Origin: Candidatus Parachristensenella avicola
Lineage (GTDB): Bacteria; Bacillota; Clostridia; Christensenellales; UMGS416
Reading direction: 5' to 3'
Length of the DNA: 64,000 bases
NCBI GenBank assembly: GCA_904420205.1
Contig: CAJFUN010000043.1
Location: 1-64,000, forward strand
The stretch's first letter is position 1. Each line of letters begins with the position of its first letter. Below, one piece after another: positions 1 through 64,000 of the stretch. The translations under genes and the position numbers were made by a program. A model generated the notes under the pieces. The model made no database searches, was not told the DNA's origin, and was given only the letters and a program-made list of their open reading frames with translations.

Positions 1-1078
1 CCCACTCGGCCCAGTACTGGGCGATGACCGTGGCATCCAGCTGGCCGGAAGATAGGGCTTCATTCCAACCAATGGCGGTTTTGCCCCGGCGCTTCAGCAG
101 CGTCACCAGCCGGCCGGTAAAATATGCCTGGAGCGCCTCGTAGTCGGCCAATCCATGGGCAGTCAGCGCGCGGCGGCAGTCGGGGCATTTTTCCCATTCG
201 ACTTTGGGCGCTTCATCGCCGCCGATATGGAAATAGCGGGAAGGAAACAGGGGGCAGACTTCCTCTAATAGCGCGTCCAAGAAGGCGTAGACCGACTCCT
301 TACCGGCGCAGAGGATGCGCTCCAGAATGCCGAAATGCTCGGCTACCGCCAGCGGCTCCCCCGTGCAGGACAGTTCCGGATAGGCGGCCAGGAGGGCGGT
401 CGTATGGCCGGGCAGATCGATCTCGGGCACCACTTCGATAAAGCGCTCGGCGGCAAAGTCATTGATCTCACGAATTTCCGCCTGGGTATAGAAGCCGCCA
501 TGGGGCACGCCGTCGCCGTTTGTCTGCGCCCGCCATGCACTGATTTCATTTAGGCGCGGGAAACGTTTGGATTCAATCCGATATCCTTGGTCGTCGCTGA
601 GATGCCAATGGAAGCGGTTCAGCTTTAAAAGGGCGCACTGCTCCAACATCCGCTTGATTTCGTCCACCCCGAAAAAGTGGCGGCATACGTCCAGCATGAA
701 GCCGCGCCAAGGATAGCGCGGGCAATCCTCCAGATAGAGGCAGGGCAGGTCGGGACCTTCATCGGCCAGCAGCTGATACAGGGTGACAAGGGCCATGGAA
801 AAGCCGGATTGCGATGCGGCTTCACAGGTGACGCCATCCTCCGCAAGCAGCAGGCGGTAAGCTTCGTCCTTCAGCCCCTTGACAGTACGAAAAACGAGAA
901 ATCCTTCCTGCGACTTTTGGGATGAGAGTTTGCCCATGCCGGGCAGGCGGCGGACCCGGCCGATAAAGAGCTGGACCGTTGATTCCGCGCATGGCCCCTC
1001 GTAGGTCAGCAGGCGGGGGAGCGTGCAGTAGCCGGGCATCGGACGAATCAATCCGTTAATGCTGGGGATTAAGTTCAT
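1..1078 (-). CDS. beta-N-acetylhexosaminidase, GH20 (3' end outside window)
   Basis: Partial gene: 359 codons are present and the C-terminus runs off the left edge. It starts at ATG 1078, with AGGAGG just upstream. The GH20 signature HIGGDE is visible with the catalytic Asp-Glu pair at residues 288-289, and the preceding text (RGFMLDVCRHFF, LHWHLSDDQGYR-like) is typical of the catalytic barrel. GH20 enzymes remove terminal GlcNAc or GalNAc from glycans by substrate-assisted catalysis. There is no signal peptide at the N-terminus, so it probably acts on imported oligosaccharides in the cytoplasm. It lies 39 bases after the stop of the phosphatase-like gene on the same strand, so the two are likely cotranscribed. 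Family assignment is secure; substrate is inferred. Confidence 0.93.
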   Translation of the reverse strand, partial: MNLIPSINGLIRPMPGYCTLPRLLTYEGPCAESTVQLFIGRVRRLPGMGKLSSQKSQEGFLVFRTVKGLKDEAYRLLLAEDGVTCEAASQSGFSMALVTLYQLLADEGPDLPCLYLEDCPRYPWRGFMLDVCRHFFGVDEIKRMLEQCALLKLNRFHWHLSDDQGYRIESKRFPRLNEISAWRAQTNGDGVPHGGFYTQAEIREINDFAAERFIEVVPEIDLPGHTTALLAAYPELSCTGEPLAVAEHFGILERILCAGKESVYAFLDALLEEVCPLFPSRYFHIGGDEAPKVEWEKCPDCRRALTAHGLADYEALQAYFTGRLVTLLKRRGKTAIGWNEALSSGQLDATVIAQYWAEW

Positions 1079-1117
1079 ACAATTTCCTCCTCGCGTTGTC
1101 ATATGCAGCGCGCCCGG

Positions 1118-1927
1118 TCAGCGGCTGGGTATAACGCCATAAAAGTGCAGGATATTCAGATCTTCCGGCATGTCCAGGCCATGGGCGCCCAAGCCACCGT
1201 CAATCTCATGGCAGCCATGATCCGGGGCAAAGCCGATCAGCGTATTATGGCTTGCCCAGTGGAGCCGGGCCGCCTGGGCCAGCTGGTCAAAGGTATGGAT
1301 ATTGTGCCGCAGGGCCTCGATGGAGGCCGCGCCCTCCGGCGCGAAGCGGTGCATGGTCGCATCGTAGTCGCCGTTATAGACCACGATGAAATCATGCTCA
1401 TCGGCTTCAATCAGGGCAAGCGCCTTGCGGTTGACCTCCTCAACCGTATCATAGATAAAGTAATCCATCGCCCGCTCCAGGAAGATCATGGATAGGCTGT
1501 CGCCGGCGGTCGAGACGATGGCAGGACGCTTCCCGGCACGGATCAATGCGTCAAAGAGGGTATCTATGCGGATTACCGGCTTGGTATAGCTGCGGATCCC
1601 ATGCACCTGGGGCTGCGCGCCGGTGTACATGGTGCCAAAGCAGACCGGCGTCACCGAAGGCATTACCGAGGCGAGGGGAAGCGCCAACTGCGTGTGCTGC
1701 AGCACGGGCAGATAGAGGGCGGTGTATTTCTGGTACAGCCATAGGGCGATGGCATCAGGGTTGTACATTAGCACCCGATCGGCCTGGCTTACCCCGGCAT
1801 GCCGTACAAGGGAGGAAAGCGCAGGATTGGCCGCCGCGGCGCATTCCGGCGGCATAATACCCATGCCCTCGGCCAGCGCGGCGGCAATCGAATCCAGGGA
1901 AAAGGAATGATAAACCGGATCGTTCAT
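1118..1927 (-). CDS. alkaline-phosphatase-superfamily hydrolase (phosphodiesterase/nucleotide pyrophosphatase-like)
   Basis: 269 residues, no signal peptide. The alkaline phosphatase superfamily pattern is recognisable: a nucleophile Thr at about residue 93 (SVTPVCFGTMYTG), then a Gly-rich strand, a D-x-x-M-H metal motif near residue 190, and APDHG with a further His towards the end. These enzymes use two metal ions to hydrolyse phosphate mono- or diesters, or transfer phosphate groups. The N-terminal metal Asp usually found in an LDG-like strand appears here as YNPD, which is unusual. The gene precedes the GH20 gene in the same direction and may help degrade phosphorylated glycans, but the substrate is unknown. 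A GGGGG-type ribosome site precedes the ATG at 1927. Confidence 0.75.
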   Translation of the reverse strand: MNDPVYHSFSLDSIAAALAEGMGIMPPECAAAANPALSSLVRHAGVSQADRVLMYNPDAIALWLYQKYTALYLPVLQHTQLALPLASVMPSVTPVCFGTMYTGAQPQVHGIRSYTKPVIRIDTLFDALIRAGKRPAIVSTAGDSLSMIFLERAMDYFIYDTVEEVNRKALALIEADEHDFIVVYNGDYDATMHRFAPEGAASIEALRHNIHTFDQLAQAARLHWASHNTLIGFAPDHGCHEIDGGLGAHGLDMPEDLNILHFYGVIPSR

Positions 1928-1962
1928 AAAAAAGCCCCCTTTAAGCCGGTAAAATTATCTTT

Positions 1963-1991
1963 ATTTTAGCGGAAAAATCCATGGAATTCAA
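1963..1991 (-). promoter_or_regulatory. candidate promoter for the phosphatase-GH20 operon
   Basis: On the minus strand TTGAAT (1991-1986) is followed after 17 bases by TAAAAT (1968-1963), a near-consensus sigma-A promoter located 36 bases upstream of the ATG at 1927. Confidence 0.5.
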
Positions 1992-1992
1992 T

Positions 1993-2020
1993 AAAAGAGG
2001 CTTCCGATTGGAAGCCTTTT
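1993..2020 (-). terminator. terminator of the XRE regulator gene
   Basis: 8-bp stem 1998-2005 / 2010-2017 with a 4-base loop, flanked by A and T tracts so it can work in both directions. It sits immediately after the stop codon at 2021 of the minus-strand regulator. Confidence 0.75.
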
Positions 2021-2365
2021 CTATTTGGTTGGCCTTCGGCCTTTCGACAGAGTATCCACGACGACGTGGATGCATTGCTTTTCATCATCCGTCAGGCTGC
2101 GGTATCGCAGCAGGAGCTCTGCTTCCGCATGGCTTAACCGATAGCTTTCTGTGCGTTCAATCCGCTGCCGTTCATCGGTATAACCGACAATAAAGTCAAT
2201 AGAGGTGTTGAAGTAGTCGGCCAAACGCTTGAGGATGTCAATATCCGGTTCGATGTTATGGTTCTCATATTTGTTGATCGAAGATTGACTGACCCCGATG
2301 GCATCGGCCAAGCGCTGCTGACTGACGCCATATTCCCGGCGTAAGCACTTTAAGTTGGGTAACAT
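2021..2365 (-). CDS. XRE-family helix-turn-helix regulator
   Basis: 114 residues. The N-terminal 60 residues are a standard Cro/C1-type HTH: an initial helix with LKCLRREYGVSQQRLADAIG, recognition helix SQSSINKYE, and the closing ILKRLADYFNTSIDFIVG. The remaining 50 residues form a short helical tail (AEAELLLRYRSLTDDEK), as seen in many Firmicute XRE repressors. The ATG at 2365 follows GGAGG. It is divergent from the surface-protein cassette starting at 2534, with about 170 bases between them, so it is a good candidate for the local repressor of that cassette. That link is inference from position only. Confidence 0.88.
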   Translation of the reverse strand: MLPNLKCLRREYGVSQQRLADAIGVSQSSINKYENHNIEPDIDILKRLADYFNTSIDFIVGYTDERQRIERTESYRLSHAEAELLLRYRSLTDDEKQCIHVVVDTLSKGRRPTK

Positions 2366-2444
2366 GGCGACACCTCCAATACATATCGTTCTACTGGTAT
2401 TTTAACCACTTGGCGGAATAAATAAAAAATCCAAAAAGTAGTTA

Positions 2445-2473
2445 TTGACAACAACTTATGGGTGTTATAAAAT
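2445..2473 (+). promoter_or_regulatory. candidate promoter of the surface cassette
   Basis: TTGACA at 2445-2450 and TAAAAT at 2468-2473 with 17 bases between; it reads towards the small RHH gene at 2534. The region is AT-rich relative to the surroundings and lies between the divergent XRE gene and the cassette, where an operator would be expected. Confidence 0.6.
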
Positions 2474-2533
2474 GCATATAAAGTAATACAAACGATGGGA
2501 ATGGGAAAATGAAACTTGGGAAGGGCGTAATTT

Positions 2534-2692
2534 ATGGCAGATAGTTTTAAATTCGGCGTGCAGGATGAAGAACTGAAAAAAAGAGTTGAATTGTACCGTC
2601 AAAGGAAAAATTTACAATCCTTTAGTGAGGCAGTGCGGGAACTTCTGAAAGTAGCTGTTGATATAGAACGGGCGATTACAAAGGTGAGGTAA
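2534..2692 (+). CDS. small ribbon-helix-helix (Arc/CopG-like) protein
   Basis: 52 residues. The short hydrophobic strand FKFGV is followed by DEELKKRVELYRQR and a second helix with SFSEAVRELLK, which matches the beta-helix-helix layout of Arc/CopG/MetJ-type DNA-binding proteins. Start ATG 2534 is preceded by GGAAGGG at a suitable distance. The gene ends two bases before the next start at 2695, implying translational coupling with the membrane protein. It is probably a second regulator of the cassette or an antitoxin-like protein; no toxin partner is apparent. Base composition is AT-rich compared with the core genes. Confidence 0.7.
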   Translation: MADSFKFGVQDEELKKRVELYRQRKNLQSFSEAVRELLKVAVDIERAITKVR

Positions 2693-2694
2693 GA

Positions 2695-3192
2695 ATGGGG
2701 GATAAAAGAAGCGGCTTGCATCAAACACCGTTGCCCAAACGGAAAAGGGCTATAGCTACACTGCTGGCATTCTTTTTCATGGCGATGGGAGGCGGAATAT
2801 ATCTTTTAATGGCGCAGGAGCAAAGATTGGAGAATTTGCCATGCGGAGACACTGCGACGATGACAACAACATTCGAGTTGCAGGAGAACCCCTCCATTGC
2901 GATTCCCGGGTATGAAGGCCTAACGCTTCAGGCGGATACGGTCAAGCAAAATATTTGCCTCAATAATCCGTCGGAGAATACATGCATTTTTTATATCACG
3001 CTGCGGTTGGAGGACGGTTCGGTGCTTTGGACGTCGCAGGCAGTCTTACCGGGTGAACAGTCCGCCAAGATGGTACTGAATCAGCCGCTAGCGAAGGAAA
3101 ATTATCCGGCGGTTCTGCAATATGATTGCTTCACCCGGGACGGGAAACGCCTCAACGGCGTGGAAACCAAATTGACCCTTCGGGTTAAATAA
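2695..3192 (+). CDS. single-pass membrane protein with extracellular beta domain
   Basis: 165 residues. A basic N-terminus (PLPKRKRA) is followed by one transmembrane segment at about residues 22-40 and an extracellular part rich in predicted beta strands. Visible features are a Thr-rich strand (TATMTTTFEL), the phrase NPSIAIPGYEGLTLQAD, and strands ending in a proline-containing turn (VLPGEQSAKM). Cysteines at about 50, 88, 97 and 144 could form disulfides. No enzyme motif is seen. It is the second gene of a four-gene cassette with a secreted protein and a wall-anchored protein, so a role in a cell-surface structure is likely. The function is unknown. Confidence 0.7.
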   Translation: MGDKRSGLHQTPLPKRKRAIATLLAFFFMAMGGGIYLLMAQEQRLENLPCGDTATMTTTFELQENPSIAIPGYEGLTLQADTVKQNICLNNPSENTCIFYITLRLEDGSVLWTSQAVLPGEQSAKMVLNQPLAKENYPAVLQYDCFTRDGKRLNGVETKLTLRVK

Positions 3193-3213
3193 AACGATTG
3201 AAGGAGAGAAAAC

Positions 3214-3744
3214 ATGAAAAAGACGCTTGCCGCCATCCTGATAGCGGGCATGGCCTTTATCCTGCCGCTTTCGGCCCTGGCCGACGGTACCACTACCCTG
3301 ACCACCACCGTTCCTGATGCGACCTATACGCTAAATATTCCTGCGGATCAGGAAATTCCCTTTGGGGCAACAAGAACAAATATCGGGAATGTAACTGTTA
3401 CAGATTCAACTGGATTTGCCGAAGGGAAGAATCTAGAAGTGACAGCGGTTTTTGATGAAATAAAATGCGAGAATACATCCACAACAATTCCTTATAAAAT
3501 TCGGTTGTCCTTGATTGGTATTGAAAACCCCGATTCTTCTGACGAGTATTTAGAATCTGGCGATTTTTTGACATTTCCCGGAACGGCACAAGGGACGGTG
3601 GAAGAAAACGCTACTATACTGCCTCAAGGGGTGTTTGGCGTAAGTGGACTAAATATAGAAATCAATAGCACAGATTGGGGGCAAGCCCTGGCAGGCGAAT
3701 ATGCCACTACCATCACCTTTACCTCCGAGGTTGTCGCCGGATAA
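3214..3744 (+). CDS. secreted beta-rich protein of the surface cassette
   Basis: 176 residues. Signal peptide with KK, a hydrophobic core and cleavage after SALA (about residue 23). The mature protein starts with TTTLTTTVPDATYTL, a motif repeated in the next gene (TTTLHTTVPSEHS). The rest is mostly short beta strands, with a repeated pattern of an initial NIPADQEIPFG and a final YATTITFTSEVVAG, resembling pilin-like or WxL-like beta sandwiches without their defining motifs. There is no anchor signal or C-terminal membrane segment, so it is probably retained by partner proteins. GC is about 41% over 3361-3660 against 63% in the signal-peptide region, so the gene looks mosaic. Strong AAGGAG site before ATG 3214. 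Confidence 0.72.
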   Translation: MKKTLAAILIAGMAFILPLSALADGTTTLTTTVPDATYTLNIPADQEIPFGATRTNIGNVTVTDSTGFAEGKNLEVTAVFDEIKCENTSTTIPYKIRLSLIGIENPDSSDEYLESGDFLTFPGTAQGTVEENATILPQGVFGVSGLNIEINSTDWGQALAGEYATTITFTSEVVAG

Positions 3745-3756
3745 GGATGGCGGGCG

Positions 3757-4254
3757 ATGAGAAAAAGACAGCATCGCCTCCCGCTATTAGCCGGTTTTCT
3801 TCTGGCCGCATACGTTCTTACCCCCCATGCACTGGCGGCAACTACCACACTGCATACCACTGTTCCGTCGGAACACAGCATACGGCTGGAGATCACAGGG
3901 CGCGGTCGGGTAATGGTTAGAGACCGAAGCTATAGCCACGGGGATATCATTCGGGTAGATCGCCATAGAGCCGAAACCTATATGCTGCTGCCGGATGCTG
4001 GATATACGCTGGCCGCTATTTATGATAGCGGCGTGGAGGTGACCAGTTTGGTATATGATGGGAAATATACCGCGTCCGGTGCGGAACGGGATGGTATCTT
4101 GTCGGTCGCATTTCAAAAAGAGCAGATGCCACCCGCTAAGCCGCAAACTGGGGATGGGCACCCGATAAGGCGCCTGTGGTTGGCTTGGGGAGCTGCCCTT
4201 CTCGTTGCTGCTGCCATTGTGGCGGGGAAAAAGTGGCTGCCAACAAGGCTGTAA
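3757..4254 (+). CDS. wall-anchored surface protein with sortase-type C-terminus
   Basis: 165 residues. Signal peptide ending near ALAA (about residue 27), then TTTLHTTVPSEHSIRLEI, matching the start of the mature neighbour protein. A small beta-rich domain follows. The C-terminus has a Pro-rich linker, PQTGD at about residues 129-133, a membrane segment (LAWGAALLVAAAIVAG) and a basic tail KKW. This is the layout of a sortase substrate, though the first Leu of LPxTG is replaced by Lys. It starts 12 bases after the previous stop and is the last gene before a strong terminator. It could anchor the secreted partner protein to the wall. The sortase is not adjacent; one is at 49728. Confidence 0.72.
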   Translation: MRKRQHRLPLLAGFLLAAYVLTPHALAATTTLHTTVPSEHSIRLEITGRGRVMVRDRSYSHGDIIRVDRHRAETYMLLPDAGYTLAAIYDSGVEVTSLVYDGKYTASGAERDGILSVAFQKEQMPPAKPQTGDGHPIRRLWLAWGAALLVAAAIVAGKKWLPTRL

Positions 4255-4263
4255 TGGACGAAC

Positions 4264-4313
4264 AAAAAATGCTCCGGGACAGGCGAATTCACGCCTGTCC
4301 CGGAGCATTTTTT
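4264..4313 (+). terminator. strong terminator after the surface cassette
   Basis: Perfect 22-bp stem 4264-4285 / 4292-4313 with a 6-base loop. It ends in six T residues and can also work from the opposite strand. Confidence 0.92.
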
Positions 4314-4339
4314 GTATCAGGGGGAACATCGCTTCGTTA

Positions 4340-4348
4340 TGGTATAAT
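4340..4348 (+). promoter_or_regulatory. extended -10 promoter for the DUF2284 gene
   Basis: TGG followed by TATAAT at 4343-4348, with no convincing -35 box. It is 34 bases before the start codon at 4382. Confidence 0.5.
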
Positions 4349-4381
4349 GAATGCATCTATCCTGACAAGGAGCATGAATCT

Positions 4382-4951
4382 ATGGACAACACACAGGCGC
4401 AGCGCAGCATGGAACGGGTAAAAGAAGCGATTTTTGCGGCAGGCTTTACCGAAGCGGGGGCGGTGGACATCGATAGTTTAACCTATGAGGAGGAGATACG
4501 CCGCATTTGCGAAGGCAACAGCTGCCGCAATTACGGTGCGTCCTGGGCCTGCCCGCCGGCGGTGGGCGCCCTTGACGCCTGCCGGAGGCAATGTGAGCAG
4601 TATGGGCATATGATACTTTTTAACCGAAAATATCCGCTGGAGGATCCCTTTGATTATGACGGGATGGTCGAAGCGCTGCGGGATTTCAAGGTTCGGGTGG
4701 AAACGCTGGACGGCGCGATTGTCCCGTGGATCGGGAAAAGACTCATGCTTTCCAACGAGGGCTGCGGCCGGTGCAGCCGCTGCACCTATCCGGAGAGCCC
4801 CTGCCGCTTTCCCGATAAACTGTATCCTTCTATCGAGGGTTATGGTTTCAATATCGGCCGCATGGCCAAGGAAGCCGGCATGCACGGCCATTTCGGCCCG
4901 GGTACGGTGACCTACTTTGGGGCGGTGCTGTTCGGCTCAAAGGGCAAATAA
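4382..4951 (+). CDS. DUF2284 predicted metal-binding protein
   Basis: 189 residues, soluble. Cysteines in C-x4-C, C-P-P and GCGRCSRCTYPESPCRFP-type clusters fit the DUF2284 family, small proteins in anaerobes thought to bind a metal or Fe-S cluster. The start at 4382 is chosen because it has AAGGAG upstream and begins before the family's usual helix; an upstream in-frame extension back to 4205 runs through the terminator and is rejected. Its neighbours do not suggest a pathway. Family identity is good, function is unknown. Confidence 0.82.
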   Translation: MDNTQAQRSMERVKEAIFAAGFTEAGAVDIDSLTYEEEIRRICEGNSCRNYGASWACPPAVGALDACRRQCEQYGHMILFNRKYPLEDPFDYDGMVEALRDFKVRVETLDGAIVPWIGKRLMLSNEGCGRCSRCTYPESPCRFPDKLYPSIEGYGFNIGRMAKEAGMHGHFGPGTVTYFGAVLFGSKGK

Positions 4952-4978
4952 AAAAGCTCCCGCGAACGGGAGCTTTTT
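4951..4978 (+). terminator. terminator after DUF2284 gene
   Basis: 12-bp stem 4951-4962 / 4967-4978 with a GNRA-like CGAA loop; A tract on one side and T tract on the other, so it likely serves both this gene and the convergent GGGtGRT gene. Confidence 0.88.
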
Positions 4979-4990
4979 GCATAAGCAGGA

Positions 4991-5989
4991 TTACTTCTGG
5001 GCTTCCTCGATGGCCACAGCCAGCGCCACGGAAGCGCCGACCATGGGGTTGTTGCCCATGCCGATCAGGCCCATCATTTCCACGTGGGCAGGCACGGAGG
5101 AGGAACCGGCAAACTGGGCGTCCGAATGCATACGGCCCATGGTGTCGGTCATGCCGTAGCTGGCGGGGCCGGCAGCCATGTTATCAGGATGCAGGGTGCG
5201 GCCCGTGCCGCCGCCGGAGGCCACGGAGAAATACTTCTTGTCGTGGTCAATGGCCCACTTCTTGTAGGTGCCGGCCACCGGATGCTGGAAGCGGGTGGGG
5301 TTGGTGGAGTTGCCGGTGATGGAAACGTCCACATCCTCATGCTGCATGATGGCTACGCCCTCGCGCACATCGTCGGCGCCGTAGCACTTGACCTTGGCGC
5401 GTTCGCCGTTGGAGTAGGCGGTGGTGTTGACGATGGTCAGCTCGTCGGTATAGTAATCAAACTGGGTCTGCACATAGGTGAAGCCGTTGATGCGGGAGAT
5501 GATCATCGCGGCATCCTTGCCCAAGCCGTTGAGGATGACGCGAAGGGGCTCTTTGCGCACCTTGTTGGCGGTGCGGGCGATGCCGATGGCGCCTTCGGCG
5601 GCGGCAAAGGACTCATGGCCGGCCAGGAAGGCAAAGCACTTGGTGTCCTCGCGCAGCAGCATGGCGGCCAGGTTGCCGTGGCCCTGACCGACCTGGCGGT
5701 TCTCCGCCACGGAGCCAGGCACACAGAAAGCCTGCAGGCCCTCGCCAATGGCCTCGGCGGCGTCGGCGGCGCTCTTGCAGCCCTTCTTCAGTGCAATCGC
5801 GGCGCCCAGGGTGTAGGCCCATACCGCGTTGTCAAATGCGATGGGCTGAACGCCCTTTACAATGGATTCGGGATCAATGCCCGCGGCGTTGACATATTCC
5901 TTGGCCGCGTCCAGGGATTCGAAGCCATATTTATCCAGGGTTTTGGTGATCTTTCCGATTCGACGGTCATATCCTTCAAACATTGCCAT
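4991..5989 (-). CDS. GGGtGRT family protein
   Basis: 332 residues, soluble. The namesake motif GGGTGRT is at residues 259-265. Other conserved stretches are a Gly-rich GQGHGNLAAMLL segment near residue 101 and a C-terminal NNPMVGASVALAVAIEEA. The family is found in anaerobes next to an Fe-S scaffold-like gene, as here: the partner at 6008-6700 is 18 bases upstream in the same operon. The biochemical role is not established. Nothing is truncated. High confidence for the family, none for function. Confidence 0.9.
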   Translation of the reverse strand: MAMFEGYDRRIGKITKTLDKYGFESLDAAKEYVNAAGIDPESIVKGVQPIAFDNAVWAYTLGAAIALKKGCKSAADAAEAIGEGLQAFCVPGSVAENRQVGQGHGNLAAMLLREDTKCFAFLAGHESFAAAEGAIGIARTANKVRKEPLRVILNGLGKDAAMIISRINGFTYVQTQFDYYTDELTIVNTTAYSNGERAKVKCYGADDVREGVAIMQHEDVDVSITGNSTNPTRFQHPVAGTYKKWAIDHDKKYFSVASGGGTGRTLHPDNMAAGPASYGMTDTMGRMHSDAQFAGSSSVPAHVEMMGLIGMGNNPMVGASVALAVAIEEAQK

Positions 5990-6007
5990 GATGGAACGCC
6001 TCCTTTC

Positions 6008-6700
6008 TTATTCCTTGCGGGGATCGATGACACGGACGGCCTCATCATAGCGGCCGTAGGTGCCGATGTTGCTCTCATAGGCTTCCTTGGGATCCACGCC
6101 CTTTTTGATAGCGTCCATCATCTTGCCCATGTTCACAAAGCGGTAGCCGATCACCTGATCGTCGGCGTCCAGGGCGATGTTGAGCACATAGCCCTCGGCC
6201 ATCTCCAGGTAACGCACGCCTTTGGCGGCGGTGCCGTACATGGTGCCGATCTGGCTGCGCAGGCCCTTGCCCAGGTCCTCCAGGCCGGCGCCGATGACCA
6301 GGCCGTCCTCGGAGAAGGCGGACTGGGTGCGGCCATAGACGATCTGCAGGAACAGCTCGCGCATGGCGGTGTTAATGGCGTCGCAGACCAGGTCGGTATT
6401 CAGCGCCTCCAGGATGGTTTTGCCGGGCAGAATCTCGGCGGCCATGGCGGCAGAATGGGTCATACCCGAACATCCCAGCGTTTCGACCAGGGCTTCCTGG
6501 ATCACGCCGTCCTTGACGTTCAGGCTCAGCTTACATGCGCCCTGCTGAGGCGCGCACCAACCGACGCCGTGCGTGAAACCGGAAATATCGGTGATCTGGG
6601 TGGCTTTAATCCATTTCCCCTCTTCAGGAATCGGAGCCGGGCCGTGCTTGGGGCCTTTGGCAACGCAGATCATTTCATCCACTTCTCTGGAATACTGCAT
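6008..6700 (-). CDS. IscU/NifU-like iron-sulfur cluster assembly scaffold
   Basis: 230 residues. Cysteines at 49, 56, 77 and 106 lie in an IscU-like context: the LGCSGMTHSAAMAAE segment around residue 77 corresponds to the G-C-G/S loop of scaffold proteins. The C-terminal half (IGTMYGTAAKGVRYLEMAEG) is specific to the subgroup that accompanies GGGtGRT proteins. It is first in the two-gene operon and starts at ATG 6700, preceded by GGAGG. It probably builds or transfers a cluster for the downstream protein; this is inference from co-occurrence. No cysteine desulfurase gene is present in the window. Confidence 0.82.
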   Translation of the reverse strand: MQYSREVDEMICVAKGPKHGPAPIPEEGKWIKATQITDISGFTHGVGWCAPQQGACKLSLNVKDGVIQEALVETLGCSGMTHSAAMAAEILPGKTILEALNTDLVCDAINTAMRELFLQIVYGRTQSAFSEDGLVIGAGLEDLGKGLRSQIGTMYGTAAKGVRYLEMAEGYVLNIALDADDQVIGYRFVNMGKMMDAIKKGVDPKEAYESNIGTYGRYDEAVRVIDPRKE

Positions 6701-6753
6701 GTTATTTCCTCCCTGCTAAAATTTGCGTATTTGTGGAAATTTTGACCGAAGCT

Positions 6754-6783
6754 ATTATACCATACCCATCCGGCAACTTGCAA
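6754..6783 (-). promoter_or_regulatory. promoter of the scaffold-GGGtGRT operon
   Basis: Minus-strand TTGCAA (6783-6778), 18-base spacer, perfect TATAAT (6759-6754); about 53 bases before the start at 6700. Confidence 0.7.
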
Positions 6784-6878
6784 TTATCCGCGGCGGTTTT
6801 CCGGCGGGGCGCGCTTTTTATCTTCCGATTGCCCATCGGGGCGGGCCATGGTATGATAAGCCAAAGGAGGGAAGTGAA

Positions 6879-8315
6879 ATGGATACCCGTCAAGCGCTTG
6901 CGCATATCCGGCGCGTGGCCGCTCAGGGCCCTTTCAAGCCGGATTGGGCGCAGATTACCGCCGCCTACCGGACGCCGGCCTGGTATGAGGAGGCCAAGTT
7001 CGGCATTTTTATCCACTGGGGGCTGTATGCGGTGCCGGCCTTTGGCAATGAGTGGTACGCCCGAAACATGTACCGCGCCGGAACGCCGGAATATGAGCAT
7101 CATATCAAAACCTATGGCCCGCCCCAACGGTTTGGATACAAGGATTTCATTCCGCTCTTTCGGGCGGAGCGATTCGACCCGGAGGCATGGGCCAGGCTGT
7201 TTGCGGCCTCCGGCGCGCGCTTCGTGGTGCCGGTGGCCGAGCACCACGACGGGTTCGCTATGTACGGTTCGGAGCTGAACCCCTTCAATGCGCTGAAGAT
7301 GGGGCCCCGGCGTGACTTAGTCGGCGAACTGCTTCAGGCCGTAGAAGCGCAGGGCCTGATCCCCGGGGCATCCTCCCATCGGGCCGAGCACTTTTGGTTT
7401 ATGGACGGCGTGCGCCGCCTGCCCGGCGATTGGGCAGGCAACGAGGCATTTTACGGCCCGGCCCAGGATGCCCCCATCCATACGGAGGATTATGATGAGG
7501 CGCCGCCCGACCAAGCCTTTATGGAGGATTGGCTGATTCGGACCTGCGAGCTTATTGACCGGCTCCATCCCCGGGTGCTGTGGTTTGACTGGTGGATCAA
7601 CCAAAAGGCATGGCAGCAGGTGCTGCCCACGCTGACGGCCTACTATTACAACCGGGCTTATGAATGGGGCTTTGAAGCCGCAATAAATTATAAGTATTCA
7701 GCCCTGCCGCCTAACGCCGGCGTGTTTGACGTGGAGCGCGGCCAGCTATCCGGCATCCGGGAGGCGCTTTGGCAGACGGATACGGCCATCTCTAAAACAT
7801 CCTGGGGATATACGGAAGACCAGCAATATAAGACGGCGGCCTCGCTGATCGCCGACCTGGTGGACATTGTGTCCAAGCACGGCGTGCTGCTGCTCAATAT
7901 CGGCCCCCGGGCGGACGGGACCATACCGGAGGAGGAAGCGGAGACGCTTTTGGCCATAGGCGCGTGGTTGTCCGTCCATGGAGAGGGCATCTATGGTTCG
8001 CGGCCTTGGCAGGTCTATGGCGAGGGGCCTACGGCCGTGCCGGAGGGCGCCTTCACGGATACCCAGCGGGCGGCCTATACGGAGCGGGATATTCGCTATA
8101 CCCAAAAGGGAAATACGCTTTATGCCTATGTGATGCGCTGGCCTCAGTCGGGCATAGTGACGCTGACAGCCCTACGGGATACGCCGGTCAACGGCGTAAG
8201 CCTGCTGGGCGAAGGCGAAGTTGTTTGGTACCAGCAAGATGCCGATGGCCTGACGGTGCATACCGCAGGGCGCAGGGACGACGGCTTGCCCACGGCGCTG
8301 CGGATTACGCTGTAA
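6879..8315 (+). CDS. alpha-L-fucosidase, GH29
   Basis: 478 residues. The N-terminal part reads KFGIFIHWGLYAVPAFGNEW (residues 40-59), the hallmark of GH29. EHHDGF is at 121-126, and the predicted nucleophile Asp237 is in VLWFDWW. The C-terminal portion is a beta domain. GH29 enzymes release alpha-linked fucose by a retaining mechanism. No signal peptide, so cytoplasmic action on imported fucosylated oligosaccharides is likely. Start 6879 is chosen for the AAAGGAGG at 6863; an upstream in-frame extension has no such site. It is divergent from the scaffold operon. Together with the GH20 gene at the left edge it suggests use of host or mucin glycans. Confidence 0.93.
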   Translation: MDTRQALAHIRRVAAQGPFKPDWAQITAAYRTPAWYEEAKFGIFIHWGLYAVPAFGNEWYARNMYRAGTPEYEHHIKTYGPPQRFGYKDFIPLFRAERFDPEAWARLFAASGARFVVPVAEHHDGFAMYGSELNPFNALKMGPRRDLVGELLQAVEAQGLIPGASSHRAEHFWFMDGVRRLPGDWAGNEAFYGPAQDAPIHTEDYDEAPPDQAFMEDWLIRTCELIDRLHPRVLWFDWWINQKAWQQVLPTLTAYYYNRAYEWGFEAAINYKYSALPPNAGVFDVERGQLSGIREALWQTDTAISKTSWGYTEDQQYKTAASLIADLVDIVSKHGVLLLNIGPRADGTIPEEEAETLLAIGAWLSVHGEGIYGSRPWQVYGEGPTAVPEGAFTDTQRAAYTERDIRYTQKGNTLYAYVMRWPQSGIVTLTALRDTPVNGVSLLGEGEVVWYQQDADGLTVHTAGRRDDGLPTALRITL

Positions 8316-8338
8316 CCTTACAATTGCACAGCCATGTG

Positions 8339-8366
8339 AAAGCGCCTGCCGGAGGCAGGCGCTTTT
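8339..8366 (+). terminator. terminator after fucosidase
   Basis: 12-bp stem 8339-8350 / 8354-8365 with a 3-base loop followed by TTTT. Confidence 0.88.
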
Positions 8367-9264
8367 GCTTCGTTATCCGGGCGGCTGACTGGATCCTATA
8401 ACTTAGGTGAAAGCATGCTTCGATATCCGGAGTCGCACTAATCGGCCGAGGGAGGAGCCCATTCTCCCCAGATGCACATCAGAGGGGCATCAGCCCCAAA
8501 GACAGCCCAGGTTGCCGCAGCCATTGCCAGCTCCTCCAGCTCAGGATAATCCCGGCCGGGTTCATCATCGCGACTGCAGCCGCATTGGAAAAAAGGTTTC
8601 CATCAAAATCAGCGCCCAGCCCAAGCATCCCTCGGGGCGCCGTTGGCCTGGGCAAATTGGGATCGCAGCGTTGGCGGGGCAGCTGTTCCGAAATGGAGGA
8701 ATCCGGTTTTCTGGCATGCCTTTGCGCAAGCCCCTTTCCACGCCCGTTACCGTAAAAGGCACTTTTCCCGATTCTACATTTCATATAGGCGCATCCCTGC
8801 CCATCCACTTGAAAGCGGAGGCATGGATAAGCGCTGATAAAGCTATTGCGGCTTCCAACATGCTGAGGCGGAACTCTGTCTGCCGGAAGCACCGGCTAAA
8901 GGCCACCAGCGCAGCATCGCCATATATCAGCGCGATAGCGGTAATTCGTTCATGGACGGCTGTAGGGTCATAGGGGGCTAGCGCGAGCCTATGCCGGCAA
9001 ATATTTTTGTTAAAGGGCATCCCTGTCACCGGCGTAAAACGCTGGGCCGGCTCGCTGCGGCCAAGAAGGCTAGCCGCGCAGCGTAATTGGTTTCGCCGGC
9101 CGGCCTTTTCCTCCATGCGGTCAATCACCCGGTTTGTGGCGGCCCCTGCTTTCGCCTTTACCCATCGCGCACGCTTTCGCCATAGTCCGCCTGCCGTTCA
9201 ACCCAAACTGCGCCTTTTCGGTATAGTGGATAGGAAGGGGAAAAGGGGGCTCTCGACAGCCGAT
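8367..9264 (-). other. about 900 bases with no intact gene; possible decayed minus-strand gene
   Basis: No frame carries a recognisable intact protein. On the minus strand, stretches of plausible protein appear in different frames: one from about 9128 to 8790 (for example ERITAIALIYGDAALVAFSR), another that ends near 8460 with PELEELAMAAATWAVFGADA. Stops interrupt each frame and no ribosome binding site is evident. This may be a frameshifted relic, or chance coding in GC-rich DNA. Confidence 0.3.
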
Positions 9265-9293
9265 TTGAAAAACCATAGGGGATGGAGTATAAT
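9265..9293 (+). promoter_or_regulatory. promoter of the ftsK-rimO-pgsA-cinA block
   Basis: TTGAAA at 9265-9270, 17-base spacer, TATAAT at 9288-9293; 62 bases before the ftsK start. No terminator is seen between the following four genes. Confidence 0.75.
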
Positions 9294-9354
9294 AAAATAT
9301 CATTAACATGCCTTCCTATGTCCATTTGCATAGATAACGAAGAAAGGAGCCAAT

Positions 9355-11847
9355 ATGGCACAGCGAAAAAGCGCGAAAGCCGGCGGCGGGAAAAAGAACG
9401 CCGCCCGGAAGAAGAAGACAAAAACGCAGGCGGCAAGGGCGGCGCGCCGTCCGGCTGCTCCTGAGCGCGCGCCGAGGAATATCAAGGCTGATATTGTCGG
9501 GCTTATACTGGTAGCGCTGGGCATCTTCTTCATGGCCTGCCTTTTCCAGCAGGACGCCGGGCTCTTGAGCCAGTCGCTTTCGGGATTCTTCCGGGGCTTT
9601 TTCGGCTGGGGCGCCTATGTGTTTCCGCTCCTCGTCGTTTTTGTCGGCGCAATGGTCCTGCTCTATCCGGATGTCCGGCTTTCTGCTGGGGTATACGTGA
9701 CCATCGCCGTGGTATTCCCGCTTCTTCTGTGCCTGGTGACGTTGTTTGCCACGCAAGCCATGAAGCTGGTGCTGGAGGATTACGGATACGGCGGCTTTGT
9801 ATCCCGCTGCTATGAATACGCCCAAGCAGGCGAGGCCAGCGGCGGCGCGTTGGCCGGCATGATCGTGTTTCCCCTGCTGCTCTATCTGGGTAAAGAGGGG
9901 ACCATTATCCTGTGCGTGCTGGCGCTTTGCCTGATCGCCGTGATCTGGGGCTTTTCCTTCCGGGCTATGTCCCGGAAAATTACCGAGAAGGTGGATACGG
10001 CCATACAGCAGCGTCAGAGCATCCGCCAGCAGAAAAGCCGCAGGCTGTATGTGGGCGACGTGGGCGGCGCGCCGGAGCCGGAGCTTGATCTGGAGCTGAT
10101 CGACGATGGGCTTTTTGCCATGCGGCCCGAGACGGAAGAGGAGCCGGAGGATACCCTGGAAGTACTGAAGGCCGAAGACATTGAGGTGGCGGCCCCGGTG
10201 GATCAGTCGGCCCCAGATATGCATATCGAGGTGGTGGAGCCGGAGGAGGAGGCGCCCCAACCGGAGGAGGACGATACGGAAGAAGCGCCCCAGGAGCCGG
10301 TGGACCAGGAGGCACCCCAGCCGCTGGACAAGCCCCAGCAGATGGCCATGGAGACGGCGCTGCCGCCCGAACAGCCGGGGGAGCGTTTTTACCAGATCCC
10401 ACCCATGTCCCTGCTGGAGAAATCCAAGCCCACCCACGCCGGGGACGATACGGCGCAGCGGGCCCGGAAGCTGGAGGAGGCCCTGCATTCCTATGGCATC
10501 CGCGCCGATGTCGTGGGGGTGAACTGCGGCCCGGTGATCACCCAGTTTGAAGTGCAGCCCGCTCCGGGGGTAAAAAGCAGTTCCATCGTAAACCTGGCCC
10601 AGGATCTGGCCATGTGCCTGGCTGCGCCCACCATCCGCATTGAGGCGCCCATCCCGGGCAAGTCGGTGATCGGCGTAGAGATTCCCAATACCAAGGCGGC
10701 GATGGTGCGCCTGCGGGATGTCATCGAAACCGCCGAATTTGACCGGGCTAAATCGCCCCTGGCCTTCGGACTGGGGCGGGATATTGTGGGTAAGACGGTG
10801 ATTGCCGATCTGGCCAAGATGCCCCATGTGCTGGTAGCCGGCACCACCGGTTCGGGCAAGAGCGTCTGCGTCAACACCATGCTGATCTCCATGCTCTATA
10901 AAGTATCGCCGCGGGATGTGCGGCTGATCCTGATCGATCCCAAGGTGGTGGAGATGAGCGTCTATAACGATATCCCCCATATGCTGATTCCCGTGGTGAC
11001 CGACCCGCAAAAGGCTGCCGGCGCGCTGAAGTGGGCGGTCAAGGAGATGGAGGAGCGATACCAGAAATTTGCAGCCTTGAAGGTGCGGGACATCAGCCGG
11101 TATAACGAGGTGATCGACGATCCCGCGCTTCATATGCCCTATATCGTCATCATTATCGACGAGATGGCCGATCTGATGATGGTGGCGGCGAACGACGTGG
11201 AGGATTCGGTCTGCCGCCTGGCCCAGAAGGCAAGAGCTGCGGGCATGCACCTGGTGCTGGCTACGCAAAGCCCCCGGGTGGACGTCATCACCGGCATGAT
11301 CAAGGCCAATATCCCCAGTCGGATCGCCCTGGCTGTCTCTTCGCAAACCGATTCCCGGGTGATTCTGGACATGGTGGGAGCGGAGAAACTGCTGGGCCAT
11401 GGCGATATGCTCTATATGCCCATTGGCGCCAGCAAGCCCACCCGCGTGCAGGGCGCTTTCGTGGGCGATGAAGAGGTGGAGCGCGTGGTGGAGTTCATCC
11501 GGAGCCAGGGCCTGGAAGAGACCGGCGGCTATGATGAGGCCATTCTGGACAAGGTGGAGAACTACGTGATCGAGAGCGACGATGCCAAGGAGCAGGGCGA
11601 GGGCCGGCCGCTGGATCCGCTGCTGCGGGAGGCGGTAGACATCGTGCTGGAGCAGGGGCAGGCTTCCATTTCCATGGTGCAGCGCAGGCTCCGGGTGGGG
11701 TATGCCCGAGCTGCGCGCTTGGTGGACGAGATGGAGCTATTAGGCATCGTGGGCCCCAGCGTGGGCAGCAAGGCCCGGGAAATCATCAAGACCCGCGCTG
11801 AGATCAACAATATACTGTCCGAGGGCGATTTGCCCCAGGACGGATAA
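9355..11847 (+). CDS. ftsK: DNA translocase FtsK/SpoIIIE
   Basis: 830 residues. After a basic N-terminus come about four membrane segments between residues 45 and 205, then an acidic, Pro/Glu-rich linker to about residue 340. The motor domain has Walker A GTTGSGKS near residue 496 and Walker B IVIIIDEMADLM near 600. A C-terminal winged-helix gamma domain (DPLLREAVDIVLEQGQASIS onward) reads polar sequence motifs. The protein pumps chromosomal DNA through the closing septum, and in endospore formers into the forespore. AAAGGAG precedes the ATG. First gene of the conserved ftsK-rimO-pgsA-cinA-recA-rny order. Confidence 0.97.
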   Translation: MAQRKSAKAGGGKKNAARKKKTKTQAARAARRPAAPERAPRNIKADIVGLILVALGIFFMACLFQQDAGLLSQSLSGFFRGFFGWGAYVFPLLVVFVGAMVLLYPDVRLSAGVYVTIAVVFPLLLCLVTLFATQAMKLVLEDYGYGGFVSRCYEYAQAGEASGGALAGMIVFPLLLYLGKEGTIILCVLALCLIAVIWGFSFRAMSRKITEKVDTAIQQRQSIRQQKSRRLYVGDVGGAPEPELDLELIDDGLFAMRPETEEEPEDTLEVLKAEDIEVAAPVDQSAPDMHIEVVEPEEEAPQPEEDDTEEAPQEPVDQEAPQPLDKPQQMAMETALPPEQPGERFYQIPPMSLLEKSKPTHAGDDTAQRARKLEEALHSYGIRADVVGVNCGPVITQFEVQPAPGVKSSSIVNLAQDLAMCLAAPTIRIEAPIPGKSVIGVEIPNTKAAMVRLRDVIETAEFDRAKSPLAFGLGRDIVGKTVIADLAKMPHVLVAGTTGSGKSVCVNTMLISMLYKVSPRDVRLILIDPKVVEMSVYNDIPHMLIPVVTDPQKAAGALKWAVKEMEERYQKFAALKVRDISRYNEVIDDPALHMPYIVIIIDEMADLMMVAANDVEDSVCRLAQKARAAGMHLVLATQSPRVDVITGMIKANIPSRIALAVSSQTDSRVILDMVGAEKLLGHGDMLYMPIGASKPTRVQGAFVGDEEVERVVEFIRSQGLEETGGYDEAILDKVENYVIESDDAKEQGEGRPLDPLLREAVDIVLEQGQASISMVQRRLRVGYARAARLVDEMELLGIVGPSVGSKAREIIKTRAEINNILSEGDLPQDG

Positions 11848-11856
11848 GGAGCGCAT

Positions 11857-13200
11857 ATGAAAAATCACGCGATAACGGTGGGCATGGTCTCCTTGGGATG
11901 CAGCAAGAACAAGGTGGACGCCGAGGTGATGCTGGCCAAACTGAGCCGGGCGGGCTACGCGCTGACCATGGACCCCGCCCAGGCCGACGTCATCATCGTC
12001 AACACCTGCGGCTTTATCAACGACGCCAAGGTGGAATCGGTTAACGCTATCCTGGAGATGGCGGAATATAAAAAAGGACGCTGCCAGGCGCTGATTGTCA
12101 GCGGGTGCCTTACGGCGCGCTATCCGGGCGAGCTGTGGGAGGAGATTCCCGAGGCGGACGCCCTGCTGGGCGTTTCCCAATATCCGGATATCGTTTCGGT
12201 GGTGGAAAAGGCGCTGGAGGGCAAGCGCATCCGCAATACGGCGCTGGACTGCCGCCTGGCAGGCTCGCCGGAGCGCATTCTAACCACGCCGCCGTGGATG
12301 GGCTACCTTAAAATCGCCGAGGGCTGCGATAACCGCTGCTCCTTCTGCGCTATTCCCGATATCCGAGGTCCCTACCGCAGCCGCCCTCTGGAGGAACTGG
12401 TGGAAGAGGCACGATGGATGGCCTCGCAGGGCGTCAAAGAGCTCATCCTAATTGCCCAAGATACGACGCGCTATGGCATGGATCTTTACGGCAAACCCAG
12501 CCTTCCCAGGCTTCTGGAGGCCGTCTGCCAGGTGGAGGGGATCCGGTGGGTGCGAACGCTGTACTGCTATCCGGAGATGGTGGATGAAGCGCTGCTTAAC
12601 ACCATGCGGCAGCAGGAGAAGGTTTGTCATTATCTGGATATTCCGCTGCAGCATTGCCAGGATACCATCCTGGAGGCGATGAACCGGCGGTCCAATGAAA
12701 AGCAGATCGAGACGCTTATGGAGCGGATACGGTCGCTGCCGGAGCGCTTCGCGCTGCGGACGACCATGATTGTAGGCTTCCCTGGCGAACAGGAGGCGGA
12801 TTTTGAAGCTTTGGTGGGCTTTATTCAGCGCCACCCCTTCGATCACCTGGGCGCTTTTACCTATTCGGCCGAGGAGGGAACGCCGGCGGCCGACCGCGTA
12901 GATCAGATAGAGGAGGACGTCAAGGCCCGGCGGCTGGACCGGCTGATGCAGGCGCAACAGGCTGTTTCGCGCCGGCAGCTGGAGGGCTACGTAGGCGCGG
13001 ACCTGGAGGTGCTGGTGGAGGAGGCTCTGCCCGGTGGGCGGTATGTGGGACGCACCCGCTACCAGGCTCCTGATATTGATGGGGTGACGCGGTTTACCGG
13101 GCCTCAGGGCTTGGAACCTGGATGTATCGTGACGGTAAGGATTACAGGAAGCCGTGAATACGACCTGGAAGGAGCGTTCGAGGATGTCGCTGGCCAATAA
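11857..13200 (+). CDS. rimO: ribosomal protein S12 methylthiotransferase RimO
   Basis: 447 residues. Three-part MTTase: an N-terminal UPF0004 domain with conserved Cys in SLGCSKN and NTCGFI, the radical SAM core with Cys157-x3-Cys161-x2-Cys164 (CDNRCSFC), and a C-terminal TRAM domain. It adds a methylthio group to an Asp of ribosomal protein S12 using two 4Fe-4S clusters. SLGCSKNKVDAE and the S12-type spacing distinguish it from the tRNA enzyme MiaB. Starts 9 bases after ftsK ends with AAGGAG upstream; its 3' end overlaps pgsA by 17 bases. Confidence 0.95.
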   Translation: MKNHAITVGMVSLGCSKNKVDAEVMLAKLSRAGYALTMDPAQADVIIVNTCGFINDAKVESVNAILEMAEYKKGRCQALIVSGCLTARYPGELWEEIPEADALLGVSQYPDIVSVVEKALEGKRIRNTALDCRLAGSPERILTTPPWMGYLKIAEGCDNRCSFCAIPDIRGPYRSRPLEELVEEARWMASQGVKELILIAQDTTRYGMDLYGKPSLPRLLEAVCQVEGIRWVRTLYCYPEMVDEALLNTMRQQEKVCHYLDIPLQHCQDTILEAMNRRSNEKQIETLMERIRSLPERFALRTTMIVGFPGEQEADFEALVGFIQRHPFDHLGAFTYSAEEGTPAADRVDQIEEDVKARRLDRLMQAQQAVSRRQLEGYVGADLEVLVEEALPGGRYVGRTRYQAPDIDGVTRFTGPQGLEPGCIVTVRITGSREYDLEGAFEDVAGQ

Positions 13201-13726
13201 GCTGACCCTGGCGCGGATTGCGATGGTGCCGGTTTTTCTGGTGCTGGCGGAGATCCCCTTTCCCCACCATATGACCTGGGCGGCGGCCGTTTTCCTCGCA
13301 GCTACGCTGACCGATCTGCTGGATGGGTATTTTGCCCGCAAGCATGGCACGGTTTCAGGCTTTGGGAAGATATTTGATCCCATTGCCGATAAAATACTGG
13401 TGTTGTCGGCCCTGCTGCCGCTGGCCGTCCAGGGGCGGCTGTCGGTATGGGTCGTGCTGATCTTGGTGGGTCGTGAGTTTATCGTCAGTGCCGTCCGCAT
13501 CCAGGCCAGCAGCCAAGGCGGGACGATCATCGCCGCCAGCCCCCTGGGCAAGGCCAAGACCGTGATGCAGGACGCGGCCATTATCATGATGCTGATGGAG
13601 CCGGAGCTTCCTTTTTTGAAGCTTTGGTACCTTTCCGACGCGGTTATGGCGGCGGCCGTGCTGCTGACGCTGTGGTCCCTGTGGGATTACTGCTACCAGA
13701 ACCGGAGCGTATTCAGCGGAATATAG
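13184..13726 (+). CDS. pgsA: CDP-diacylglycerol-glycerol-3-phosphate 3-phosphatidyltransferase
   Basis: 180 residues, integral membrane protein with about five helices. The CDP-alcohol phosphotransferase motif DGxxARx8GxxxDxxxD is complete (DGYFARKHGTVSGFGKIFD). The enzyme makes phosphatidylglycerolphosphate, the committed step to phosphatidylglycerol. The start at 13184 is preferred over an upstream in-frame ATG because AAGGAG lies 10 bases before it and it begins at the conserved NKLTLARIAMVP helix. It overlaps the end of rimO, so translation is probably coupled. Confidence 0.95.
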   Translation: MSLANKLTLARIAMVPVFLVLAEIPFPHHMTWAAAVFLAATLTDLLDGYFARKHGTVSGFGKIFDPIADKILVLSALLPLAVQGRLSVWVVLILVGREFIVSAVRIQASSQGGTIIAASPLGKAKTVMQDAAIIMMLMEPELPFLKLWYLSDAVMAAAVLLTLWSLWDYCYQNRSVFSGI

Positions 13727-13735
13727 GAGGCTTAT

Positions 13736-14977
13736 ATGAACGCGGAGATTCTATCGGTGGGGACGGAACTGCTCATGGGGCAGATTGCCAATACCGACGC
13801 CCAATTTCTTTCCCGGGGGCTTAATGAACTGGGCGTCAATGTATTTTACCATACGGTGGTGGGGGACAATCCCGGCCGCCTGCAGCGGCAGCTGCGCCAG
13901 GCGTGGGAGCGGAGCGACCTGATTGTGACCACCGGGGGACTTGGCCCCACAGAAGACGACCTGACGAAGGAAGCGGTGGCCGAGTTTCTGGGGCTGCCGA
14001 TGGAGCTGCATCGGCCCACCCTGGAGGCTATGGAGCGCTATTTCCAGGGGATTGGACGGGCGATGACGCCCAACAATGAGAAGCAGGCCTATTTCCCCAA
14101 GGGGTGCCTGGTGCTGGACAATCCCAACGGGACGGCGCCGGGGTGCATCGTGGAGCAGGAGGGGCGCATCTTTGTGGTGCTTCCCGGACCGCCGCGGGAA
14201 CTGAACCCTATGTTTGAAAACCATGTGCGTCCCTATCTTCTGCGCCGGGGCGATGCTAAGATTACTTCCCGAATCCTCCATATCTTCGGCATGGGCGAGT
14301 CGGAGGCTGCCTATCGGCTGCAAACGCTGATCGAGCGGCAGGATAACCCCACCCTGGCCACCTATGTGGGCCAGGGGGACGTGCTGCTCCGCGTGACGGC
14401 CCGGACTGCTCCCGATGAGGATCCGGAACAGCTCTTGGCGCCCATGGTACGCCAGATAGAGGCGCTGTTGGGCGACGTTGTCATTTCCGATGATAACGAA
14501 ACGCTGCCCGAGGTGGTGGTGCGCCTGCTCTCCAATCAAGAAAAGACCCTGGCCTGTGCCGAGTCCTGCACTGGCGGATTGCTCTCCAGCATGATTGTAG
14601 ACGTGCCGGGGGCCTCCGACGTGCTGCTGGAGGGCGCGGTAACCTATTCCAACGAGGCGAAAATGCGGCGGCTGGCCGTGCCGGAGGCGGTGCTGGCGCA
14701 GCATGGCGCGGTGTCGGAGGCCTGCGCGCGGGCCATGGCCGAGGGAATGCGCCGCACTTCGGGAGCGGATTTCGCCCTGGCGACCACCGGGATCGCCGGC
14801 CCAGGCGGCGGCACGCCGGATAAGCCCGTGGGACTCATCTATGCGGCGCTGGCTTCCGACAGCGGGGTGACGGTGGAGACTTACCACCTGAAGCGGGATC
14901 GGGCGCTGAACCGGAGAACTACCGCGCTGAATGCGCTGGATATGCTCCGCCGGCATCTTCTGCAAAAGCAGCCCTAG
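13736..14977 (+). CDS. cinA: CinA family protein (nicotinamide-nucleotide amidase)
   Basis: 413 residues. The N-terminal MoCF-type domain (residues 1-170; SVGTELLMGQIANTDAQFLS, TTGGLGPTEDDLTKE) is followed by a C-terminal PncC-type NMN amidase domain (about 250-410; AESCTGGLLSS, TTGIAGPGGGTPDKPVG). PncC recycles nicotinamide mononucleotide; the N-terminal domain acts on ADP-ribose-type compounds in related proteins. Gene order cinA-recA is classic in Firmicutes and historically linked CinA to competence. AGGAGG before the ATG; 9 bases after pgsA. Confidence 0.95.
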   Translation: MNAEILSVGTELLMGQIANTDAQFLSRGLNELGVNVFYHTVVGDNPGRLQRQLRQAWERSDLIVTTGGLGPTEDDLTKEAVAEFLGLPMELHRPTLEAMERYFQGIGRAMTPNNEKQAYFPKGCLVLDNPNGTAPGCIVEQEGRIFVVLPGPPRELNPMFENHVRPYLLRRGDAKITSRILHIFGMGESEAAYRLQTLIERQDNPTLATYVGQGDVLLRVTARTAPDEDPEQLLAPMVRQIEALLGDVVISDDNETLPEVVVRLLSNQEKTLACAESCTGGLLSSMIVDVPGASDVLLEGAVTYSNEAKMRRLAVPEAVLAQHGAVSEACARAMAEGMRRTSGADFALATTGIAGPGGGTPDKPVGLIYAALASDSGVTVETYHLKRDRALNRRTTALNALDMLRRHLLQKQP

Positions 14978-14982
14978 CCATG

Positions 14983-14996
14983 CGAAAATATGTTTG
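14983..14996 (+). promoter_or_regulatory. LexA (SOS) box upstream of recA
   Basis: CGAAAATATGTTTG matches the Firmicute LexA consensus CGAAC-N4-GTTCG at 12 of 14 scored positions (taking ATAT for the centre), with symmetric mismatches. It sits directly upstream of the recA -10, covering the -35 region. Confidence 0.78.
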
Positions 14997-15011
14997 CATT
15001 AGATGAAAATA

Positions 15012-15020
15012 TGGTATAAT
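15012..15020 (+). promoter_or_regulatory. recA promoter, extended -10
   Basis: TGGTATAAT at 15012-15020 with a TTGCAT-like -35 at 14994 (15-base spacer). The start codon is 31 bases downstream. Confidence 0.7.
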
Positions 15021-15051
15021 AAAAACATTCTGATACACGGAGGGCGATAGT

Positions 15052-16101
15052 TTGGCATCGGCGGAAAAGAAGAAGGCCCTGGAACTGGCTCTGGGGCAAA
15101 TTGAAAAGCAGTTTGGCAAGGGCGCCATCATGAAACTGGGAGAGTCCCAGTCGATGATGGATGTGGATATTATTTCGACCGGTTGCCTGGATCTGGATCT
15201 TGCCTTGGGCGTCGGCGGCCTGCCGCGCGGCCGGATTATCGAAATCTATGGGCCGGAATCCTCCGGCAAAACGACGGTTGCGCTGCATGTCGTGGCAGAG
15301 GCACAGAAAGCCGGCGGCACTGCCGCCTTTGTGGATGCGGAGCATGCGCTGGATCCGGTCTATGCCCGTAATCTGGGCGTAAACATTGACGACCTCTATG
15401 TATCCCAGCCGGATACTGGCGAGCAGGCCCTGGAGATTGTCGATGCCCTGGTGCGCTCCTCGGCGGTGGATGTGATCGTGGTGGACTCGGTGGCTGCCCT
15501 GGTGCCGAAAGCGGAAATCGAGGGCGACATGGGCGACGCCCATGTGGGCCTTCAGGCCCGGCTGATGGCCCAGGCGCTGCGGAAGCTGGCCGGCGCAGTC
15601 AGCAAGTCCAATACGGTCATTCTATTTATCAACCAGCTGCGGGAAAAGGTGGGCGTCATGTTCGGCAATCCTGAAACAACGCCGGGCGGCCGGGCGCTTA
15701 AGTTTTATGCGACGATCCGCATGGACATCCGCCGGACGGATTCCATCAAGCAGGGAACCGAGATTATCGGCAACCGAACCCGGGTGAAGGTGGTAAAGAA
15801 TAAGGTGGCTCCGCCCTTTAAAACGGCGGAATTCGACGTGCTCTACGGCGAAGGCATCTCCCGCGAAGGCTGTATCTTAGACCGAGCGGTAGACCAGGGC
15901 CTTATTGTTAAATCCGGCGCCTGGTTCTCCTATAACGGCGACCGCATCGGACAGGGACGCGAGAACGCCCGCAAATATCTTAAGGAGAACCCGGAGGTGA
16001 CCAACCTGGTGGATCAGAAGATCCGCGAGCTCGTGCTGGGAAAAGGGAAAAAGGAAGAAGAAGCTCAGCCGGAAACGGCGGAGCCTGCAGAGGAACTATA
16101 A
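15052..16101 (+). CDS. recA: recombinase RecA
   Basis: 349 residues from a TTG start preceded by GGAGGG. Walker A GPESSGKT at residues 67-74, followed by the conserved VDAEHALDP segment, Walker [12 protein letters not shown], and the DNA-binding loops ([18 protein letters not shown]-like region, GNPETTPGG). The acidic C-terminal tail is present. RecA forms filaments on single-stranded DNA, drives strand exchange and triggers LexA self-cleavage. A LexA box and an extended -10 lie directly upstream, so it has its own SOS promoter within the block. The rare TTG start is fixed by family alignment of the N-terminus ([16 protein letters not shown]). Confidence 0.98.
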
Positions 16102-16108
16102 CCAGATT

Positions 16109-16163
16109 GGGCCTGCCTGTTGAAAAAAGCTTCGGCGCTTTTTCTCAAAGGGCGGGCCTTTTT
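16109..16163 (+). terminator. recA terminator
   Basis: Outer stem 16110-16117 / 16151-16158 (one G-U pair) with an inner AAAAAGC/GCTTTTT hairpin (16124-16130 / 16137-16143), ending in TTTTT. Confidence 0.75.
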
Positions 16164-16164
16164 C

Positions 16165-16193
16165 TTGACAATCTATCTAAGTAAGGATAAAAT
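16165..16193 (+). promoter_or_regulatory. rny promoter
   Basis: TTGACA at 16165-16170, 17-base spacer, TAAAAT at 16188-16193; begins right after the recA terminator. About 92 bases of leader before the start codon carry no obvious gene. Confidence 0.72.
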
Positions 16194-16291
16194 AATATAC
16201 TGGATTCTATTTCAAAATGTGTTCTGAACCGCCAGTTTGGAAACGCTGAAAAATATCCGAAAATACGCATTATGTAAGAAAGGAGGTAAAC

Positions 16292-17836
16292 ATGCAGGAG
16301 ATTATCATTCCCATTGTCGTAGGATTGCTGGCACTGGCCGCCGGCGGTGTTGCTGGCTTTATGTATAGGAAGAATATCTCCGAGGCGCGGCTTGGCCGGG
16401 CCGAAGAGGTAGCAAGCAAGATTGTCGAGGACGCTCAGCTTGAGGCGGAAACCCTAAAGAAGGAAACCATCATCGAGGCTAAAGACGAAGTGCATAAGCT
16501 GCGGACGGAGCTGGACCGGGAGATCCGGGACCGCCGCAACGAGGTGCAGCGCTCTGAACGCCGGGTACAGCAAAAAGAGGATCAGCTGGACAAAAAGGCC
16601 GCAGGTCTGGAGAGCAAGGAGGACAAGCTCAACCGGATGCGCGAACAGACCGCCCAGCTGGAGGAGCGGGCTCAGGAGCTCTATCAGAAACAGCTGGCTG
16701 AATTGGAGCGGATATCCAATCTGACCAAAGAGGAGGCGCAAAGCGAGATTATGCAGCAGGCGGAGCGGGAAACCCGCCATGACTGCGCGCTGCTGATTCG
16801 CGATATTGAGCGGGAGACCAAGAACGAAGCCGATAAGCTGGCACGGAATATCATCACCGGCGCAATCCAGCGCTGTGCGGCCGACCATGTGGCGGAAAGC
16901 ACGGTATCTGTGGTGGCGCTGCCCAACGAGGAAATGAAGGGCCGGATTATCGGCCGGGAGGGCCGCAATATCCGCACGCTGGAGACGGCTACCGGCATTG
17001 ACTTCATTATCGACGATACGCCGGAGGCGGTGATCCTCTCTGGCTTTGATCCGGTTCGCCGAGAGATTGCCCGGCTGGCGCTGGAAAAGCTGGTTGTGGA
17101 CGGGCGGATTCACCCGGCTCGCATCGAGGAGATGGTGGTTAAAGCCCGCAAGGAAGTGGAAACCCAGATTCGCGAGGCCGGCGAGAGCGCGGTGTTCGAG
17201 GTCGGCGTTACCGGCGTGCATCCAGAGCTTGTCAAGATCCTGGGCCGGCTTCGCTACCGCACAAGCTATGGGCAGAACGTGTTGAAGCATTCCATTGAGG
17301 TCGCCCATCTGGCTGGCCTGATGGCGGCTGAGGTAGGGGCAGACGTACGCTTGGCTAAGCGGGCGGGCTTGCTCCACGATATCGGCAAGGCCATCGATCA
17401 CGAGGTTGAAGGCAGCCATGTGAAGATCGGTGTAGATCTGGCCAAGAAGTACCGCGAGCACAATGAAATCGTACACGCCATTGCGGCGCACCACAACGAT
17501 ATTGAGCCGCAATCCGCCATTGCCCTGCTGGTGCAGGCGGCCGACGCCATTTCCGGCGCAAGGCCCGGCGCAAGGCGGGAGACGCTGGAGAGCTACATCA
17601 AACGGCTGGAAAAGCTGGAGGAAATCGCCAACTCCTTTGAGGGTGTGGATAAGTCCTTTGCCATCCAGGCGGGGCGCGAAATCCGCATCGGCGTAATCCC
17701 CGAAAAGGTCGACGACGCAGGCATCGTGCTGATGGCTCGCGACATCGCCCATCGTATTGAATCGGAGATGGAATATCCCGGTCAGATCAAGGTTACGGTG
17801 CTGCGGGAAACCCGCGCCAGCGACCTAGCCAAATAA
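16292..17836 (+). CDS. rny: ribonuclease Y
   Basis: 514 residues. One N-terminal membrane helix (about 5-25), a long charged coiled coil to about residue 200, a KH domain ([17 protein letters not shown] near 212-228), then an HD domain with HDIGKAID near residue 362. RNase Y starts mRNA turnover in Firmicutes from a membrane position. Length matches the family (about 520). AAAGGAGGT precedes the ATG. It follows recA as in many Clostridia but has its own promoter and terminator. Confidence 0.97.
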
Positions 17837-17850
17837 CGAACGGCATAAGC

Positions 17851-17880
17851 AAAAGGCAGGAGTTCCTGCCTTTTGTTTTT
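17851..17880 (+). terminator. rny terminator
   Basis: 10-bp stem 17851-17860 / 17865-17874 with loop AGTT, followed by GTTTTTTT. May also serve the convergent gene ending at 17906. Confidence 0.9.
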
Positions 17881-17905
17881 TTATCGGGGATTTTATCTGT
17901 ATGCG

Positions 17906-19054
17906 CTACAACGCCAGCAGCGCATACAGCCCCTCCTCATGGTTCAGCCCTTCCGCGCTCATCAGCCGATCGGCGTTATAATAAAACCGCGTATGCTCAA
18001 TGAGCCGGAAGGCGCCGGCCAATACGTCTGCCAGGTCGTCGTCTCCCTCATGGCGGGTCATGTAAGCCACTGATAGCAGGCGCAGCAAAGCATAGACGCC
18101 ACAGAAGGCTAAAAATTCGCCGCTAAAGCTAACCCGGTCGTCGGTAAAGGGGAAATCCTCATAGAAAATATGATTGACCAGAATGTGCTCAAAATGGCGG
18201 GGCCACAGTGGGAAGCGGGCGTCAAACTGGCGGCTGTCAGCGCAATAGCGCGCCAGCGCTTGGCCGGAAAGACCGGCAGCGCCGTATCGCTCCAAGGCGG
18301 CCGCGCCAAAATGCTGCATGCTGGGGCTGGAAGGCTCCAGCGCTTTCATCATGTTGCACAGCGAGGAAAGCGCTGCGGCCTTCGGTTTCGCCCCGGTTTC
18401 TGGTAGATGATGCTGTAAGCTGGCTGAGAGGCGGCGCGGTAGTTCCTCAGCGGAAGCGGATTCAAGCCGCATAAGATAAGCGCCCATGCGCAGCACGCGA
18501 TCCTGCAGCGGCGCGCTGCGATCTTGCAGCTGGCGAATACACGCCTCACGGATGGGCAGGCGGAACCCCCCGGCCGGATGGAGTACGGGGCGAGGCGGGC
18601 CCTGGATGGATCGCCGGATAAATTGAAGCGGCGCCTCCTGCGCCATAAGCAGCTCTATCACAGCTTCGCAGCTGTTGGAGCAGGCACTTTCCATGATGGC
18701 CTGACCATCCGCTTTTACGCTGCGGGGATAACACCGGCAAATACTGGCAAGCGCCTGCTCGCCACATTCCTTCTGCAGCATGCAGAGCCCATCGGTATCG
18801 TGCAGCGGGCAGTCGCCCAACCAGGTCGGGGAGATCAGGGCATATCGCTGGGGCGTGGGGTGGTCGGCCAAATGGAAAGCGCCATCCAGCCGAGCGCGCA
18901 GCGTGGGAGAGCAGGCCAGTCCCAGCAGCCGAAAATACTCCTCCTGCGTCAAGGAAATGCCCCATCCCATGCAGCAGCTGGTGCGGCAGCTGCCGCCTTT
19001 GCAATGGAAGCGAGCGTCATAATCGGGAACCCAAATTTCATGAACGGTTTCCAT
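17906..19054 (-). CDS. FliB-like lysine-N-methylase family protein
   Basis: 382 residues. Cys-rich N-terminus (FHCKGGSCRTSCCMGWG), then CPLHD, CMLQKECG and CRCYPR, the cysteine pattern of the FliB family whose founding member methylates flagellin lysines and which probably holds an Fe-S cluster. No flagellar gene is in the window, so the substrate may be another surface protein. The weak AAAGGTGA ribosome site before the ATG at 19054 suggests modest expression. Family call is good; the methylase activity is inferred. Confidence 0.75.
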   Translation of the reverse strand: METVHEIWVPDYDARFHCKGGSCRTSCCMGWGISLTQEEYFRLLGLACSPTLRARLDGAFHLADHPTPQRYALISPTWLGDCPLHDTDGLCMLQKECGEQALASICRCYPRSVKADGQAIMESACSNSCEAVIELLMAQEAPLQFIRRSIQGPPRPVLHPAGGFRLPIREACIRQLQDRSAPLQDRVLRMGAYLMRLESASAEELPRRLSASLQHHLPETGAKPKAAALSSLCNMMKALEPSSPSMQHFGAAALERYGAAGLSGQALARYCADSRQFDARFPLWPRHFEHILVNHIFYEDFPFTDDRVSFSGEFLAFCGVYALLRLLSVAYMTRHEGDDDLADVLAGAFRLIEHTRFYYNADRLMSAEGLNHEEGLYALLAL

Positions 19055-19086
19055 AGCGGCGTCACCTTTATCCTAGAATGGCCCTT

Positions 19087-19116
19087 ATTATATACGACGG
19101 CGCTGTGAAAAATCAA
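19087..19116 (-). promoter_or_regulatory. promoter of the FliB-like gene
   Basis: Minus-strand TTGATT (19116-19111), 18-base spacer, TATAAT (19092-19087); 33 bases before the start. Confidence 0.65.
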
Positions 19117-19130
19117 GGGCGCCGGACGCG

Positions 19131-19159
19131 AAAAACCCGCCCCATCGCGGCGGGTTTTT
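19131..19159 (-). terminator. terminator of the P-type ATPase gene
   Basis: 11-bp stem 19131-19141 / 19149-19159 with A5 and T5 flanks; located just after the ATPase stop on the minus strand. Confidence 0.87.
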
Positions 19160-19185
19160 GTATGATCAAGCCGTATGGCATTGCG

Positions 19186-21855
19186 TTAAAAGCGGTTGGG
19201 TCTGCCGGAAAGCTTCAGCGATAGCTTGCGAAGCAGGTCGGCCGGTATCACGAGAAAAGCCAGCGCTATGGCCAGCGCCAGGCTGGCCGGCGTCAAAGGC
19301 GTGGTCCGGAACAGCATCCCCCCATAATAGACCAGGGTTAGCTGGATCAGCATGACCAGCAGCATTATCCCAATAAAAGGCTTGTTGCGCCCGATGTGGG
19401 ATAGCAGGTTCATGCGGTGCGTGCGAGCGTTAAAGCTGTTAAACACCCCGCAGAAGATGAATAGCACGAAGAACGCCGTCAGGAAGTAAAGCGGGTCGGC
19501 CTCGTAGCGGAATAGGGAGCGGATAAGCGGCAGCTTCAAAAAGAGCGTGCACAGCGCCACGGAAAGCAGGCCGGTTATCACAATCTGGTGCACCATATAC
19601 CCGTTGAGAATGGGTTCGTCCCGGCGCTTGGGCGGCTCCCGCATGGAATCCTCCAGCGGGGGCTCGCCGGCAAAGGCTAAGCCGCCCAGCGTATCCATGA
19701 TCATATTGATCCATAGCATTTGGATGACGGTGACCGGCGTATCCACTCCGATGAAGGGCCCGATAATGGATACGCCCACCGCACAGAGATTCATGGTCAA
19801 CTGAAATACAATGAATTTGCGAATGCTTTTGAATATGGTACGGCCGTAGAGCACAGCCCGGGCGATAGAGGCGATATGGTTGTTCAAAATCACGATATCG
19901 CCCGCTTCTTTGGCAACCTCGGTGCCAGAGCCCATGGAAAACCCCACATCCGCCCGCTTTAGCGCCGGCGCGTCGTTGATGCCGTCTCCGGTCATGCCGG
20001 CTACCAGGCCCTGCTGCTGAGCTGCCCGCACCAAGCGGCTTTTATCGGCGGGCAGGGCGCGGGCAACCACCCGAAGATGAGGCAGATGCCGGGCCAGCGC
20101 TTCGTCGTCCATGGCGGCAAGCTGGGCGCTGGTGATGGCTTCGCCGCCCGGCTCCAGCAAGCCGGTCCGCCGGGCGATGGCCGTCGCAGTATCTAGGTTG
20201 TCGCCGGTAACCATGACGACCTGGATGCCGGCTTGGCGGATCTGCGCAATCGCCGGGGCGGCATCGGGCCGGAGGGCATCGCGGATGCAGGCCAGGCCAA
20301 TCAGGGTAAGCCCAGCGAACCGGCCGCCGGAGGAAAGCGGACGGGGGGAGACGGCTAAAGCCACGACACGCTCCATGTTCTGCGTATGTTCAGCCCAGGC
20401 TTCCCGCAGGCGCTGGAGATCCCCGGCGGGCTGAACCAAACCCTGAGCGTCATAATAGTGGGTGCAGGCGGGCAGCAGCTTCTCCGGAGCGCCTTTAACA
20501 AGGTACAGCGTCTCCGGTCCGGCAAGGTGGACGGCGGAGAATTTGTTGGCGCTGTCAAAGGGAACGCTGCCTGTTACGCGGTATGCAGGAGCCTTGCCGA
20601 AAGGCTGGGCTGCGGTATAGCTAAGAAGCGCCCGGTCCGTAGCGTTTCCGCCGATGGCCCGCCCGTCTGAAAGCGTGCTGGATGTGTTATACTGGCAGCT
20701 GAGCGCCACCAGACGATAGAGAGCAGGGCTGTTTCGCAGCTCAGCCGGGGTGCCGAAGGCCCGCCCCTGGCCATCCAAAAAATCCCCGACCTTCAGGCTG
20801 CCCTGGGTGAGGGTACCCGTCTTATCGGTAAAAAGGATATTGAGACTACCGCTTGTCTCGATGCCGACCAGTTTACGCACCAGCACGTGGTCTTTGAGCA
20901 TGCGCTTCATGTTGGAGGAAAGCACCACGGTAATCATCATGGGCAGCCCCTCAGGCACGGCGACGACCACCACGGTAATCCCCAAGGTTAGCGCGTGAAT
21001 GAAATATTCCAGCATCAGCGGCAGGTTGCGCAGCGCTTGGCCGATAGCCGCCATGTTGAAATTGTAATCCATAAATAGGGAATTGAATAGATCGGCCAGA
21101 AAGACGAGGATGGCAGCCATATAGCCCAGGCGGCTGATTGTGCGGGCCAGGCCGCTCAGGCGCAGTTTCAGCGGGCTTTCCCGCGTTTCTTCCTGCATCT
21201 GCTGGGCCATTTCCCCATAAAAGGTCGCGTCGCCTACGCGACAAACCCGCATGACGCCCTCGCCGGCGGCGACGGTGCAGCCCTGAAAAAGCTGGTCGGT
21301 GGCGGCCAGATCCCAACTTTGAGGGGCGCGGCCGGTTCCCGGGCGCTTTTCCGCCTCCTTGCTTTCGCCGTTGAGGGGGGATTGATCGACGGACAAGAGG
21401 CCGGAAAGCAGCACGCCGTCGGCAGGGACGCGCTCGCCGGCCTCCAGCAGTACGATGTCGCCGGTAACCACATCCCCAACGGCAATTTGTTCCAGCCGCC
21501 CTGAACGGCGAACGCGGCAGGCAACCTGCTCTGCGTCCTGCTGCAGGCGGATAAAGGCTGTTTCGCTGCCGTATTCCGATAAGGTGGAAATAAAGGTGGC
21601 CAGAAAAATGGCCAGGGCGATGCCGGCCGTCTCATACCAATCAAAATTGCGGAACATGAACAGTACGTTGATGGCCAGCACAATAAGCAGGATCTTGATG
21701 ACGGGATCGGAGAAGCTGGCCATAAACTGGGAGAAAAAGCCTTTGCGCTTTTTCTGGGTAATCCGATTCTCGCCGTACTGGGTTCGGCTAAGGAGGATCT
21801 CCTGGGGCGAAAGCCCCGGATCCACGGCGGTGGGGGAATATGCTCTTGCTTGCAT
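19186..21855 (-). CDS. P-type calcium-transporting ATPase (PMCA-like)
   Basis: 889 residues. P-type ATPase with about ten membrane helices. Phosphorylation site DKTGTLTQ at about residue 344; the PEGLP motif is in helix M4; hinge motif TGDGINDAP; and helix M6 has NMIMDTLGGLAFA, typical of Ca2+ pumps. It exports Ca2+ at the cost of ATP. The start at 21855 is chosen because AAAGGAG lies 7 bases upstream and the protein begins before the N-terminal cation-ATPase domain (LSPQEILLSRTQYGENR); an upstream extension to 22035 has no family similarity. It is divergent from the EndoQ-UvrD gene. Confidence 0.93.
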   Translation of the reverse strand: MQARAYSPTAVDPGLSPQEILLSRTQYGENRITQKKRKGFFSQFMASFSDPVIKILLIVLAINVLFMFRNFDWYETAGIALAIFLATFISTLSEYGSETAFIRLQQDAEQVACRVRRSGRLEQIAVGDVVTGDIVLLEAGERVPADGVLLSGLLSVDQSPLNGESKEAEKRPGTGRAPQSWDLAATDQLFQGCTVAAGEGVMRVCRVGDATFYGEMAQQMQEETRESPLKLRLSGLARTISRLGYMAAILVFLADLFNSLFMDYNFNMAAIGQALRNLPLMLEYFIHALTLGITVVVVAVPEGLPMMITVVLSSNMKRMLKDHVLVRKLVGIETSGSLNILFTDKTGTLTQGSLKVGDFLDGQGRAFGTPAELRNSPALYRLVALSCQYNTSSTLSDGRAIGGNATDRALLSYTAAQPFGKAPAYRVTGSVPFDSANKFSAVHLAGPETLYLVKGAPEKLLPACTHYYDAQGLVQPAGDLQRLREAWAEHTQNMERVVALAVSPRPLSSGGRFAGLTLIGLACIRDALRPDAAPAIAQIRQAGIQVVMVTGDNLDTATAIARRTGLLEPGGEAITSAQLAAMDDEALARHLPHLRVVARALPADKSRLVRAAQQQGLVAGMTGDGINDAPALKRADVGFSMGSGTEVAKEAGDIVILNNHIASIARAVLYGRTIFKSIRKFIVFQLTMNLCAVGVSIIGPFIGVDTPVTVIQMLWINMIMDTLGGLAFAGEPPLEDSMREPPKRRDEPILNGYMVHQIVITGLLSVALCTLFLKLPLIRSLFRYEADPLYFLTAFFVLFIFCGVFNSFNARTHRMNLLSHIGRNKPFIGIMLLVMLIQLTLVYYGGMLFRTTPLTPASLALAIALAFLVIPADLLRKLSLKLSGRPNRF

Positions 21856-21964
21856 AGGCGGCTCCTTTATCTTGTGTTTTGGGGAGGTTTGTACCAACTT
21901 ATGAGGGCTATGCGCAGGGCATACCGGAATTTGCGTACGTAAAATGGGAAATTCACCACGGCGC

Positions 21965-21993
21965 TTTTCAAGCGGGTTAAATTGGGATAAAAT
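21965..21993 (+). promoter_or_regulatory. weak candidate promoter for the EndoQ-UvrD gene
   Basis: TTTTCA (21965-21970), 17-base spacer, TAAAAT (21988-21993). The -35 is poor. Confidence 0.35.
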
Positions 21994-22052
21994 GCTAAGG
22001 AAAACAGGCGCAGGGCGCCGAATCCTGACGCGCATAAAGGAGGAGAAAGCGT

Positions 22053-25000
22053 TTGATCTGCGATCTACATATACATTCCAAATATTCCAGAGCCACCAGC
22101 GGGGAGTGCCTGCCGGAATATCTGGACCTGTGGGCGCGCCGCAAGGGGATCGGGCTGATTGGCACCGGTGACTTTACACATCCGGCTTGGCGGGCGCTGC
22201 TGAAGGAGACGATGGAACCCGCAGAAGAGGGGCTATACCGGCTGAAACCGGATAAACGGCTGCCCGACGGCACGGCGGGCGGACAATCTGCGCCTCGTTT
22301 TGTGATCACCGGAGAGATCAGCTCGATTTATAAGAAAAACGGACGCACCCGTAAAGTGCATAACGTGATTTTGCTACCATCGCTGGAGGCGGCGGAAAAG
22401 CTTGCCTTGCGGCTGGAAGCCATCGGTAATCTGCATTCCGACGGCCGGCCCATCCTGGGACTGGACAGCCGGGATCTGCTGGAGATTACCCTGGACGCCT
22501 GCCCAGAGGGCCTGCTGATTCCCGCGCACATTTGGACGCCGCACTTTTCCCTGTTCGGTGCGTTTTCAGGATTTGATACAATCGAGGAATGCTTTGAGGA
22601 TATGACGCCCTATATCCATGCCCTGGAGACGGGCCTTTCGTCGGATCCACCCATGAATTGGCGGCTTTCGGCGTTGGACGGCTACCGGCTGATCTCCAAT
22701 TCCGACGCCCATTCCCCGGCCAAGTTGGGAAGGGAGGCCAACCTCATCGAGATGGAATACAGCTATCATGCCCTTGCCCGTGCCCTTTCTGATCCACAGG
22801 ACCAATCATTCCGGGGGACGCTGGAATTTTTCCCGGAGGAGGGGAAATATCACCTGGATGGGCACCGCCCCTGCGGGCAGCAGCTGACGCCCGAGCAGAC
22901 GGAACAGGCTCAGGGACGCTGCCCTGCCTGCGGGCGGAAGATTACGATCGGCGTGCTACACCGGGTGGAGCAGCTGGCAGACCGGCCGGAGGGGTTTGTT
23001 CCGGAGCATGCGCCGGCCTTTGAGCGCTTGGTGCCGCTGCCGGAGATCATTGCCGCATCTACGGGGTTTACCGTTGCCAGCGCCCGGGTAACCCGGCAGT
23101 ATGAGGCCATGCTTCAGGCGCTGGGGCCAGAGTTTACCATCCTGCGGACATTACCGCTGGATGTGATTGAGCGGCCGGCAGGCCCCTGCGTTGCCGAGGG
23201 AATCCGGCGGGTGCGCGCCGGTCAGCTAACGCTGCTGGCCGGCTACGACGGGGAATACGGAAAGATAGAGATTCTCAATCCGGCGGAAATTAAGCAGCTC
23301 TCCGGGCAGATGAGCTTTTTGGGCGCGGCCGCGCCTTCCAAACGCGAGAAAAAGACGGCAGCGGTCCGAGCCGCGCCGGCTCGGCGGCAGGCGGAAACAC
23401 CGGAGACTGCGGCGCAGCAGCCTGAGACCGGCACGCTGGCCGGCCTGAATGAAGAGCAGCGTGCAGCGGTCACGGCTGGCGCGCGTGCGGTGGCTGTGGT
23501 TGCCGGCCCGGGTACGGGCAAGACCAAAACCCTGGTCGCCCGCATTCAGTATCTGGTGGAGCAGGGCGCGAACCCTGCGGGTATTACGGCGGTTACCTTT
23601 ACCAATCAGGCGGCAGGCGAGATGCGCCAGCGCCTGGAGGATGCGCTGGGTTCGGATCCGGTCCGGGCCATGACCATCGGCACCTTTCATGCCATCTGCC
23701 TGAAGCAGTTGACAGCGCAGCGCGGCCAGGTGATGCTTCTGGACGAGGGCGAGGCGCTGCTGCTGGCGGAAGAGACGGTGGAATCCTTGGGTGAAAAGTT
23801 ATCGCCCAGGGCGCTGTTGCAGGGGGTGTCGCGCTTTAAGAATGGCATGGATCCGGAGATCCCTATGGAGGCTGTCGAGGCTTATCAGCGGCGGCTGGCC
23901 GGCTATGGCGTCATGGATTTTGACGATCTACTGCTGGCGGGTTTGGATTCAGCCGCAGCGCCATTGGATGTATCCCATCTGCTGGTGGATGAATTCCAGG
24001 ACATGAACAGCACGCAATACCGCCTGATGCGCGCTTGGAGCGCCGCAGCCCAAAGCCTTTTTATCATTGGCGATCCGGATCAGGCGATCTATGGTTTCCG
24101 GGGAGCTGATTCCCAAAGCTTTGACCGGTTCTTTGCGGACTTCCCGGATGCGCAGATGATCCGGCTAAACCGTAACTACCGTTCGACGCCTCAGGTGCTG
24201 GGCTGCGCCCTGGCGGCCATTGCCGACAAAGGGCCGGAACAGGACAAGCGGCGGCTGATCCCCAGCCGGAAAGACGGCGCGCGGGTTCGGTGCCTTTCGG
24301 CCGGCGATGAATTCGGCCAGGCTCTTTTTGTAACCAAGGAAATCAACCGCATGACCGGCGGTATCGATATGCTGGACACCCATACCCTGGCCCGGGACAG
24401 TGTGCCGGATCAGGCAAGGAGCTTTTCGGACATCGCCCTGCTATACCGCACGCACCGGCAGGCGGAGATGCTCGAGAAGTGCTTGCGCCAGGAAGGCATC
24501 CCCTATACCGTGGCCGGACGGGACGACCTTCTGCAGCAGCAGGAGGCGCGCGGCGCGGCGGCATTCTTCCGCAGCCTGCTTTATCCCGGCGATCGGGCCG
24601 CGCTTATCACCTGCCTGCGTCAGGCGATGGGCGTAAAAAAGAAGGCGGCAGAATCCTACGCCGCCTTGGACACGGGAGAAGCGATCCCAGAAACGCTGGC
24701 CCAGGATCCGGGTATCCTGCGGTATGGCCAGCTGGCCCAAGCCTATGGGCCGCGCCTAGAGCAGGAGGCGCCCCAAAAGCTGCTGGCCGCATGGGCGCAG
24801 GACATGGGCTTAACGGCCAGCACTTCCATGGATCGGCTTATTCATATGGCCGTATTTGACGAGCGGATGGAACCATTCTTAAGGAAACTGGCCTTGGGCG
24901 GGGAACGCGACCTAGTCCGCAGCGCCCAAGCGACCTATCTTTCGGATGCGGTTTCGCTGATGACCTTGCACGGCGCTAAGGGGCTGGAGTACCCGGTAGT

Positions 25001-25238
25001 TTTCCTTTGCGGCGCCAATGAGGGATTGATCCCCTTGGAGGCACCGGGAAGGCGTGGGGATCCGGAGGAGGAAAGGCGGCTGTTCTATGTGGGCGTGACG
25101 CGGGCCAAGGAGGAGCTCATCGTGCTCAACTGGTCGGCGCCTTCGCCCTACCTGGCCCAGTTTCCAGCGGCGCTGATCAAACGGGGACGCGCTCAGGAAG
25201 GGCCGCAGCGGCAGGTCCGGCAGATCAGCTTTTTCTAA
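22053..25238 (+). CDS. EndoQ-like PHP nuclease fused to UvrD/PcrA-type helicase
   Basis: 1061 residues, two proteins in one. Residues 1-430: PHP domain with DLHIHSKYS, GTGDFTHP, HIWTPHFSLFG and SNSDAHSP metal-site motifs, plus a CPACG-type zinc site near residue 290, as in endonuclease Q, which nicks DNA 5' of uracil, hypoxanthine or abasic sites. Residues about 465-1061: SF1A helicase with Walker A GPGTGKTKT near residue 485, DEFQDMN, GDPDQAIYGFRG, TLHGAKGLEYPVVFLCG and FYVGVTRAKEEL. The fusion would couple incision at a deaminated base to strand unwinding. The role is inferred; domain calls are firm. Start ATG/TTG-type codon at 22053 has AAAGGAGG upstream. Confidence 0.88.
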   Translation: MICDLHIHSKYSRATSGECLPEYLDLWARRKGIGLIGTGDFTHPAWRALLKETMEPAEEGLYRLKPDKRLPDGTAGGQSAPRFVITGEISSIYKKNGRTRKVHNVILLPSLEAAEKLALRLEAIGNLHSDGRPILGLDSRDLLEITLDACPEGLLIPAHIWTPHFSLFGAFSGFDTIEECFEDMTPYIHALETGLSSDPPMNWRLSALDGYRLISNSDAHSPAKLGREANLIEMEYSYHALARALSDPQDQSFRGTLEFFPEEGKYHLDGHRPCGQQLTPEQTEQAQGRCPACGRKITIGVLHRVEQLADRPEGFVPEHAPAFERLVPLPEIIAASTGFTVASARVTRQYEAMLQALGPEFTILRTLPLDVIERPAGPCVAEGIRRVRAGQLTLLAGYDGEYGKIEILNPAEIKQLSGQMSFLGAAAPSKREKKTAAVRAAPARRQAETPETAAQQPETGTLAGLNEEQRAAVTAGARAVAVVAGPGTGKTKTLVARIQYLVEQGANPAGITAVTFTNQAAGEMRQRLEDALGSDPVRAMTIGTFHAICLKQLTAQRGQVMLLDEGEALLLAEETVESLGEKLSPRALLQGVSRFKNGMDPEIPMEAVEAYQRRLAGYGVMDFDDLLLAGLDSAAAPLDVSHLLVDEFQDMNSTQYRLMRAWSAAAQSLFIIGDPDQAIYGFRGADSQSFDRFFADFPDAQMIRLNRNYRSTPQVLGCALAAIADKGPEQDKRRLIPSRKDGARVRCLSAGDEFGQALFVTKEINRMTGGIDMLDTHTLARDSVPDQARSFSDIALLYRTHRQAEMLEKCLRQEGIPYTVAGRDDLLQQQEARGAAAFFRSLLYPGDRAALITCLRQAMGVKKKAAESYAALDTGEAIPETLAQDPGILRYGQLAQAYGPRLEQEAPQKLLAAWAQDMGLTASTSMDRLIHMAVFDERMEPFLRKLALGGERDLVRSAQATYLSDAVSLMTLHGAKGLEYPVVFLCGANEGLIPLEAPGRRGDPEEERRLFYVGVTRAKEELIVLNWSAPSPYLAQFPAALIKRGRAQEGPQRQVRQISFF

Positions 25239-25588
25239 TGGCGGCAGCATTTCAATCCAAGGCGGGGCTGGCCAATCCGGAAGGATGCGGAGCTTTCCCA
25301 TCGCCCGGCTTCCGTAAGTTTTAGGGTTACCCGCTCCGGGCAAAGATCGCTCCCAAAGGCGCGGGGATCCCCCGTTTCCGGGCCGGCTAGCGCGGCTGCC
25401 CTCCAAGCATCCGACGCAGGCAGCGCCGAATCGAGGGCGGCCGGGTGCCCTTTATCCGCAGGGCCGATTGCGAAAGCATAGATGCTGCGGGCATGCCGCA
25501 CTTTGGTAGGGCCATTTCGCTGGACAAGCGCGCTGGAAGCCGATTCATTGGCAGACAGAAAAAGCGGGCAGGAGATTGAACCTAGGAA
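25239..25588. other. 350 bases with no supported gene
   Basis: GC-rich spacer between the helicase and the TetR-controlled operon. A minus-strand open frame spans it but begins with TTG inside the promoter/operator region and has no ribosome site, so it is not called. Confidence 0.5.
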
Positions 25589-25640
25589 TTGACACAATGT
25601 CAGAATATGGTTATACTAAAAATGCTGACACCGTGTCAGC
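25589..25640 (+). promoter_or_regulatory. promoter with two palindromic TetR operators
   Basis: Consensus promoter: TTGACA at 25589-25594, 17-base spacer, TATACT at 25612-25617. Two copies of TGACA-N3-TGTCA: the first (25590-25602) overlaps the -35, the second (25626-25638, extended to a 17-base palindrome 25624-25640) covers the expected transcription start. Centres are 36 bases apart. Such palindromes are typical operators of TetR proteins, and a TetR gene ends this operon. Confidence 0.82.
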
Positions 25641-25714
25641 ATAAAGACGGCGAAGAACGCTTTGAGACGAATGCGCCCCCTTAAAAGGCGGGCGAAATAA
25701 AGGGAGGGAAAAGC

Positions 25715-26605
25715 ATGCGTTCAAAGGTCTATTTCACGCGGACGATCACCCCAGAGGCAGTCGTAAGACTATATGGCGCCTTGGGTATTGCGCTTCCCGG
25801 CAAGGTGGCGGTAAAGGTGCATTCCGGGGAGAAAGGCAACCAGAATTTCCTGCACCCGGAATTTTGGCGGCCCATGGTGGAGACGGTTGGCGGCACGATT
25901 GTGGAATGCAATACCGCCTATGGCGACGCCTCCGGCGGGGTACGGGACCATACCGAATCCCATCTTCAGCTCATGAAGGAGCACGGCTGGACTCAGTATT
26001 TTGACGTGGATCTGATGGATGCCGAAGGGCCGGACATCGTGTGGCCCATCCCCAACGGCAAGGTGCTTCAGGAGAACCGTGTAGGTAAGCATATCGTCAA
26101 TTATGACTCAATGCTTGTGCTGGCCCATTTTAAAGGGCACCCGGCCGGTGGGTATGGCGGAGCCCTGAAGCAGCTTGCGATCGGCTGCGCTTCCCGGGCC
26201 GGCAAAGCGCTGATTCACTCCGCCGGCAGGACGGACGACCGCTTTGAAACATGGAAACAGCATGCCAGCAACATCGCCTTCCCCGAGGCGATGGCTGATG
26301 CGGCCTCCAGCGTGGTGGAATATTTCAAAGGAAGGATTGCGTTCATTAACGTGATGAAAAACCTTTCGGTTGACTGCGATTGCTGTGCCGTGGCGGAGGA
26401 TCCTTGCATGAAGGATATCGGCATCCTGGCATCCCTTGATCCCGTGGCCGCCGATCAAGCGTGCATCGACCTGGTGCTTCAGGCGGATGATCCGGGCAAG
26501 GCGCATTTTATGGAGCGGGTAAATAGCCGCAACGGCCTGCATACCTTGGAAGCCGCCGCCGAGCTGGGCGTCGGTTCCCGGGAATATGAGCTGATTGAGC
26601 TATAA
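25715..26605 (+). CDS. DUF362 domain protein, putative Fe-S protein
   Basis: 296 residues, soluble. The DUF362 pattern is clear: GKVAVKVHSGEKGNQNFLHP near the N-terminus, AHFKGHPAGGYGGALKQLAIGCASRAGK in the middle, and VDCDCCAVAEDPC with clustered cysteines near residue 225, followed by DPVAADQACIDL. DUF362 proteins are often linked to Fe-S clusters and anaerobic redox. AAAGGGAGGG precedes the start. First gene of a three-gene operon with a flavodoxin and a TetR regulator, so it may receive electrons from the flavodoxin in response to a signal sensed by TetR. Confidence 0.85.
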   Translation: MRSKVYFTRTITPEAVVRLYGALGIALPGKVAVKVHSGEKGNQNFLHPEFWRPMVETVGGTIVECNTAYGDASGGVRDHTESHLQLMKEHGWTQYFDVDLMDAEGPDIVWPIPNGKVLQENRVGKHIVNYDSMLVLAHFKGHPAGGYGGALKQLAIGCASRAGKALIHSAGRTDDRFETWKQHASNIAFPEAMADAASSVVEYFKGRIAFINVMKNLSVDCDCCAVAEDPCMKDIGILASLDPVAADQACIDLVLQADDPGKAHFMERVNSRNGLHTLEAAAELGVGSREYELIEL

Positions 26606-26620
26606 AAGGAGTAAGTTGCA

Positions 26621-27091
26621 GTGAGTAAGGTTCTGATTGCATATTTTTCTGCCAGCGGCGTAACGGCCCGCGTGGCAAGGGAGATGGCGGAAGCCGTCGG
26701 CGCGGATCTTTATGAAATTCGCCCGGAAACACCCTATACGTCTGCCGACCTGGACTGGAGGAAAAAAACAAGCCGCAGCTCCTTGGAGATGGACGACCCG
26801 GCCTGCCGGCCGCCGATTCAGGAGCCGGTGCGGAATATGGAACAATATGATACCGTGCTGGTAGGCTTTCCCATCTGGTGGTATGTGGAACCCCGGATTA
26901 TCGATACTTTCCTGGAAAGCTATGACTTCGCCGGCAAAAGGATGATTCCTTTTGCCACATCTGGCGGCAGTGGGATCACAAAGGCGGAAGAAAGCCTACG
27001 GGCATGCTGCCCGGACGCGGATTGGAGCAAGGGACAGCTTTTGAACGGACGCGGGGCGGCGGACTGGGCGAAGCAGATGCTGAACGCCTAA
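26621..27091 (+). CDS. flavodoxin
   Basis: 156 residues from a GTG start with AAAGGAG. The FMN phosphate-binding loop region reads VLIAYFSASGVTARVA; the central VLVGFPIWWYVEPRI and PFATSGGSGI segments are typical of the short flavodoxin/FldA-like group (flavodoxin_4). It carries electrons through FMN. Sits 15 bases after the DUF362 gene, so it is part of the same transcript and likely its redox partner. Confidence 0.88.
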   Translation: MSKVLIAYFSASGVTARVAREMAEAVGADLYEIRPETPYTSADLDWRKKTSRSSLEMDDPACRPPIQEPVRNMEQYDTVLVGFPIWWYVEPRIIDTFLESYDFAGKRMIPFATSGGSGITKAEESLRACCPDADWSKGQLLNGRGAADWAKQMLNA

Positions 27092-27116
27092 ACAAAGCCC
27101 CAAAGGGAGGTCAAGG

Positions 27117-27752
27117 ATGCCGAAAGGCTCAGAAGCGCTGGCAAATGCGCGGAAAAATGAAATTGTCGATGCCTGCGCCGCGCTTTATGAGACGATGGGC
27201 TTTAAAGACATTACGCTGCGGGATATTGGAGCCCAAACATCCTTTACCCGTACTTCGATTTATAACTACTTCCAGACGAAAGAGGAAATATTTCTTGCCC
27301 TGCTGCAGCGGGAACATGAGGCCTGGACGGACGATCTGGTGCTTATTGCCGGCCGTAATGAATCGCTGGATACCGGCGGCTTTTCCGATGCCCTGGCCCG
27401 TACGCTGGAAAAGCGAAGATGCATGCTTAAGCTTATGTCCATGAACCTCTACGATATGGAAGGCAACAGCCGCATCGAAAACCTTGTGGCCTTCAAAGCG
27501 GCCTATGGGGAAACGATGCGGGCAATGACCGGCTGTCTAGAAAAATTCTTTCCGCACATGACCGCTGCGGATATCCAGACGTTCCTATACGCTTTTTTCC
27601 CATTCCTTTTCGGCGTTTATCCTTATGCAAACGCCACCGAGAAGCAGAAGGAAGCCATGGCACTTGCCCATGTAAGCTATGCAGAGCATTCGATTTATGC
27701 GATTACGCGATCCTTTGTCTTCCGGATGCTTCAGAGCTTTCAGGGGCGATAG
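27117..27752 (+). CDS. TetR/AcrR-family regulator
   Basis: 211 residues. N-terminal TetR HTH: ITLRDIGAQTSFTRTSIYNYFQTKEEIF at about residues 32-60; the rest is a helical ligand-binding domain. AAGGGAGG precedes the ATG. As the last gene of its operon, and with two matching palindromes at the operon promoter, it most likely represses its own transcription. Ligand unknown; the redox neighbours suggest a reactive or electrophilic compound. Confidence 0.88.
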   Translation: MPKGSEALANARKNEIVDACAALYETMGFKDITLRDIGAQTSFTRTSIYNYFQTKEEIFLALLQREHEAWTDDLVLIAGRNESLDTGGFSDALARTLEKRRCMLKLMSMNLYDMEGNSRIENLVAFKAAYGETMRAMTGCLEKFFPHMTAADIQTFLYAFFPFLFGVYPYANATEKQKEAMALAHVSYAEHSIYAITRSFVFRMLQSFQGR

Positions 27753-28645
27753 CTGCGTTCGGAATCGGTTGCGAAGAAATGGCTACAAAGGCGGCGCAAC
27801 GGGCCCCGGCGCGCCAACCTTGCCGGCAATGCAGGCTGCCAGCGCACAGCCGCCGGGAAGGGAGCGAAAGAAAGCGCGCGCACGAAAAGAGAGGCTGGGA
27901 TGCTTCGCGGGCGGCAGGATTGAAGCGGTGCCCGGGAAATTACAAAGCCGATTGGCGCAGCGCCATTCATGGGCCGGCTGGATTACGGCCATGATCAGCG
28001 CCGCGCCTTGTTTGCGCTCAGACGCTGGCGCCTGCCTCAATACCGACGGTGAGTCCCTTGTGAAGGTGCCGTGCCCCCGGCCACGTTATTTGGCGCGGGA
28101 AGGCGGTCCATGGGCACCATTACTGCGCGCCTATTTGCCACTCCTGTGGTGCGACGGAGGCGTTGGCAGCCTTGCAGGGCGCCGCTCCAAATGAGAAAAC
28201 GCGAACCTGCCGGTTGGAAGCCGGCGGCGGGATATAAGCGCGATAGGCATAATCGGAAGATCGGGGAGAGGCCGCCTGCGAACGGCAGGATTTCGTGATG
28301 CGTATGACCGTAGCAGCAGGCCCGCTCCGCATGCAAGCAAAGCCGACGCAATTATGCGGACGGCTTTTTGGGTTTCCTGAGATATGGGGGATAAGTGAGC
28401 TAGAACGATGGGCCAGGATGCTTGCCGTGGCGAGAAAGATCGAGGATCACAGGATTTTGGTGGCGATCTTGGCTAAGGGGTCGCAAGATGCTGCGGCGGA
28501 GCGTAGCCTGCGTCAAGGCGCAAGGTCAAAACCGATATCCCCCCAGGATTGAAAAACATCGCCCTCCTGGAGGATGGCCGGCAAAAGGGTATCACGGCCA
28601 GCAAAAAGGCCCGTGTGGATGCGCGGCTTGCGGCAGCCAACAAAA

Positions 28646-28673
28646 GCCGGAGCCAAGCGCGCTTGGCTCCGGC
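28646..28673 (-). terminator. 28-base perfect palindrome, terminator-like on minus strand
   Basis: Perfect 14-bp half-sites 28646-28659 / 28660-28673. On the minus strand it is followed by TTTTGTT. It is the third hairpin downstream of tRNA-Leu. Confidence 0.5.
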
Positions 28674-28822
28674 CTGGAAGGATGGGGTAGAATAAATCTT
28701 TAATGGCAGGCAAAAGGCACGGCGGGCAGCCCGCCCAAACGACAACGCAGCAAGTGCGATGGGGAGCGCAGGCGCAAGGGCGCTTGCCGAGGGCGTTCAT
28801 TGCGGCTGAAGGCAAAAAAATA

Positions 28823-28848
28823 TCGGAGCAAAGCATGCTTTGCTCCGA
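28823..28848 (-). terminator. hairpin with CGGAGCAAAG stem, minus-strand terminator
   Basis: Perfect palindrome of 13-base halves. On the minus strand it is followed by a run of T residues. The stem core CGGAGCAAAG/CTTTGCTCCG is the same as in the terminator of tRNA-Arg at 54964. Confidence 0.7.
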
Positions 28849-28976
28849 CATGGGTTATGTTGATAAAAAAGATGCCCGTGCGCATTCAAGAACCCAAACC
28901 GAAGCCCAGCGAAGCGGGTTCGGTTTGGAAGCGAGGAGCAGCAGAATGAGTGCGCGATGAGCTTTGCAATGAAATG

Positions 28977-29016
28977 AAAAAGCTCGTCGTAAGCGATATG
29001 TCGCTTGCGACGAGCT
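28977..29016 (-). terminator. tRNA-Leu terminator
   Basis: 16-bp stem 28981-28996 / 29001-29016 (one G-U pair), loop TATG, followed on the minus strand by TTTTT; it touches the tRNA 3' end. Confidence 0.8.
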
Positions 29017-29100
29017 GGTGCCGAAGACCTGACTCGAACAGGCACGGTACAAAACCGGGAGATTTTAAGTCTCCTGCGTCTGCCATTCCGCCACTTCGGC
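29016..29100 (-). tRNA. tRNA-Leu (anticodon UAA)
   Basis: 85-base minus-strand gene. The acceptor stem GCCGAAG/CTTCGGC pairs perfectly, and the anticodon loop CUUAAAA between GGAGA and UCUCC gives UAA (29065-29067). It has a long variable arm as expected for tRNA-Leu, a TTCGA T-loop, and an encoded CCA at 29016-29018. Confidence 0.95.
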
Positions 29101-29112
29101 TCACCGACTCTT

Positions 29113-29141
29113 ATTGTACTGCATTTGCGCCGGCTTTTCAA
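29113..29141 (-). promoter_or_regulatory. tRNA-Leu promoter
   Basis: Minus-strand TTGAAA (29141-29136), 17-base spacer, TACAAT (29118-29113), 12 bases before the mature tRNA. Confidence 0.78.
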
Positions 29142-29454
29142 GCCTTTGCCTGTGCAAGCACAAATGGGAGGGCTGTAGCATAGGATGTAGTGGAAGAGAC
29201 GGCGGGGGACGGATAACCCCGACCGCGCCGCCGGTTCAGGCCGCCGATCACAAAAGATGCACAACATAAAAGGACATGACCCCCATAAAGCGGTCTGGCC
29301 CACACGGCTTCTTCCAAAACGGAAAATAAGCGCACCCGCTTCCGTGATGAACCACCCTGGGCGCCGGGATTACCCGGCGCCCTTTTTGCGCGCGGGTCGA
29401 CCGGTAACTTATCGAGAAGCGGGTGGAATAGAAAATAAAATATGCTGCATATGC
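29142..29454 (+). other. noncoding stretch with an isolated terminator; possible small RNA
   Basis: No protein gene. Several complementary segments (for example GGAAGA near 29192 with TCTTCC near 29316) precede a strong terminator at 29359-29387 that belongs to no visible gene, so a short structured RNA is possible. No clear promoter was found. Confidence 0.3.
29359..29387 (+). terminator. strong orphan terminator
   Basis: 10-bp GC stem 29359-29368 / 29373-29382, 4-base loop, then TTTTT. Confidence 0.8.
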
Positions 29455-29483
29455 TTGTATCGCGTTAGAGAAAAAGCTATAAT
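29455..29483 (+). promoter_or_regulatory. promoter of the DUF4091 gene
   Basis: TTGTAT (29455-29460), 17-base spacer, TATAAT (29478-29483). The leader to the start codon is about 190 bases with no assigned element. Confidence 0.6.
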
Positions 29484-29679
29484 GAAGCTGTTATAAGGAT
29501 AAGTTATTTCTAAAAACTTCTGCGCGCTTGGGCGAAGCAGATGGACCGCCGCCGGCGGATTCCATATTTCTTTAAGGGGGAGGGATGCCTGCCAGCAAAA
29601 GGTAAAACAAAGCCAACCGAAATAAGATCGAAGAAATATGGGGATGCAATAAAGGGACATGATCAAAGCGGAGGATAAT

Positions 29680-31218
29680 ATGGACTACATTGTAGTAGCT
29701 AACACCGAATGGACCTATCCGGACCGGGCATTTTCCAGCTATCTTTCCGGCAGCGATAAGCTGACCGGAGCAACGGCGCGCAACAGCATTGTAGGCGCGC
29801 AGATTCTCCTGCAAGGCCTTCCGCAGGACGGCAGCCTGGACGTAGCCCTGGAGGGGCTGGAAGGCGAGATCTACGGTCTGTATCCGGTCTGCGTGGAGGA
29901 TAACCCCTTCCTGACCCAAGAGAACGCGATGGAACACTTCCCTGAGCGCTGGGCGCCCTATCTTATTTATGACTGCATCAAGCCCTTTAACGGCGCCGTA
30001 GAGGTGACCGATGGGGTGGGCGGGCTCTATATCAGCCTGACCATCGGCAAGGAGGCTAAGCCGGGCAAGATGACTGGTGCGGTCCGCGTGCAGGACACGC
30101 GCATTCCCGTAGAGCTGACCGTATATGACGTGGTGACGCCGGACGAGACCAGAATGCGGATCATTAACGGCTATTCTCGGGGGCATGTCGCCAGCTACCA
30201 TCATGTGGAGCCCGATTCGGAGGCATTTTGGCAGCTGGATACCCAGTATCTCAAGATGCTGCGGCGCATGCATCAGAACATGCTGTATGCGCCCGGCGCC
30301 GAGGTGACGGAGCTGGGAGACAACCGCTATAGCTTTACCTTTAAGGAACTGGAAGCCTTCATGGAAAAGGCGATGGGGCTGGGATTCCAATACTTTAACC
30401 TGGCCAGCGTTGGCGGGCGTAAGAGCTGGAAGGAATCGACCATCTTGGTGCACGGCATGCCGGCTATGAGCTATGAGGCTTACCGCTATCTGGCGCAATA
30501 TCTGCCCGCGCTGGAAGGCTTCCTAGCCGAAAAGGGATGGCTGGACCGCTGCTATATGGGTGTATCCGACGAACCCAACGCCGAGAACGCAACGGAGTTC
30601 CGGGCCCTGTGCGGCCTGGTGCGGAAGTTGGCGCCCCATATCCGGCTGATCGACGCGATGAGCTACGGTAATCTGCACGGCGCGCTGGACGTGTGGGTAC
30701 CGCTAAACTCGGAGTATCAGGAGCACCGCGCGGAGATCGAAACCTTCCGGGAGGGCGGCGACGAGATCTGGCATTACGTTTGCTGCGGCCCCCGCAAGGA
30801 CGGCTATATCAACCGCTTTATGGATCTGCCGTTGCTAGCCACGCGGTATCTGTTCTGGGGCAATTATAAATATGATCTGAAGGGTTATCTGCATTGGGCC
30901 AGCAATCATTACCAGCCTGGTCAAGATCCCTTTAAGCAGAACTGCCCCATCCATCATAACGCTGATTCGGTGACCACGCTGCCCTCCGGCGATACGCACT
31001 TGATCTATCCGGGTACGGACGGACCCTGGATGTCGATGCGGCTGGAGGCTCAGCGAGAAAGCGCTGAGGATTATGAGCTTCTGAAGATGCTGGAGGAGAA
31101 GGATAAGGCTGCGGCCGACGCTATCTGCGACAGCGTGTTTACCAGCTTTAATCAGGTGGATTACGATCCGAATCACTTTAAGGCGGCCCGCGAGCGGCTG
31201 CTGAAGGCCCTAAGCTGA
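29680..31218 (+). CDS. DUF4091 glycoside-hydrolase-like protein
   Basis: 512 residues, no signal peptide. An N-terminal beta-sandwich (about 1-160) is followed by a TIM-barrel-like region with YMGVSDEPNAENATEF, a conserved SDEP motif of DUF4091, and ends with TRYLFWGNYKYDLKGYLHWASNHY and YPGTDGPWMSMRLEAQRESAEDYELL, which are family signatures. DUF4091 proteins are thought to act on carbohydrates and the Asp-Glu pair is a plausible catalytic site; activity is not proven. ATG 29680 is chosen for GGAGG six bases upstream; an in-frame ATG at 29659 has a weaker site. Single-gene unit with its own promoter and terminator. Confidence 0.82.
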   Translation: MDYIVVANTEWTYPDRAFSSYLSGSDKLTGATARNSIVGAQILLQGLPQDGSLDVALEGLEGEIYGLYPVCVEDNPFLTQENAMEHFPERWAPYLIYDCIKPFNGAVEVTDGVGGLYISLTIGKEAKPGKMTGAVRVQDTRIPVELTVYDVVTPDETRMRIINGYSRGHVASYHHVEPDSEAFWQLDTQYLKMLRRMHQNMLYAPGAEVTELGDNRYSFTFKELEAFMEKAMGLGFQYFNLASVGGRKSWKESTILVHGMPAMSYEAYRYLAQYLPALEGFLAEKGWLDRCYMGVSDEPNAENATEFRALCGLVRKLAPHIRLIDAMSYGNLHGALDVWVPLNSEYQEHRAEIETFREGGDEIWHYVCCGPRKDGYINRFMDLPLLATRYLFWGNYKYDLKGYLHWASNHYQPGQDPFKQNCPIHHNADSVTTLPSGDTHLIYPGTDGPWMSMRLEAQRESAEDYELLKMLEEKDKAAADAICDSVFTSFNQVDYDPNHFKAARERLLKALS

Positions 31219-31234
31219 ATCGGAAGATAGGGTG

Positions 31235-31263
31235 AGCCGGCTTCGTTTAGAAGCCGGCTTTTT
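31235..31263 (+). terminator. terminator after DUF4091 gene
   Basis: 10-bp stem 31235-31244 / 31250-31259, 5-base loop, T5. Confidence 0.9.
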
Positions 31264-31379
31264 CATGGGACTGCCAGAGCGCAGCGGCCCTGCCCGACGA
31301 AAAGCCGGCTGGAATTGTTTTGCCTGATGCGCGCTAAGGGCGCCCTTCAAAAGAGATAGTGGCATTCTATGGGAAAATA

Positions 31380-31388
31380 TGCTAGAAT
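31380..31388 (+). promoter_or_regulatory. possible extended -10 promoter of trxA
   Basis: TGC followed by TAGAAT at 31383-31388; no clear -35. Confidence 0.35.
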
Positions 31389-31471
31389 AAGGCTGAAGAT
31401 CGGCAGAGGGGATGAAGCATTCCCTTTGTGGAAAGAATAAGCTTATTCCAAGCGGAAAGGACGCGCAAAGC

Positions 31472-31792
31472 ATGAGTACGAAGCATTTTACCACAGCGGA
31501 TTTTGACCGCGAGGTTCTTCAGAGCGCTAAGCCCGTGTTGGTGGATTTCTGGGCGACATGGTGCGGGCCGTGCCGGATGATCGCGCCGATTATCGACCAG
31601 CTGGCTGCGGAATACGATGGACGGGCCCTGGTGGGCAAGGTGGATGTGGACCAGGAGCCCGATCTGGCCAAGCGCTACGGCGTGATGAGCATCCCGACCC
31701 TTGTGGTCATCAAGAACGGCCAGGTGGTGGACAAGGTGGTAGGCGCTACCCCAAAGCCCCGGCTGGCGGCGATGCTGGACAAAGCCCTGTAG
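31472..31792 (+). CDS. trxA: thioredoxin
   Basis: 106 residues, the normal size. Active site WCGPC with Cys31 and Cys34, preceded by VLVDFWATW; cis-Pro segment SIPTLVVIKNG. Reduces protein disulfides in the cytoplasm. The start at 31472 is chosen because the family begins here and GGAAAGGA lies upstream; a longer in-frame start at 31412 adds an unrelated 20-residue tail. Own terminator follows; no thioredoxin reductase gene in the window. Confidence 0.95.
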   Translation: MSTKHFTTADFDREVLQSAKPVLVDFWATWCGPCRMIAPIIDQLAAEYDGRALVGKVDVDQEPDLAKRYGVMSIPTLVVIKNGQVVDKVVGATPKPRLAAMLDKAL

Positions 31793-31807
31793 GATGACAA
31801 AATGCGA

Positions 31808-31835
31808 AAAGGCCGCCGGATTTCCGGCGGCCTTT
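31808..31835 (+). terminator. trxA terminator
   Basis: 12-bp stem 31808-31819 / 31824-31835 with loop ATTT. Confidence 0.82.
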
Positions 31836-31903
31836 GGCATGCTTCAAAATGATAGGTAGGCGGGCCACGCCCTAAAGGGCGAGCGGACGATGAAAGAGAG
31901 GCG

Positions 31904-31932
31904 TTGGGAAAAGGCGCCGTCCATGGTATAAT
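31904..31932 (+). promoter_or_regulatory. promoter of the YhaM-like gene
   Basis: TTGGGA (31904-31909), 17-base spacer, TATAAT (31927-31932) with a TGG extension. Confidence 0.72.
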
Positions 31933-31984
31933 GGAAAAAAATCGTACTGCCGGAATACCCGGCAGCCAGCAAAGGAGCGAACTG

Positions 31985-32962
31985 ATGCAGCAGCCTGTTT
32001 TTCAGAAGATTGCGGATTTTCGACGCGACCAGATCATTACGGGCTTTTTCCTGGTGAAAAACCTGACGCTTAAAACCTCCCCCAAGAACAATCGCCAGTA
32101 TGGCGACTATCAGCTGGCGGATCAAACCGGGGAGATCAACGCTAAGCTATGGGAGGTGGCCGATCCTGCTGCCTGCCCGGACGTGGGCAGCTTTATTAAG
32201 GTGCAGGGCCTGGTGACCGAATACCAGGGCAAACCGCAGCTTCGTATCGACCGGATGCGTTTGGTTACGGAAGAGGATCCGGTGGACATGGGTGAACTGG
32301 TTCCAAGTGCGCCGGAGGACAGCCGGAGCATGATAAAGGAACTGAGCCAATACATTGAGCGCATTGAGGATGAAGAGCTGCACGAACTGGTGGCCGCATA
32401 TGTAGCCGAGGTCGAGCAGCAGCTTCCTTATTATCCCGCCGCCTTGCGCAATCATCATTCGATCCGGGCGGGACTTATTTATCATACGCTGTCCATGCTG
32501 CGCATGGCCGATGGGGTGCTGGCAGTCTATCCCTTCCTGCGACGGGATCTGCTCTTTGCCGGAGTGATTATCCACGATTTGGCCAAGACGGAGGAGTTGG
32601 ATGCGAAAAATACCGGTATTGCCACGCAATATACCCGGGAGGGCGCGCTGCTGGGACATATTACCCAGGGAATCGTGCTGGTGGACCGGCTGGGGCGGCG
32701 CCTTCATACCGATCCGGAGCTTGTTACCCTTTTGGAGCATATGATCTTAGCACATCATTACGAGCCCGAGTTTGGCAGCCCCAAGCGGCCGATGTTCCCG
32801 GAGGCGGAGGTGCTGCATTATCTGGACATCCTGGATGCCCGCATGTATGATTTCCAGAAGATTGAGGAAGGCCTCAAGCCCGGTGAGTTCTCCGAGCCGG
32901 TCTGGCTTTTGCAGAACCGGAAGCTGTATAAGCCCCAGTGGGGAAGTAAGGCGGAAGGTTAG
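31985..32962 (+). CDS. 3'-5' exoribonuclease YhaM family protein
   Basis: 325 residues. N-terminal OB-fold nucleic-acid-binding domain (about 10-105, KTSPKNNRQYGDYQLADQTG) and a C-terminal HD domain with RNHHSIRAGLIYHT near 160 and IIHDLAK near 200. YhaM trims RNA (and single-stranded DNA) from the 3' end in a metal-dependent manner. Length agrees with Bacillus YhaM (about 314). ATG 31985 has AAAGGAG upstream; the longer upstream frame starts before the promoter and is rejected. Confidence 0.9.
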   Translation: MQQPVFQKIADFRRDQIITGFFLVKNLTLKTSPKNNRQYGDYQLADQTGEINAKLWEVADPAACPDVGSFIKVQGLVTEYQGKPQLRIDRMRLVTEEDPVDMGELVPSAPEDSRSMIKELSQYIERIEDEELHELVAAYVAEVEQQLPYYPAALRNHHSIRAGLIYHTLSMLRMADGVLAVYPFLRRDLLFAGVIIHDLAKTEELDAKNTGIATQYTREGALLGHITQGIVLVDRLGRRLHTDPELVTLLEHMILAHHYEPEFGSPKRPMFPEAEVLHYLDILDARMYDFQKIEEGLKPGEFSEPVWLLQNRKLYKPQWGSKAEG

Positions 32963-33082
32963 AAGGGGTCGCCTGCCAGGTCTGCGGGCAGGCACCCGAT
33001 ATGCGCCAGGGTAAACGGCTTTTCGCAAAAGAAGAATAATGGAGAAAAAAAGGGGAGAATATTCGCATATCAGGAAAGATTG

Positions 33083-33111
33083 TTGACAGCGCGGGCAATT
33101 GGTGCTATCAT
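33083..33111 (+). promoter_or_regulatory. promoter of the T-box operon
   Basis: TTGACA (33083-33088), 17-base spacer, TATCAT (33106-33111), directly before the T-box leader. Confidence 0.82.
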
Positions 33112-33117
33112 AAGCCC

Positions 33118-33403
33118 ATTCCAGAAAAGCGATGATGAGGAAGAGTAGGCTGCTGGATCGCTCAAGAGAGCTGCCGGTTGGTGCGAGGCAGCGCGACGAT
33201 GCAGGCCGAACTGGCCTCTGAGCAGGCGCCTGAAAGGGGTAAGTAGGGTCGCCCGGCTGCCGGCCGTTATCTTGGCAGGATATAAGACGCCATGCGTCCG
33301 TATCTATGAGTGCGCTTTATAGAAAGCGAAAAAGAGTGGTACCGCGGAAAGCAAGCTTTTCGTCTCTTTTATCTGAAAGGATAGGAGACGGGAAGCTTTT
33401 TTT
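33118..33403 (+). ncRNA. T-box riboswitch leader
   Basis: Conserved T-box AGTGGTACCGCGG at 33335-33347. Terminator stem 33353-33366 / 33385-33398 followed by T7, overlapping the antiterminator. Stem I shows the AGTA kink-turn near 33145, AGAGAG with an apical GGTTGGTG element near 33170-33185, and the 3' side GAACTGGCCTCTGAGC at 33208-33223, which holds the specifier. The codon is TGG (Trp) if one base is skipped after GAA, or CTG (Leu) if read directly. The TGGT bulge would pair with a tRNA having A at position 73, which favours Leu over Trp. Uncharged tRNA binding would permit transcription of the downstream transporter and dehydrogenase. Confidence 0.93.
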
Positions 33404-33452
33404 ATCGCCCGGCTCCTGTTTATCGATCTTCCCAAAAGGAAAGGAGAAAACG

Positions 33453-34667
33453 ATGGAAGGAAAAAGTAGAACTGCCGGGCTTATCCCCTTTTCCGTCTGC
33501 TTTTCTGTGGGTGCGGTGCTCTTTAGCTCCCATGCAGGCGGCGGATTTGCTTCTGGCAACCAGGCCTATCAGAACTTCGTGACGACAGGGTGGCTGGCGC
33601 CCTTTTCGGCGCTTCTAGCCATGCTGCTGTTTATCCTGACCATTCGCGAAGCTATGCTGATGTACAACACCCGCGGGCTGAACAGCTATAAGCAGCTTTT
33701 CGAGACGCTGTATCATCCGCTGGATAAGTTGGAATGGCTTTTTGAATTATTTTTCTACATTATGGTGCTGATGGCTGTGGGTGCGGCGATTGCTACCGCT
33801 GCTTCAACGCTGACCTCACTTTTGGGGCTGAATTATGAATTGGGCATCGTGGTCGTGGGCGCCGTCGTTTTGGTGCTGACCATCTTTGGCGCCGGGCTTG
33901 TCCGGAAGGCATCTACGGTGATGGGCCTCGGGATCCTGGCCTGCGCCATCACCATTTTCTGCATCGGCATCGTGAAGGCGCCGGATCTGATGGGCGTTTT
34001 CCGTACCAGCTTTCAGGGCGAAGGCCTCAGCCGTCTGCCCCAGGCGCTGCTGAATGCCTTTACCTATGCGGGGTTTCAGTGCGTGGTGATCCCGACGATG
34101 ATCGTCTGCGGCAAGCCCCTGCTGAATAAGCGGGCCTGCTCCCAATCCATGTGGATTTCCTTTGGACTCAATGCAGTATCGCTGGTGCTTTCGGTGCTGA
34201 TGCTGATGGGGTGGGCCAGCTTTTTTACGCAGCAGGAAAACGGCACCACCATTCCTACCCTGACCGTGTGTCAGGCGGGCATGGGGATGGACTGGCTGAC
34301 CGTGGTATATTCCGCCTGCTTGCTGCTTTGCCTTATTTCCACCGGCGTTACAACGGTGTTTGGCTTTGTGGCGCGCTTTGAGAAGCTGAGGGTTCTTCGC
34401 CGGGTGAAAAGCGGGCCGGTGCGAAGCGCCATCGTTTCCGCTTTTATTATCATTCTGGCGATGACGGTTTCCCTGATGGGACTGACCAATATTATTAAGT
34501 ATGGATATGGATATTGCGGTTATTTGGCAATCGCCATTGTTATCGTGCCCTTCCTGACGGTGGGCGTCGTGAAAAATCGCCGTTTTTTGAGGGAACACCC
34601 AGAATATCGAGGTGTTTCGGGCCTCAAGGCGCGTCGTATGGCCGCTGTATCGCAAAAGGAGGTATGA
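33453..34667 (+). CDS. YkvI-family membrane transporter
   Basis: 404 residues, about ten to eleven membrane helices. The N-terminal FSVGAVLFSSHAGGGFASGNQ is typical of YkvI-type proteins in the APC/BCCT-like amino-acid transporter group, and the later TYAGFQCVVIPTMIVCGKPL is also characteristic. Controlled by the T-box, so it should move an amino acid or related compound whose shortage is sensed by uncharged tRNA. Start 33453 has AAAGGAG; the longer upstream frame runs into the T-box. Four bases before the next gene, so one operon. Confidence 0.85.
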   Translation: MEGKSRTAGLIPFSVCFSVGAVLFSSHAGGGFASGNQAYQNFVTTGWLAPFSALLAMLLFILTIREAMLMYNTRGLNSYKQLFETLYHPLDKLEWLFELFFYIMVLMAVGAAIATAASTLTSLLGLNYELGIVVVGAVVLVLTIFGAGLVRKASTVMGLGILACAITIFCIGIVKAPDLMGVFRTSFQGEGLSRLPQALLNAFTYAGFQCVVIPTMIVCGKPLLNKRACSQSMWISFGLNAVSLVLSVLMLMGWASFFTQQENGTTIPTLTVCQAGMGMDWLTVVYSACLLLCLISTGVTTVFGFVARFEKLRVLRRVKSGPVRSAIVSAFIIILAMTVSLMGLTNIIKYGYGYCGYLAIAIVIVPFLTVGVVKNRRFLREHPEYRGVSGLKARRMAAVSQKEV

Positions 34668-34671
34668 AAGT

Positions 34672-35751
34672 ATGGATAAAACGTTAATGCCGGGCTATAC
34701 CATTGGTGCCGATGCCTATGAGGATATTCCCAATGTATGCCCCGGATACGGACGGACCGCAGTGATGATCGGCGGAAAACATGCGCTGGCCGCGGCGGAG
34801 CAGAAGATTCGTGCGGCGGTCGCCGGATCGTCCATTGAGATCACCGGTAGCTTTTGGTATGGGGGTGAAGCTTCGGTGGAAAATATGGACCGGCTCATGG
34901 AGCAGGATGCTGTGCGCCAGTCGGATATGCTCTTTGCCATAGGCGGCGGGAAGGCGATCGATACCTGCAAGGTGATTGCCCACCGCACGGGACGGCCCTT
35001 TTTCACCTTCCCGACCATCGCGTCCACCTGCGCCGCCTGTACCAGCCTAGGTATTGTCTATCATCCCGATGGATCGCTGCGGGAATACGCCTTCTCCAAG
35101 GTTCCGCCGGCACATGTGTTTATCGATACCCAAATCATCGCAGAGGCGCCGAAGCGGTATCTGTGGGCAGGTATCGGCGATACCATGGCGAAGTTCTACG
35201 AATGTACGGTATCTTCGCGTAACGATGTGCCGCGCCATTCGGATGCGATGGGGATCGCCCTAAGCGCCATGTGCGCGGCGCCGATCCTTCGCTGGGGGCA
35301 GAAGGCGCTGGAGGCCTGCGATAAGAACCTTGTGACCGATGAACTGCGCGAGGTGATCCTGGGGATTATTATCTCCACGGGCTTGGTATCCAATTTCGTA
35401 CAGGTAGACTACACGACAGGATTGGCCCATGCGGTATATAACGGCTTTACGGTGCTGCCGGAAATAGAGGCGAACCATCATCTTCATGGGGAAATTGTAT
35501 CTTATGGTATCTTGGTGCTGCTGACGGTGGATGGACAGTGGGATGAGCGCGATCGCCTTTATGCCTTTAATCGCTCGGTAGGACTGCCTACATGCCTAGC
35601 GGATCTGGATGTGACGCCCGACGAGATCGGCAAGGTGGCGGAAAAGGCGCTAAAGGGGATCGACGTGAGAGTGTATCCCTATCCGGTAACGGAGCAGATG
35701 ATTTGTGACGCGATCTTCAAGCTGGAGCAATACCACAAGGCCCACGCCTGA
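34672..35751 (+). CDS. iron-containing alcohol dehydrogenase family, glycerol-dehydrogenase-like
   Basis: 359 residues. NAD-binding GGGKAIDTCK near residue 104, substrate/metal region FPTIASTCAACTSLGIVY, then AGIGDTMAKFYEC with a metal Asp, and metal His residues in GLAHAVYNG and NHHLHGEIVSYG. These fit the GldA-like branch of group III metal alcohol dehydrogenases. The true substrate is unknown. Cotranscribed with the YkvI-like transporter under T-box control, so it may act on a product of the transported amino acid rather than on glycerol. AAAGGAGG upstream. Confidence 0.85.
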   Translation: MDKTLMPGYTIGADAYEDIPNVCPGYGRTAVMIGGKHALAAAEQKIRAAVAGSSIEITGSFWYGGEASVENMDRLMEQDAVRQSDMLFAIGGGKAIDTCKVIAHRTGRPFFTFPTIASTCAACTSLGIVYHPDGSLREYAFSKVPPAHVFIDTQIIAEAPKRYLWAGIGDTMAKFYECTVSSRNDVPRHSDAMGIALSAMCAAPILRWGQKALEACDKNLVTDELREVILGIIISTGLVSNFVQVDYTTGLAHAVYNGFTVLPEIEANHHLHGEIVSYGILVLLTVDGQWDERDRLYAFNRSVGLPTCLADLDVTPDEIGKVAEKALKGIDVRVYPYPVTEQMICDAIFKLEQYHKAHA

Positions 35752-35765
35752 CGCGATAAAAAAGG

Positions 35766-35792
35766 AAAAACGCCGCTTGCCGGCGTTTTTTT
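35766..35792 (+). terminator. terminator of the T-box operon
   Basis: 10-bp stem 35766-35775 / 35781-35790 with A5 and T7 flanks; usable by both converging operons. Confidence 0.9.
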
Positions 35793-35799
35793 ATGCCTT

Positions 35800-36744
35800 T
35801 TAGGCCGACCGGCGCTTAAGCCGCCGGATATATGCGCACTGCGCCGCGCAGGCGGCGGCCAGCGCTAGAATGGCCGCCAGATAAAAAACAGGGGGACCAG
35901 GAGCCTCGGCGTCGTCACTGGGTTCAGGAACGGCGGAAGCAACGGCAGCCTGCCGGGGCCGCAGCTGGATGGTAAGGTTATGCCGGCGCTGGCTTTTGCG
36001 GCCCAGGGGGTCTTCATAGCTGAGCGTCAGCGTACCGGAAACCGGCCCTGCGCCCTGATCGGGCAGCGATACCAGCAGGTTAGCCGCGGCTGTTTCGGCT
36101 TCGCCGGGTAAAATCGTACCCACCAGCACGGGCCCTCCGCAATCCAGGCCCGGGATATCGAAGCGGAGGACAACGTTGCGGATTTCATCCCGGCCCAGAT
36201 TCATGAGCTGCATGGAGAAGGCCAGATTATCGCCCTCGCAGGCTTGCGCGGGCAGCTGGGGCGGATCATAGGCAAGGCGAATAGGACGGTTTACCTCTAC
36301 CACAATGGGGTCGGCCTGCGTGCGGATCAGGCCGGAGTCCGTTTCATATTCCAGGATAATGGCCGCCTGAATATATCCGGAGCCAGCTTCCGGAGAACAG
36401 GACAGGGGCAGCTGCCATGTGAAGCGCTCGCCGGGCTTTAGCTGATTCACGAAGGCCGAAGCGCCTTCCGCAGGGATAAGAAGCCCCTTGGCTTCCTGAA
36501 AGCGCAGCAGGATATTGTGCGCCGGCTGGTAGGCGCTGGTGTTGACGAAGGTGACCGACAGGAAGCCGGCTTCGCCGGAAACCAGCGGGGAGGGAGCGAG
36601 GTGGACCGACTCCAAAGCCAGCCGGGGCGGTGATTGACGGCCTGCGTAGGCAGCGCCCTGCGGTGAGAAAAGCAGCATAAGGACCACAAGGCTCCCGGCC
36701 CAACGCCGTCTGAGCAGAGCGCGTACGCCATATCGGCCCGTCAT
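35800..36744 (-). CDS. membrane-anchored surface protein with CARDB/COG1361-like repeats
   Basis: 314 residues. Signal peptide (cleavage near AAYAG, residue 35), then two similar extracellular beta domains of about 110 residues each, with phrases FVNTSAYQPAHNILLRFQE and LMNLGRDEIRNVVLRFDI at equivalent places. A C-terminal membrane helix (about 288-306) and basic tail RRLKRRSA follow. The ATG overlaps the stop of the ABC ATPase gene by four bases (ATGA), so the two are translated together. COG1361-type proteins often accompany MacB-like ABC systems, but the FtsX-type permease expected with them is missing here. Function unknown; it may hand a substrate to, or couple with, a permease elsewhere. 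Confidence 0.75.
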   Translation of the reverse strand: MTGRYGVRALLRRRWAGSLVVLMLLFSPQGAAYAGRQSPPRLALESVHLAPSPLVSGEAGFLSVTFVNTSAYQPAHNILLRFQEAKGLLIPAEGASAFVNQLKPGERFTWQLPLSCSPEAGSGYIQAAIILEYETDSGLIRTQADPIVVEVNRPIRLAYDPPQLPAQACEGDNLAFSMQLMNLGRDEIRNVVLRFDIPGLDCGGPVLVGTILPGEAETAAANLLVSLPDQGAGPVSGTLTLSYEDPLGRKSQRRHNLTIQLRPRQAAVASAVPEPSDDAEAPGPPVFYLAAILALAAACAAQCAYIRRLKRRSA

Positions 36745-37439
36745 GGCTGTCCATCCCGCTGCCGGCAGGCTTCAGGCAGAAGCCGCCCATCGGACAATCG
36801 AACAATCCGGTCGGCTTGCTCGGCAATGCTTAAGTCATGGGTAACCAGCACCAGCGTAATTCCCAGCTCGGCATTCATCTGCTTGAGCAGGGCCAACACC
36901 TCGCGTCCGGAAGCGCCGTCCAGGTTGCCGGTAGGCTCGTCGGCAAAAAGGACGGCCGGCTTATTGGCCAAAGCGCGGGCAATGGCTACCCGCTGCTGCT
37001 GCCCACCGGAGAGCGCGCCGGGCAGATGGTTCAGGCGGTCGCCAATGCCTAGGACCTCAGTGAGGTAGGCAATGTGATGAAAGTCCGGCTTGGCAGCGTC
37101 CAGCATTACCGGCAGCAGCATGTTTTCATAGGCCGTTAGCTCCTGCACCAGGTTATAAGCCTGAAAGACAAAGCCAAAACGCCGGCGGCGCAGCACGGAT
37201 AACTGGTTGTCGCGATAGTCGGCCAGGTTATGCCCCTGAAAGAAGACATTGCCATGGGTGGGCCTCTCCAGCGCGCCTAGAAGATGCAGCAGCGTGGATT
37301 TTCCGGAACCGCTGGGGCCGGTGACAGCGCAAAATTCTCCCTCGGATACGGTGAAATCCACGCCGTCCAGCGCCCTGACCTGTACGCCGGATGCGCCACC
37401 GTATAGTTTGGTCAGCGCCTGGCATTCGATAAGTTGCAT
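36741..37439 (-). CDS. ABC transporter ATP-binding protein, MacB/LolD type
   Basis: 232 residues. Walker A GPSGSGKST near residue 41, Q-loop VFQAYNL, signature LSGGQQQRVAIARAL, Walker B AVLFADEPTGNLD, H-loop THD. Such ATPases drive FtsX/MacB-type permeases that export peptides or handle lipoproteins, or resist antimicrobial peptides. The start at 37439 is favoured: AAGGAGG lies 8 bases upstream, whereas the GTG at 37448 touches the site. Follows a sensor kinase on the same strand by about 76 bases. No permease follows. Confidence 0.88.
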   Translation of the reverse strand: MQLIECQALTKLYGGASGVQVRALDGVDFTVSEGEFCAVTGPSGSGKSTLLHLLGALERPTHGNVFFQGHNLADYRDNQLSVLRRRRFGFVFQAYNLVQELTAYENMLLPVMLDAAKPDFHHIAYLTEVLGIGDRLNHLPGALSGGQQQRVAIARALANKPAVLFADEPTGNLDGASGREVLALLKQMNAELGITLVLVTHDLSIAEQADRIVRLSDGRLLPEACRQRDGQP

Positions 37440-37495
37440 CGGATTCACCTCCTTATGCTGAGCATACCACGGCTGCCTTACAACCCAGTGAAGAA

Positions 37496-37519
37496 AAGCT
37501 TACGATTCCTTAAGCTTAC
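37496..37519 (-). promoter_or_regulatory. possible response-regulator direct repeat
   Basis: AAGCTTAC occurs twice, at 37496-37503 and 37512-37519 (16 bases apart), upstream of the ABC ATPase gene and partly inside the end of the kinase gene. It could be a binding site of the neighbouring OmpR-type regulator; chance is not excluded. Confidence 0.3.
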
Positions 37520-38502
37520 TCTGCGCTTTGGCGTAGCGTATCTTCTAGCTGGGGCAACAGCAGGCTGACCCGCAGGCCGCTCCCTGTGTTCTGGGCGATG
37601 ATCTCGCCGCGGTGGCTTTGGCATATGGCCTTTGCAATGGCAAGTCCCATCCCAAGCCCCTCCGAGGCGCTTCCGGGAGGGCGGTAGAAGCGGTCGAAAA
37701 GCCGAGGCAATGCCGACTCCGCTACGCCGCCGCCGTCATCTTCCACGATAATCCAGGCGTAGCGGCCATGATGGCGGCAGTCCAGGCGGATGACACCGGA
37801 GGCAGCCGTATGCTGACAGGCATTTTTCAGCACATTGGAAAGCGCTTCGCCCAGCCACTGGCCGTCGCAGCGTAGGATATACGGATCTTCCGGCAGGATA
37901 AAGCGCTTTTCGGGAAACAGTGGGGACAGCTCGCCGCAGATTCTGTCGCAGAGCGCACGGATGTCCGTGGGGGCAAAATGCATTTCATAAGTATGGGCGC
38001 GCAGCTTTTCTAGGCGCAGCAGCGATTCAATCATGGCCTCCATGCGTTCGATGACAGTAAGCTGCTTCTGACTGCGAGGATGGTTTTCTGTCTGCTGGTC
38101 AAGCTCGCAATATAGCCGCAGGGCACTAAGCGGGGTGCGCCACTGATGCGCGATGTCGGCGATGAGTCCCGCAGTCTGACGGGCCTGCCGGGCGCTGTTT
38201 TCCCGCTCCTTGGACACCAGGCGGCAGAGCTGCGCCAGGGATTGTTCCAATGCGGCTAACGAATCCTCCTCTAGCGGTACGTCATAGGCAATGCCCTGAT
38301 GCTGAAAGTCGTCAAGCCGCTTGCGTATCTGATCCAGGCGCCGCATACCGCGGCGGCGGGCAAGCAGGGCGCAAACCGCCGCCAGCGCGGCGCATAAGGC
38401 CGCTAAAAGGCAGCATGCCGCAGACAAGGCGCCGTGCAGTCGGAACAGCGCGCCCGCCAGCGCGAAAAGCCCGGATAAGGCGCTAAGATAGACGGCTGCC
38501 AT
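37516..38502 (-). CDS. sensor histidine kinase
   Basis: 328 residues. Two N-terminal membrane helices (about 4-24 and 28-48) with almost no extracellular loop, so an intramembrane sensor. HisKA domain with the phosphoacceptor His119 in AHQWRTP, an uncommon variant of H-E-x-R-T-P. HATPase domain with NVLKNACQHT, DDGGGV, FDRFYRPPG and GLGMGLAIAKAI. The short sensor part resembles BceS-type kinases that depend on an ABC transporter to detect antimicrobial peptides, fitting the adjacent ABC gene. One base separates it from the regulator gene. Confidence 0.9.
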   Translation of the reverse strand: MAAVYLSALSGLFALAGALFRLHGALSAACCLLAALCAALAAVCALLARRRGMRRLDQIRKRLDDFQHQGIAYDVPLEEDSLAALEQSLAQLCRLVSKERENSARQARQTAGLIADIAHQWRTPLSALRLYCELDQQTENHPRSQKQLTVIERMEAMIESLLRLEKLRAHTYEMHFAPTDIRALCDRICGELSPLFPEKRFILPEDPYILRCDGQWLGEALSNVLKNACQHTAASGVIRLDCRHHGRYAWIIVEDDGGGVAESALPRLFDRFYRPPGSASEGLGMGLAIAKAICQSHRGEIIAQNTGSGLRVSLLLPQLEDTLRQSAE

Positions 38503-38503
38503 G

Positions 38504-39163
38504 TTAGGGCTCCTGCCAGCGGTACCCCATGCCGCGCACCGTATGGATGCACGCTGGCCCCAACTTTTCCCTCAGGCGGCTGATGTGGACGGACAGCGTG
38601 TTGTCATCGATATATTCTCCGGCGTGATCCCAGATTTGGGTCAATAGCTGGGCGCGGGTCAGCGTGCGGCCAGGGTGGCGCGTCAGCGCCGCCAACAGCA
38701 TGTATTCGGTGGGCGTCAGCATCAGCGGATGTCCATCGCGTGTGGCGCTACAGCGGCCGTAATCGACCTGGATATGGCGTCCCCGATAAGCGGCGGGCGA
38801 GCTGCGCCGCAGCTGAGCCCGGATGCGGCTGGTCAGCTCCCTCAGGCGAAAGGGTTTGGTTACATAGTCGTCGCCGCCGGCGTCCAAACCCTGTACCACC
38901 TGTAGCTCTTCGCTGCAGGCCGTTAGGAACAGAATGCGTACTCGGTTGCCTGTTTGGCGCCATTGGCGGCACAAGTCAAGGCCGCTGCCATCGGGCAGCC
39001 GGACATCCAGGATCACGAGATCATATGCGGCGTCATCCCAGGCGGCCCGCGCCTCACCGGCCGTCGAGGCTAAGGCGACATTATATCCTTCCAGCTCCAG
39101 CACTTCCCGCAGCCCGTCCTGTAGATAGGGATCATCTTCGACCAATAGAATCCGATGCGCCAT
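38504..39163 (-). CDS. OmpR-family response regulator
   Basis: 219 residues. Receiver domain with acidic pair E9-D10-D11, phosphorylated Asp53 in VILDVRLPDGSG, Lys in TKPF; C-terminal winged helix of OmpR/PhoB type (TPTEYMLLAALTRHPGRTLTR and DDNTLSVHISRLREKLG). First gene of the kinase/ABC block on the minus strand and likely controls it. Ribosome site GAAAGG at 11 bases is modest. Confidence 0.92.
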   Translation of the reverse strand: MAHRILLVEDDPYLQDGLREVLELEGYNVALASTAGEARAAWDDAAYDLVILDVRLPDGSGLDLCRQWRQTGNRVRILFLTACSEELQVVQGLDAGGDDYVTKPFRLRELTSRIRAQLRRSSPAAYRGRHIQVDYGRCSATRDGHPLMLTPTEYMLLAALTRHPGRTLTRAQLLTQIWDHAGEYIDDNTLSVHISRLREKLGPACIHTVRGMGYRWQEP

Positions 39164-39824
39164 GGAACATCCGACCTTTCTCGATGAAGAATATATAAAT
39201 AAAAAGTATTATGAATATTGTAACACGAAAGGCCGCCGGCGAAAAGCCTGGCGGCCGAAAAATCCATGGAGAGGTTTGGACGCATGCTGCAGGGCAGGGA
39301 GGTGCGCCCCGCAGCGGGGGTAGGCGGGAGATGCGAGCAGTCCCGGCAGGCGGTCGAGCTCCAGCGGCAGCTGTGCCCCGCAGGACAGGCAGCGGTAAAG
39401 CGCCGGTGCTTGCGAACCTCGCCGGTATAAAGGGGCCTTCAAAGCGGATGCCTGAAACCGGTACAGGATGGCATGCCGTTCGCAGAAGATGCATGGTGCT
39501 GCGTCCGGCCGGTAGCTGCGCGCCCTCATACCGGTTAAAGCCGGGATAGATACACCAAGCCACAAGGCCGAGATTGCAATAAATACGCTGCAGGTGGGAG
39601 GAGAAATCAGGCGTGGGGATGCCCATGGAAAAGAACAGGGGCAGGCAGATTCCGCCCAGGGCCGGGAAAGCGCGCAGAAAGGCATAGCCAACCATGGCCA
39701 GCCTTGCGGCGCTTGCGAAATGGACACGGGCCATTCGCCGTGCACCGCCTTTACAGCGTCCGCCGATACCGGCATAAACGTACAGATGGATTTATCATAC
39801 TTAGGTTTTGTCAAGCAAGGGAAA
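39164..39824 (-). other. 650 bases without intact gene; possible decayed zinc-ribbon gene
   Basis: Minus-strand segments in two frames read like one broken protein: membrane-like text from about 39734 to 39550 in one frame, then C-x2-C motifs (CIFCERHAIL, CLSCGAQLPLEL and a further Cys) between about 39520 and 39270 in another. No ribosome site or single open frame supports a live gene. It may be a frameshifted relic of a small membrane protein with zinc ribbons. The promoter of the response-regulator gene must lie in 39164-39230, but no clear box was identified. Confidence 0.3.
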
Positions 39825-39853
39825 TTGCCATCCTGCCATAGGCGTGCTACAAT
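39825..39853 (+). promoter_or_regulatory. promoter of the ketopantoate-reductase-like gene
   Basis: TTGCCA (39825-39830), 17-base spacer, TACAAT (39848-39853) with TGC extension; 61 bases before the start. Confidence 0.72.
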
Positions 39854-39914
39854 GCGGGAAAGGGGACGGCTTGAGCTGTCCCGCCGGATGGATTCATTAC
39901 AGGAGGTGTGCGTC

Positions 39915-40847
39915 ATGCAGATAAAAACGGCGGCGCTGATCGGCCTGGGCGCGATCGGCTCCTTCATTGCTCCGCGCCTGAATGAGGCCTTGGGCCCGGG
40001 AAACTTTAAGGTAGTGGCCAAGGGGGCGCGTAAGCGCCGGCTGCAGGAAGAGGGGACGACCATCAATGGGAAGCGTTATGTTTTCGAGGTGGCCGATCCG
40101 GGGGAACCCTGCGAGCCGGCAGATCTTGTCATCGTGCTGGTCAAGCATAACGCGCTGCCCCAAGCGGTGCAGGATATTCGGCCTTTGGTGGGGCCCAATA
40201 CGATGATCGTCTCCTTTATGAACGGGATAACCAGCGAGGAGACCCTAGCGGAAGCCTACGGATGGCCTCGGGTGATCTATGGGCTTAGCCGGGTATCGGT
40301 GGTGATGGAAAACCATACAAGCCAGTATGATCCGGAAAATGGGTTCTTCCTTTTCGGCGAGGCCTGCAACCGTGGGGCGCGTTCTCCCCGCATAGCCGCG
40401 CTGGCGGAGCTTTTCGACCGGGCGGGCATCCGCTACCAGGTACCGGAGGATATGGTGCGGGCTCTATGGCTCAAATTCATGGCGAATGTCAGCGAGAACC
40501 AGACCTCGGCTGTGCTGGGTATCCCCTTTGGCGCGTGGCAGGTAAGCGATGAAGCCAACGCCCTGCGGGAAGATACCATGCGAGAGGTGATCGCCATTGC
40601 ACAGAAAAAGGGCATTGACATCGGCGAACAGGATATGCTAGATCAGCGGGCGCAGCTTCAGCGTATCCCGTATCCCAACAAGACCTCCATGCTGCAGGAT
40701 TTGGAGCATGGGCGGCCTACGGAGGTAGAAATGTTGGCCGGTACGGTAATCCGCCTGGGCCGCGAGCTTGGCGTGCCTACGCCGATTAATCAGGCGCTAT
40801 ATCACGCGATACGGGTGCTGGAAGAGAAGAACGAAGGCAAAATCTGA
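39915..40847 (+). CDS. panE: ketopantoate reductase family protein
   Basis: 310 residues. N-terminal Rossmann fold GLGAIGSFIAPRL; central VLVKHNALPQAVQDIRPLVG and FMNGITSEETL; C-terminal ApbA/PanE domain with KFMANVSENQTSAV (catalytic Lys and Asn region) and HGRPTEVEMLAGTVIRLG. The family reduces 2-dehydropantoate to pantoate with NADPH on the route to coenzyme A. Paralogues with other substrates exist, and no other pantothenate gene is near, so the exact reaction is less sure. AGGAGG before ATG 39915. Confidence 0.85.
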   Translation: MQIKTAALIGLGAIGSFIAPRLNEALGPGNFKVVAKGARKRRLQEEGTTINGKRYVFEVADPGEPCEPADLVIVLVKHNALPQAVQDIRPLVGPNTMIVSFMNGITSEETLAEAYGWPRVIYGLSRVSVVMENHTSQYDPENGFFLFGEACNRGARSPRIAALAELFDRAGIRYQVPEDMVRALWLKFMANVSENQTSAVLGIPFGAWQVSDEANALREDTMREVIAIAQKKGIDIGEQDMLDQRAQLQRIPYPNKTSMLQDLEHGRPTEVEMLAGTVIRLGRELGVPTPINQALYHAIRVLEEKNEGKI

Positions 40848-40914
40848 ACCGGACTGTCGGGGACGGCCAGCCCCCGGGGGAGCGAGCCTTCGGGCAAGCG
40901 GATGGAATAGAAAA

Positions 40915-40942
40915 ACCGGCTGGCGCGATGCGCAAAGCCGGT
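40915..40942 (-). terminator. terminator of yitT-like gene
   Basis: 7-bp stem 40915-40921 / 40936-40942; on the minus strand followed by TTTTT. Confidence 0.55.
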
Positions 40943-40966
40943 ATAAACGATAATAGGATGCCACCC

Positions 40967-41614
40967 TTATTCGGTACCGTCGGGTGAACTTTCGGCGCTT
41001 GGGACCGCTTTCCGGCCCATCACCTGGATGCGTCCGATCAAAAAGGACGAGATGGTAACCGTAATGAGGGAGAAAAAGATCCGGGTGAAGGGGATATAGG
41101 TCAGCGACAGCAAGAGCACGATCAGGTCAGTGAACAGATAAGCCCGTGAAATCGGCCATCGGGTCAGGTGGGAGATGGTGAGCGCCAGGGCGTCATCGCC
41201 GCCGCAAGCGCCCCCTGTACGCACGACAAGGCCTACGCCGACGCCCACAAAGAGCGCGCCTGCCACAGCCGCCAGCAGCGGATACTGGCCGATAGAGGGA
41301 AACAGCGGCGGATATTGCTCATAGAGCCGGTAGAAAAGGGCGAAGCTCAGACTTGCCACCACCGAATACTTGGCAAAGGAACGGCCTAAAAACTTAAACC
41401 CGATCAGGTAGCAGGTGATATCCATGACAAAGCCGCTGAAGGCCGGGGAGATGTGCAGCCAGTGCTGCAGAAACAGCGTCATGCCCAGCACGCCGCCCTC
41501 CGTAATGCTGCTTTGGCTATGGACTTGGTAGAGACCGAAGGCCAGGATCGCCGCGCCCAGGACAGCCGTCAGATAAGGGCGAAGGCTTGCGAGGCCCTTC
41601 TTAAGGGAAAGCAT
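40967..41614 (-). CDS. YitT-family membrane protein
   Basis: 215 residues, about five membrane helices. GVLGMTLFLQHWLHISPAFSGF and the glycine-rich VGVGVGLVVRTGGACGGDDALALTI are typical of the N-terminal YitT (DUF161) domain. The usual C-terminal DUF2179 domain is absent, so this is a short form. Function of the family is unknown. ATG 41614 is chosen for AAAGGAG; a longer upstream frame to 41905 lacks similarity. Confidence 0.85.
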   Translation of the reverse strand: MLSLKKGLASLRPYLTAVLGAAILAFGLYQVHSQSSITEGGVLGMTLFLQHWLHISPAFSGFVMDITCYLIGFKFLGRSFAKYSVVASLSFALFYRLYEQYPPLFPSIGQYPLLAAVAGALFVGVGVGLVVRTGGACGGDDALALTISHLTRWPISRAYLFTDLIVLLLSLTYIPFTRIFFSLITVTISSFLIGRIQVMGRKAVPSAESSPDGTE

Positions 41615-41854
41615 TATAACAACTCCTTTCTTTTCCGACTTATAGTATATCAAATCCTCTGGCGAAAGGCACCGGGCGAAATCCGCCGCTTTGCCCGGCA
41701 AAAGGCGGCGGCGGCCCGGCAAAGGCCGGCTTGGGCGGCGGTGCGCGGAACTCGTCGGCCTTCCTTGCGGGTGCGCGCGATTGCACAGAGCAGCCATGGA
41801 TAGGGCAGTAAAAAAACGGCGGCATAGATGAACAAAATAGGAGGTAATCAAGCC

Positions 41855-42304
41855 ATGTCGAAGATCGATCAGGTAAGGGCGGAAATGATGACCGCCATGA
41901 AGCAAAAAGACAAGCCGCGCAAGGACGCGCTCAGCCTGCTGCTGTCAGCGCTGAAGAATAAGGCGATCGATAAGCGGGCCGAGCTGACAGAGCAAGAGGA
42001 AAACGATATCGTGCTTCATGAGATGAAGCAGGCCAGGGAAACGTTGGAAAGCGCGCCGGCTGACCGGCAGGATATCATTGACGAGTGCAATACGCGCCTC
42101 GCGGTATACAGTGAGTTTGCGCCGCAGCAGATGGACGAAACCAAGATCAACGGTGTGCTGGATGAGGTGCTGGCCGAACTGGGCCTGGAGGCGCCCGGTA
42201 AGCAGGATAAAGGGCGCATTATGAAAGCGCTGATGCCCCGCGTGAAAGGCCGGGCGGATGGGGGGCTCGTGAACCGCCTGGTGCAGCAGCGTTTGCAGCA
42301 ATAG
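41855..42304 (+). CDS. YqeY/GatB-domain protein
   Basis: 149 residues. YqeY pattern: an N-terminal helical half (KDALSLLLSALKNKAIDKR) and a C-terminal tail KGRIMKALMPRVKGRADGGLVNRLV shared with the GatB tRNA-amidotransferase subunit. Family members may bind tRNA, but no activity is established. AGGAGG is 10 bases before ATG 41855; the in-frame ATG at 41828 lacks a site. Confidence 0.9.
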   Translation: MSKIDQVRAEMMTAMKQKDKPRKDALSLLLSALKNKAIDKRAELTEQEENDIVLHEMKQARETLESAPADRQDIIDECNTRLAVYSEFAPQQMDETKINGVLDEVLAELGLEAPGKQDKGRIMKALMPRVKGRADGGLVNRLVQQRLQQ

Positions 42305-42331
42305 GGCTGCCCCGGTAAAAGGCTGTATGAG

Positions 42332-42370
42332 AAACGAGCGCCCGCTTTATCGCAATGCGGGCGCTCGTTT
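42332..42370 (+). terminator. terminator after YqeY-like gene
   Basis: 14-bp stem 42332-42345 / 42357-42370; only a short T tract follows. Confidence 0.65.
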
Positions 42371-42451
42371 AGACGTCGGGCTATGGGCGGATTGGAGCGA
42401 AGCGGGATTTTGCCCCAAACATTACAAAAATAAAACAATGGTCCCTCGGTG

Positions 42452-42479
42452 TTGATAAATTGACCCCGTCCTGTATAAT
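42452..42479 (+). promoter_or_regulatory. promoter of degV-like gene
   Basis: TTGATA (42452-42457), 16-base spacer, TATAAT (42474-42479); 90 bases before the start. Confidence 0.65.
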
Positions 42480-42569
42480 GATAGTGACCGCCTTTCGGGC
42501 TCCATATATATCGTCATTATGTTATTTTATTCGCGCGGGGGGCGGATTTTTGGAAAAGAGGGATTGCCG

Positions 42570-43448
42570 ATGGCCAAAGACATCATCATGTTCGACTCCA
42601 ACTCAGAGCTTCCCTGGGAGCTGCAGGAGCAATTCCAGGCGCCCTATGTGCGTATGCCCTATATCCTAAACGACGAAGAAAAGGCCTATGACCTTGGAAA
42701 GCAGACGGATATCAAGGCTTTCTATGACCAGGTGAGGGCCGGAAACCTGCCTAAGACCAATACGTTGCCGCCCGCCTATTATGAGGAATTCTGGCGGCCC
42801 ATGCTGCAGGCGGGGAGCAATATCCTGTTTATCATGTTCTCTTCGGGCCTGTCGGGGGCCTATGATCTGGTGACCATGGCCCGGGAGAATATCCTCAAGG
42901 AATTTCCAGAGCGCAAAATCATTTTGGTGGATACCCGGTCCATTTCCATGGGATGCGGCCTGCTTGTGTATTATGCGCTCCAGATGTTCCATAACGGCAG
43001 CTCCATCGAGGAGGTGGCCCAGTGGCTGGAGGATAACAAGCTGCGGGTAAACCACTGGTTTGTGGTGGACGACCTGATGCATCTCTACCGGGGCGGCAGG
43101 CTATCGGCTACGTCCGCCATCTTTGGCTCCATCCTGGACGTTAAGCCGGTGCTGACGGTGAACCGGGAGGGTAAGCTGCAGCCGGTGGAAAAGATCAAAG
43201 GCAAGAAAAAGGTGATCCGCCGCATGACCCAGATCGTGGCCGAGCGGGTTGAAAATCCTGAGGAGCAGGTATGCGTGATCTTACACGCCGACAGCGAAGC
43301 GTCGGCTCGCCAGCTGGAGGCCTCCATCCGTGAACAGGGCATCCCCTTTAAGGAGATCTGGGTGCGCTGGGTAGGGCCGGTTATCGGCAGCCATGCGGGC
43401 CCCGGAACCCTGGCCGTGCTCTTTATGGGCAAGGAGCGGGATCAATAA
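42570..43448 (+). CDS. DegV family fatty-acid-binding protein
   Basis: 292 residues. DegV features: N-terminal DSNSELPWEL, the fatty-acid head group region KTNTLPPAYYEEF (first Thr/Ser) and FIMFSSGLSGAYD, then DTRSISMGCGLLV and LYRGGRLSATSAIFGSILDVKPVL. Related proteins (FakB) deliver fatty acids to the kinase FakA for lipid synthesis; no fakA is in the window. Start 42570 is chosen at the conserved N-terminus with AGAGGG nearby. Own promoter and terminator. Confidence 0.9.
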   Translation: MAKDIIMFDSNSELPWELQEQFQAPYVRMPYILNDEEKAYDLGKQTDIKAFYDQVRAGNLPKTNTLPPAYYEEFWRPMLQAGSNILFIMFSSGLSGAYDLVTMARENILKEFPERKIILVDTRSISMGCGLLVYYALQMFHNGSSIEEVAQWLEDNKLRVNHWFVVDDLMHLYRGGRLSATSAIFGSILDVKPVLTVNREGKLQPVEKIKGKKKVIRRMTQIVAERVENPEEQVCVILHADSEASARQLEASIREQGIPFKEIWVRWVGPVIGSHAGPGTLAVLFMGKERDQ

Positions 43449-43460
43449 GAAGCATATGAC

Positions 43461-43495
43461 AAAGCCGCCGCATCGAAAGATGCGGCGGCTTTTTT
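43461..43495 (+). terminator. terminator after degV-like gene
   Basis: 14-bp stem 43461-43474 / 43479-43492, GAAA loop, then T tract; convergent with recG. Confidence 0.93.
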
Positions 43496-43527
43496 CAAAA
43501 GTGCACCTTATGCTTTCTGCGAAGGCG

Positions 43528-45564
43528 CTAGTTCATGACGATGCCGTCCATGCGGCCCGCATAGTGCGCTTGGGCGGCCTTCAGAAGCTCGTCCCGGAGG
43601 GGCGCCTGCTTTGGATCGGAAAAGAGCTCATCCAGCAGCGCCATGGCTTGGTCGGCCAGGTCAGGATGGGCCAACAGTGCGGCCACCTGTCCATCCAGAC
43701 CCGCCTGGCGGGTACCGAGGAATTCACCGGGCCCCCGGAGACGCATATCCTCTTCGGCCAGGGTAAAGCCGTCCTGGCAGGTGCAGAGCAGATTCAGGCG
43801 AGACCGAGCGGGCCCATCGGCTTGGTCGCTGACTAAGAAGCAGTAGCTTTCTTTTTCGCCGCGGCCTACGCGCCCCCGCAGCTGATGGAGCTGCGCCAGC
43901 CCAAAGCGATGGGCGTCTTCGATGACGATGGACGTAGCGTTGGGAACGTTAATCCCTACTTCGATCACAGTGGTGGAGATCAGCACCTTTACCCGTCCTT
44001 GGCGAAAATCCTCCAGCACCGATTCCTTTTGCATGGCGCTCATACGGCCGTGGAGCATGGCCATTTCCGTGCCGGCCATTACCCCCTGGTTTAGCTCGGC
44101 CCATAGCGATTCAACCGACTGCATGGGCGCGTATTCGTTTTCCTCAATGGCCGGGCAGATAACGTAGGCCTGTTCGCCCGCCTGGGCCTTTTGGGCCAGA
44201 TAGCGGTACATGTCGAGGCGCTTTTCGGTGGATACGCAGCGCGTTTTGATGGGCTTTCGGCCCGGAGGCAGCTCGTCCACCTTTGAAAGCTCTAGGTCAG
44301 CGAAAAGCAGCAGCCCCAGCGTGCGGGGCAGGGGGGTGGCGCTCATGACCAGCATATGGGGCTCATCGCCCTTTTCCCGCAGCGCGGCGCGCTGCGTAAC
44401 GCCAAAACGGTGCTGTTCGTCGGTTACCACCAGGGCCAGCCGGTCGAAAGCGACTTTGTCCTGGATCAGCGCATGGGTTCCCACCACGACATCCCAACTG
44501 CCCACAAGGGCATAATCCCGTGCCCGGCGCAGCGCCTGCGTCCCGATGCCGGCCGTCATCAACCCGACCCGGATGCCCAGCGGCCCCAGCAGCTCCCGCG
44601 CCTGAGCAAAGAGCTGCTGGGCCAGCACCTCGGTGGGCGCCATCAGCGCGCCCTGGTAGCCGGCCTTAGCCGCAAGATATAGGGCAGCCATGGCGACCAG
44701 GGTTTTGCCGGAACCGACATCGCCCTGCACCAGGCGGTTCATAGGCGCGTTTCCCGCAAGATCCCGGCATATTTCGTCAATCACCCTTGCCTGAGCCCCG
44801 GTCGGGCGATAGGGAAGGGTGCGCAGGAAAACGTCCAATATGCCTTGGCTGGGGATGGGGAACCGATTCCCCTCCCGGCTGCGCAGCTGCTTTTGCCGGC
44901 GCAACAGGCTGCCGTAGAGCAGCAGTTCTTCGCAGTCAAGCCGCCGCCGTGCCTGAGAGGCGGTGGGCAGATCCGGGGGGAAGTGGGCTGCCTGGAAGGC
45001 TTCCGATCGCCCCATTAGCCCAAGGCGCGTCCGTATGGATTCAGGCAGCGTTTCCGGCAGGTCGACAGCCTCTAACGCTTGGCGGGTCCACTGACGCAGC
45101 TGCTTTTGGCTGAGTCCCTGGGTCAGCGGGTAGATGGGCAGCACCGGCAGCTGCAGGCACGCTCCTGCCTCCAGCACCGGATTGACCAACCGCGGCGCTC
45201 CGTGCCGCAAATCGACCGATCCGATGGCTACCACCTCGCCCTCCCCCAGGGCGCGGGCCATCCAGGGCTGGTTGTACCATAGGCACAGCACCGAACCGTC
45301 GTCCGTAGTCAGCCGGGCTTGTACGATGGTCATACCGGGGCGGGGATAGGCGGGACGGGGACGCGCGCCCCGGAAGGATCCGCGTACGGCAACCGTCTGC
45401 CCGTGCCGCGCTTGGTTAAGGGGCGCGCTGTGGGACAAATCCTGATATTCCCGCGGTAAGCAGGCCAACAGCTCACCCACCGTGGCAATCCCCAGACGGG
45501 CGAGCTGCTCGACCCGGGCGGGCCCTACCCCTTTAAGCGCCGAAACCGGCGTATCCAGTTGCAT
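43528..45564 (-). CDS. recG: ATP-dependent DNA helicase RecG
   Basis: 678 residues. N-terminal wedge/OB domain (to about 160), Walker A GDVGSGKTLVA near residue 283, DEQHRFGV, SATPLPRTL, and the C-terminal GRVGRGEKESYCFL. RecG reverses stalled replication forks and processes branched DNA. The first residues DTPVSALKGVGPARVEQLARLG match the family start. Among three close ATG codons (45573, 45570, 45564), 45564 has the best distance from AAGGGG. Confidence 0.96.
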   Translation of the reverse strand: MQLDTPVSALKGVGPARVEQLARLGIATVGELLACLPREYQDLSHSAPLNQARHGQTVAVRGSFRGARPRPAYPRPGMTIVQARLTTDDGSVLCLWYNQPWMARALGEGEVVAIGSVDLRHGAPRLVNPVLEAGACLQLPVLPIYPLTQGLSQKQLRQWTRQALEAVDLPETLPESIRTRLGLMGRSEAFQAAHFPPDLPTASQARRRLDCEELLLYGSLLRRQKQLRSREGNRFPIPSQGILDVFLRTLPYRPTGAQARVIDEICRDLAGNAPMNRLVQGDVGSGKTLVAMAALYLAAKAGYQGALMAPTEVLAQQLFAQARELLGPLGIRVGLMTAGIGTQALRRARDYALVGSWDVVVGTHALIQDKVAFDRLALVVTDEQHRFGVTQRAALREKGDEPHMLVMSATPLPRTLGLLLFADLELSKVDELPPGRKPIKTRCVSTEKRLDMYRYLAQKAQAGEQAYVICPAIEENEYAPMQSVESLWAELNQGVMAGTEMAMLHGRMSAMQKESVLEDFRQGRVKVLISTTVIEVGINVPNATSIVIEDAHRFGLAQLHQLRGRVGRGEKESYCFLVSDQADGPARSRLNLLCTCQDGFTLAEEDMRLRGPGEFLGTRQAGLDGQVAALLAHPDLADQAMALLDELFSDPKQAPLRDELLKAAQAHYAGRMDGIVMN

Positions 45565-45713
45565 GCGCATCATCCCCTTTTTGATTGAAAATATCCATTA
45601 AAGCTCATTATAGCACAGCGTGCAAAGGGGCAGGAGCAAAAATTTCCTTCCGGCGTATAGCCATGGACATTTATGTGCATACTTACCTAGACAAACAAAA
45701 GGAGGACTTCATC

Positions 45714-45980
45714 ATGAGCGACGCGAAAATCCAGCAGTTTTCGGAAAAGCTGAAAGCTTTATCCCATCCGCAACGCCTGAGTATCGTCGAAGGGCTAATG
45801 CAGCAGCCCAGCAACGTCACGACCATTCAGCAGCACCTGGGGATCCCCCAGCCCAGCGTATCGGCCCATCTTGCCAAGCTGAAGAACGCGGGCATCATCC
45901 AGGGGCAGCGCCAGGGTCAGGAGATTAGCTATAGCTTGGTGGACGAGGATACGCGCAACCTTTTGAATCTGATGCATTGA
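45714..45980 (+). CDS. small ArsR-type HTH regulator
   Basis: 88 residues. A single winged helix: LKALSHPQRLSIVEGLMQQP, recognition helix QPSVSAHLAKLKNAGII, wing QGQRQGQEISYSLVD. No cysteine metal site is present, so it is not an arsenic or zinc sensor of the known type. ATG 45714 with AAAAGGAGG at 8 bases; an in-frame extension to 45585 lacks similarity. Monocistronic with its own terminator; target unknown. Confidence 0.88.
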   Translation: MSDAKIQQFSEKLKALSHPQRLSIVEGLMQQPSNVTTIQQHLGIPQPSVSAHLAKLKNAGIIQGQRQGQEISYSLVDEDTRNLLNLMH

Positions 45981-46006
45981 AGCGAAGGAGTATAGCGCAC
46001 AAAATG

Positions 46007-46036
46007 AGGCCGCCGGATTTTAATATCCGGCGGCCT
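46007..46036 (+). terminator. terminator after ArsR-like gene
   Basis: 11-bp stem 46007-46017 / 46026-46036 with an 8-base AT loop. Confidence 0.8.
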
Positions 46037-46304
46037 TGTAGTATTTTATCAAAAAAGCTATAAGGAGAAACGAGAAAACCTGATAAACAGGAAAAAACAC
46101 GATAATATGAATCGGAATAAAACCTTTACCTTTTACCCCAAAACACCCGCTAGTTGATACGCCTATATAATAGCATCAAAAAAATGCTTTTTCAATGCTT
46201 GAGATAACAAAATATGGAAAAAAACAGGTGGATCATTAAGTAAACGTTACGATCCAAAACGGCGCTCTGGGATACAATCACTACCTGAAAGGGAGGAAAG
46301 TGCT

Positions 46305-48923
46305 GTGGAACACAGAACCAAGAGGGCCAAGTGGCTTGCTGCGTTCATGGCGGTCTGTATGTCGCTGTGCGTGGCGCCTGTAGCGGCCTTCGCAGCGGAG
46401 GAGGAACCGTCCGAACCGGCAGACCCGACAAAGACGGTTGTAACCGTTGAACAGTATGCGGGCGATGCGGATCTTTACGGAAAGAAGGCCGCCGACCTGG
46501 CGGAGGGCTCGGCCCTGAAGCTGGTGGAGGATTACACGGGCTATTGGGATGATCCAGCCATGAAAGCGGGCTATTTCATTCCGGTCCTGGTAACCGTAGA
46601 AGGTGCGACAGAGGGTGTGACCATTGAGCTGGAGCCCACTAACCTGCCGGACGGCGCACCCAAGCAATATGGCAAGGACGACCTGGACGAGAACAATCAG
46701 ATGATCCTGGTGTACCGGGTGGCCGGCGTCGATCAGAAGCGGATAAACTCCTTTAACCTGACGGCCGATGCCGACGGCGCGGCGGGGGAAAGCTTTACCC
46801 CGGAGATCGTGACCTTTAACCTGAAAAACTACACCCTTCAGGCCAACGCCACCACCGGTACGGTGGAAACCTACACGGAGGAGGGGGACACCGAGGTCCT
46901 GGGCAAAAAGGTTGCCGAACTGATCGACGCCGAGAAGAACATGCTCCTGCGGGTGAAGGACTTTGCGAACTATTGGCCCGGGAACGAGGCCATGCAGTCC
47001 GGCTATTATCTGCCGCTGCAGGTGACCATTGACAACGCCCGCGAGGGCGCGGCCTATACCATCGAAAAGACCAACGAGGGCACGGAAAAGGTGGTAGAGG
47101 TTGGTACAGAGGGAACGGACATCCTGGTTTATCGCGTCGCCGATCTGGAAGGCAACACGGTTGTGGATGAAATTACCCTGTCGCTGGATGCCGACGGCGA
47201 AGGCAAGGCCTGCGCTCCCGTAACCAAAACCATCAAGGTGAGCGATTATGCTTTCCAGGCGGTCAGCGCTTTTACTGTCAAGCAATACGAGGGCGACGCC
47301 GACCTCTTGGGCAAAACGGCGGCCGATCTGGTGGATGGAACCCATCTGAAGCTGGTGAAGGATTGGGCCGAATACTGGCCGGATAACGAGGAAATGCAAT
47401 CCGGTTACTTTGTGCCCGTCGCCATTGAGGTGGCCGACGCCACCGACGCAACCACCATCACCGTGAATCCTACCGCCACAGGCGAGACGAAAACCTTTAC
47501 CGGCAAGGATATGGAGGACGGCCAGCTGCTTATGGTCTACCGCGTTGCCGGTGCGGATGGGGCGGACAAGGTCGAATCCTTCACCGTGACAGTGGACCTG
47601 GACGGCGAGGGCAACGCCTACCAGTCGAAGGAGTATACCTATTCCCTAGGGCAGTATACCCTGCAGTCGGCGCTGGAAAAATTCATCAGCGATGTGGAAA
47701 TCACCTTTATCACGGCTGAGAACTACTATACCGATGCAGTGGGTGTAACGGACAAAACCCCCGCCCCCGACGAAGAGAGCGACCTGCCCTGGATCCAGGT
47801 GACCTACAAGGTAGATCGGAACGTGGTCTATGAGACGGCGGACTATACCAGCGTGATCGAAGTGTATAAGGACGGCGAACGAATCGATACCTTTGAAAAG
47901 ACGGCGGATGTAAGCCAGGGAAACACCGTGTATCACCAGATCAGCCTGGCCGGCAGCAGCTCGCTGCCGGACAATGACAGCCTGGATCTCGACCTGAGCG
48001 AGCTGGCAGGCAATTACAGCGTGAAGATCTATGGCGACGATGGTGTGACGGCCGACACCGCCACGGCAGAGGCAGCCTTTGCCTACGCGGATAAGCTCCT
48101 GGGCGAGGTTACCGGTTTCGAGTATGTAACCGAGTATCCCTACACGGAGGGCGACCCCTATTATGATGAGAACGGCACCAAGTCCATGCCTTGGCTGCAG
48201 CTGAACTTCACCCGCAACCAGGATCTTACGGCTTACACCGTTGCCTTCACGCCGGTGAAGGACGAGAATGGCGCTTCGGCGAGTACGGAGGCGACCTTCA
48301 CCTTTAGGGCGGAAGAAGGCAAGACTTTCCCCAAGGGCGAGGGCTATGTGCAGCTTGCCTTGGGCGAATACACAAAGGAGCTGAACGAAGGCCTGTATGA
48401 TGTGCGCATCGAGGCGGAAGGCAAAGTAGGCGAAAAGGGTATCTTCATGCGGGATGCCATTGTCTACAAGAACCTTAAAGTATCCAAGACCGTGGCCGGC
48501 GCGGAGCTGACCCCCAAGGATGACAGCGGCATTACGATCGACGGGAGCGGCTATGCGTCCGGCATCGAAATCGGATCAACCGTAAACGATATGTTGGCCA
48601 GTTTTGAGACCGGCGCCGGTGAGCTTGTCGTGCTGAATAAGGACGGCGAAGTGATCACGGGGAAGACGGCGATTGGCACCGGAGCGAAGATTCAGACCGT
48701 GGTCGAGGGCGAAGTCATCAAGGAGATCACCGTGGTAATCATGGGCGACGTGTCAGGCCGAGGTAGTGTAGATATTGGCTCCCTAGTCATGATGGCGAAC
48801 CACATCAAAAACAATGGCGGCCTTGAAGGCGCATTTGCGATGGCTGCCGATATGAATGGAAATAGCATCATTGACATTGGCGACTTTGTGCAGGTAGCAA
48901 ATCTGTTAAAAACGGTTGCCTAA
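46305..48923 (+). CDS. large secreted surface protein with three repeats and dockerin-like C-terminus
   Basis: 872 residues from a GTG start with GGGAGG upstream. Signal peptide to about residue 30 (AAFA). Three related repeats of about 137 residues begin near 46, 185 and 322; each has a Y-x-G/E-D-x-D/E-x-x-G-K opening, an ANYWPGNEAMQSGYY-like segment, and LVYRVA near the end. Two further beta domains (about 460-600 and 600-730) share the SDLPWIQVTYK / KSMPWLQLNF pattern. A Gly/Val-rich linker domain (about 745-810) precedes two dockerin-like segments: GDVSGRGSVDIGSLVMM and ADMNGNSIIDIGDFVQV. The first has Arg and Ser at Ca2+ positions where Asn/Asp is normal. Highly acidic overall. It is probably held at the surface through the cohesin-like protein encoded next. 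Confidence 0.82.
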   Translation: MEHRTKRAKWLAAFMAVCMSLCVAPVAAFAAEEEPSEPADPTKTVVTVEQYAGDADLYGKKAADLAEGSALKLVEDYTGYWDDPAMKAGYFIPVLVTVEGATEGVTIELEPTNLPDGAPKQYGKDDLDENNQMILVYRVAGVDQKRINSFNLTADADGAAGESFTPEIVTFNLKNYTLQANATTGTVETYTEEGDTEVLGKKVAELIDAEKNMLLRVKDFANYWPGNEAMQSGYYLPLQVTIDNAREGAAYTIEKTNEGTEKVVEVGTEGTDILVYRVADLEGNTVVDEITLSLDADGEGKACAPVTKTIKVSDYAFQAVSAFTVKQYEGDADLLGKTAADLVDGTHLKLVKDWAEYWPDNEEMQSGYFVPVAIEVADATDATTITVNPTATGETKTFTGKDMEDGQLLMVYRVAGADGADKVESFTVTVDLDGEGNAYQSKEYTYSLGQYTLQSALEKFISDVEITFITAENYYTDAVGVTDKTPAPDEESDLPWIQVTYKVDRNVVYETADYTSVIEVYKDGERIDTFEKTADVSQGNTVYHQISLAGSSSLPDNDSLDLDLSELAGNYSVKIYGDDGVTADTATAEAAFAYADKLLGEVTGFEYVTEYPYTEGDPYYDENGTKSMPWLQLNFTRNQDLTAYTVAFTPVKDENGASASTEATFTFRAEEGKTFPKGEGYVQLALGEYTKELNEGLYDVRIEAEGKVGEKGIFMRDAIVYKNLKVSKTVAGAELTPKDDSGITIDGSGYASGIEIGSTVNDMLASFETGAGELVVLNKDGEVITGKTAIGTGAKIQTVVEGEVIKEITVVIMGDVSGRGSVDIGSLVMMANHIKNNGGLEGAFAMAADMNGNSIIDIGDFVQVANLLKTVA

Positions 48924-48972
48924 CGACGCATGGTATGGACTTGGGATAATAGAATACCAGGAGGAAAAACAC

Positions 48973-49665
48973 ATGATGAAAAAAGGATTGCTTCTCGTAT
49001 TGGCAGCTATGCTGCTTCTGTCGATGAGCGTAACGGCCTTTGCGGCTGCCGCTCCATCGGTGAACGTGAGCGTCAGCGATCCAAACCCCAAGACGGGCGA
49101 CACGATTACCGTAACGGTTACCTGCCCGGGTAGCGGCGGTATAGACGCTAGGATTACAGCGACAGGGCTGGAATATGTCAGTCATACGGCCGATGGCATG
49201 GATCAGAGTGATGCGGAACATATCATATTAGCAGGTACCAAGGTGACCTACACCTATAAGGTGACGGCCAAGGAAGGCGAGACCTTCAGCTTTGTACTGT
49301 CCAAAATAGTGGTGTCGGATGAAACTGGCGCTAATGTCACTTCCGTGGAGGACACAAGCGTGAAGGGAGAAGTAGCGGCTGCTGCGACGAAGCCCTCGGA
49401 GCCGACGAAGCCTTCGGAGACGGCTAAGCCCTCGGAGCCGACAAAGCCTTCGGAAACGGCCAAGCCCTCGGAGACGGCTAAGCCTTCGGAAACGGCCAAG
49501 CCCACCAATCCTGCAGAAACCACCACGGCAGCTGAGGGTGAGACCGACGACGTGCCTAAGACCGGTGACGAGACCAGCGCCATGCCCTATGTGCTGATCC
49601 TCGTAGGTGTGGCCGGCGTCGCCGCTGCTACCTTCGCGCTGCGCAGAAAGCAGGGCTCCAAGTAA
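48973..49665 (+). CDS. sortase-anchored protein with cohesin-like domain
   Basis: 230 residues. Signal peptide (cleavage near AFAA, residue 24), then a beta-rich domain of about 115 residues: VSDPNPKTGDTITVTVTC, GLEYVSHTAD, TYTYKVTAKEGETFSFVLSK, IVVSDETGANVT, which follows the cohesin layout though shorter. A (KPSExx)7 spacer at about 140-181 would span the wall. C-terminal sorting signal VPKTGD, a hydrophobic helix and RRKQ tail. A cohesin would bind the dockerin-like end of the preceding protein. ATG 48973 has AGGAGG at 8 bases. A terminator separates it from the sortase gene. The cohesin call is moderate; surface anchoring is firm. Confidence 0.82.
   Translation: MMKKGLLLVLAAMLLLSMSVTAFAAAAPSVNVSVSDPNPKTGDTITVTVTCPGSGGIDARITATGLEYVSHTADGMDQSDAEHIILAGTKVTYTYKVTAKEGETFSFVLSKIVVSDETGANVTSVEDTSVKGEVAAAATKPSEPTKPSETAKPSEPTKPSETAKPSETAKPSETAKPTNPAETTTAAEGETDDVPKTGDETSAMPYVLILVGVAGVAAATFALRRKQGSK
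49390..49515 (+). repeat. 7-copy 18-base repeat in the wall spacer
   Basis: In-frame tandem units encoding KPSEPT or KPSETA, the last degenerate (KPTNPA). It lies inside the coding sequence and is prone to copy-number change. Confidence 0.93.
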
Positions 49666-49678
49666 TTTCTCTTCACGT

Positions 49679-49705
49679 AAAAGGCGGGATGTATCCCGCC
49701 TTTTT
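49679..49705 (+). terminator. terminator between the cohesin-like and sortase genes
   Basis: 11-bp stem 49679-49689 / 49694-49704 with loop TGTA and T5. It would limit sortase expression by read-through from upstream. Confidence 0.85.
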
Positions 49706-49727
49706 CTGATAAAGGAGGGTGAAGCAT

Positions 49728-50582
49728 ATGCCAGAACACAACCGCCCACGCCCCACCCGCCGCGACAGGCGGCGCTGGCAGCAAAAGCAGCGGCGCTCCC
49801 GCCGTCAGCTGTATGCAGTGGGCGCGGTGTGCCTGGCGGCGGTCGCCGCAGGGGCCCTGTGGCTGGTCCGAAGCCAGGATCTGCGGCACGGGGCCACGGT
49901 GACCACCGCGCCGCCCACGACAGCCTCAACCGTCACGCCGCCGCCGGCCGAGACGGCGCTGTCCACCGTTTCCACCCCACCGGAGACAGAGGCGGCGCCT
50001 GCCATACTGCCGGAGCTGAAAGAGGCCTATGAAAGGAATCCGGATATGGTAGGATGGATCCGGATCGACGGGACGGAGGTGGACTACCCAGTGATGTATA
50101 CGCCCGGGGAGGATTACTACCTGTATCGCGACTTCGACAAGCAGGAGAGCAAGCAAGGGTGCATCTTCATCGATAAGCATGCAACACTGGAGCCAAGGGA
50201 TACGAACCTGCTGTTCCACGGGCACAACATGAAGGACGGGAGCATGTTCCGGACGCTGCTGGAATACAAGAAGGAAAGCTACTACAAGGAGCATCCGACA
50301 ATCCACTTCGACACGCTGTACGAACGGGGTGAGTATGAGATTGTGAGCGTATTCCTGTCGAAGGTATATAAGACAAGCGACGAGGTATTCAAATACTATC
50401 AATTCTATAACGCGGAAAGCGAAGCGGAGTTTGACGCGTACATCGCAAATGTAAAGGCGATGGCGCTATACGACACGGGAGTGGAGGCGCAATATGGGGA
50501 TGAGCTGATCACGCTGTCCACCTGTGAATACTCCACGGAGAATGGCCGCATTGCCGTCGTCGCACGGAAAATTTCCCGCTAA
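49728..50582 (+). CDS. srtB: class B sortase
   Basis: 284 residues. One N-terminal membrane helix (about 28-48), a Pro/Thr linker, and a catalytic domain with HGHNM (His166), TLSTCEY (Cys266) and GRIAVVAR (Arg274). Class B features include the extra N-terminal helices and the YLYRDFDKQESKQGCIFID stretch. It cleaves a sorting motif and joins substrates to the wall. The likely substrate is the VPKTGD protein encoded just upstream, possibly also the PQTGD protein at 3757. ATG 49728 has AAAGGAGG at 9 bases; the GTG at 49719 is too close to it. Confidence 0.93.
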   Translation: MPEHNRPRPTRRDRRRWQQKQRRSRRQLYAVGAVCLAAVAAGALWLVRSQDLRHGATVTTAPPTTASTVTPPPAETALSTVSTPPETEAAPAILPELKEAYERNPDMVGWIRIDGTEVDYPVMYTPGEDYYLYRDFDKQESKQGCIFIDKHATLEPRDTNLLFHGHNMKDGSMFRTLLEYKKESYYKEHPTIHFDTLYERGEYEIVSVFLSKVYKTSDEVFKYYQFYNAESEAEFDAYIANVKAMALYDTGVEAQYGDELITLSTCEYSTENGRIAVVARKISR

Positions 50583-50626
50583 AACATGCGCCCTGCCTCA
50601 GAAATTTTCTGGGCAGGGCGCATGTT
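50583..50626 (+). terminator. hairpin between srtB and fbp
   Basis: 15-bp perfect stem 50583-50597 / 50612-50626; no T tract, so it may act as a barrier for converging transcripts rather than a standard terminator. Confidence 0.6.
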
Positions 50627-50635
50627 AGCATCGCC

Positions 50636-52669
50636 TTAAGTTCGGTCCATCCAGCTATGGCCGGGCACACGGGGAATATCCACCGTGCTAACCTGGCGCT
50701 GCTTGACAAGGCCCAACCGATAAGCGGCGATAAGCTTGTGCAGCTGCTCAATTTGGCGGGCCAATTCCCGGCCGGTATCGGTATCCCGAATCATAAGCCG
50801 GGTCTCTACCGGCTCTACCAGCGTCAGCAGCGAATGGATATCCCGCTCGTCGGCGATGGCCTGAGCGGTATTTTCAAAGGGCTCATGGCTGGCCAGGAAA
50901 AGTCCATGGGAATTATAGATGAGCGTATAGCCGGCAATGCCGGTCTGGGCCTGATAGGCCTTGGAAAGGCCGCCATCGATGACGAGCAGCCGGCCGCCGG
51001 CCTTGACAGGGCTTTCCCCTTTTTTAATACGCACCGGCACATGTCCGTTGACAATATGACCTTTGTCTGGATTCAGCCCAAAGGAAGCCAACAGCTGCCG
51101 GCAGATCTCGATCTGATCGTTGAAGGCGTAGTAAGGATCCTTTTTTTCTTCGTGCGTACGTTCGTCCAGAATGAAATAGCGCTCGAATGTGGTCATGCGG
51201 GACTTACCATATAGCGGAGATTTGGGCCCGCACCACAGGTACCAGAGGAAATCCTCGCCAGCTTGGCGCTGGGCGCTGCCGGGCGGGGCGAAAAAACCCT
51301 GACGGGCCAACGCTTCGCAGGCATCCAGATAGGCGCGGCCGGATAGCGCCTGGCCGGTGACGGAAACCACGGCCGGACGGCCTTCCTGATCCAGCGGAAT
51401 GCAGCCATGGAAAAGCAGGTTGCCGTTGTAGGTAAGATACATGGAACCATGATCGTATAAAAAGCGCACATGGGCCTGCAACTTTTCACTATGCAGAAAG
51501 GCCTGGGTGAGCCGGGCCATGACCTCCGATTCCTCAGGCGAAAGCGTATAGGGATCGGCAGGATCCAAAGTCGGAAAGCGCGTGTCGGTCATGGGATACC
51601 ACTGGCCGTTGAGCAGCAGCCGTCCGGACTCTAGGTCGATCTTATCCAGCAGCCGCCGGTCCTCCATAAAAAAGGCTGGATTGCGGGCCACGGCCTGCCC
51701 CTCCAGTTTAAAGAGGATTACGGCGATGGCTTTATGCATCCGGGCGATGGCAGATTCATCCTCGGGATGATAGGGGCGGCTGCCCAGAGAGCGGGGCAGA
51801 AAGACCTCGCAGGGATCGTCGGCGTAGGCTGCGGCGGCGAAGGTAGACAGCGGGCGCAGTGAGATTCCATAGCCCTCTTCAATGGTGTCGAAGTTGTTAT
51901 ACTTGATGGAATTGACAATTACATTGGCAATGCATACGCCGCTGCCAGCTGCTGCGCCCATCCAGAGAATATCATGATTCCCCCACTGAATATCCAGCCG
52001 GGGATGGCGCATCAGCGCATCCATGATGATGTCAGCCCCAGGCCCCCGGTCATAGATATCCCCCAAAATATGCAGATGCTCGATGGCCAGGCGCTGGATA
52101 AGCCGGGAGATAGCGATGATAAAGGCGTCTGCCCGATGGGTATCCAGGATAGCCTGGAAGATCGCGTTATAATAGTCCTGCTGGTTTTCGTTGTAAGTAT
52201 TCAGATTTAAAAGCTCATCAATGACGTGCTCAAAATCTTTAGGCAGCTCTTGACGAACCCGGTCCCGGCTGTATTTAGACGTAACGGAACGGCATACTTC
52301 CACCAGTCGGTAAAGGGTAAGACGATACCATTCTTCCAAATGCGGCTCGCTGGCCTTGACCAGCTCCAGCTTTTCTTCCGGATAGTAGATCAGGGTGGCC
52401 AGCACGCTGCGCTCCTTGTGGGATAGCGTGTTGCGGAAAAGGTCGTTGATCTTGACCTTAATAACGCCGGATGCGTTGCGTAGGATATGCATAAAGGATG
52501 CGTATTCCCCATGCAGATCGCTCATGAAGTGTTCCGTTCCCTTGGGCAGGCAGCAGATGGCCGATAGGTTAATGATCTGACTGGAAGCCGATTGAATGGA
52601 AGGATACTGGGTGGATAAAAGGGCTAGGTAGTCCAGCGAGTCCGCCAGCATAGCGGAAGTATATTCCAT
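50636..52669 (-). CDS. fbp: fructose-1,6-bisphosphatase class III
   Basis: 677 residues, like the Bacillus enzyme (about 670). Calcineurin-type metal site motifs: FMSDLHGEY near residue 50, HILGDIYDRGPG, QWGNHDILWMG, and later NGHVPVRIKKGESP. It converts fructose-1,6-bisphosphate to fructose-6-phosphate in gluconeogenesis. ATG 52669 has AAGGAGG at 9 bases and starts at the conserved N-terminus; an upstream frame to 52870 is rejected. Confidence 0.96.
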   Translation of the reverse strand: MEYTSAMLADSLDYLALLSTQYPSIQSASSQIINLSAICCLPKGTEHFMSDLHGEYASFMHILRNASGVIKVKINDLFRNTLSHKERSVLATLIYYPEEKLELVKASEPHLEEWYRLTLYRLVEVCRSVTSKYSRDRVRQELPKDFEHVIDELLNLNTYNENQQDYYNAIFQAILDTHRADAFIIAISRLIQRLAIEHLHILGDIYDRGPGADIIMDALMRHPRLDIQWGNHDILWMGAAAGSGVCIANVIVNSIKYNNFDTIEEGYGISLRPLSTFAAAAYADDPCEVFLPRSLGSRPYHPEDESAIARMHKAIAVILFKLEGQAVARNPAFFMEDRRLLDKIDLESGRLLLNGQWYPMTDTRFPTLDPADPYTLSPEESEVMARLTQAFLHSEKLQAHVRFLYDHGSMYLTYNGNLLFHGCIPLDQEGRPAVVSVTGQALSGRAYLDACEALARQGFFAPPGSAQRQAGEDFLWYLWCGPKSPLYGKSRMTTFERYFILDERTHEEKKDPYYAFNDQIEICRQLLASFGLNPDKGHIVNGHVPVRIKKGESPVKAGGRLLVIDGGLSKAYQAQTGIAGYTLIYNSHGLFLASHEPFENTAQAIADERDIHSLLTLVEPVETRLMIRDTDTGRELARQIEQLHKLIAAYRLGLVKQRQVSTVDIPRVPGHSWMDRT

Positions 52670-52726
52670 AGGATCGATCCTCCTTTTTCGACGAAAATCC
52701 TGGCCAAACAGATATGATTGTTTTTT

Positions 52727-52735
52727 ATTATACCA
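52727..52735 (-). promoter_or_regulatory. fbp promoter, extended -10
   Basis: Minus-strand TGGTATAAT (52735-52727), 58 bases before the start; -35 weak. Confidence 0.6.
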
Positions 52736-52787
52736 TAATCGGCATAGGAAGAACAGGATGCGCCAAAGGACGACAAAGGGGCCGCGC

Positions 52788-52816
52788 TTGACGGCCGGCG
52801 CAAACGCTGATATAAT
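52788..52816 (+). promoter_or_regulatory. promoter of small protein gene
   Basis: TTGACG (52788-52793), 17-base spacer, TATAAT (52811-52816). Confidence 0.78.
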
Positions 52817-52872
52817 CAAAAGGAAATTTACAGGAAAATACAGGCGTTTTTTGCTGGAAAGGGTGACCAAGC

Positions 52873-53097
52873 ATGAAGAAAATCATCAAAGGCAAGACCT
52901 ATAATACCGACACGGCCGTTTGCCTGGGCAAACGCACGCAGGGCGCCTTTGGCGATCCGGCTGGCTATGAGGAGTCCCTGTATCAGACGAAAAAGGGCCT
53001 CTATTTCATTCGGGGCCTGGGCGGCGAGACCAGCCCTTATCCTCAGGAGACTCTCCGCCCCATTACTGAGCAGGAGGCAAAGGATTTCCAGGCGTAA
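52873..53097 (+). CDS. small conserved hypothetical protein
   Basis: 74 residues, soluble. KIIKGKTYNTDTAVCLGK at the start and ESLYQTKKGLYFIRGLGGETSPY in the middle resemble a small protein widespread in gut Clostridia, with a repeated strand-turn pattern and no enzymatic motif. It has a near-perfect promoter and its own terminator, so it is very likely expressed. Function unknown. Divergent from fbp. Confidence 0.75.
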   Translation: MKKIIKGKTYNTDTAVCLGKRTQGAFGDPAGYEESLYQTKKGLYFIRGLGGETSPYPQETLRPITEQEAKDFQA

Positions 53098-53136
53098 TTC
53101 CCCGGCCGCCGGCCATCCGCCTATATAGGACCGATA

Positions 53137-53159
53137 CCCGCCGGAAGGCGGGCTTTTTT
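53137..53159 (+). terminator. terminator after the small protein gene
   Basis: 6-bp GC stem 53137-53142 / 53147-53152 with loop GGAA and T6. It ends 12 bases before the next start codon. Confidence 0.8.
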
Positions 53160-53171
53160 GAGAGACTTTTT

Positions 53172-53963
53172 ATGCTTATTGATTTTCATGTTCATTTGTT
53201 CCCCGACGCACTGGCCGGGCGGACGCTGGAGCATCTGGCTTCCATCGCCAAGATGCCCTATTACACCCAGGGCACGGTGGACGACACTCTGCGGCGCATG
53301 GATGAAGCCGGCGTGGATATCAGCGTGGTGCAGCATATCGCCACTCGACCTACGCAGCAGAAAAAGATTAACGATTTCGCGGCTTCGATCCAATCCGACC
53401 GGATCGTTTGCTTTGGCACGGTGCATCCAAGCGCGCCGGATATGGTGGAAGAGCTGTATCGAATTCGCGAACTTGGGCTTCATGGCGTCAAGCTGCATCC
53501 GGATTATCAGGATTTTTTCGTAGACGATCCGCATCTGGCTCCGTTGTATGAAACGGCGCAGAAGCTGAAGCTGCCCGTATTGATGCATACGGGGTTTGAC
53601 CCGGTATCTCCACAGGCCATCCATGGTCCGGCCCAGGCAGTGGCCCAAGTTGCCCATAGCTATCCGGAGCTGACCTTGATTGCGGCGCATATGGGCGGAC
53701 TGAGCGACTATGACCGGGCAGAGCGATATCTGGTGGGCTCGGGCGTATATCTTGATCTATCTATGTCCAGCGTTTATTGCCCACAGGAGCAGTTTGCCCG
53801 AATGGTGCAGCGCCATGGGGCGGAAAGGCTCCTATTTGCCACGGATTGCCCTTGGAGCCGCGCAGAGGATGAGCTTAAGTTGCTGGACACCGTGCCGCTG
53901 ACTGAGCAGGAGAAGGATATGGTTTGCTTTGGCAATGCGCTGCGTATCCTGGGAATGGAATAA
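53172..53963 (+). CDS. amidohydrolase-family metal-dependent hydrolase
   Basis: 263 residues, TIM-barrel amidohydrolase-2 type (COG2159-like). Metal-site motifs: DFHVHLFP at the start, GVKLHPDYQDF, VLMHTGFDP, AAHMGG, and LLFATDCPW with the catalytic Asp. Members include decarboxylases and hydrolases of ring compounds; the substrate is unknown. The start lies 12 bases after the upstream terminator, with only GAGAG as ribosome site, so expression depends on read-through or an unrecognised promoter. Followed at 3 bases by the glycosylase gene. Confidence 0.85.
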   Translation: MLIDFHVHLFPDALAGRTLEHLASIAKMPYYTQGTVDDTLRRMDEAGVDISVVQHIATRPTQQKKINDFAASIQSDRIVCFGTVHPSAPDMVEELYRIRELGLHGVKLHPDYQDFFVDDPHLAPLYETAQKLKLPVLMHTGFDPVSPQAIHGPAQAVAQVAHSYPELTLIAAHMGGLSDYDRAERYLVGSGVYLDLSMSSVYCPQEQFARMVQRHGAERLLFATDCPWSRAEDELKLLDTVPLTEQEKDMVCFGNALRILGME

Positions 53964-53966
53964 CCG

Positions 53967-54788
53967 ATGCAGATTGCCGATACGATACAGGGCGTGGAGG
54001 TATGCGGTTTGGCCCATTTCAGCCTGGCGGAGACGCTGGACTGCGGCCAGGCCTTCCGATTCAGCTTTCAGGATGGGCGATGGCAGGGGATCGCTCAGGG
54101 CAGGCAGGCGCGCCTGATTCAAAAGGAGGACGGCTTTGTCCTGGAGGGCTGCAGCCTGGCGGAGTTTGAACGCCAATGGAGGCGCTACTTCGACCTTGAT
54201 CGGGACTATGAAGCCATCCGCCAGAGCTTTCTGGCAGATCCGGCGCTGGCGGTTTGCGCGCGATACGCGCCAGGGATCCGAATTCTCCGGCAGGATGCCT
54301 GGGAAACGCTGGTCAGCTTCATCGTTTCTCAGAACAATCATGTTCCCAGGATTAAGGGCATTATTGAACGGATATGCACGCTTTTTGGCGAGCCTGTGGT
54401 CGGAGGATATGCGTTCCCCACGGCACAAAAGCTGGCTAATCTGGATGAGCCTGCGCTGGAACCGTTGCGGGCCGGGTGGCGCAGCGGCTATATCCTGGAT
54501 GCCGCGCGGCGGGTGGCCGATGGACGGCTGCCGCTGGACCAGATCGCGTGCTTGCCCCTTAAAGAAGCACGGGAGGCCCTTATGACGGTTCGCGGTGTCG
54601 GGCCTAAGGTCGCTGAGTGCGTCCTGCTTTACGGGATGGGCCGGATGGAGGCCTTTCCCCTAGACGTGTGGATGAAGCGGGCTATGGCCTTGCTTTTCCC
54701 CGGCCGGACACCGGAGGATTTTGGCCCCTATGCCGGTATCGCTCAGCAATATATTTTTCATTATAGCCGTATGCAGAAAATTGGTTAG
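53967..54788 (+). CDS. 8-oxoguanine DNA glycosylase/AP lyase, Ogg1 type
   Basis: 273 residues. N-terminal Ogg domain (LDCGQAFRF), then the HhH-GPD domain: IVSQNNHVPRIKGIIERI and VRGVGPKVAECVLLYGMGR with catalytic Lys214 and Asp233 (FPLDVWMKR). The enzyme removes oxidised guanine and can nick the strand. Coupled to the amidohydrolase gene by a 3-base gap and without a clear ribosome site of its own. Confidence 0.92.
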   Translation: MQIADTIQGVEVCGLAHFSLAETLDCGQAFRFSFQDGRWQGIAQGRQARLIQKEDGFVLEGCSLAEFERQWRRYFDLDRDYEAIRQSFLADPALAVCARYAPGIRILRQDAWETLVSFIVSQNNHVPRIKGIIERICTLFGEPVVGGYAFPTAQKLANLDEPALEPLRAGWRSGYILDAARRVADGRLPLDQIACLPLKEAREALMTVRGVGPKVAECVLLYGMGRMEAFPLDVWMKRAMALLFPGRTPEDFGPYAGIAQQYIFHYSRMQKIG

Positions 54789-54817
54789 CCTTCCGTCCAT
54801 GGAAATGAAAAAAATAC

Positions 54818-54846
54818 TTGACAGTATGCATCCTATAGGGTATAAT
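54818..54846 (+). promoter_or_regulatory. tRNA-Arg promoter
   Basis: Perfect consensus: TTGACA (54818-54823), 17-base spacer, TATAAT (54841-54846). Confidence 0.92.
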
Positions 54847-54883
54847 GGCTTTCGTTACCAAGGAATGCAAGTGCATACGCAAT

Positions 54884-54960
54884 GCGCCTTTAGCTCAGCT
54901 GGATAGAGCGTTTGGCTACGGACCAAAAGGCCGGGGGTTCGAATCCCTCAAGGCGCGCCA
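54884..54960 (+). tRNA. tRNA-Arg (anticodon ACG)
   Basis: 77 bases with encoded CCA. Acceptor stem GCGCCTT/AAGGCGC, D-arm AGCTCAGCTGGAT, anticodon loop CTACGGA with ACG at 54918-54920, T-arm GGTTCGAATCC. Confidence 0.97.
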
Positions 54961-54963
54961 CGT

Positions 54964-54999
54964 CGGAGCAAAGTTTGCTTTGCTCCGGCTTGTTTTTTT
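54964..54999 (+). terminator. tRNA-Arg terminator with CGGAGCAAAG stem
   Basis: 10-bp stem 54964-54973 / 54978-54987 followed by T7; same stem core as the hairpin at 28823. Confidence 0.92.
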
Positions 55000-55192
55000 G
55001 TCTGCGACAGAAAATAAGCCATCCACCCGCTCCCTTGTTCCTCCTTTTCATAAAAGTCACGCTGGGCTCACCTGTTCGGTTGTAAACGCCCTCACGACGG
55101 CTCGCTGTCGCTACCGGCTTTTTGCGAGTTCGAGAGCGTTCAACTCCCGCCTCTGTAATGCCGAAAATATTTTTTACATGTGGCTTAGACAT

Positions 55193-55230
55193 GCCGAAGC
55201 AAGCGTTGTATCGCTTGCTTCGGCTTTTTT
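55193..55230 (+). terminator. second hairpin after tRNA-Arg
   Basis: Perfect 13-bp stem 55193-55205 / 55212-55224, 6-base loop, T6. Confidence 0.82.
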
Positions 55231-55425
55231 ACTGTCCCAAAGCGCCCACAGAGGCCCCTTCTTTTCAACGCTCAGCCCAGCAATTGCGGTGGTGCCTTGG
55301 GCTCACTGCCGCGCCGCTTTTTTTCATCACGAGAAAACGCCATTTTGATTTCTATTTGGGGATGCGGCGCTACGGCGCCCTGCTCCGTGAAGAGGCGCGT
55401 TCAAGACTGCAAAGAAGATATCGGG

Positions 55426-55458
55426 AAAAGCTCGTCTGTGCAGAAGACGAGCTTTTTT
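55426..55458 (+). terminator. third hairpin after tRNA-Arg
   Basis: 12-bp stem 55426-55437 / 55445-55456 followed by TT; contains AGCTCGTC, also found in the tRNA-Leu terminator stem. Confidence 0.78.
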
Positions 55459-55573
55459 CATAGGGATAAGAGCGTGGCGAGGATATTCTCCGGAGCAAAT
55501 GAAAAAAGAGCCGTCTTGCCGGAAATGTATAGGAAAAAGAGACGAATGGCCGGCAAAGCTTATCAGATTACCG

Positions 55574-55602
55574 TTGATGCTGACTGTCGAATTTTGTATA
55601 AT
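55574..55602 (+). promoter_or_regulatory. promoter of the IbrA/IbrB-like pair
   Basis: TTGATG (55574-55579), 17-base spacer, TATAAT (55597-55602); 34 bases before the start. Confidence 0.72.
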
Positions 55603-55635
55603 AGCCATAAGTTAATTTGAAATGGTAAAAAAAGG

Positions 55636-56967
55636 ATGGTAAGGGAATATTTAGAAGAATCAGTATACGACGCCTTGCAGGAACGCTTGAGGCTAATTTT
55701 TGAGGAGTTCGAGAATATCTATGTCTCCTTTTCCGGCGGTAAGGACAGTGGGTTGCTGCTGAACTTGGTGCTGGACTACCGGAACCAACATTATCCGGAC
55801 CGGACGCTGGGGGTTTTCCACCAAGATTTTGAGGCGCAGTATACGGTGACTACGGAATATGTCGAGCGCACATTTGAACGCATCAAGGATCAGGTGGAGC
55901 CCTACTGGGTATGCCTGCCCATGGCGACCCGGACGGCCCTGAGCAGCTATGAGATGCACTGGTATCCGTGGGATGAGACAAAGCAAGCGCTCTGGGTGAG
56001 GGAGATGCCGAAAAAGGATTATGTGATCAATCTTCAGCATAATCCCATTACAACCTATCGGTACCGAATGCATCAAGAGGATTTGGCCAAGCAGTTCGGC
56101 CGATGGTATCGCATGTCCCATAACGGAAAAAAGACGGTTTGCCTGCTGGGTATGCGGGCGGACGAATCGCTGCAGCGCTATAACGGCTTTGTGAACAAAA
56201 AGTTCGGCTACAAGGGAGAGTGCTGGATCTCCAAACAATTCAAGGATGTATGGTGCGCATCGCCGCTTTATGACTGGGGCACCAGCGATATATGGCATGC
56301 ATATTACCTTTTCGGGTACGACTATAACCGCCTCTATGACCTCTATTATATGGCCGGCCTTAAACCCTCCCAGATGCGGGTTGCCTCGCCATTTAACGAT
56401 TACTCGAAGGATTCGCTTAATCTATACCGGGTCATTGATCCGGAAATCTGGGCGAAACTGGTAGGCCGCGTGCGCGGGGCAAATTTTACGGCGATCTATG
56501 CCCATACCAAGGCCATGGGATACCGAAACATCACCTTGCCAGAGGGGCACACCTGGAAATCCTATACCCTATTTTTATTGGATACGCTGCCGGTGCGGCT
56601 GCATAATAGCTATGTGAAAAAATTCAGGACGTCCATTCGATTTTGGCATGAAACAGGGGGCGGACTGGATGAGGAAACCATCAGCGAGCTAGAAGCCCAT
56701 GGGTACGCAATACGGCGCAATGGAATTTCCAACTACACGCGGAATAAGAAATCCAGGATTGTATTTATTGGCCCAATCCCGGATGATACCGACGACATTA
56801 AATCGACCAAGGATATCCCGAGCTGGAAGCGGATGTGCTACTGCATCCTAAAAAATGACCACACCTGTCGATTCATGGGCTTTGGCCTGACAAGACAGCA
56901 GCAAAAGCACGTGGAGATGATCCGCAGGAAATACCAAGGGATCGAGGAGATCAATCATGGGGTATAA
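55636..56967 (+). CDS. IbrA-like PAPS-reductase-family protein (DUF3440)
   Basis: 443 residues. PP-loop SFSGGKDSG at 31-39, LLGMRADES near 175, and the long C-terminal part typical of DUF3440 (WKRMCYCILKNDHTCRFMGFGLTRQQQ). N-type ATP pyrophosphatases activate a substrate by adenylation; the true reaction of this group is unknown. In E. coli, IbrA and IbrB together activate a prophage gene. The stop overlaps the partner's start by 11 bases. The ribosome site is weak (AAAAAAGG). It lies just downstream of tRNA-Arg. Confidence 0.87.
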   Translation: MVREYLEESVYDALQERLRLIFEEFENIYVSFSGGKDSGLLLNLVLDYRNQHYPDRTLGVFHQDFEAQYTVTTEYVERTFERIKDQVEPYWVCLPMATRTALSSYEMHWYPWDETKQALWVREMPKKDYVINLQHNPITTYRYRMHQEDLAKQFGRWYRMSHNGKKTVCLLGMRADESLQRYNGFVNKKFGYKGECWISKQFKDVWCASPLYDWGTSDIWHAYYLFGYDYNRLYDLYYMAGLKPSQMRVASPFNDYSKDSLNLYRVIDPEIWAKLVGRVRGANFTAIYAHTKAMGYRNITLPEGHTWKSYTLFLLDTLPVRLHNSYVKKFRTSIRFWHETGGGLDEETISELEAHGYAIRRNGISNYTRNKKSRIVFIGPIPDDTDDIKSTKDIPSWKRMCYCILKNDHTCRFMGFGLTRQQQKHVEMIRRKYQGIEEINHGV

Positions 56968-57490
56968 AAGCCCGGTATACGGCGTTATTCCGGTTCCGAT
57001 TGAGAAAATCAAGCCCAATACCTATAACCCGAACGCAGTAGCTCCGCCTGAAATGCAGCTATTGTATGAGAGCATCAAAGCCGATGGGTATACGATGCCG
57101 GTGGTTTGCTACTATGCTAAGGATAAAGACCTTTATATCATTGTGGACGGCTTTCACCGCTATCGTGTCATGCTGGAGCATCCGGATATTTATGAGCGGG
57201 AACAGGGCATGCTGCCGGTATCGGTAATCGATAAACCGCTGGATCACTGTATGGCCAGCACGATCCGCCATAATCGCGCCCGGGGCAGCCATAATGTGGA
57301 CCTGATGAGCAACATCATCAAAGAGCTTCACGAGCTGGGGCGATCCGACGCATGGATTTCCAAACATCTGGGTATGGACAAGGATGAAATCCTCCGGCTT
57401 AAGCAGATCACCGGGCTGACGGCGCTCTTTAAGGATGTAAAGTTTGGCCGAGCCTGGCGCCCAGCGGAAGATGATGAGGATATGGAATGA
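56957..57490 (+). CDS. IbrB-like ParB-domain protein
   Basis: 177 residues. ParB/sulfiredoxin fold: N-terminal VPIEKIKPNTYNPN, the motif DGFHRYR at 64-70 (nucleotide binding), and the R-x-x-x-A-R-G-S-H segment near 110 followed by a helix-turn-helix-like stretch (AWISKHLGMDKDEILRLKQ). Together with the preceding PAPS-reductase-like protein this is the IbrA/IbrB arrangement seen in prophages and islands. Possible roles are transcription activation or DNA/nucleotide modification; not proven. Confidence 0.87.
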   Translation: MGYKSPVYGVIPVPIEKIKPNTYNPNAVAPPEMQLLYESIKADGYTMPVVCYYAKDKDLYIIVDGFHRYRVMLEHPDIYEREQGMLPVSVIDKPLDHCMASTIRHNRARGSHNVDLMSNIIKELHELGRSDAWISKHLGMDKDEILRLKQITGLTALFKDVKFGRAWRPAEDDEDME

Positions 57491-57644
57491 TAAAGCCTCT
57501 ATAAGGCGCGCCGCTATGAAGCCCGGCATGACCGCACGCTTCCCGACGCGTCTTTTTATGCCAAGAAATACATAAAGTAAAGGAATTTCCCTTAAATTCT
57601 GCGGCCAAACAGCGGCGGCCACCGTATCGTGCGGCTAAATACGC
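57491..57644. other. spacer after the IbrB-like gene
   Basis: No gene seen. Contains AAGGCGCGCC at 57503-57512, identical to the last ten bases before the CCA-A of tRNA-Arg (54950-54959). Confidence 0.5.
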
Positions 57645-57673
57645 TTGCATTTAGTTTGCTATCAAGGTATTAT
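57645..57673 (+). promoter_or_regulatory. promoter of the MATE gene
   Basis: TTGCAT (57645-57650), 17-base spacer, TATTAT (57668-57673). Confidence 0.62.
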
Positions 57674-57797
57674 GAACGTCATGGGGCTGCGTGCCGGAAA
57701 GCCTGTGCAGGCGGCGGGCTTTCCGCTGCGGCAAGCCCACTTTCTATCCCGGAGCAAGCAAACGCTGCGGGAGTTTTTGTGGAGGAGGACGTATTGG

Positions 57798-59183
57798 ATG
57801 GAAGATAAACAACGCTTTGCGCTCTTTGAGCAGGTCCCAGTGCCGCAGGCGGTGATGAAGCTGGCGATTCCGACGATTCTAAGCTCCTTGGTCATGGTCC
57901 TTTACAACCTGGCTGATACCTATTTTGTCGGCATGCTGAACGACCCGATCCAGAATGCGGCGGTTACCCTGGCTGCGCCGGTACTGCTTGCGTTTAACGC
58001 GATTAATAACCTTTTTGGCGTAGGCAGCTCCAGCATGATGAGCCGGGCCCTGGGCCGGAAAGATTTTGATACGGTCTATGCAAGTTCGGCTTTCGGATTC
58101 TATTGTTCCATTTTTTGCGGCATTTTGTTTTCCTTGCTCTGCCTTGCGTTCTGGCAGCCGCTTTTAAGGCTGCTGGGCGCTGCGCCCGACACCATGGAGG
58201 CTACAGCGGGATACATGGAATGGACGGTGCTCTTTGGTGCGACCCCTGCAATTCTAAATGTGGTCATGGCCTATTTGGTGCGTGCGGAGGGAGCATCCCT
58301 CCATGCCAGCCTTGGCACCATGAGCGGATGCCTGCTTAACATTGTGCTCGATCCGGTGTTTATCCTGCCCTGGGGTTTCAACATGGGGGCTGCCGGCGCG
58401 GGCTTGGCTACGTTTCTGTCTAACTGCGTGGCGTGCGGATATTTCTTTGTTCTGCTTTTCCTGAAAAGGCGCAATACCTTTGTATGTATTAATCCGAAGA
58501 AGTTCCGGTTCCGGAAGTCCATCGTGGCGGGCGTATTCGGCGTAGGCATACCGGCTTCAATACAAAACCTGTTGAACGTGACGGGCATGACGGTGCTCAA
58601 CAATTTTACCGCCGGATTTGGGGCCGACGCGGTGGCGGCTATGGGCATCACCCAAAAGATCAATATGGTGCCCATGCAAATTTCCATGGGACTTTCCCAA
58701 GGCATCATGCCCCTGATCAGCTATAATTACTCCAGCGGCAACGTGTCCCGGATGAAAAGCACCCTGCTGTTCACCGTAAAGATCGCCATGAGCTTTATGG
58801 TGATTGTAACAATTGGGTACTTTGCCGGCGCTTCCGGTTTAACCAGGCTGTTCATGCAGAATGAATCCATCGTTGCCTATGGCACCCGTTTCCTGCGAGG
58901 CTTTTGCCTGGGGCTGCCGTTTCTGTGTATGGACTTTATCGCTGTCGGTGTCTTCCAAGCCTCTGGACTTGGCAAAGAATCGCTCGTTTTCGCCATCCTC
59001 CGGAAAATCGTGCTGGAGATCCCAGCGCTGTTTATCCTCAATAAACTGTTTCCCCTTTACGGACTGGCCTACGCGCAGCTGTGTGCGGAGGTTATCCTGT
59101 CGATTGCAGCTGTGATCGTGCTGATGCGCCTTTTCAAGAAGCTGCAAAAAGATGCGCAAGCGCCGCTGACCAAAGCGGTATAG
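57798..59183 (+). CDS. MATE-family multidrug efflux protein
   Basis: 461 residues, twelve membrane helices in two halves. N-terminal MKLAIPTILSSLVMVLYNLADTYFVG and the mid-point FGVGIPASIQNLLNVTGMTVLNN are diagnostic. MATE proteins export drugs or metabolites using Na+ or H+. ATG 57798 is chosen for GGAGGAGG at 9 bases; the longer upstream frame covers the promoter. Its own promoter and terminator show it is monocistronic. Confidence 0.93.
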   Translation: MEDKQRFALFEQVPVPQAVMKLAIPTILSSLVMVLYNLADTYFVGMLNDPIQNAAVTLAAPVLLAFNAINNLFGVGSSSMMSRALGRKDFDTVYASSAFGFYCSIFCGILFSLLCLAFWQPLLRLLGAAPDTMEATAGYMEWTVLFGATPAILNVVMAYLVRAEGASLHASLGTMSGCLLNIVLDPVFILPWGFNMGAAGAGLATFLSNCVACGYFFVLLFLKRRNTFVCINPKKFRFRKSIVAGVFGVGIPASIQNLLNVTGMTVLNNFTAGFGADAVAAMGITQKINMVPMQISMGLSQGIMPLISYNYSSGNVSRMKSTLLFTVKIAMSFMVIVTIGYFAGASGLTRLFMQNESIVAYGTRFLRGFCLGLPFLCMDFIAVGVFQASGLGKESLVFAILRKIVLEIPALFILNKLFPLYGLAYAQLCAEVILSIAAVIVLMRLFKKLQKDAQAPLTKAV

Positions 59184-59202
59184 CCGCTACCTTTTCAATG
59201 GG

Positions 59203-59225
59203 GCCGCCGAAGGCGGCTCTTTTTT
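59203..59225 (+). terminator. terminator after MATE gene
   Basis: 6-bp GC stem 59203-59208 / 59212-59217, GAA loop, T6. Confidence 0.8.
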
Positions 59226-59256
59226 ATGCATACAGCAAGGTTATGACGCCTGAAAT

Positions 59257-59297
59257 CGAATATATGTTCTTGACAGGAACGAATGTTCTGGTATAAT
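59257..59297 (+). promoter_or_regulatory. promoter with two LexA-like boxes
   Basis: TTGACA (59270-59275), 16-base spacer, TATAAT (59292-59297) with a TGG extension. LexA-like box 1 CGAATATATGTTCT (59257-59270) ends at the -35; box 2 GGAACGAATGTTCT (59276-59289) fills the spacer and has a perfect GAAC-N4-GTTC core. Binding at either would block RNA polymerase, so the operon is predicted to be SOS-induced. Confidence 0.83.
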
Positions 59298-59318
59298 GTC
59301 CCTGAAGGAGCTGGTTCG

Positions 59319-60641
59319 ATGGATACCTTTGAGAAGCTGCGGATCTTAACTGACGCGGCGAAATATGATGTGGCCTGCACCTCCAGCGGCGTGGACAAAG
59401 GATCCGCCCAGCAGGGGATGGGCAGTGCGGTAGCCTGTGGGATCTGCCACACCTTTGCCGCGGACGGACGCTGCGTTTCGCTTTTGAAGGTGCTTTTGAC
59501 CAACTGCTGCGCCTATGACTGCCAATACTGCGTGAACCGGCGCAGCAACGATACGCCCCGGGCCATGTTTTCGCCGCGGGAGCTGGCGGAGCTCACCATG
59601 GCATTTTACCGGCGCAATTATATTGAAGGGCTTTTCCTGAGCTCCGGTGTTTATCGAAGCCCGGATTATACTTGTGAGCAGATGATCCGTACGCTGGAGA
59701 TCCTACGCCACGAATACTGCTTCAACGGGTATATTCATGTCAAGGCGATCCCAGGAGCCGATCCGGCGCTTATCACCCGGCTGGGGTTATTGGCTGAGCG
59801 GATGAGCGTCAACATTGAATTGCCCTCCCAGGAGGGGCTCCGGCGGCTCGCTCCGGATAAGAGCAAGGCGGCCATTCTCAGGCCCATGGGCCTGATTCGT
59901 GAAAAAGTTCAGGAAAGCCGTTACGAGTTAGCCCGTTACCGGGGGGCGCAAGCTTTTGCGCCGGCTGGCCAGAGCACGCAAATGATCGTGGGCGCAACCG
60001 AGGATACCGATCTGAGGATCCTACGCCTGACTGAGAGCCTTTACCGGAAATATCAGCTTAAGCGGGTGTTCTTTTCCGCCTATATGCCGGTGGTGGAGAG
60101 CCCATTGCTGCCGGCGCTGACGGTAAAACCCCCGCTTTTGCGGGAACATCGCCTGTATCAGGCGGATTGGTTGCTGCGGTTTTATGGGTTTACTGCTTCG
60201 GAGATACTGGATGAATCGCATCCAACGCTGAACCCGCTGGTGGATCCCAAATGCAATTGGGCGCTGAACCATCTGGAGCTATTCCCCGTGGAGGTCAACC
60301 GTGCTCCGCGGGAAATGCTGCTGCGGGTGCCGGGTATCGGCACGACCAGCGTACGCCGCATCCTTGCGGCCCGCCGCCATACGACGCTAACCTTTGAAGG
60401 GCTGAAAAAGCTGGGCGTAGTGCTCAATCGGGCGCAGTTCTTCATCACATGCGGTGGGAAAAAGCCTGACGGCCTTCGTATTACGGAGAACACCATGCTG
60501 GCCGCCCTGATCTCGCGTCAGGGTGTCAGTCGGGTAACGCAGGAACTGCTGCCCCGCCGGCTGGAACAGCTTTCGCTTTTTTCCGCTTCCAGTGCGATAA
60601 CACAGGAGGATGTGCAGCAATGCTTAACCGGACAGATATAA
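59319..60641 (+). CDS. putative DNA modification/repair radical SAM protein (TIGR03916 type)
   Basis: 440 residues. Radical SAM Cys64-x3-Cys68-x2-Cys71 (CCAYDCQYC) with extra Cys residues at 40, 43 and 52 that could bind a second cluster; C-terminal helix-hairpin-helix (RVPGIGTTSVRRILAARR). The family is annotated as a putative DNA repair enzyme, and its companion follows directly. ATG 59319 has AAGGAG. It overlaps the next gene by 22 bases. SOS-type boxes precede it. Chemistry unproven. Confidence 0.88.
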   Translation: MDTFEKLRILTDAAKYDVACTSSGVDKGSAQQGMGSAVACGICHTFAADGRCVSLLKVLLTNCCAYDCQYCVNRRSNDTPRAMFSPRELAELTMAFYRRNYIEGLFLSSGVYRSPDYTCEQMIRTLEILRHEYCFNGYIHVKAIPGADPALITRLGLLAERMSVNIELPSQEGLRRLAPDKSKAAILRPMGLIREKVQESRYELARYRGAQAFAPAGQSTQMIVGATEDTDLRILRLTESLYRKYQLKRVFFSAYMPVVESPLLPALTVKPPLLREHRLYQADWLLRFYGFTASEILDESHPTLNPLVDPKCNWALNHLELFPVEVNRAPREMLLRVPGIGTTSVRRILAARRHTTLTFEGLKKLGVVLNRAQFFITCGGKKPDGLRITENTMLAALISRQGVSRVTQELLPRRLEQLSLFSASSAITQEDVQQCLTGQI

Positions 60642-61408
60642 TTTATCGATATGACGGCACCTGGGAAGGGCTGCTTGGCTGCGTATTTGAAAGCTTCTTG
60701 CACCGTACGATCCCTTGGGACATACAATGCTGGGATGAGCCCCAGCTTTCGCTTATTCATGGCAGGGTTGTGGAAACCGACCTGAACAAGGCGCGCCGCG
60801 TGGCCGATTCACTGCGCACCCGCATCTCGGTGGACTTTTATGATTTTATAAAGCAAGCGTATCTGACCTGCCTGCCGGATAAGGAGCTGCAGATCCTGAT
60901 TCTGATCCATAAGGCCTATAGGGTGGGGCCGCAGATCCTGGATCACTTAACTGACGATACCGTGTCGAAATTGACGGGGGCGACCGAACAGCTGCGCCAT
61001 GAGGCGCATCTTCTGACAGGCTTTATCCGCTTTTCCCTAATGGGCGCGATCCTGGTCAGCCAGATTGGGCCCAAGAACCAGGTGTTGCCCCTGCTTGCGC
61101 CGCATTTTGCCCAGCGCTATCCGCGGGAGGCCTTTCTCATCCATGACCAAACCCATGGCATGGCGCTGGTCTACCGGCCCTATGAGTGGGCGATTGTACC
61201 CATGACAGGCCTTGAAATGGCTGATCCGGATGCGGAGGAAATGCGCTGCAGGACGCTGTGGCGGGAATACTATGACGCCATCGCCGTAGAGGGGCGGGAG
61301 AATCCGCGCTGCAGGATGAGCCACATGCCCAAGCGGTATTGGCGGTTTATGACAGAATTCCAGCGGGAGGAACGCATCCTCCCTTATGGGCCGTCGATCC
61401 TGCAATAG
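60620..61408 (+). CDS. TIGR03915/DUF4130 putative DNA repair protein
   Basis: 262 residues. N-terminal YRYDGTWEGLLGCVFESF is the family hallmark; later DFIKQAYLTCLPDKELQIL and YPREAFLIHDQTHGMALVY. The family is almost always beside the preceding radical SAM gene. Its fold and role are not established; the cotranscription with an SOS-type promoter supports DNA repair. The start lies inside the end of the upstream gene, so translation is probably coupled. Confidence 0.87.
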   Translation: MLNRTDIIYRYDGTWEGLLGCVFESFLHRTIPWDIQCWDEPQLSLIHGRVVETDLNKARRVADSLRTRISVDFYDFIKQAYLTCLPDKELQILILIHKAYRVGPQILDHLTDDTVSKLTGATEQLRHEAHLLTGFIRFSLMGAILVSQIGPKNQVLPLLAPHFAQRYPREAFLIHDQTHGMALVYRPYEWAIVPMTGLEMADPDAEEMRCRTLWREYYDAIAVEGRENPRCRMSHMPKRYWRFMTEFQREERILPYGPSILQ

Positions 61409-61420
61409 ATAGCATAAGAA

Positions 61421-61443
61421 GCCGCCAAAGGCGGCCTCTTTTT
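61421..61443 (+). terminator. terminator between the repair operon and ecfT
   Basis: 6-bp GC stem 61421-61426 / 61430-61435, AAA loop, then CCTCTTTTT; convergent genes. Confidence 0.75.
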
Positions 61444-61452
61444 ATTATATTA

Positions 61453-62214
61453 CTATATACAGGCGGCTAATGCGATCAGCGCAGCGCCGGCCAGCAGCGA
61501 TGCCAGGTCAGTGATGCGGAAGGGATACCGCTTGTAGCCGCTGTGACGACGGCGTAGGTTAAAGCCGCGCAGTTGGGCGGAAAGCGCGCTCCCTTCGATG
61601 CGCTGTACCGAGGAAATCAAAAGCGGCACGCACAGCGGAAGAATCAGGCGGATTTTTTTGAAGGGATTATGGCTGTCAAATTCCACGCCCCGGGCTGTCT
61701 GGGCTTCCATGATTCCGCTCATTTCGCCGGCAAAGACAGGGATAAAGCGGATCGCGGTCGTAAGGGCAAAGGCATACAGATAGGGGACACCGACCCGATC
61801 GACCAGCGCGCCGGAAAGGTCGCTTAGCTGGGTAACGGATAGCATCAGCGCCAGAGGCAGCGTTGCAGCGATCAGCCGCAGCACGATAAGAAGGGAAAAG
61901 CTGACGCCCCGGTCGGTGATAATCAACCCCAAGGGCAGCGTCAGAAGGGGCGTGCCTTGGCGCACACAAAGCACTTGAATGAGAAACAGCACAAGGGAGA
62001 GCTTGGCCAGGGAGGCGAGCATGACCGCCGCCCGGCGGAGAATACCGGCCGATGCAGCCATCAGCAGGTTCAAAATGATGATCCCCACAGAGAAAAGATG
62101 ATATCCACTAACGAAGCAACTGGCGCATATCAAAAGCGAGAGTAGCAGCTTCGTCAACGGGTTCAGGCGGTGCAAAGGCGTGTCGCCTGGCACATACTCC
62201 AGGAAACCCTTCAT
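61453..62214 (-). CDS. ecfT: ECF transporter transmembrane component EcfT
   Basis: 253 residues, about five to six membrane helices. N-terminal DTPLHRLNPLTKLLLSLL and the two coupling-helix motifs ARGVEF and LRGFNL (x-R-G) that contact the ATPases. EcfT joins the substrate-binding S component to the ATPases for vitamin or metal uptake. Its ATG overlaps the end of the preceding ATPase gene by four bases. Confidence 0.94.
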   Translation of the reverse strand: MKGFLEYVPGDTPLHRLNPLTKLLLSLLICASCFVSGYHLFSVGIIILNLLMAASAGILRRAAVMLASLAKLSLVLFLIQVLCVRQGTPLLTLPLGLIITDRGVSFSLLIVLRLIAATLPLALMLSVTQLSDLSGALVDRVGVPYLYAFALTTAIRFIPVFAGEMSGIMEAQTARGVEFDSHNPFKKIRLILPLCVPLLISSVQRIEGSALSAQLRGFNLRRRHSGYKRYPFRITDLASLLAGAALIALAACI

Positions 62215-63014
62215 GCGCTCCGCCTCCCTTCGATGCGGCCAACCATTTCTTCCGCGGTGAAAACGCCCTCAAATCCCTCGCCCAGCCGTAAAGCAAGATC
62301 CGCAATCTGCGGCGGCAGCAGGCTGGCCTGAGCCAGCAATTCGCGGTCGGCCAGCACCCGGCGCGCCGGCCCGTCGCCCAGAAGCCGGCCTTCATGCAAG
62401 ACCAGCACCCGGTCGGCATAGTCCTGCACAATTTCCATATCATGCGAGATCATCAGCACGGTGGCGCCTTGGCAGTTCTGCCGGCGCACGATTTGCATGA
62501 TATGGGTACATTCCCGATAATCAAGGCCCGTGGTGGGTTCGTCTAAAATCAGCAGCCGAGGGCGCAGCGCCAGAAGCGAAGCTAAGGCCAGCCGCTGGCG
62601 CTCCCCGCGGCTAAGGGAGAAGGGGGCGGCATTGCCGTCAAAGCCAAAGTCGTCCAGCACCTCCTGGCAGCGGGCGTGGGTTTCCTTCGGGTCGAATCCC
62701 CTCAGGGTAAGGCCAAATTGGATCTCCTCTCGCACGGTATTCTGGCAAATCTGACGGTCAGGGTTTTGAAATAGAAATCCTACCGAGCGGGCTAAAACAC
62801 TGGTGTGGGCTTTGCGGGTGTCCATGCCGCCTGTGACGACCCGGCCCGCGGTAGGCCGGGCCAACCCGTTGACGAGCTTCGCCAGGGTGGATTTTCCCGC
62901 GCCATTGGATCCCGCCACTGCGACGAATTCACCGGCGGCGACATGAAAGCTGATATCTTCCAACGTGGACTGCAGCCCGTCATATCCGAAGCAAACGTGA
63001 TCGAATTGAATCAT
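62211..63014 (-). CDS. ecfA: ECF transporter ATP-binding protein EcfA
   Basis: 267 residues. Walker A GSNGAGKST near residue 37, QNPDRQICQNTV Q-loop typical of EcfA, signature LSRGERQRLALAS (Arg in place of Gly), Walker B LLILDEPTTGLD. Start 63014 is favoured over an in-frame extension to 63236 because AAAGGAGG precedes it and it begins MIQFDHVCFGY. Overlaps both neighbours by four bases, a tightly coupled operon. Confidence 0.94.
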   Translation of the reverse strand: MIQFDHVCFGYDGLQSTLEDISFHVAAGEFVAVAGSNGAGKSTLAKLVNGLARPTAGRVVTGGMDTRKAHTSVLARSVGFLFQNPDRQICQNTVREEIQFGLTLRGFDPKETHARCQEVLDDFGFDGNAAPFSLSRGERQRLALASLLALRPRLLILDEPTTGLDYRECTHIMQIVRRQNCQGATVLMISHDMEIVQDYADRVLVLHEGRLLGDGPARRVLADRELLAQASLLPPQIADLALRLGEGFEGVFTAEEMVGRIEGRRSA

Positions 63015-63850
63015 GCCAGCGCCTCCTTTACCATGGCCTGGGCCTGCTCTACGGTGATGGCTGGCGGTCCCTGATACAGACCGCAGGCCTGCAGCAGGCC
63101 GCAGAGGGTAACGACCCGGGGACAGTGGACACCCAAAGCCTCCAGCTCGCCGCTGTGCGCAACCACCTGGCGGACGGGGCCGTCGAAGCGAATGGATCCG
63201 GCATCCATCACCAATAGGCGCTGGACGTATTCGCATAAAAGCATGATTTTTTGCTCCACGACCACGATTGTCATACCATATGTCTCGTTCAGCGTGCGGA
63301 GCAGGGAAAAGATAGCGCGGCTGCTGGCGGGATCCAGCTCTCCGGTCGGCTCATCCAGCACGAGAATATCGGGACGAAGGGCAAGGATCGCGGCGATGGC
63401 GACCTTTTGCTTTTGTCCGCCGCTAAGGGAGGCGATGGCCCGCTGACGGAGCCCGGCAATGCCGAGCGCCTCCAGCGCTGCGGATATCCGCTGCGGAATC
63501 TCTTCCCGGGGCACGGCGAAATTCTCCAGGCCAAAGAGAAGCTCATCTTCCACCAGGGACGCAACCATTTGCCCATCAATATCCTGAAAGACGCTGCCCA
63601 CCTTACGGGAGAGCGCGTCCAGCCCGCAGACGACGGTATCCATACCGTCAACGGTAACGGCGCCATAGAAATTGCCCGGGAAGTGATGGGGGATCACGCC
63701 GTTGATGCAACGGGTCAGCGAGGTTTTCCCCGCGCCGGAGCTGCCGATAATTCCGACGAATTCTCCTGGTTTAATGGTTAGGCTGATATCCCGGAGCGCA
63801 AAGGTAGGCGCTCCTTTGTACTGGAACCCCACTTGCTCAAAGCGAATCAT
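63011..63850 (-). CDS. ecfA: ECF transporter ATP-binding protein EcfA (second copy)
   Basis: 279 residues. Walker A GSSGAGKTS near residue 36, VFQDIDGQMVASLV Q-loop, signature LSGGQKQKVAIAA, Walker B ILVLDEPTGELD. Differs from the downstream copy, so the two form the heterodimer that powers the ECF transporter. Starts just after the partial gene at 63852 with AAAGGAGG inside that gene's end. Confidence 0.94.
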   Translation of the reverse strand: MIRFEQVGFQYKGAPTFALRDISLTIKPGEFVGIIGSSGAGKTSLTRCINGVIPHHFPGNFYGAVTVDGMDTVVCGLDALSRKVGSVFQDIDGQMVASLVEDELLFGLENFAVPREEIPQRISAALEALGIAGLRQRAIASLSGGQKQKVAIAAILALRPDILVLDEPTGELDPASSRAIFSLLRTLNETYGMTIVVVEQKIMLLCEYVQRLLVMDAGSIRFDGPVRQVVAHSGELEALGVHCPRVVTLCGLLQACGLYQGPPAITVEQAQAMVKEALA

Positions 63851-63851
63851 G

Positions 63852-64000
63852 TCAAGCGGCCTCCTTTTTCAGCGCCAGCTTTAGCGGCACATAGAGCACC
63901 TGAACGATGATGGCATTGACGGCGGCGGTGCCGAAGATAATGCCCATGAATACGCCCAGCGGGGTGGGGACAATGTCGGCGCCGGCATAGAAAAGCAGAT
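63852..64000 (-). CDS. C-terminus of a membrane protein, probable ECF S component (partial)
   Basis: Only the last 48 residues plus stop are inside the window. They are hydrophobic (LGVFMGIIFGTAAVNAIIVQ) and end with LKLALKKEAA. Position directly upstream of the two ATPase genes in the same direction fits the substrate-binding S component, but specificity cannot be told from this fragment. Confidence 0.65.
   Translation of the reverse strand, partial: LLFYAGADIVPTPLGVFMGIIFGTAAVNAIIVQVLYVPLKLALKKEAA

Follow-up and report, generated by a model that had tools for sequence, protein, structure and literature searches.

Sortase-anchored scaffoldins of Ruminococcus, in the cellulosomes of R. flavefaciens and R. 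champanellensis and as Sca5 in the amylosome of R. bromii, carry a cohesin on a wall-attached protein and so bring dockerin proteins to the wall (PMC11557425, PMC9112005), and diverged cohesins that escape profile searches have already been reported in that genus (PMC11557425). The three-gene set described here likewise appears to place a cohesin on a sortase-anchored protein, but it has just one cohesin-like domain and one cargo, whose genes form a row with that of a class B sortase; the cargo lacks a glycoside hydrolase or starch-binding module, and the set belongs to another bacterial order. The nearest solved structures come from the cohesin–dockerin pairs of Clostridium perfringens glycoside hydrolases (PDB 2w1n, 2jh2, 2vo8; PMC12997984, PMC5429695), which act pairwise and outside cellulosomes; those cohesins sit on enzymes and link enzymes together, whereas the domain studied here looks like a dedicated wall anchor. 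The Limousia mucinolysome (PMC12997984) similarly belongs to a gut bacterium and combines scaffoldins, one of them LPxTG-anchored, with dockerin cargo outside plant-fibre digestion. Its cohesins, however, were found by a Pfam profile and its cargo consists of mucin-degrading enzymes, whereas in the present case the domain is invisible to the profile and the cargo appears adhesin-like.

We analysed a 64,000-nucleotide stretch of Candidatus Parachristensenella avicola (contig CAJFUN010000043.1; hereafter the window), in which three consecutive genes very probably encode a minimal, diverged and non-cellulosomal cohesin–dockerin display system, with one cargo per sortase-anchored cohesin. This reading combines a dockerin and a sorting signal recognised in the sequence, a predicted fold and a coupling drawn from comparative genomics. 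In the mechanism that we infer, the 872-residue cargo and the 230-residue anchor would both be secreted, the class B sortase would join the anchor to peptidoglycan at VPKTG, and the anchor's single diverged cohesin would capture the cargo's terminal dockerin with a presumably private specificity, thereby holding one large repeat protein on the wall non-covalently and probably calcium-dependently. The three open reading frames and coordinates of the original prediction were confirmed, all on the plus strand (Table 1). For the 230-residue protein we chose the ATG at 48973, which is preceded by AGGAGG; the mechanical open reading frame opens earlier, at a TTG. An ArsR-type regulator gene (45711-45977) lies upstream on the same strand, beyond a hairpin, and the inverted repeat that follows the sortase gene is the probable end of the operon.

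Table 1. Features of the three-gene set and its borders, in window coordinates.
Feature	Position	Strand	Basis or remark
Terminator-like hairpin, parts the set from the upstream ArsR-type gene	46004..46039	+	
Cargo gene, 872 aa, secreted (predicted), C-terminal dockerin	46305..48923	+	GTG start; signal peptide at about residues 1-30
Three repeats of ~135 aa, type r (residues 44-179, 183-318, 321-454)	46434..47666	+	Cargo
Two repeats of ~140 aa, type s (residues 454-595, 595-727)	47664..48485	+	Cargo
Module of ~75 aa immediately N-terminal of the dockerin	48507..48734	+	Common to Christensenella cargo proteins
Two-segment dockerin module with a degenerate first calcium loop	48744..48914	+	Dockerin_1, residues 814-868
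LPXTG-type anchor protein gene, 230 aa	48973..49665	+	ATG start
Cohesin-like domain, 112 aa, nine predicted strands	49048..49383	+	Structure model
KPSE(P/T)(T/A)-repeat stalk, 18-nt repeats	49384..49546	+	230-aa anchor
VPKTG sorting signal (49552-49566), hydrophobic stretch, basic tail	49552..49662	+	Sequence; TIGR01167
Class B sortase gene, 287 aa	49719..50582	+	TLSTC; Cys codon 50523-50525
Inverted repeat of 15 bp, perfect, immediately 3' of the sortase gene	50583..50626	+	

We assigned the domain of the 230-residue protein by structure prediction. An AlphaFold2 model built from only four sequences gave nine strands at a pLDDT of 87.4 and a pTM of 0.80, a predicted nine-stranded jelly-roll of the cohesin kind. 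Foldseek against the PDB returned the C. perfringens cohesin 2vo8 as its first match (E 4.3e-4, TMq 0.80), and the three best VIA structural alignments were all to C. perfringens cohesins (Z 12.3, 12.1 and 11.7; 109 of 112 residues at 2.2-2.4 Å), with 2w1n the best solved match at Z 12.3. The original prediction had named an unrelated fold as the result that would speak against its cohesin-like call; instead, cohesins ranked first. Other beta-sandwiches came near, namely the CLIPPER adhesin (11.4) and Ig domains of beta-galactosidase (10.8), and Enterococcus EbpB (9.5) was also among the matches. The cohesins lead by roughly one Z unit, too little for the fold by itself to decide what the domain is. 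To this we add the scaffoldin context of the family, an LPXTG-type anchor in the window and, in one relative, tandem copies joined to dockerins.

Sequence profiles placed the domain outside the known family. Pfam Cohesin (PF00963) matched neither the window protein nor anything else in its genome, and relatives of the domain scored no higher than 15.7 bits, where the cut-off is 24.1, although in two Christensenella genomes, G127 (15.6 bits) and G151 (13.8 bits), the anchor gene was the best whole-genome match, far under the cut-off. A search of solved chains with a profile of the cohesin-like family recovered no solved cohesin and chance matches only, and a viral fold library yielded nothing relevant. 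Because PF00963 does not match, we call the domain cohesin-like, meaning that it would work like a cohesin, rather than a member of PF00963. Of the profile searches that the original prediction had proposed for both partners, the one for the dockerin succeeded (26.3 bits against 22.9) and the one for the cohesin failed; its suggestion of a diverged class agrees with the failure of Pfam Cohesin to pick up the 112-residue domain.

The dockerin is better recognised. Dockerin_1 (PF00404) scored 26.3 bits in the genome search, above the cut-off of 22.9, and 21.0 bits, just under it, in a scan of the whole 872-residue protein; together with a predicted signal peptide, this fits the claim of a secreted protein with a dockerin-like C-terminal end. 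The two dockerin-like segments noticed at that end together make one two-segment module. The atypical calcium positions are also real: segment 1 reads D-V-S-G-R-G-S-V-D-I-G-S, with Arg at position 5 and Ser at 12, and segment 2, D-M-N-G-N-S-I-I-D-I-G-D, retains all the usual calcium ligands. A degenerate first calcium loop is common to most relatives, and the loop is normal in two Christensenella dockerins (loci L041 and L042). The window dockerin is the sole one in its genome above the Pfam cut-off, with one further weak PF00404 match there, and the only one to match a profile of its own family; since that profile was built from these dockerins themselves, low scores elsewhere are not evidence in themselves.

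As to the cargo attached to this dockerin, a domain scan of the 872-residue protein found no glycoside hydrolase, in agreement with the original prediction, and no sorting signal is present on it. Its r and s repeats have weak relatives in the dockerin proteins of loci L038, L049 and L050. A model of the pre-dockerin module with the dockerin, built from four sequences, was of low confidence (pLDDT 36), and matches of the module to 9vo4/9vo5 were judged to be chance. Because the cargo of relatives is Ig-like and leucine-rich, our guess is that the window cargo is more likely an adhesin or ligand-binding surface protein than an enzyme.

The anchor ends in VPKTG, a hydrophobic stretch and an RRK tail, and TIGR01167 scored 15.7 bits on this sorting signal, against a cut-off of 15.9. 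The class B assignment of the sortase encoded after it stood up: the protein matched TIGR03064 (E 2e-43, 148.4 bits, narrowly missing the cut-off of 153.75), scored above the Pfam Sortase cut-off and carries the TLxTC motif as TLSTC. The window genome encodes a second class B-like sortase (L054:8907-9758; G000:C7:60918-61739) that is 31% identical to that of the set, and the stretch fetched around it contains no neighbouring dockerin or cohesin-like gene.

We then asked how widely the set is conserved. The 230-residue protein had no relatives in seven further genomes of the family to which the window belongs, and an order-wide search found relatives in another family, which we took to be Christensenellaceae because two of the genomes match deposited C. 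hongkongensis and C. intestinihominis contigs. In total the domain occurs in 7 of 396 genomes of the order; among 391 genomes drawn from the class it occurs in two, both already within those seven. A narrower profile search gave four loci, of which we regard one, in a long planctomycete repeat protein, as unrelated. At all eight loci of the window and Christensenella, the cohesin-like LPXTG gene has a dockerin gene as its immediate 5' neighbour on the same strand; a dockerin gene also precedes the cohesin-like gene at one locus of a further Christensenellaceae genome, G113, and the gap at these nine loci is 9-63 bp. A class B sortase gene follows directly at each of the six loci that no contig end interrupts, and is present at L041 and L042, where long antisense open reading frames overlie it. 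The survey of gene order proposed in the original prediction therefore found dockerin, cohesin-like gene and sortase conserved in this sequence in Christensenella. Copy numbers of dockerins and cohesin-like domains are 1:1 in the window genome (G000), G079, G127 and G151, 2:2 in G037 and G097, 0:0 in G059 and 31 to at least 15 in G113; the suggested arrangement of one scaffold and one cargo fits the window genome, with its one dockerin and one cohesin-like domain. Dockerins also occur where this cohesin-like family is missing, in 46 further genomes of the sampled order. About ten or more dockerins, again with no match to the family, are present in several of the order's genomes, most of them in family f11 (for example G202, G275 and G392).

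The two loci of G037 illustrate how the pairs differ from one another. L041:9316-11023 and L042:9473-11177 have in common a 1,709-bp cassette, 98% identical, that runs from the stalk over the sorting signal to the sortase. Identity drops to only ~60% in the DNA of the cohesin-like heads and to 30% in the protein sequence of the dockerins, which suggests either replacement of the head or gene conversion of the anchor part. C. hongkongensis has a milder form of the same pattern. Between loci, head and partner vary while the anchor stays uniform.

The family is most expanded in G113, where loci L043-L048 and L112-L131 carry 31 dockerins together with 15 or more cohesin-like domains. Four of the domains each stand alone on an LPXTG anchor, and others form chains: four cohesin-like domains and a dockerin (L047:7098-9134); a dockerin, two cohesin-like domains and another dockerin (L044:269-2833); and two cohesin-like domains and a dockerin, adjoining a class B sortase (L131). 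By analogy, these chains resemble adaptor scaffoldins. A Pfam scan of 21 of the dockerin proteins recognised BspA-type leucine-rich repeats in four, CAP in two and NlpC/P60 in one, as well as PKD or filamin-like and weak Ig-like domains, carbohydrate-binding repeats in one and GH5 in one, so that the assembly reads, from its sequence, as a display scaffold and not a cellulosome.

Weak Ig-like profile matches (Big_8 at E 0.0015 on the window protein; DUF11, Big and BatD on several relatives), together with the Z of 10.8 reached by Ig domains of beta-galactosidase, would suit an ordinary Ig- or DUF11-like domain that binds no dockerin and merely shares a surface operon with the cargo, whose dockerin would then serve calcium-dependent self-association or stabilisation. 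We consider this unlikely, given that cohesins top both structure rankings, that adjacency is strict and copy numbers are one to one, and that the tandem domains joined to a dockerin in G113 have the architecture of an adaptor scaffoldin.

It is highly improbable that the dockerin docks to a cohesin on some other protein or in another species while its cohesin-like neighbour has a different partner. Dockerins with other or no partners do exist in the order, because the 46 genomes mentioned above have dockerins without this family; the window genome, however, offers neither a Pfam cohesin nor a second member of the cohesin-like family, and in Christensenella each copy is paired with its own neighbour. 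Slightly less probable again is that the sortase polymerises the 230-residue protein into a pilus-like fibre with the 872-residue protein as a tip or side component. A sortase dedicated to the operon and a pilin-like beta-sandwich among the fold matches (EbpB, above) could be taken that way, but the enzyme is of class B, whereas pilin polymerases are class C sortases, scaffold-like pilin motifs were not seen, and the 872-residue protein has no sorting signal. The favoured reading remains display of one cargo by one anchored cohesin. The window genome falls short of a cellulosome, having one dockerin of the family, on a protein free of glycoside hydrolase, and one cohesin-like domain, and because relatives carry the same set, the cohesin–dockerin chemistry familiar from the breakdown of fibre seems to serve adhesin-like display here.

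We also compared the two halves of each dockerin, whose internal symmetry is held to underlie dual-mode binding; single-mode binding has been reported for C. thermocellum dockerins by which single proteins are brought to the cell surface and for the C. perfringens pair (PMC5429695). In the one-to-one systems, the recognition helices of a dockerin's own halves scored a mean of 33.8 against 14.4 for shuffled pairs (permutation p 5e-5), and at five de-duplicated one-to-one loci 36.2 against 17.8 (p 0.008), a likeness that we count in favour of the display reading. The dockerins of G113 showed no such likeness (16.3 versus 16.4 shuffled, p 0.58), and their first halves follow a common pattern, often IAQLV. 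These sequences suggest that pairing is private and symmetric in Christensenella and the window organism but shared and asymmetric in G113; a symmetric private mode would run opposite to the published contrast between single-mode and dual-mode dockerins. Distance matrices of cohesin-like domains and dockerins agree (Mantel r 0.76, p 0.0007), an agreement that we do not count as evidence of binding because shared descent would produce it too.

A serine recombinase gene is the immediate 5' neighbour of the dockerin gene at three Christensenella loci (L039:5622-6581, L040:5368-6174 and L042:5575-6565; Resolvase PF00239, E 2e-31, in L039). Between the two genes, inverted hix-like sites (TATACTTTT / AAAAGTATA) flank a ~108-bp segment with a promoter-like element pointing away from the operon, TTGATT-16-TAAAAT in L039 and L042 and, by eye, TTGATT-17-TAATAT in L040. 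The inverted repeats exceed shuffled sequences at L039 (20/24), slightly so at L040 (18/24) and not at L042. The segments are likely phase switches in the OFF state. For the window itself we rejected an invertible promoter, as the best flanking inverted repeat (15/24) fell within the range of shuffles.

Christensenella is a much-studied human gut genus. Our search found no literature on cohesins or dockerins in Christensenella, nor on its sortase-anchored surface proteins; most subscription papers lay outside that search, and an earlier report is possible. Two published surveys (PMC12997984, PMC11557425) would miss these domains because they are based on cohesin profiles. We give roughly even chances to a broader view, in which diverged cohesins form a general surface-display chemistry in the order of Christensenella, with private anchor–cargo pairs in Christensenella and the window organism (two divergent ones in G037), an invertible-promoter phase switch at three loci and, in one genome, an expansion into a scaffold of many components that carries adhesin-like and cell-wall proteins in place of fibre-degrading enzymes. 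If true, cohesin–dockerin pairing would also be a general plug for displaying adhesin-like proteins, and these naturally occurring one-to-one pairs, including two that differ strongly inside a single genome, would offer a clean set for studying how orthogonal binding specificities evolve and would be useful for engineering surface display.
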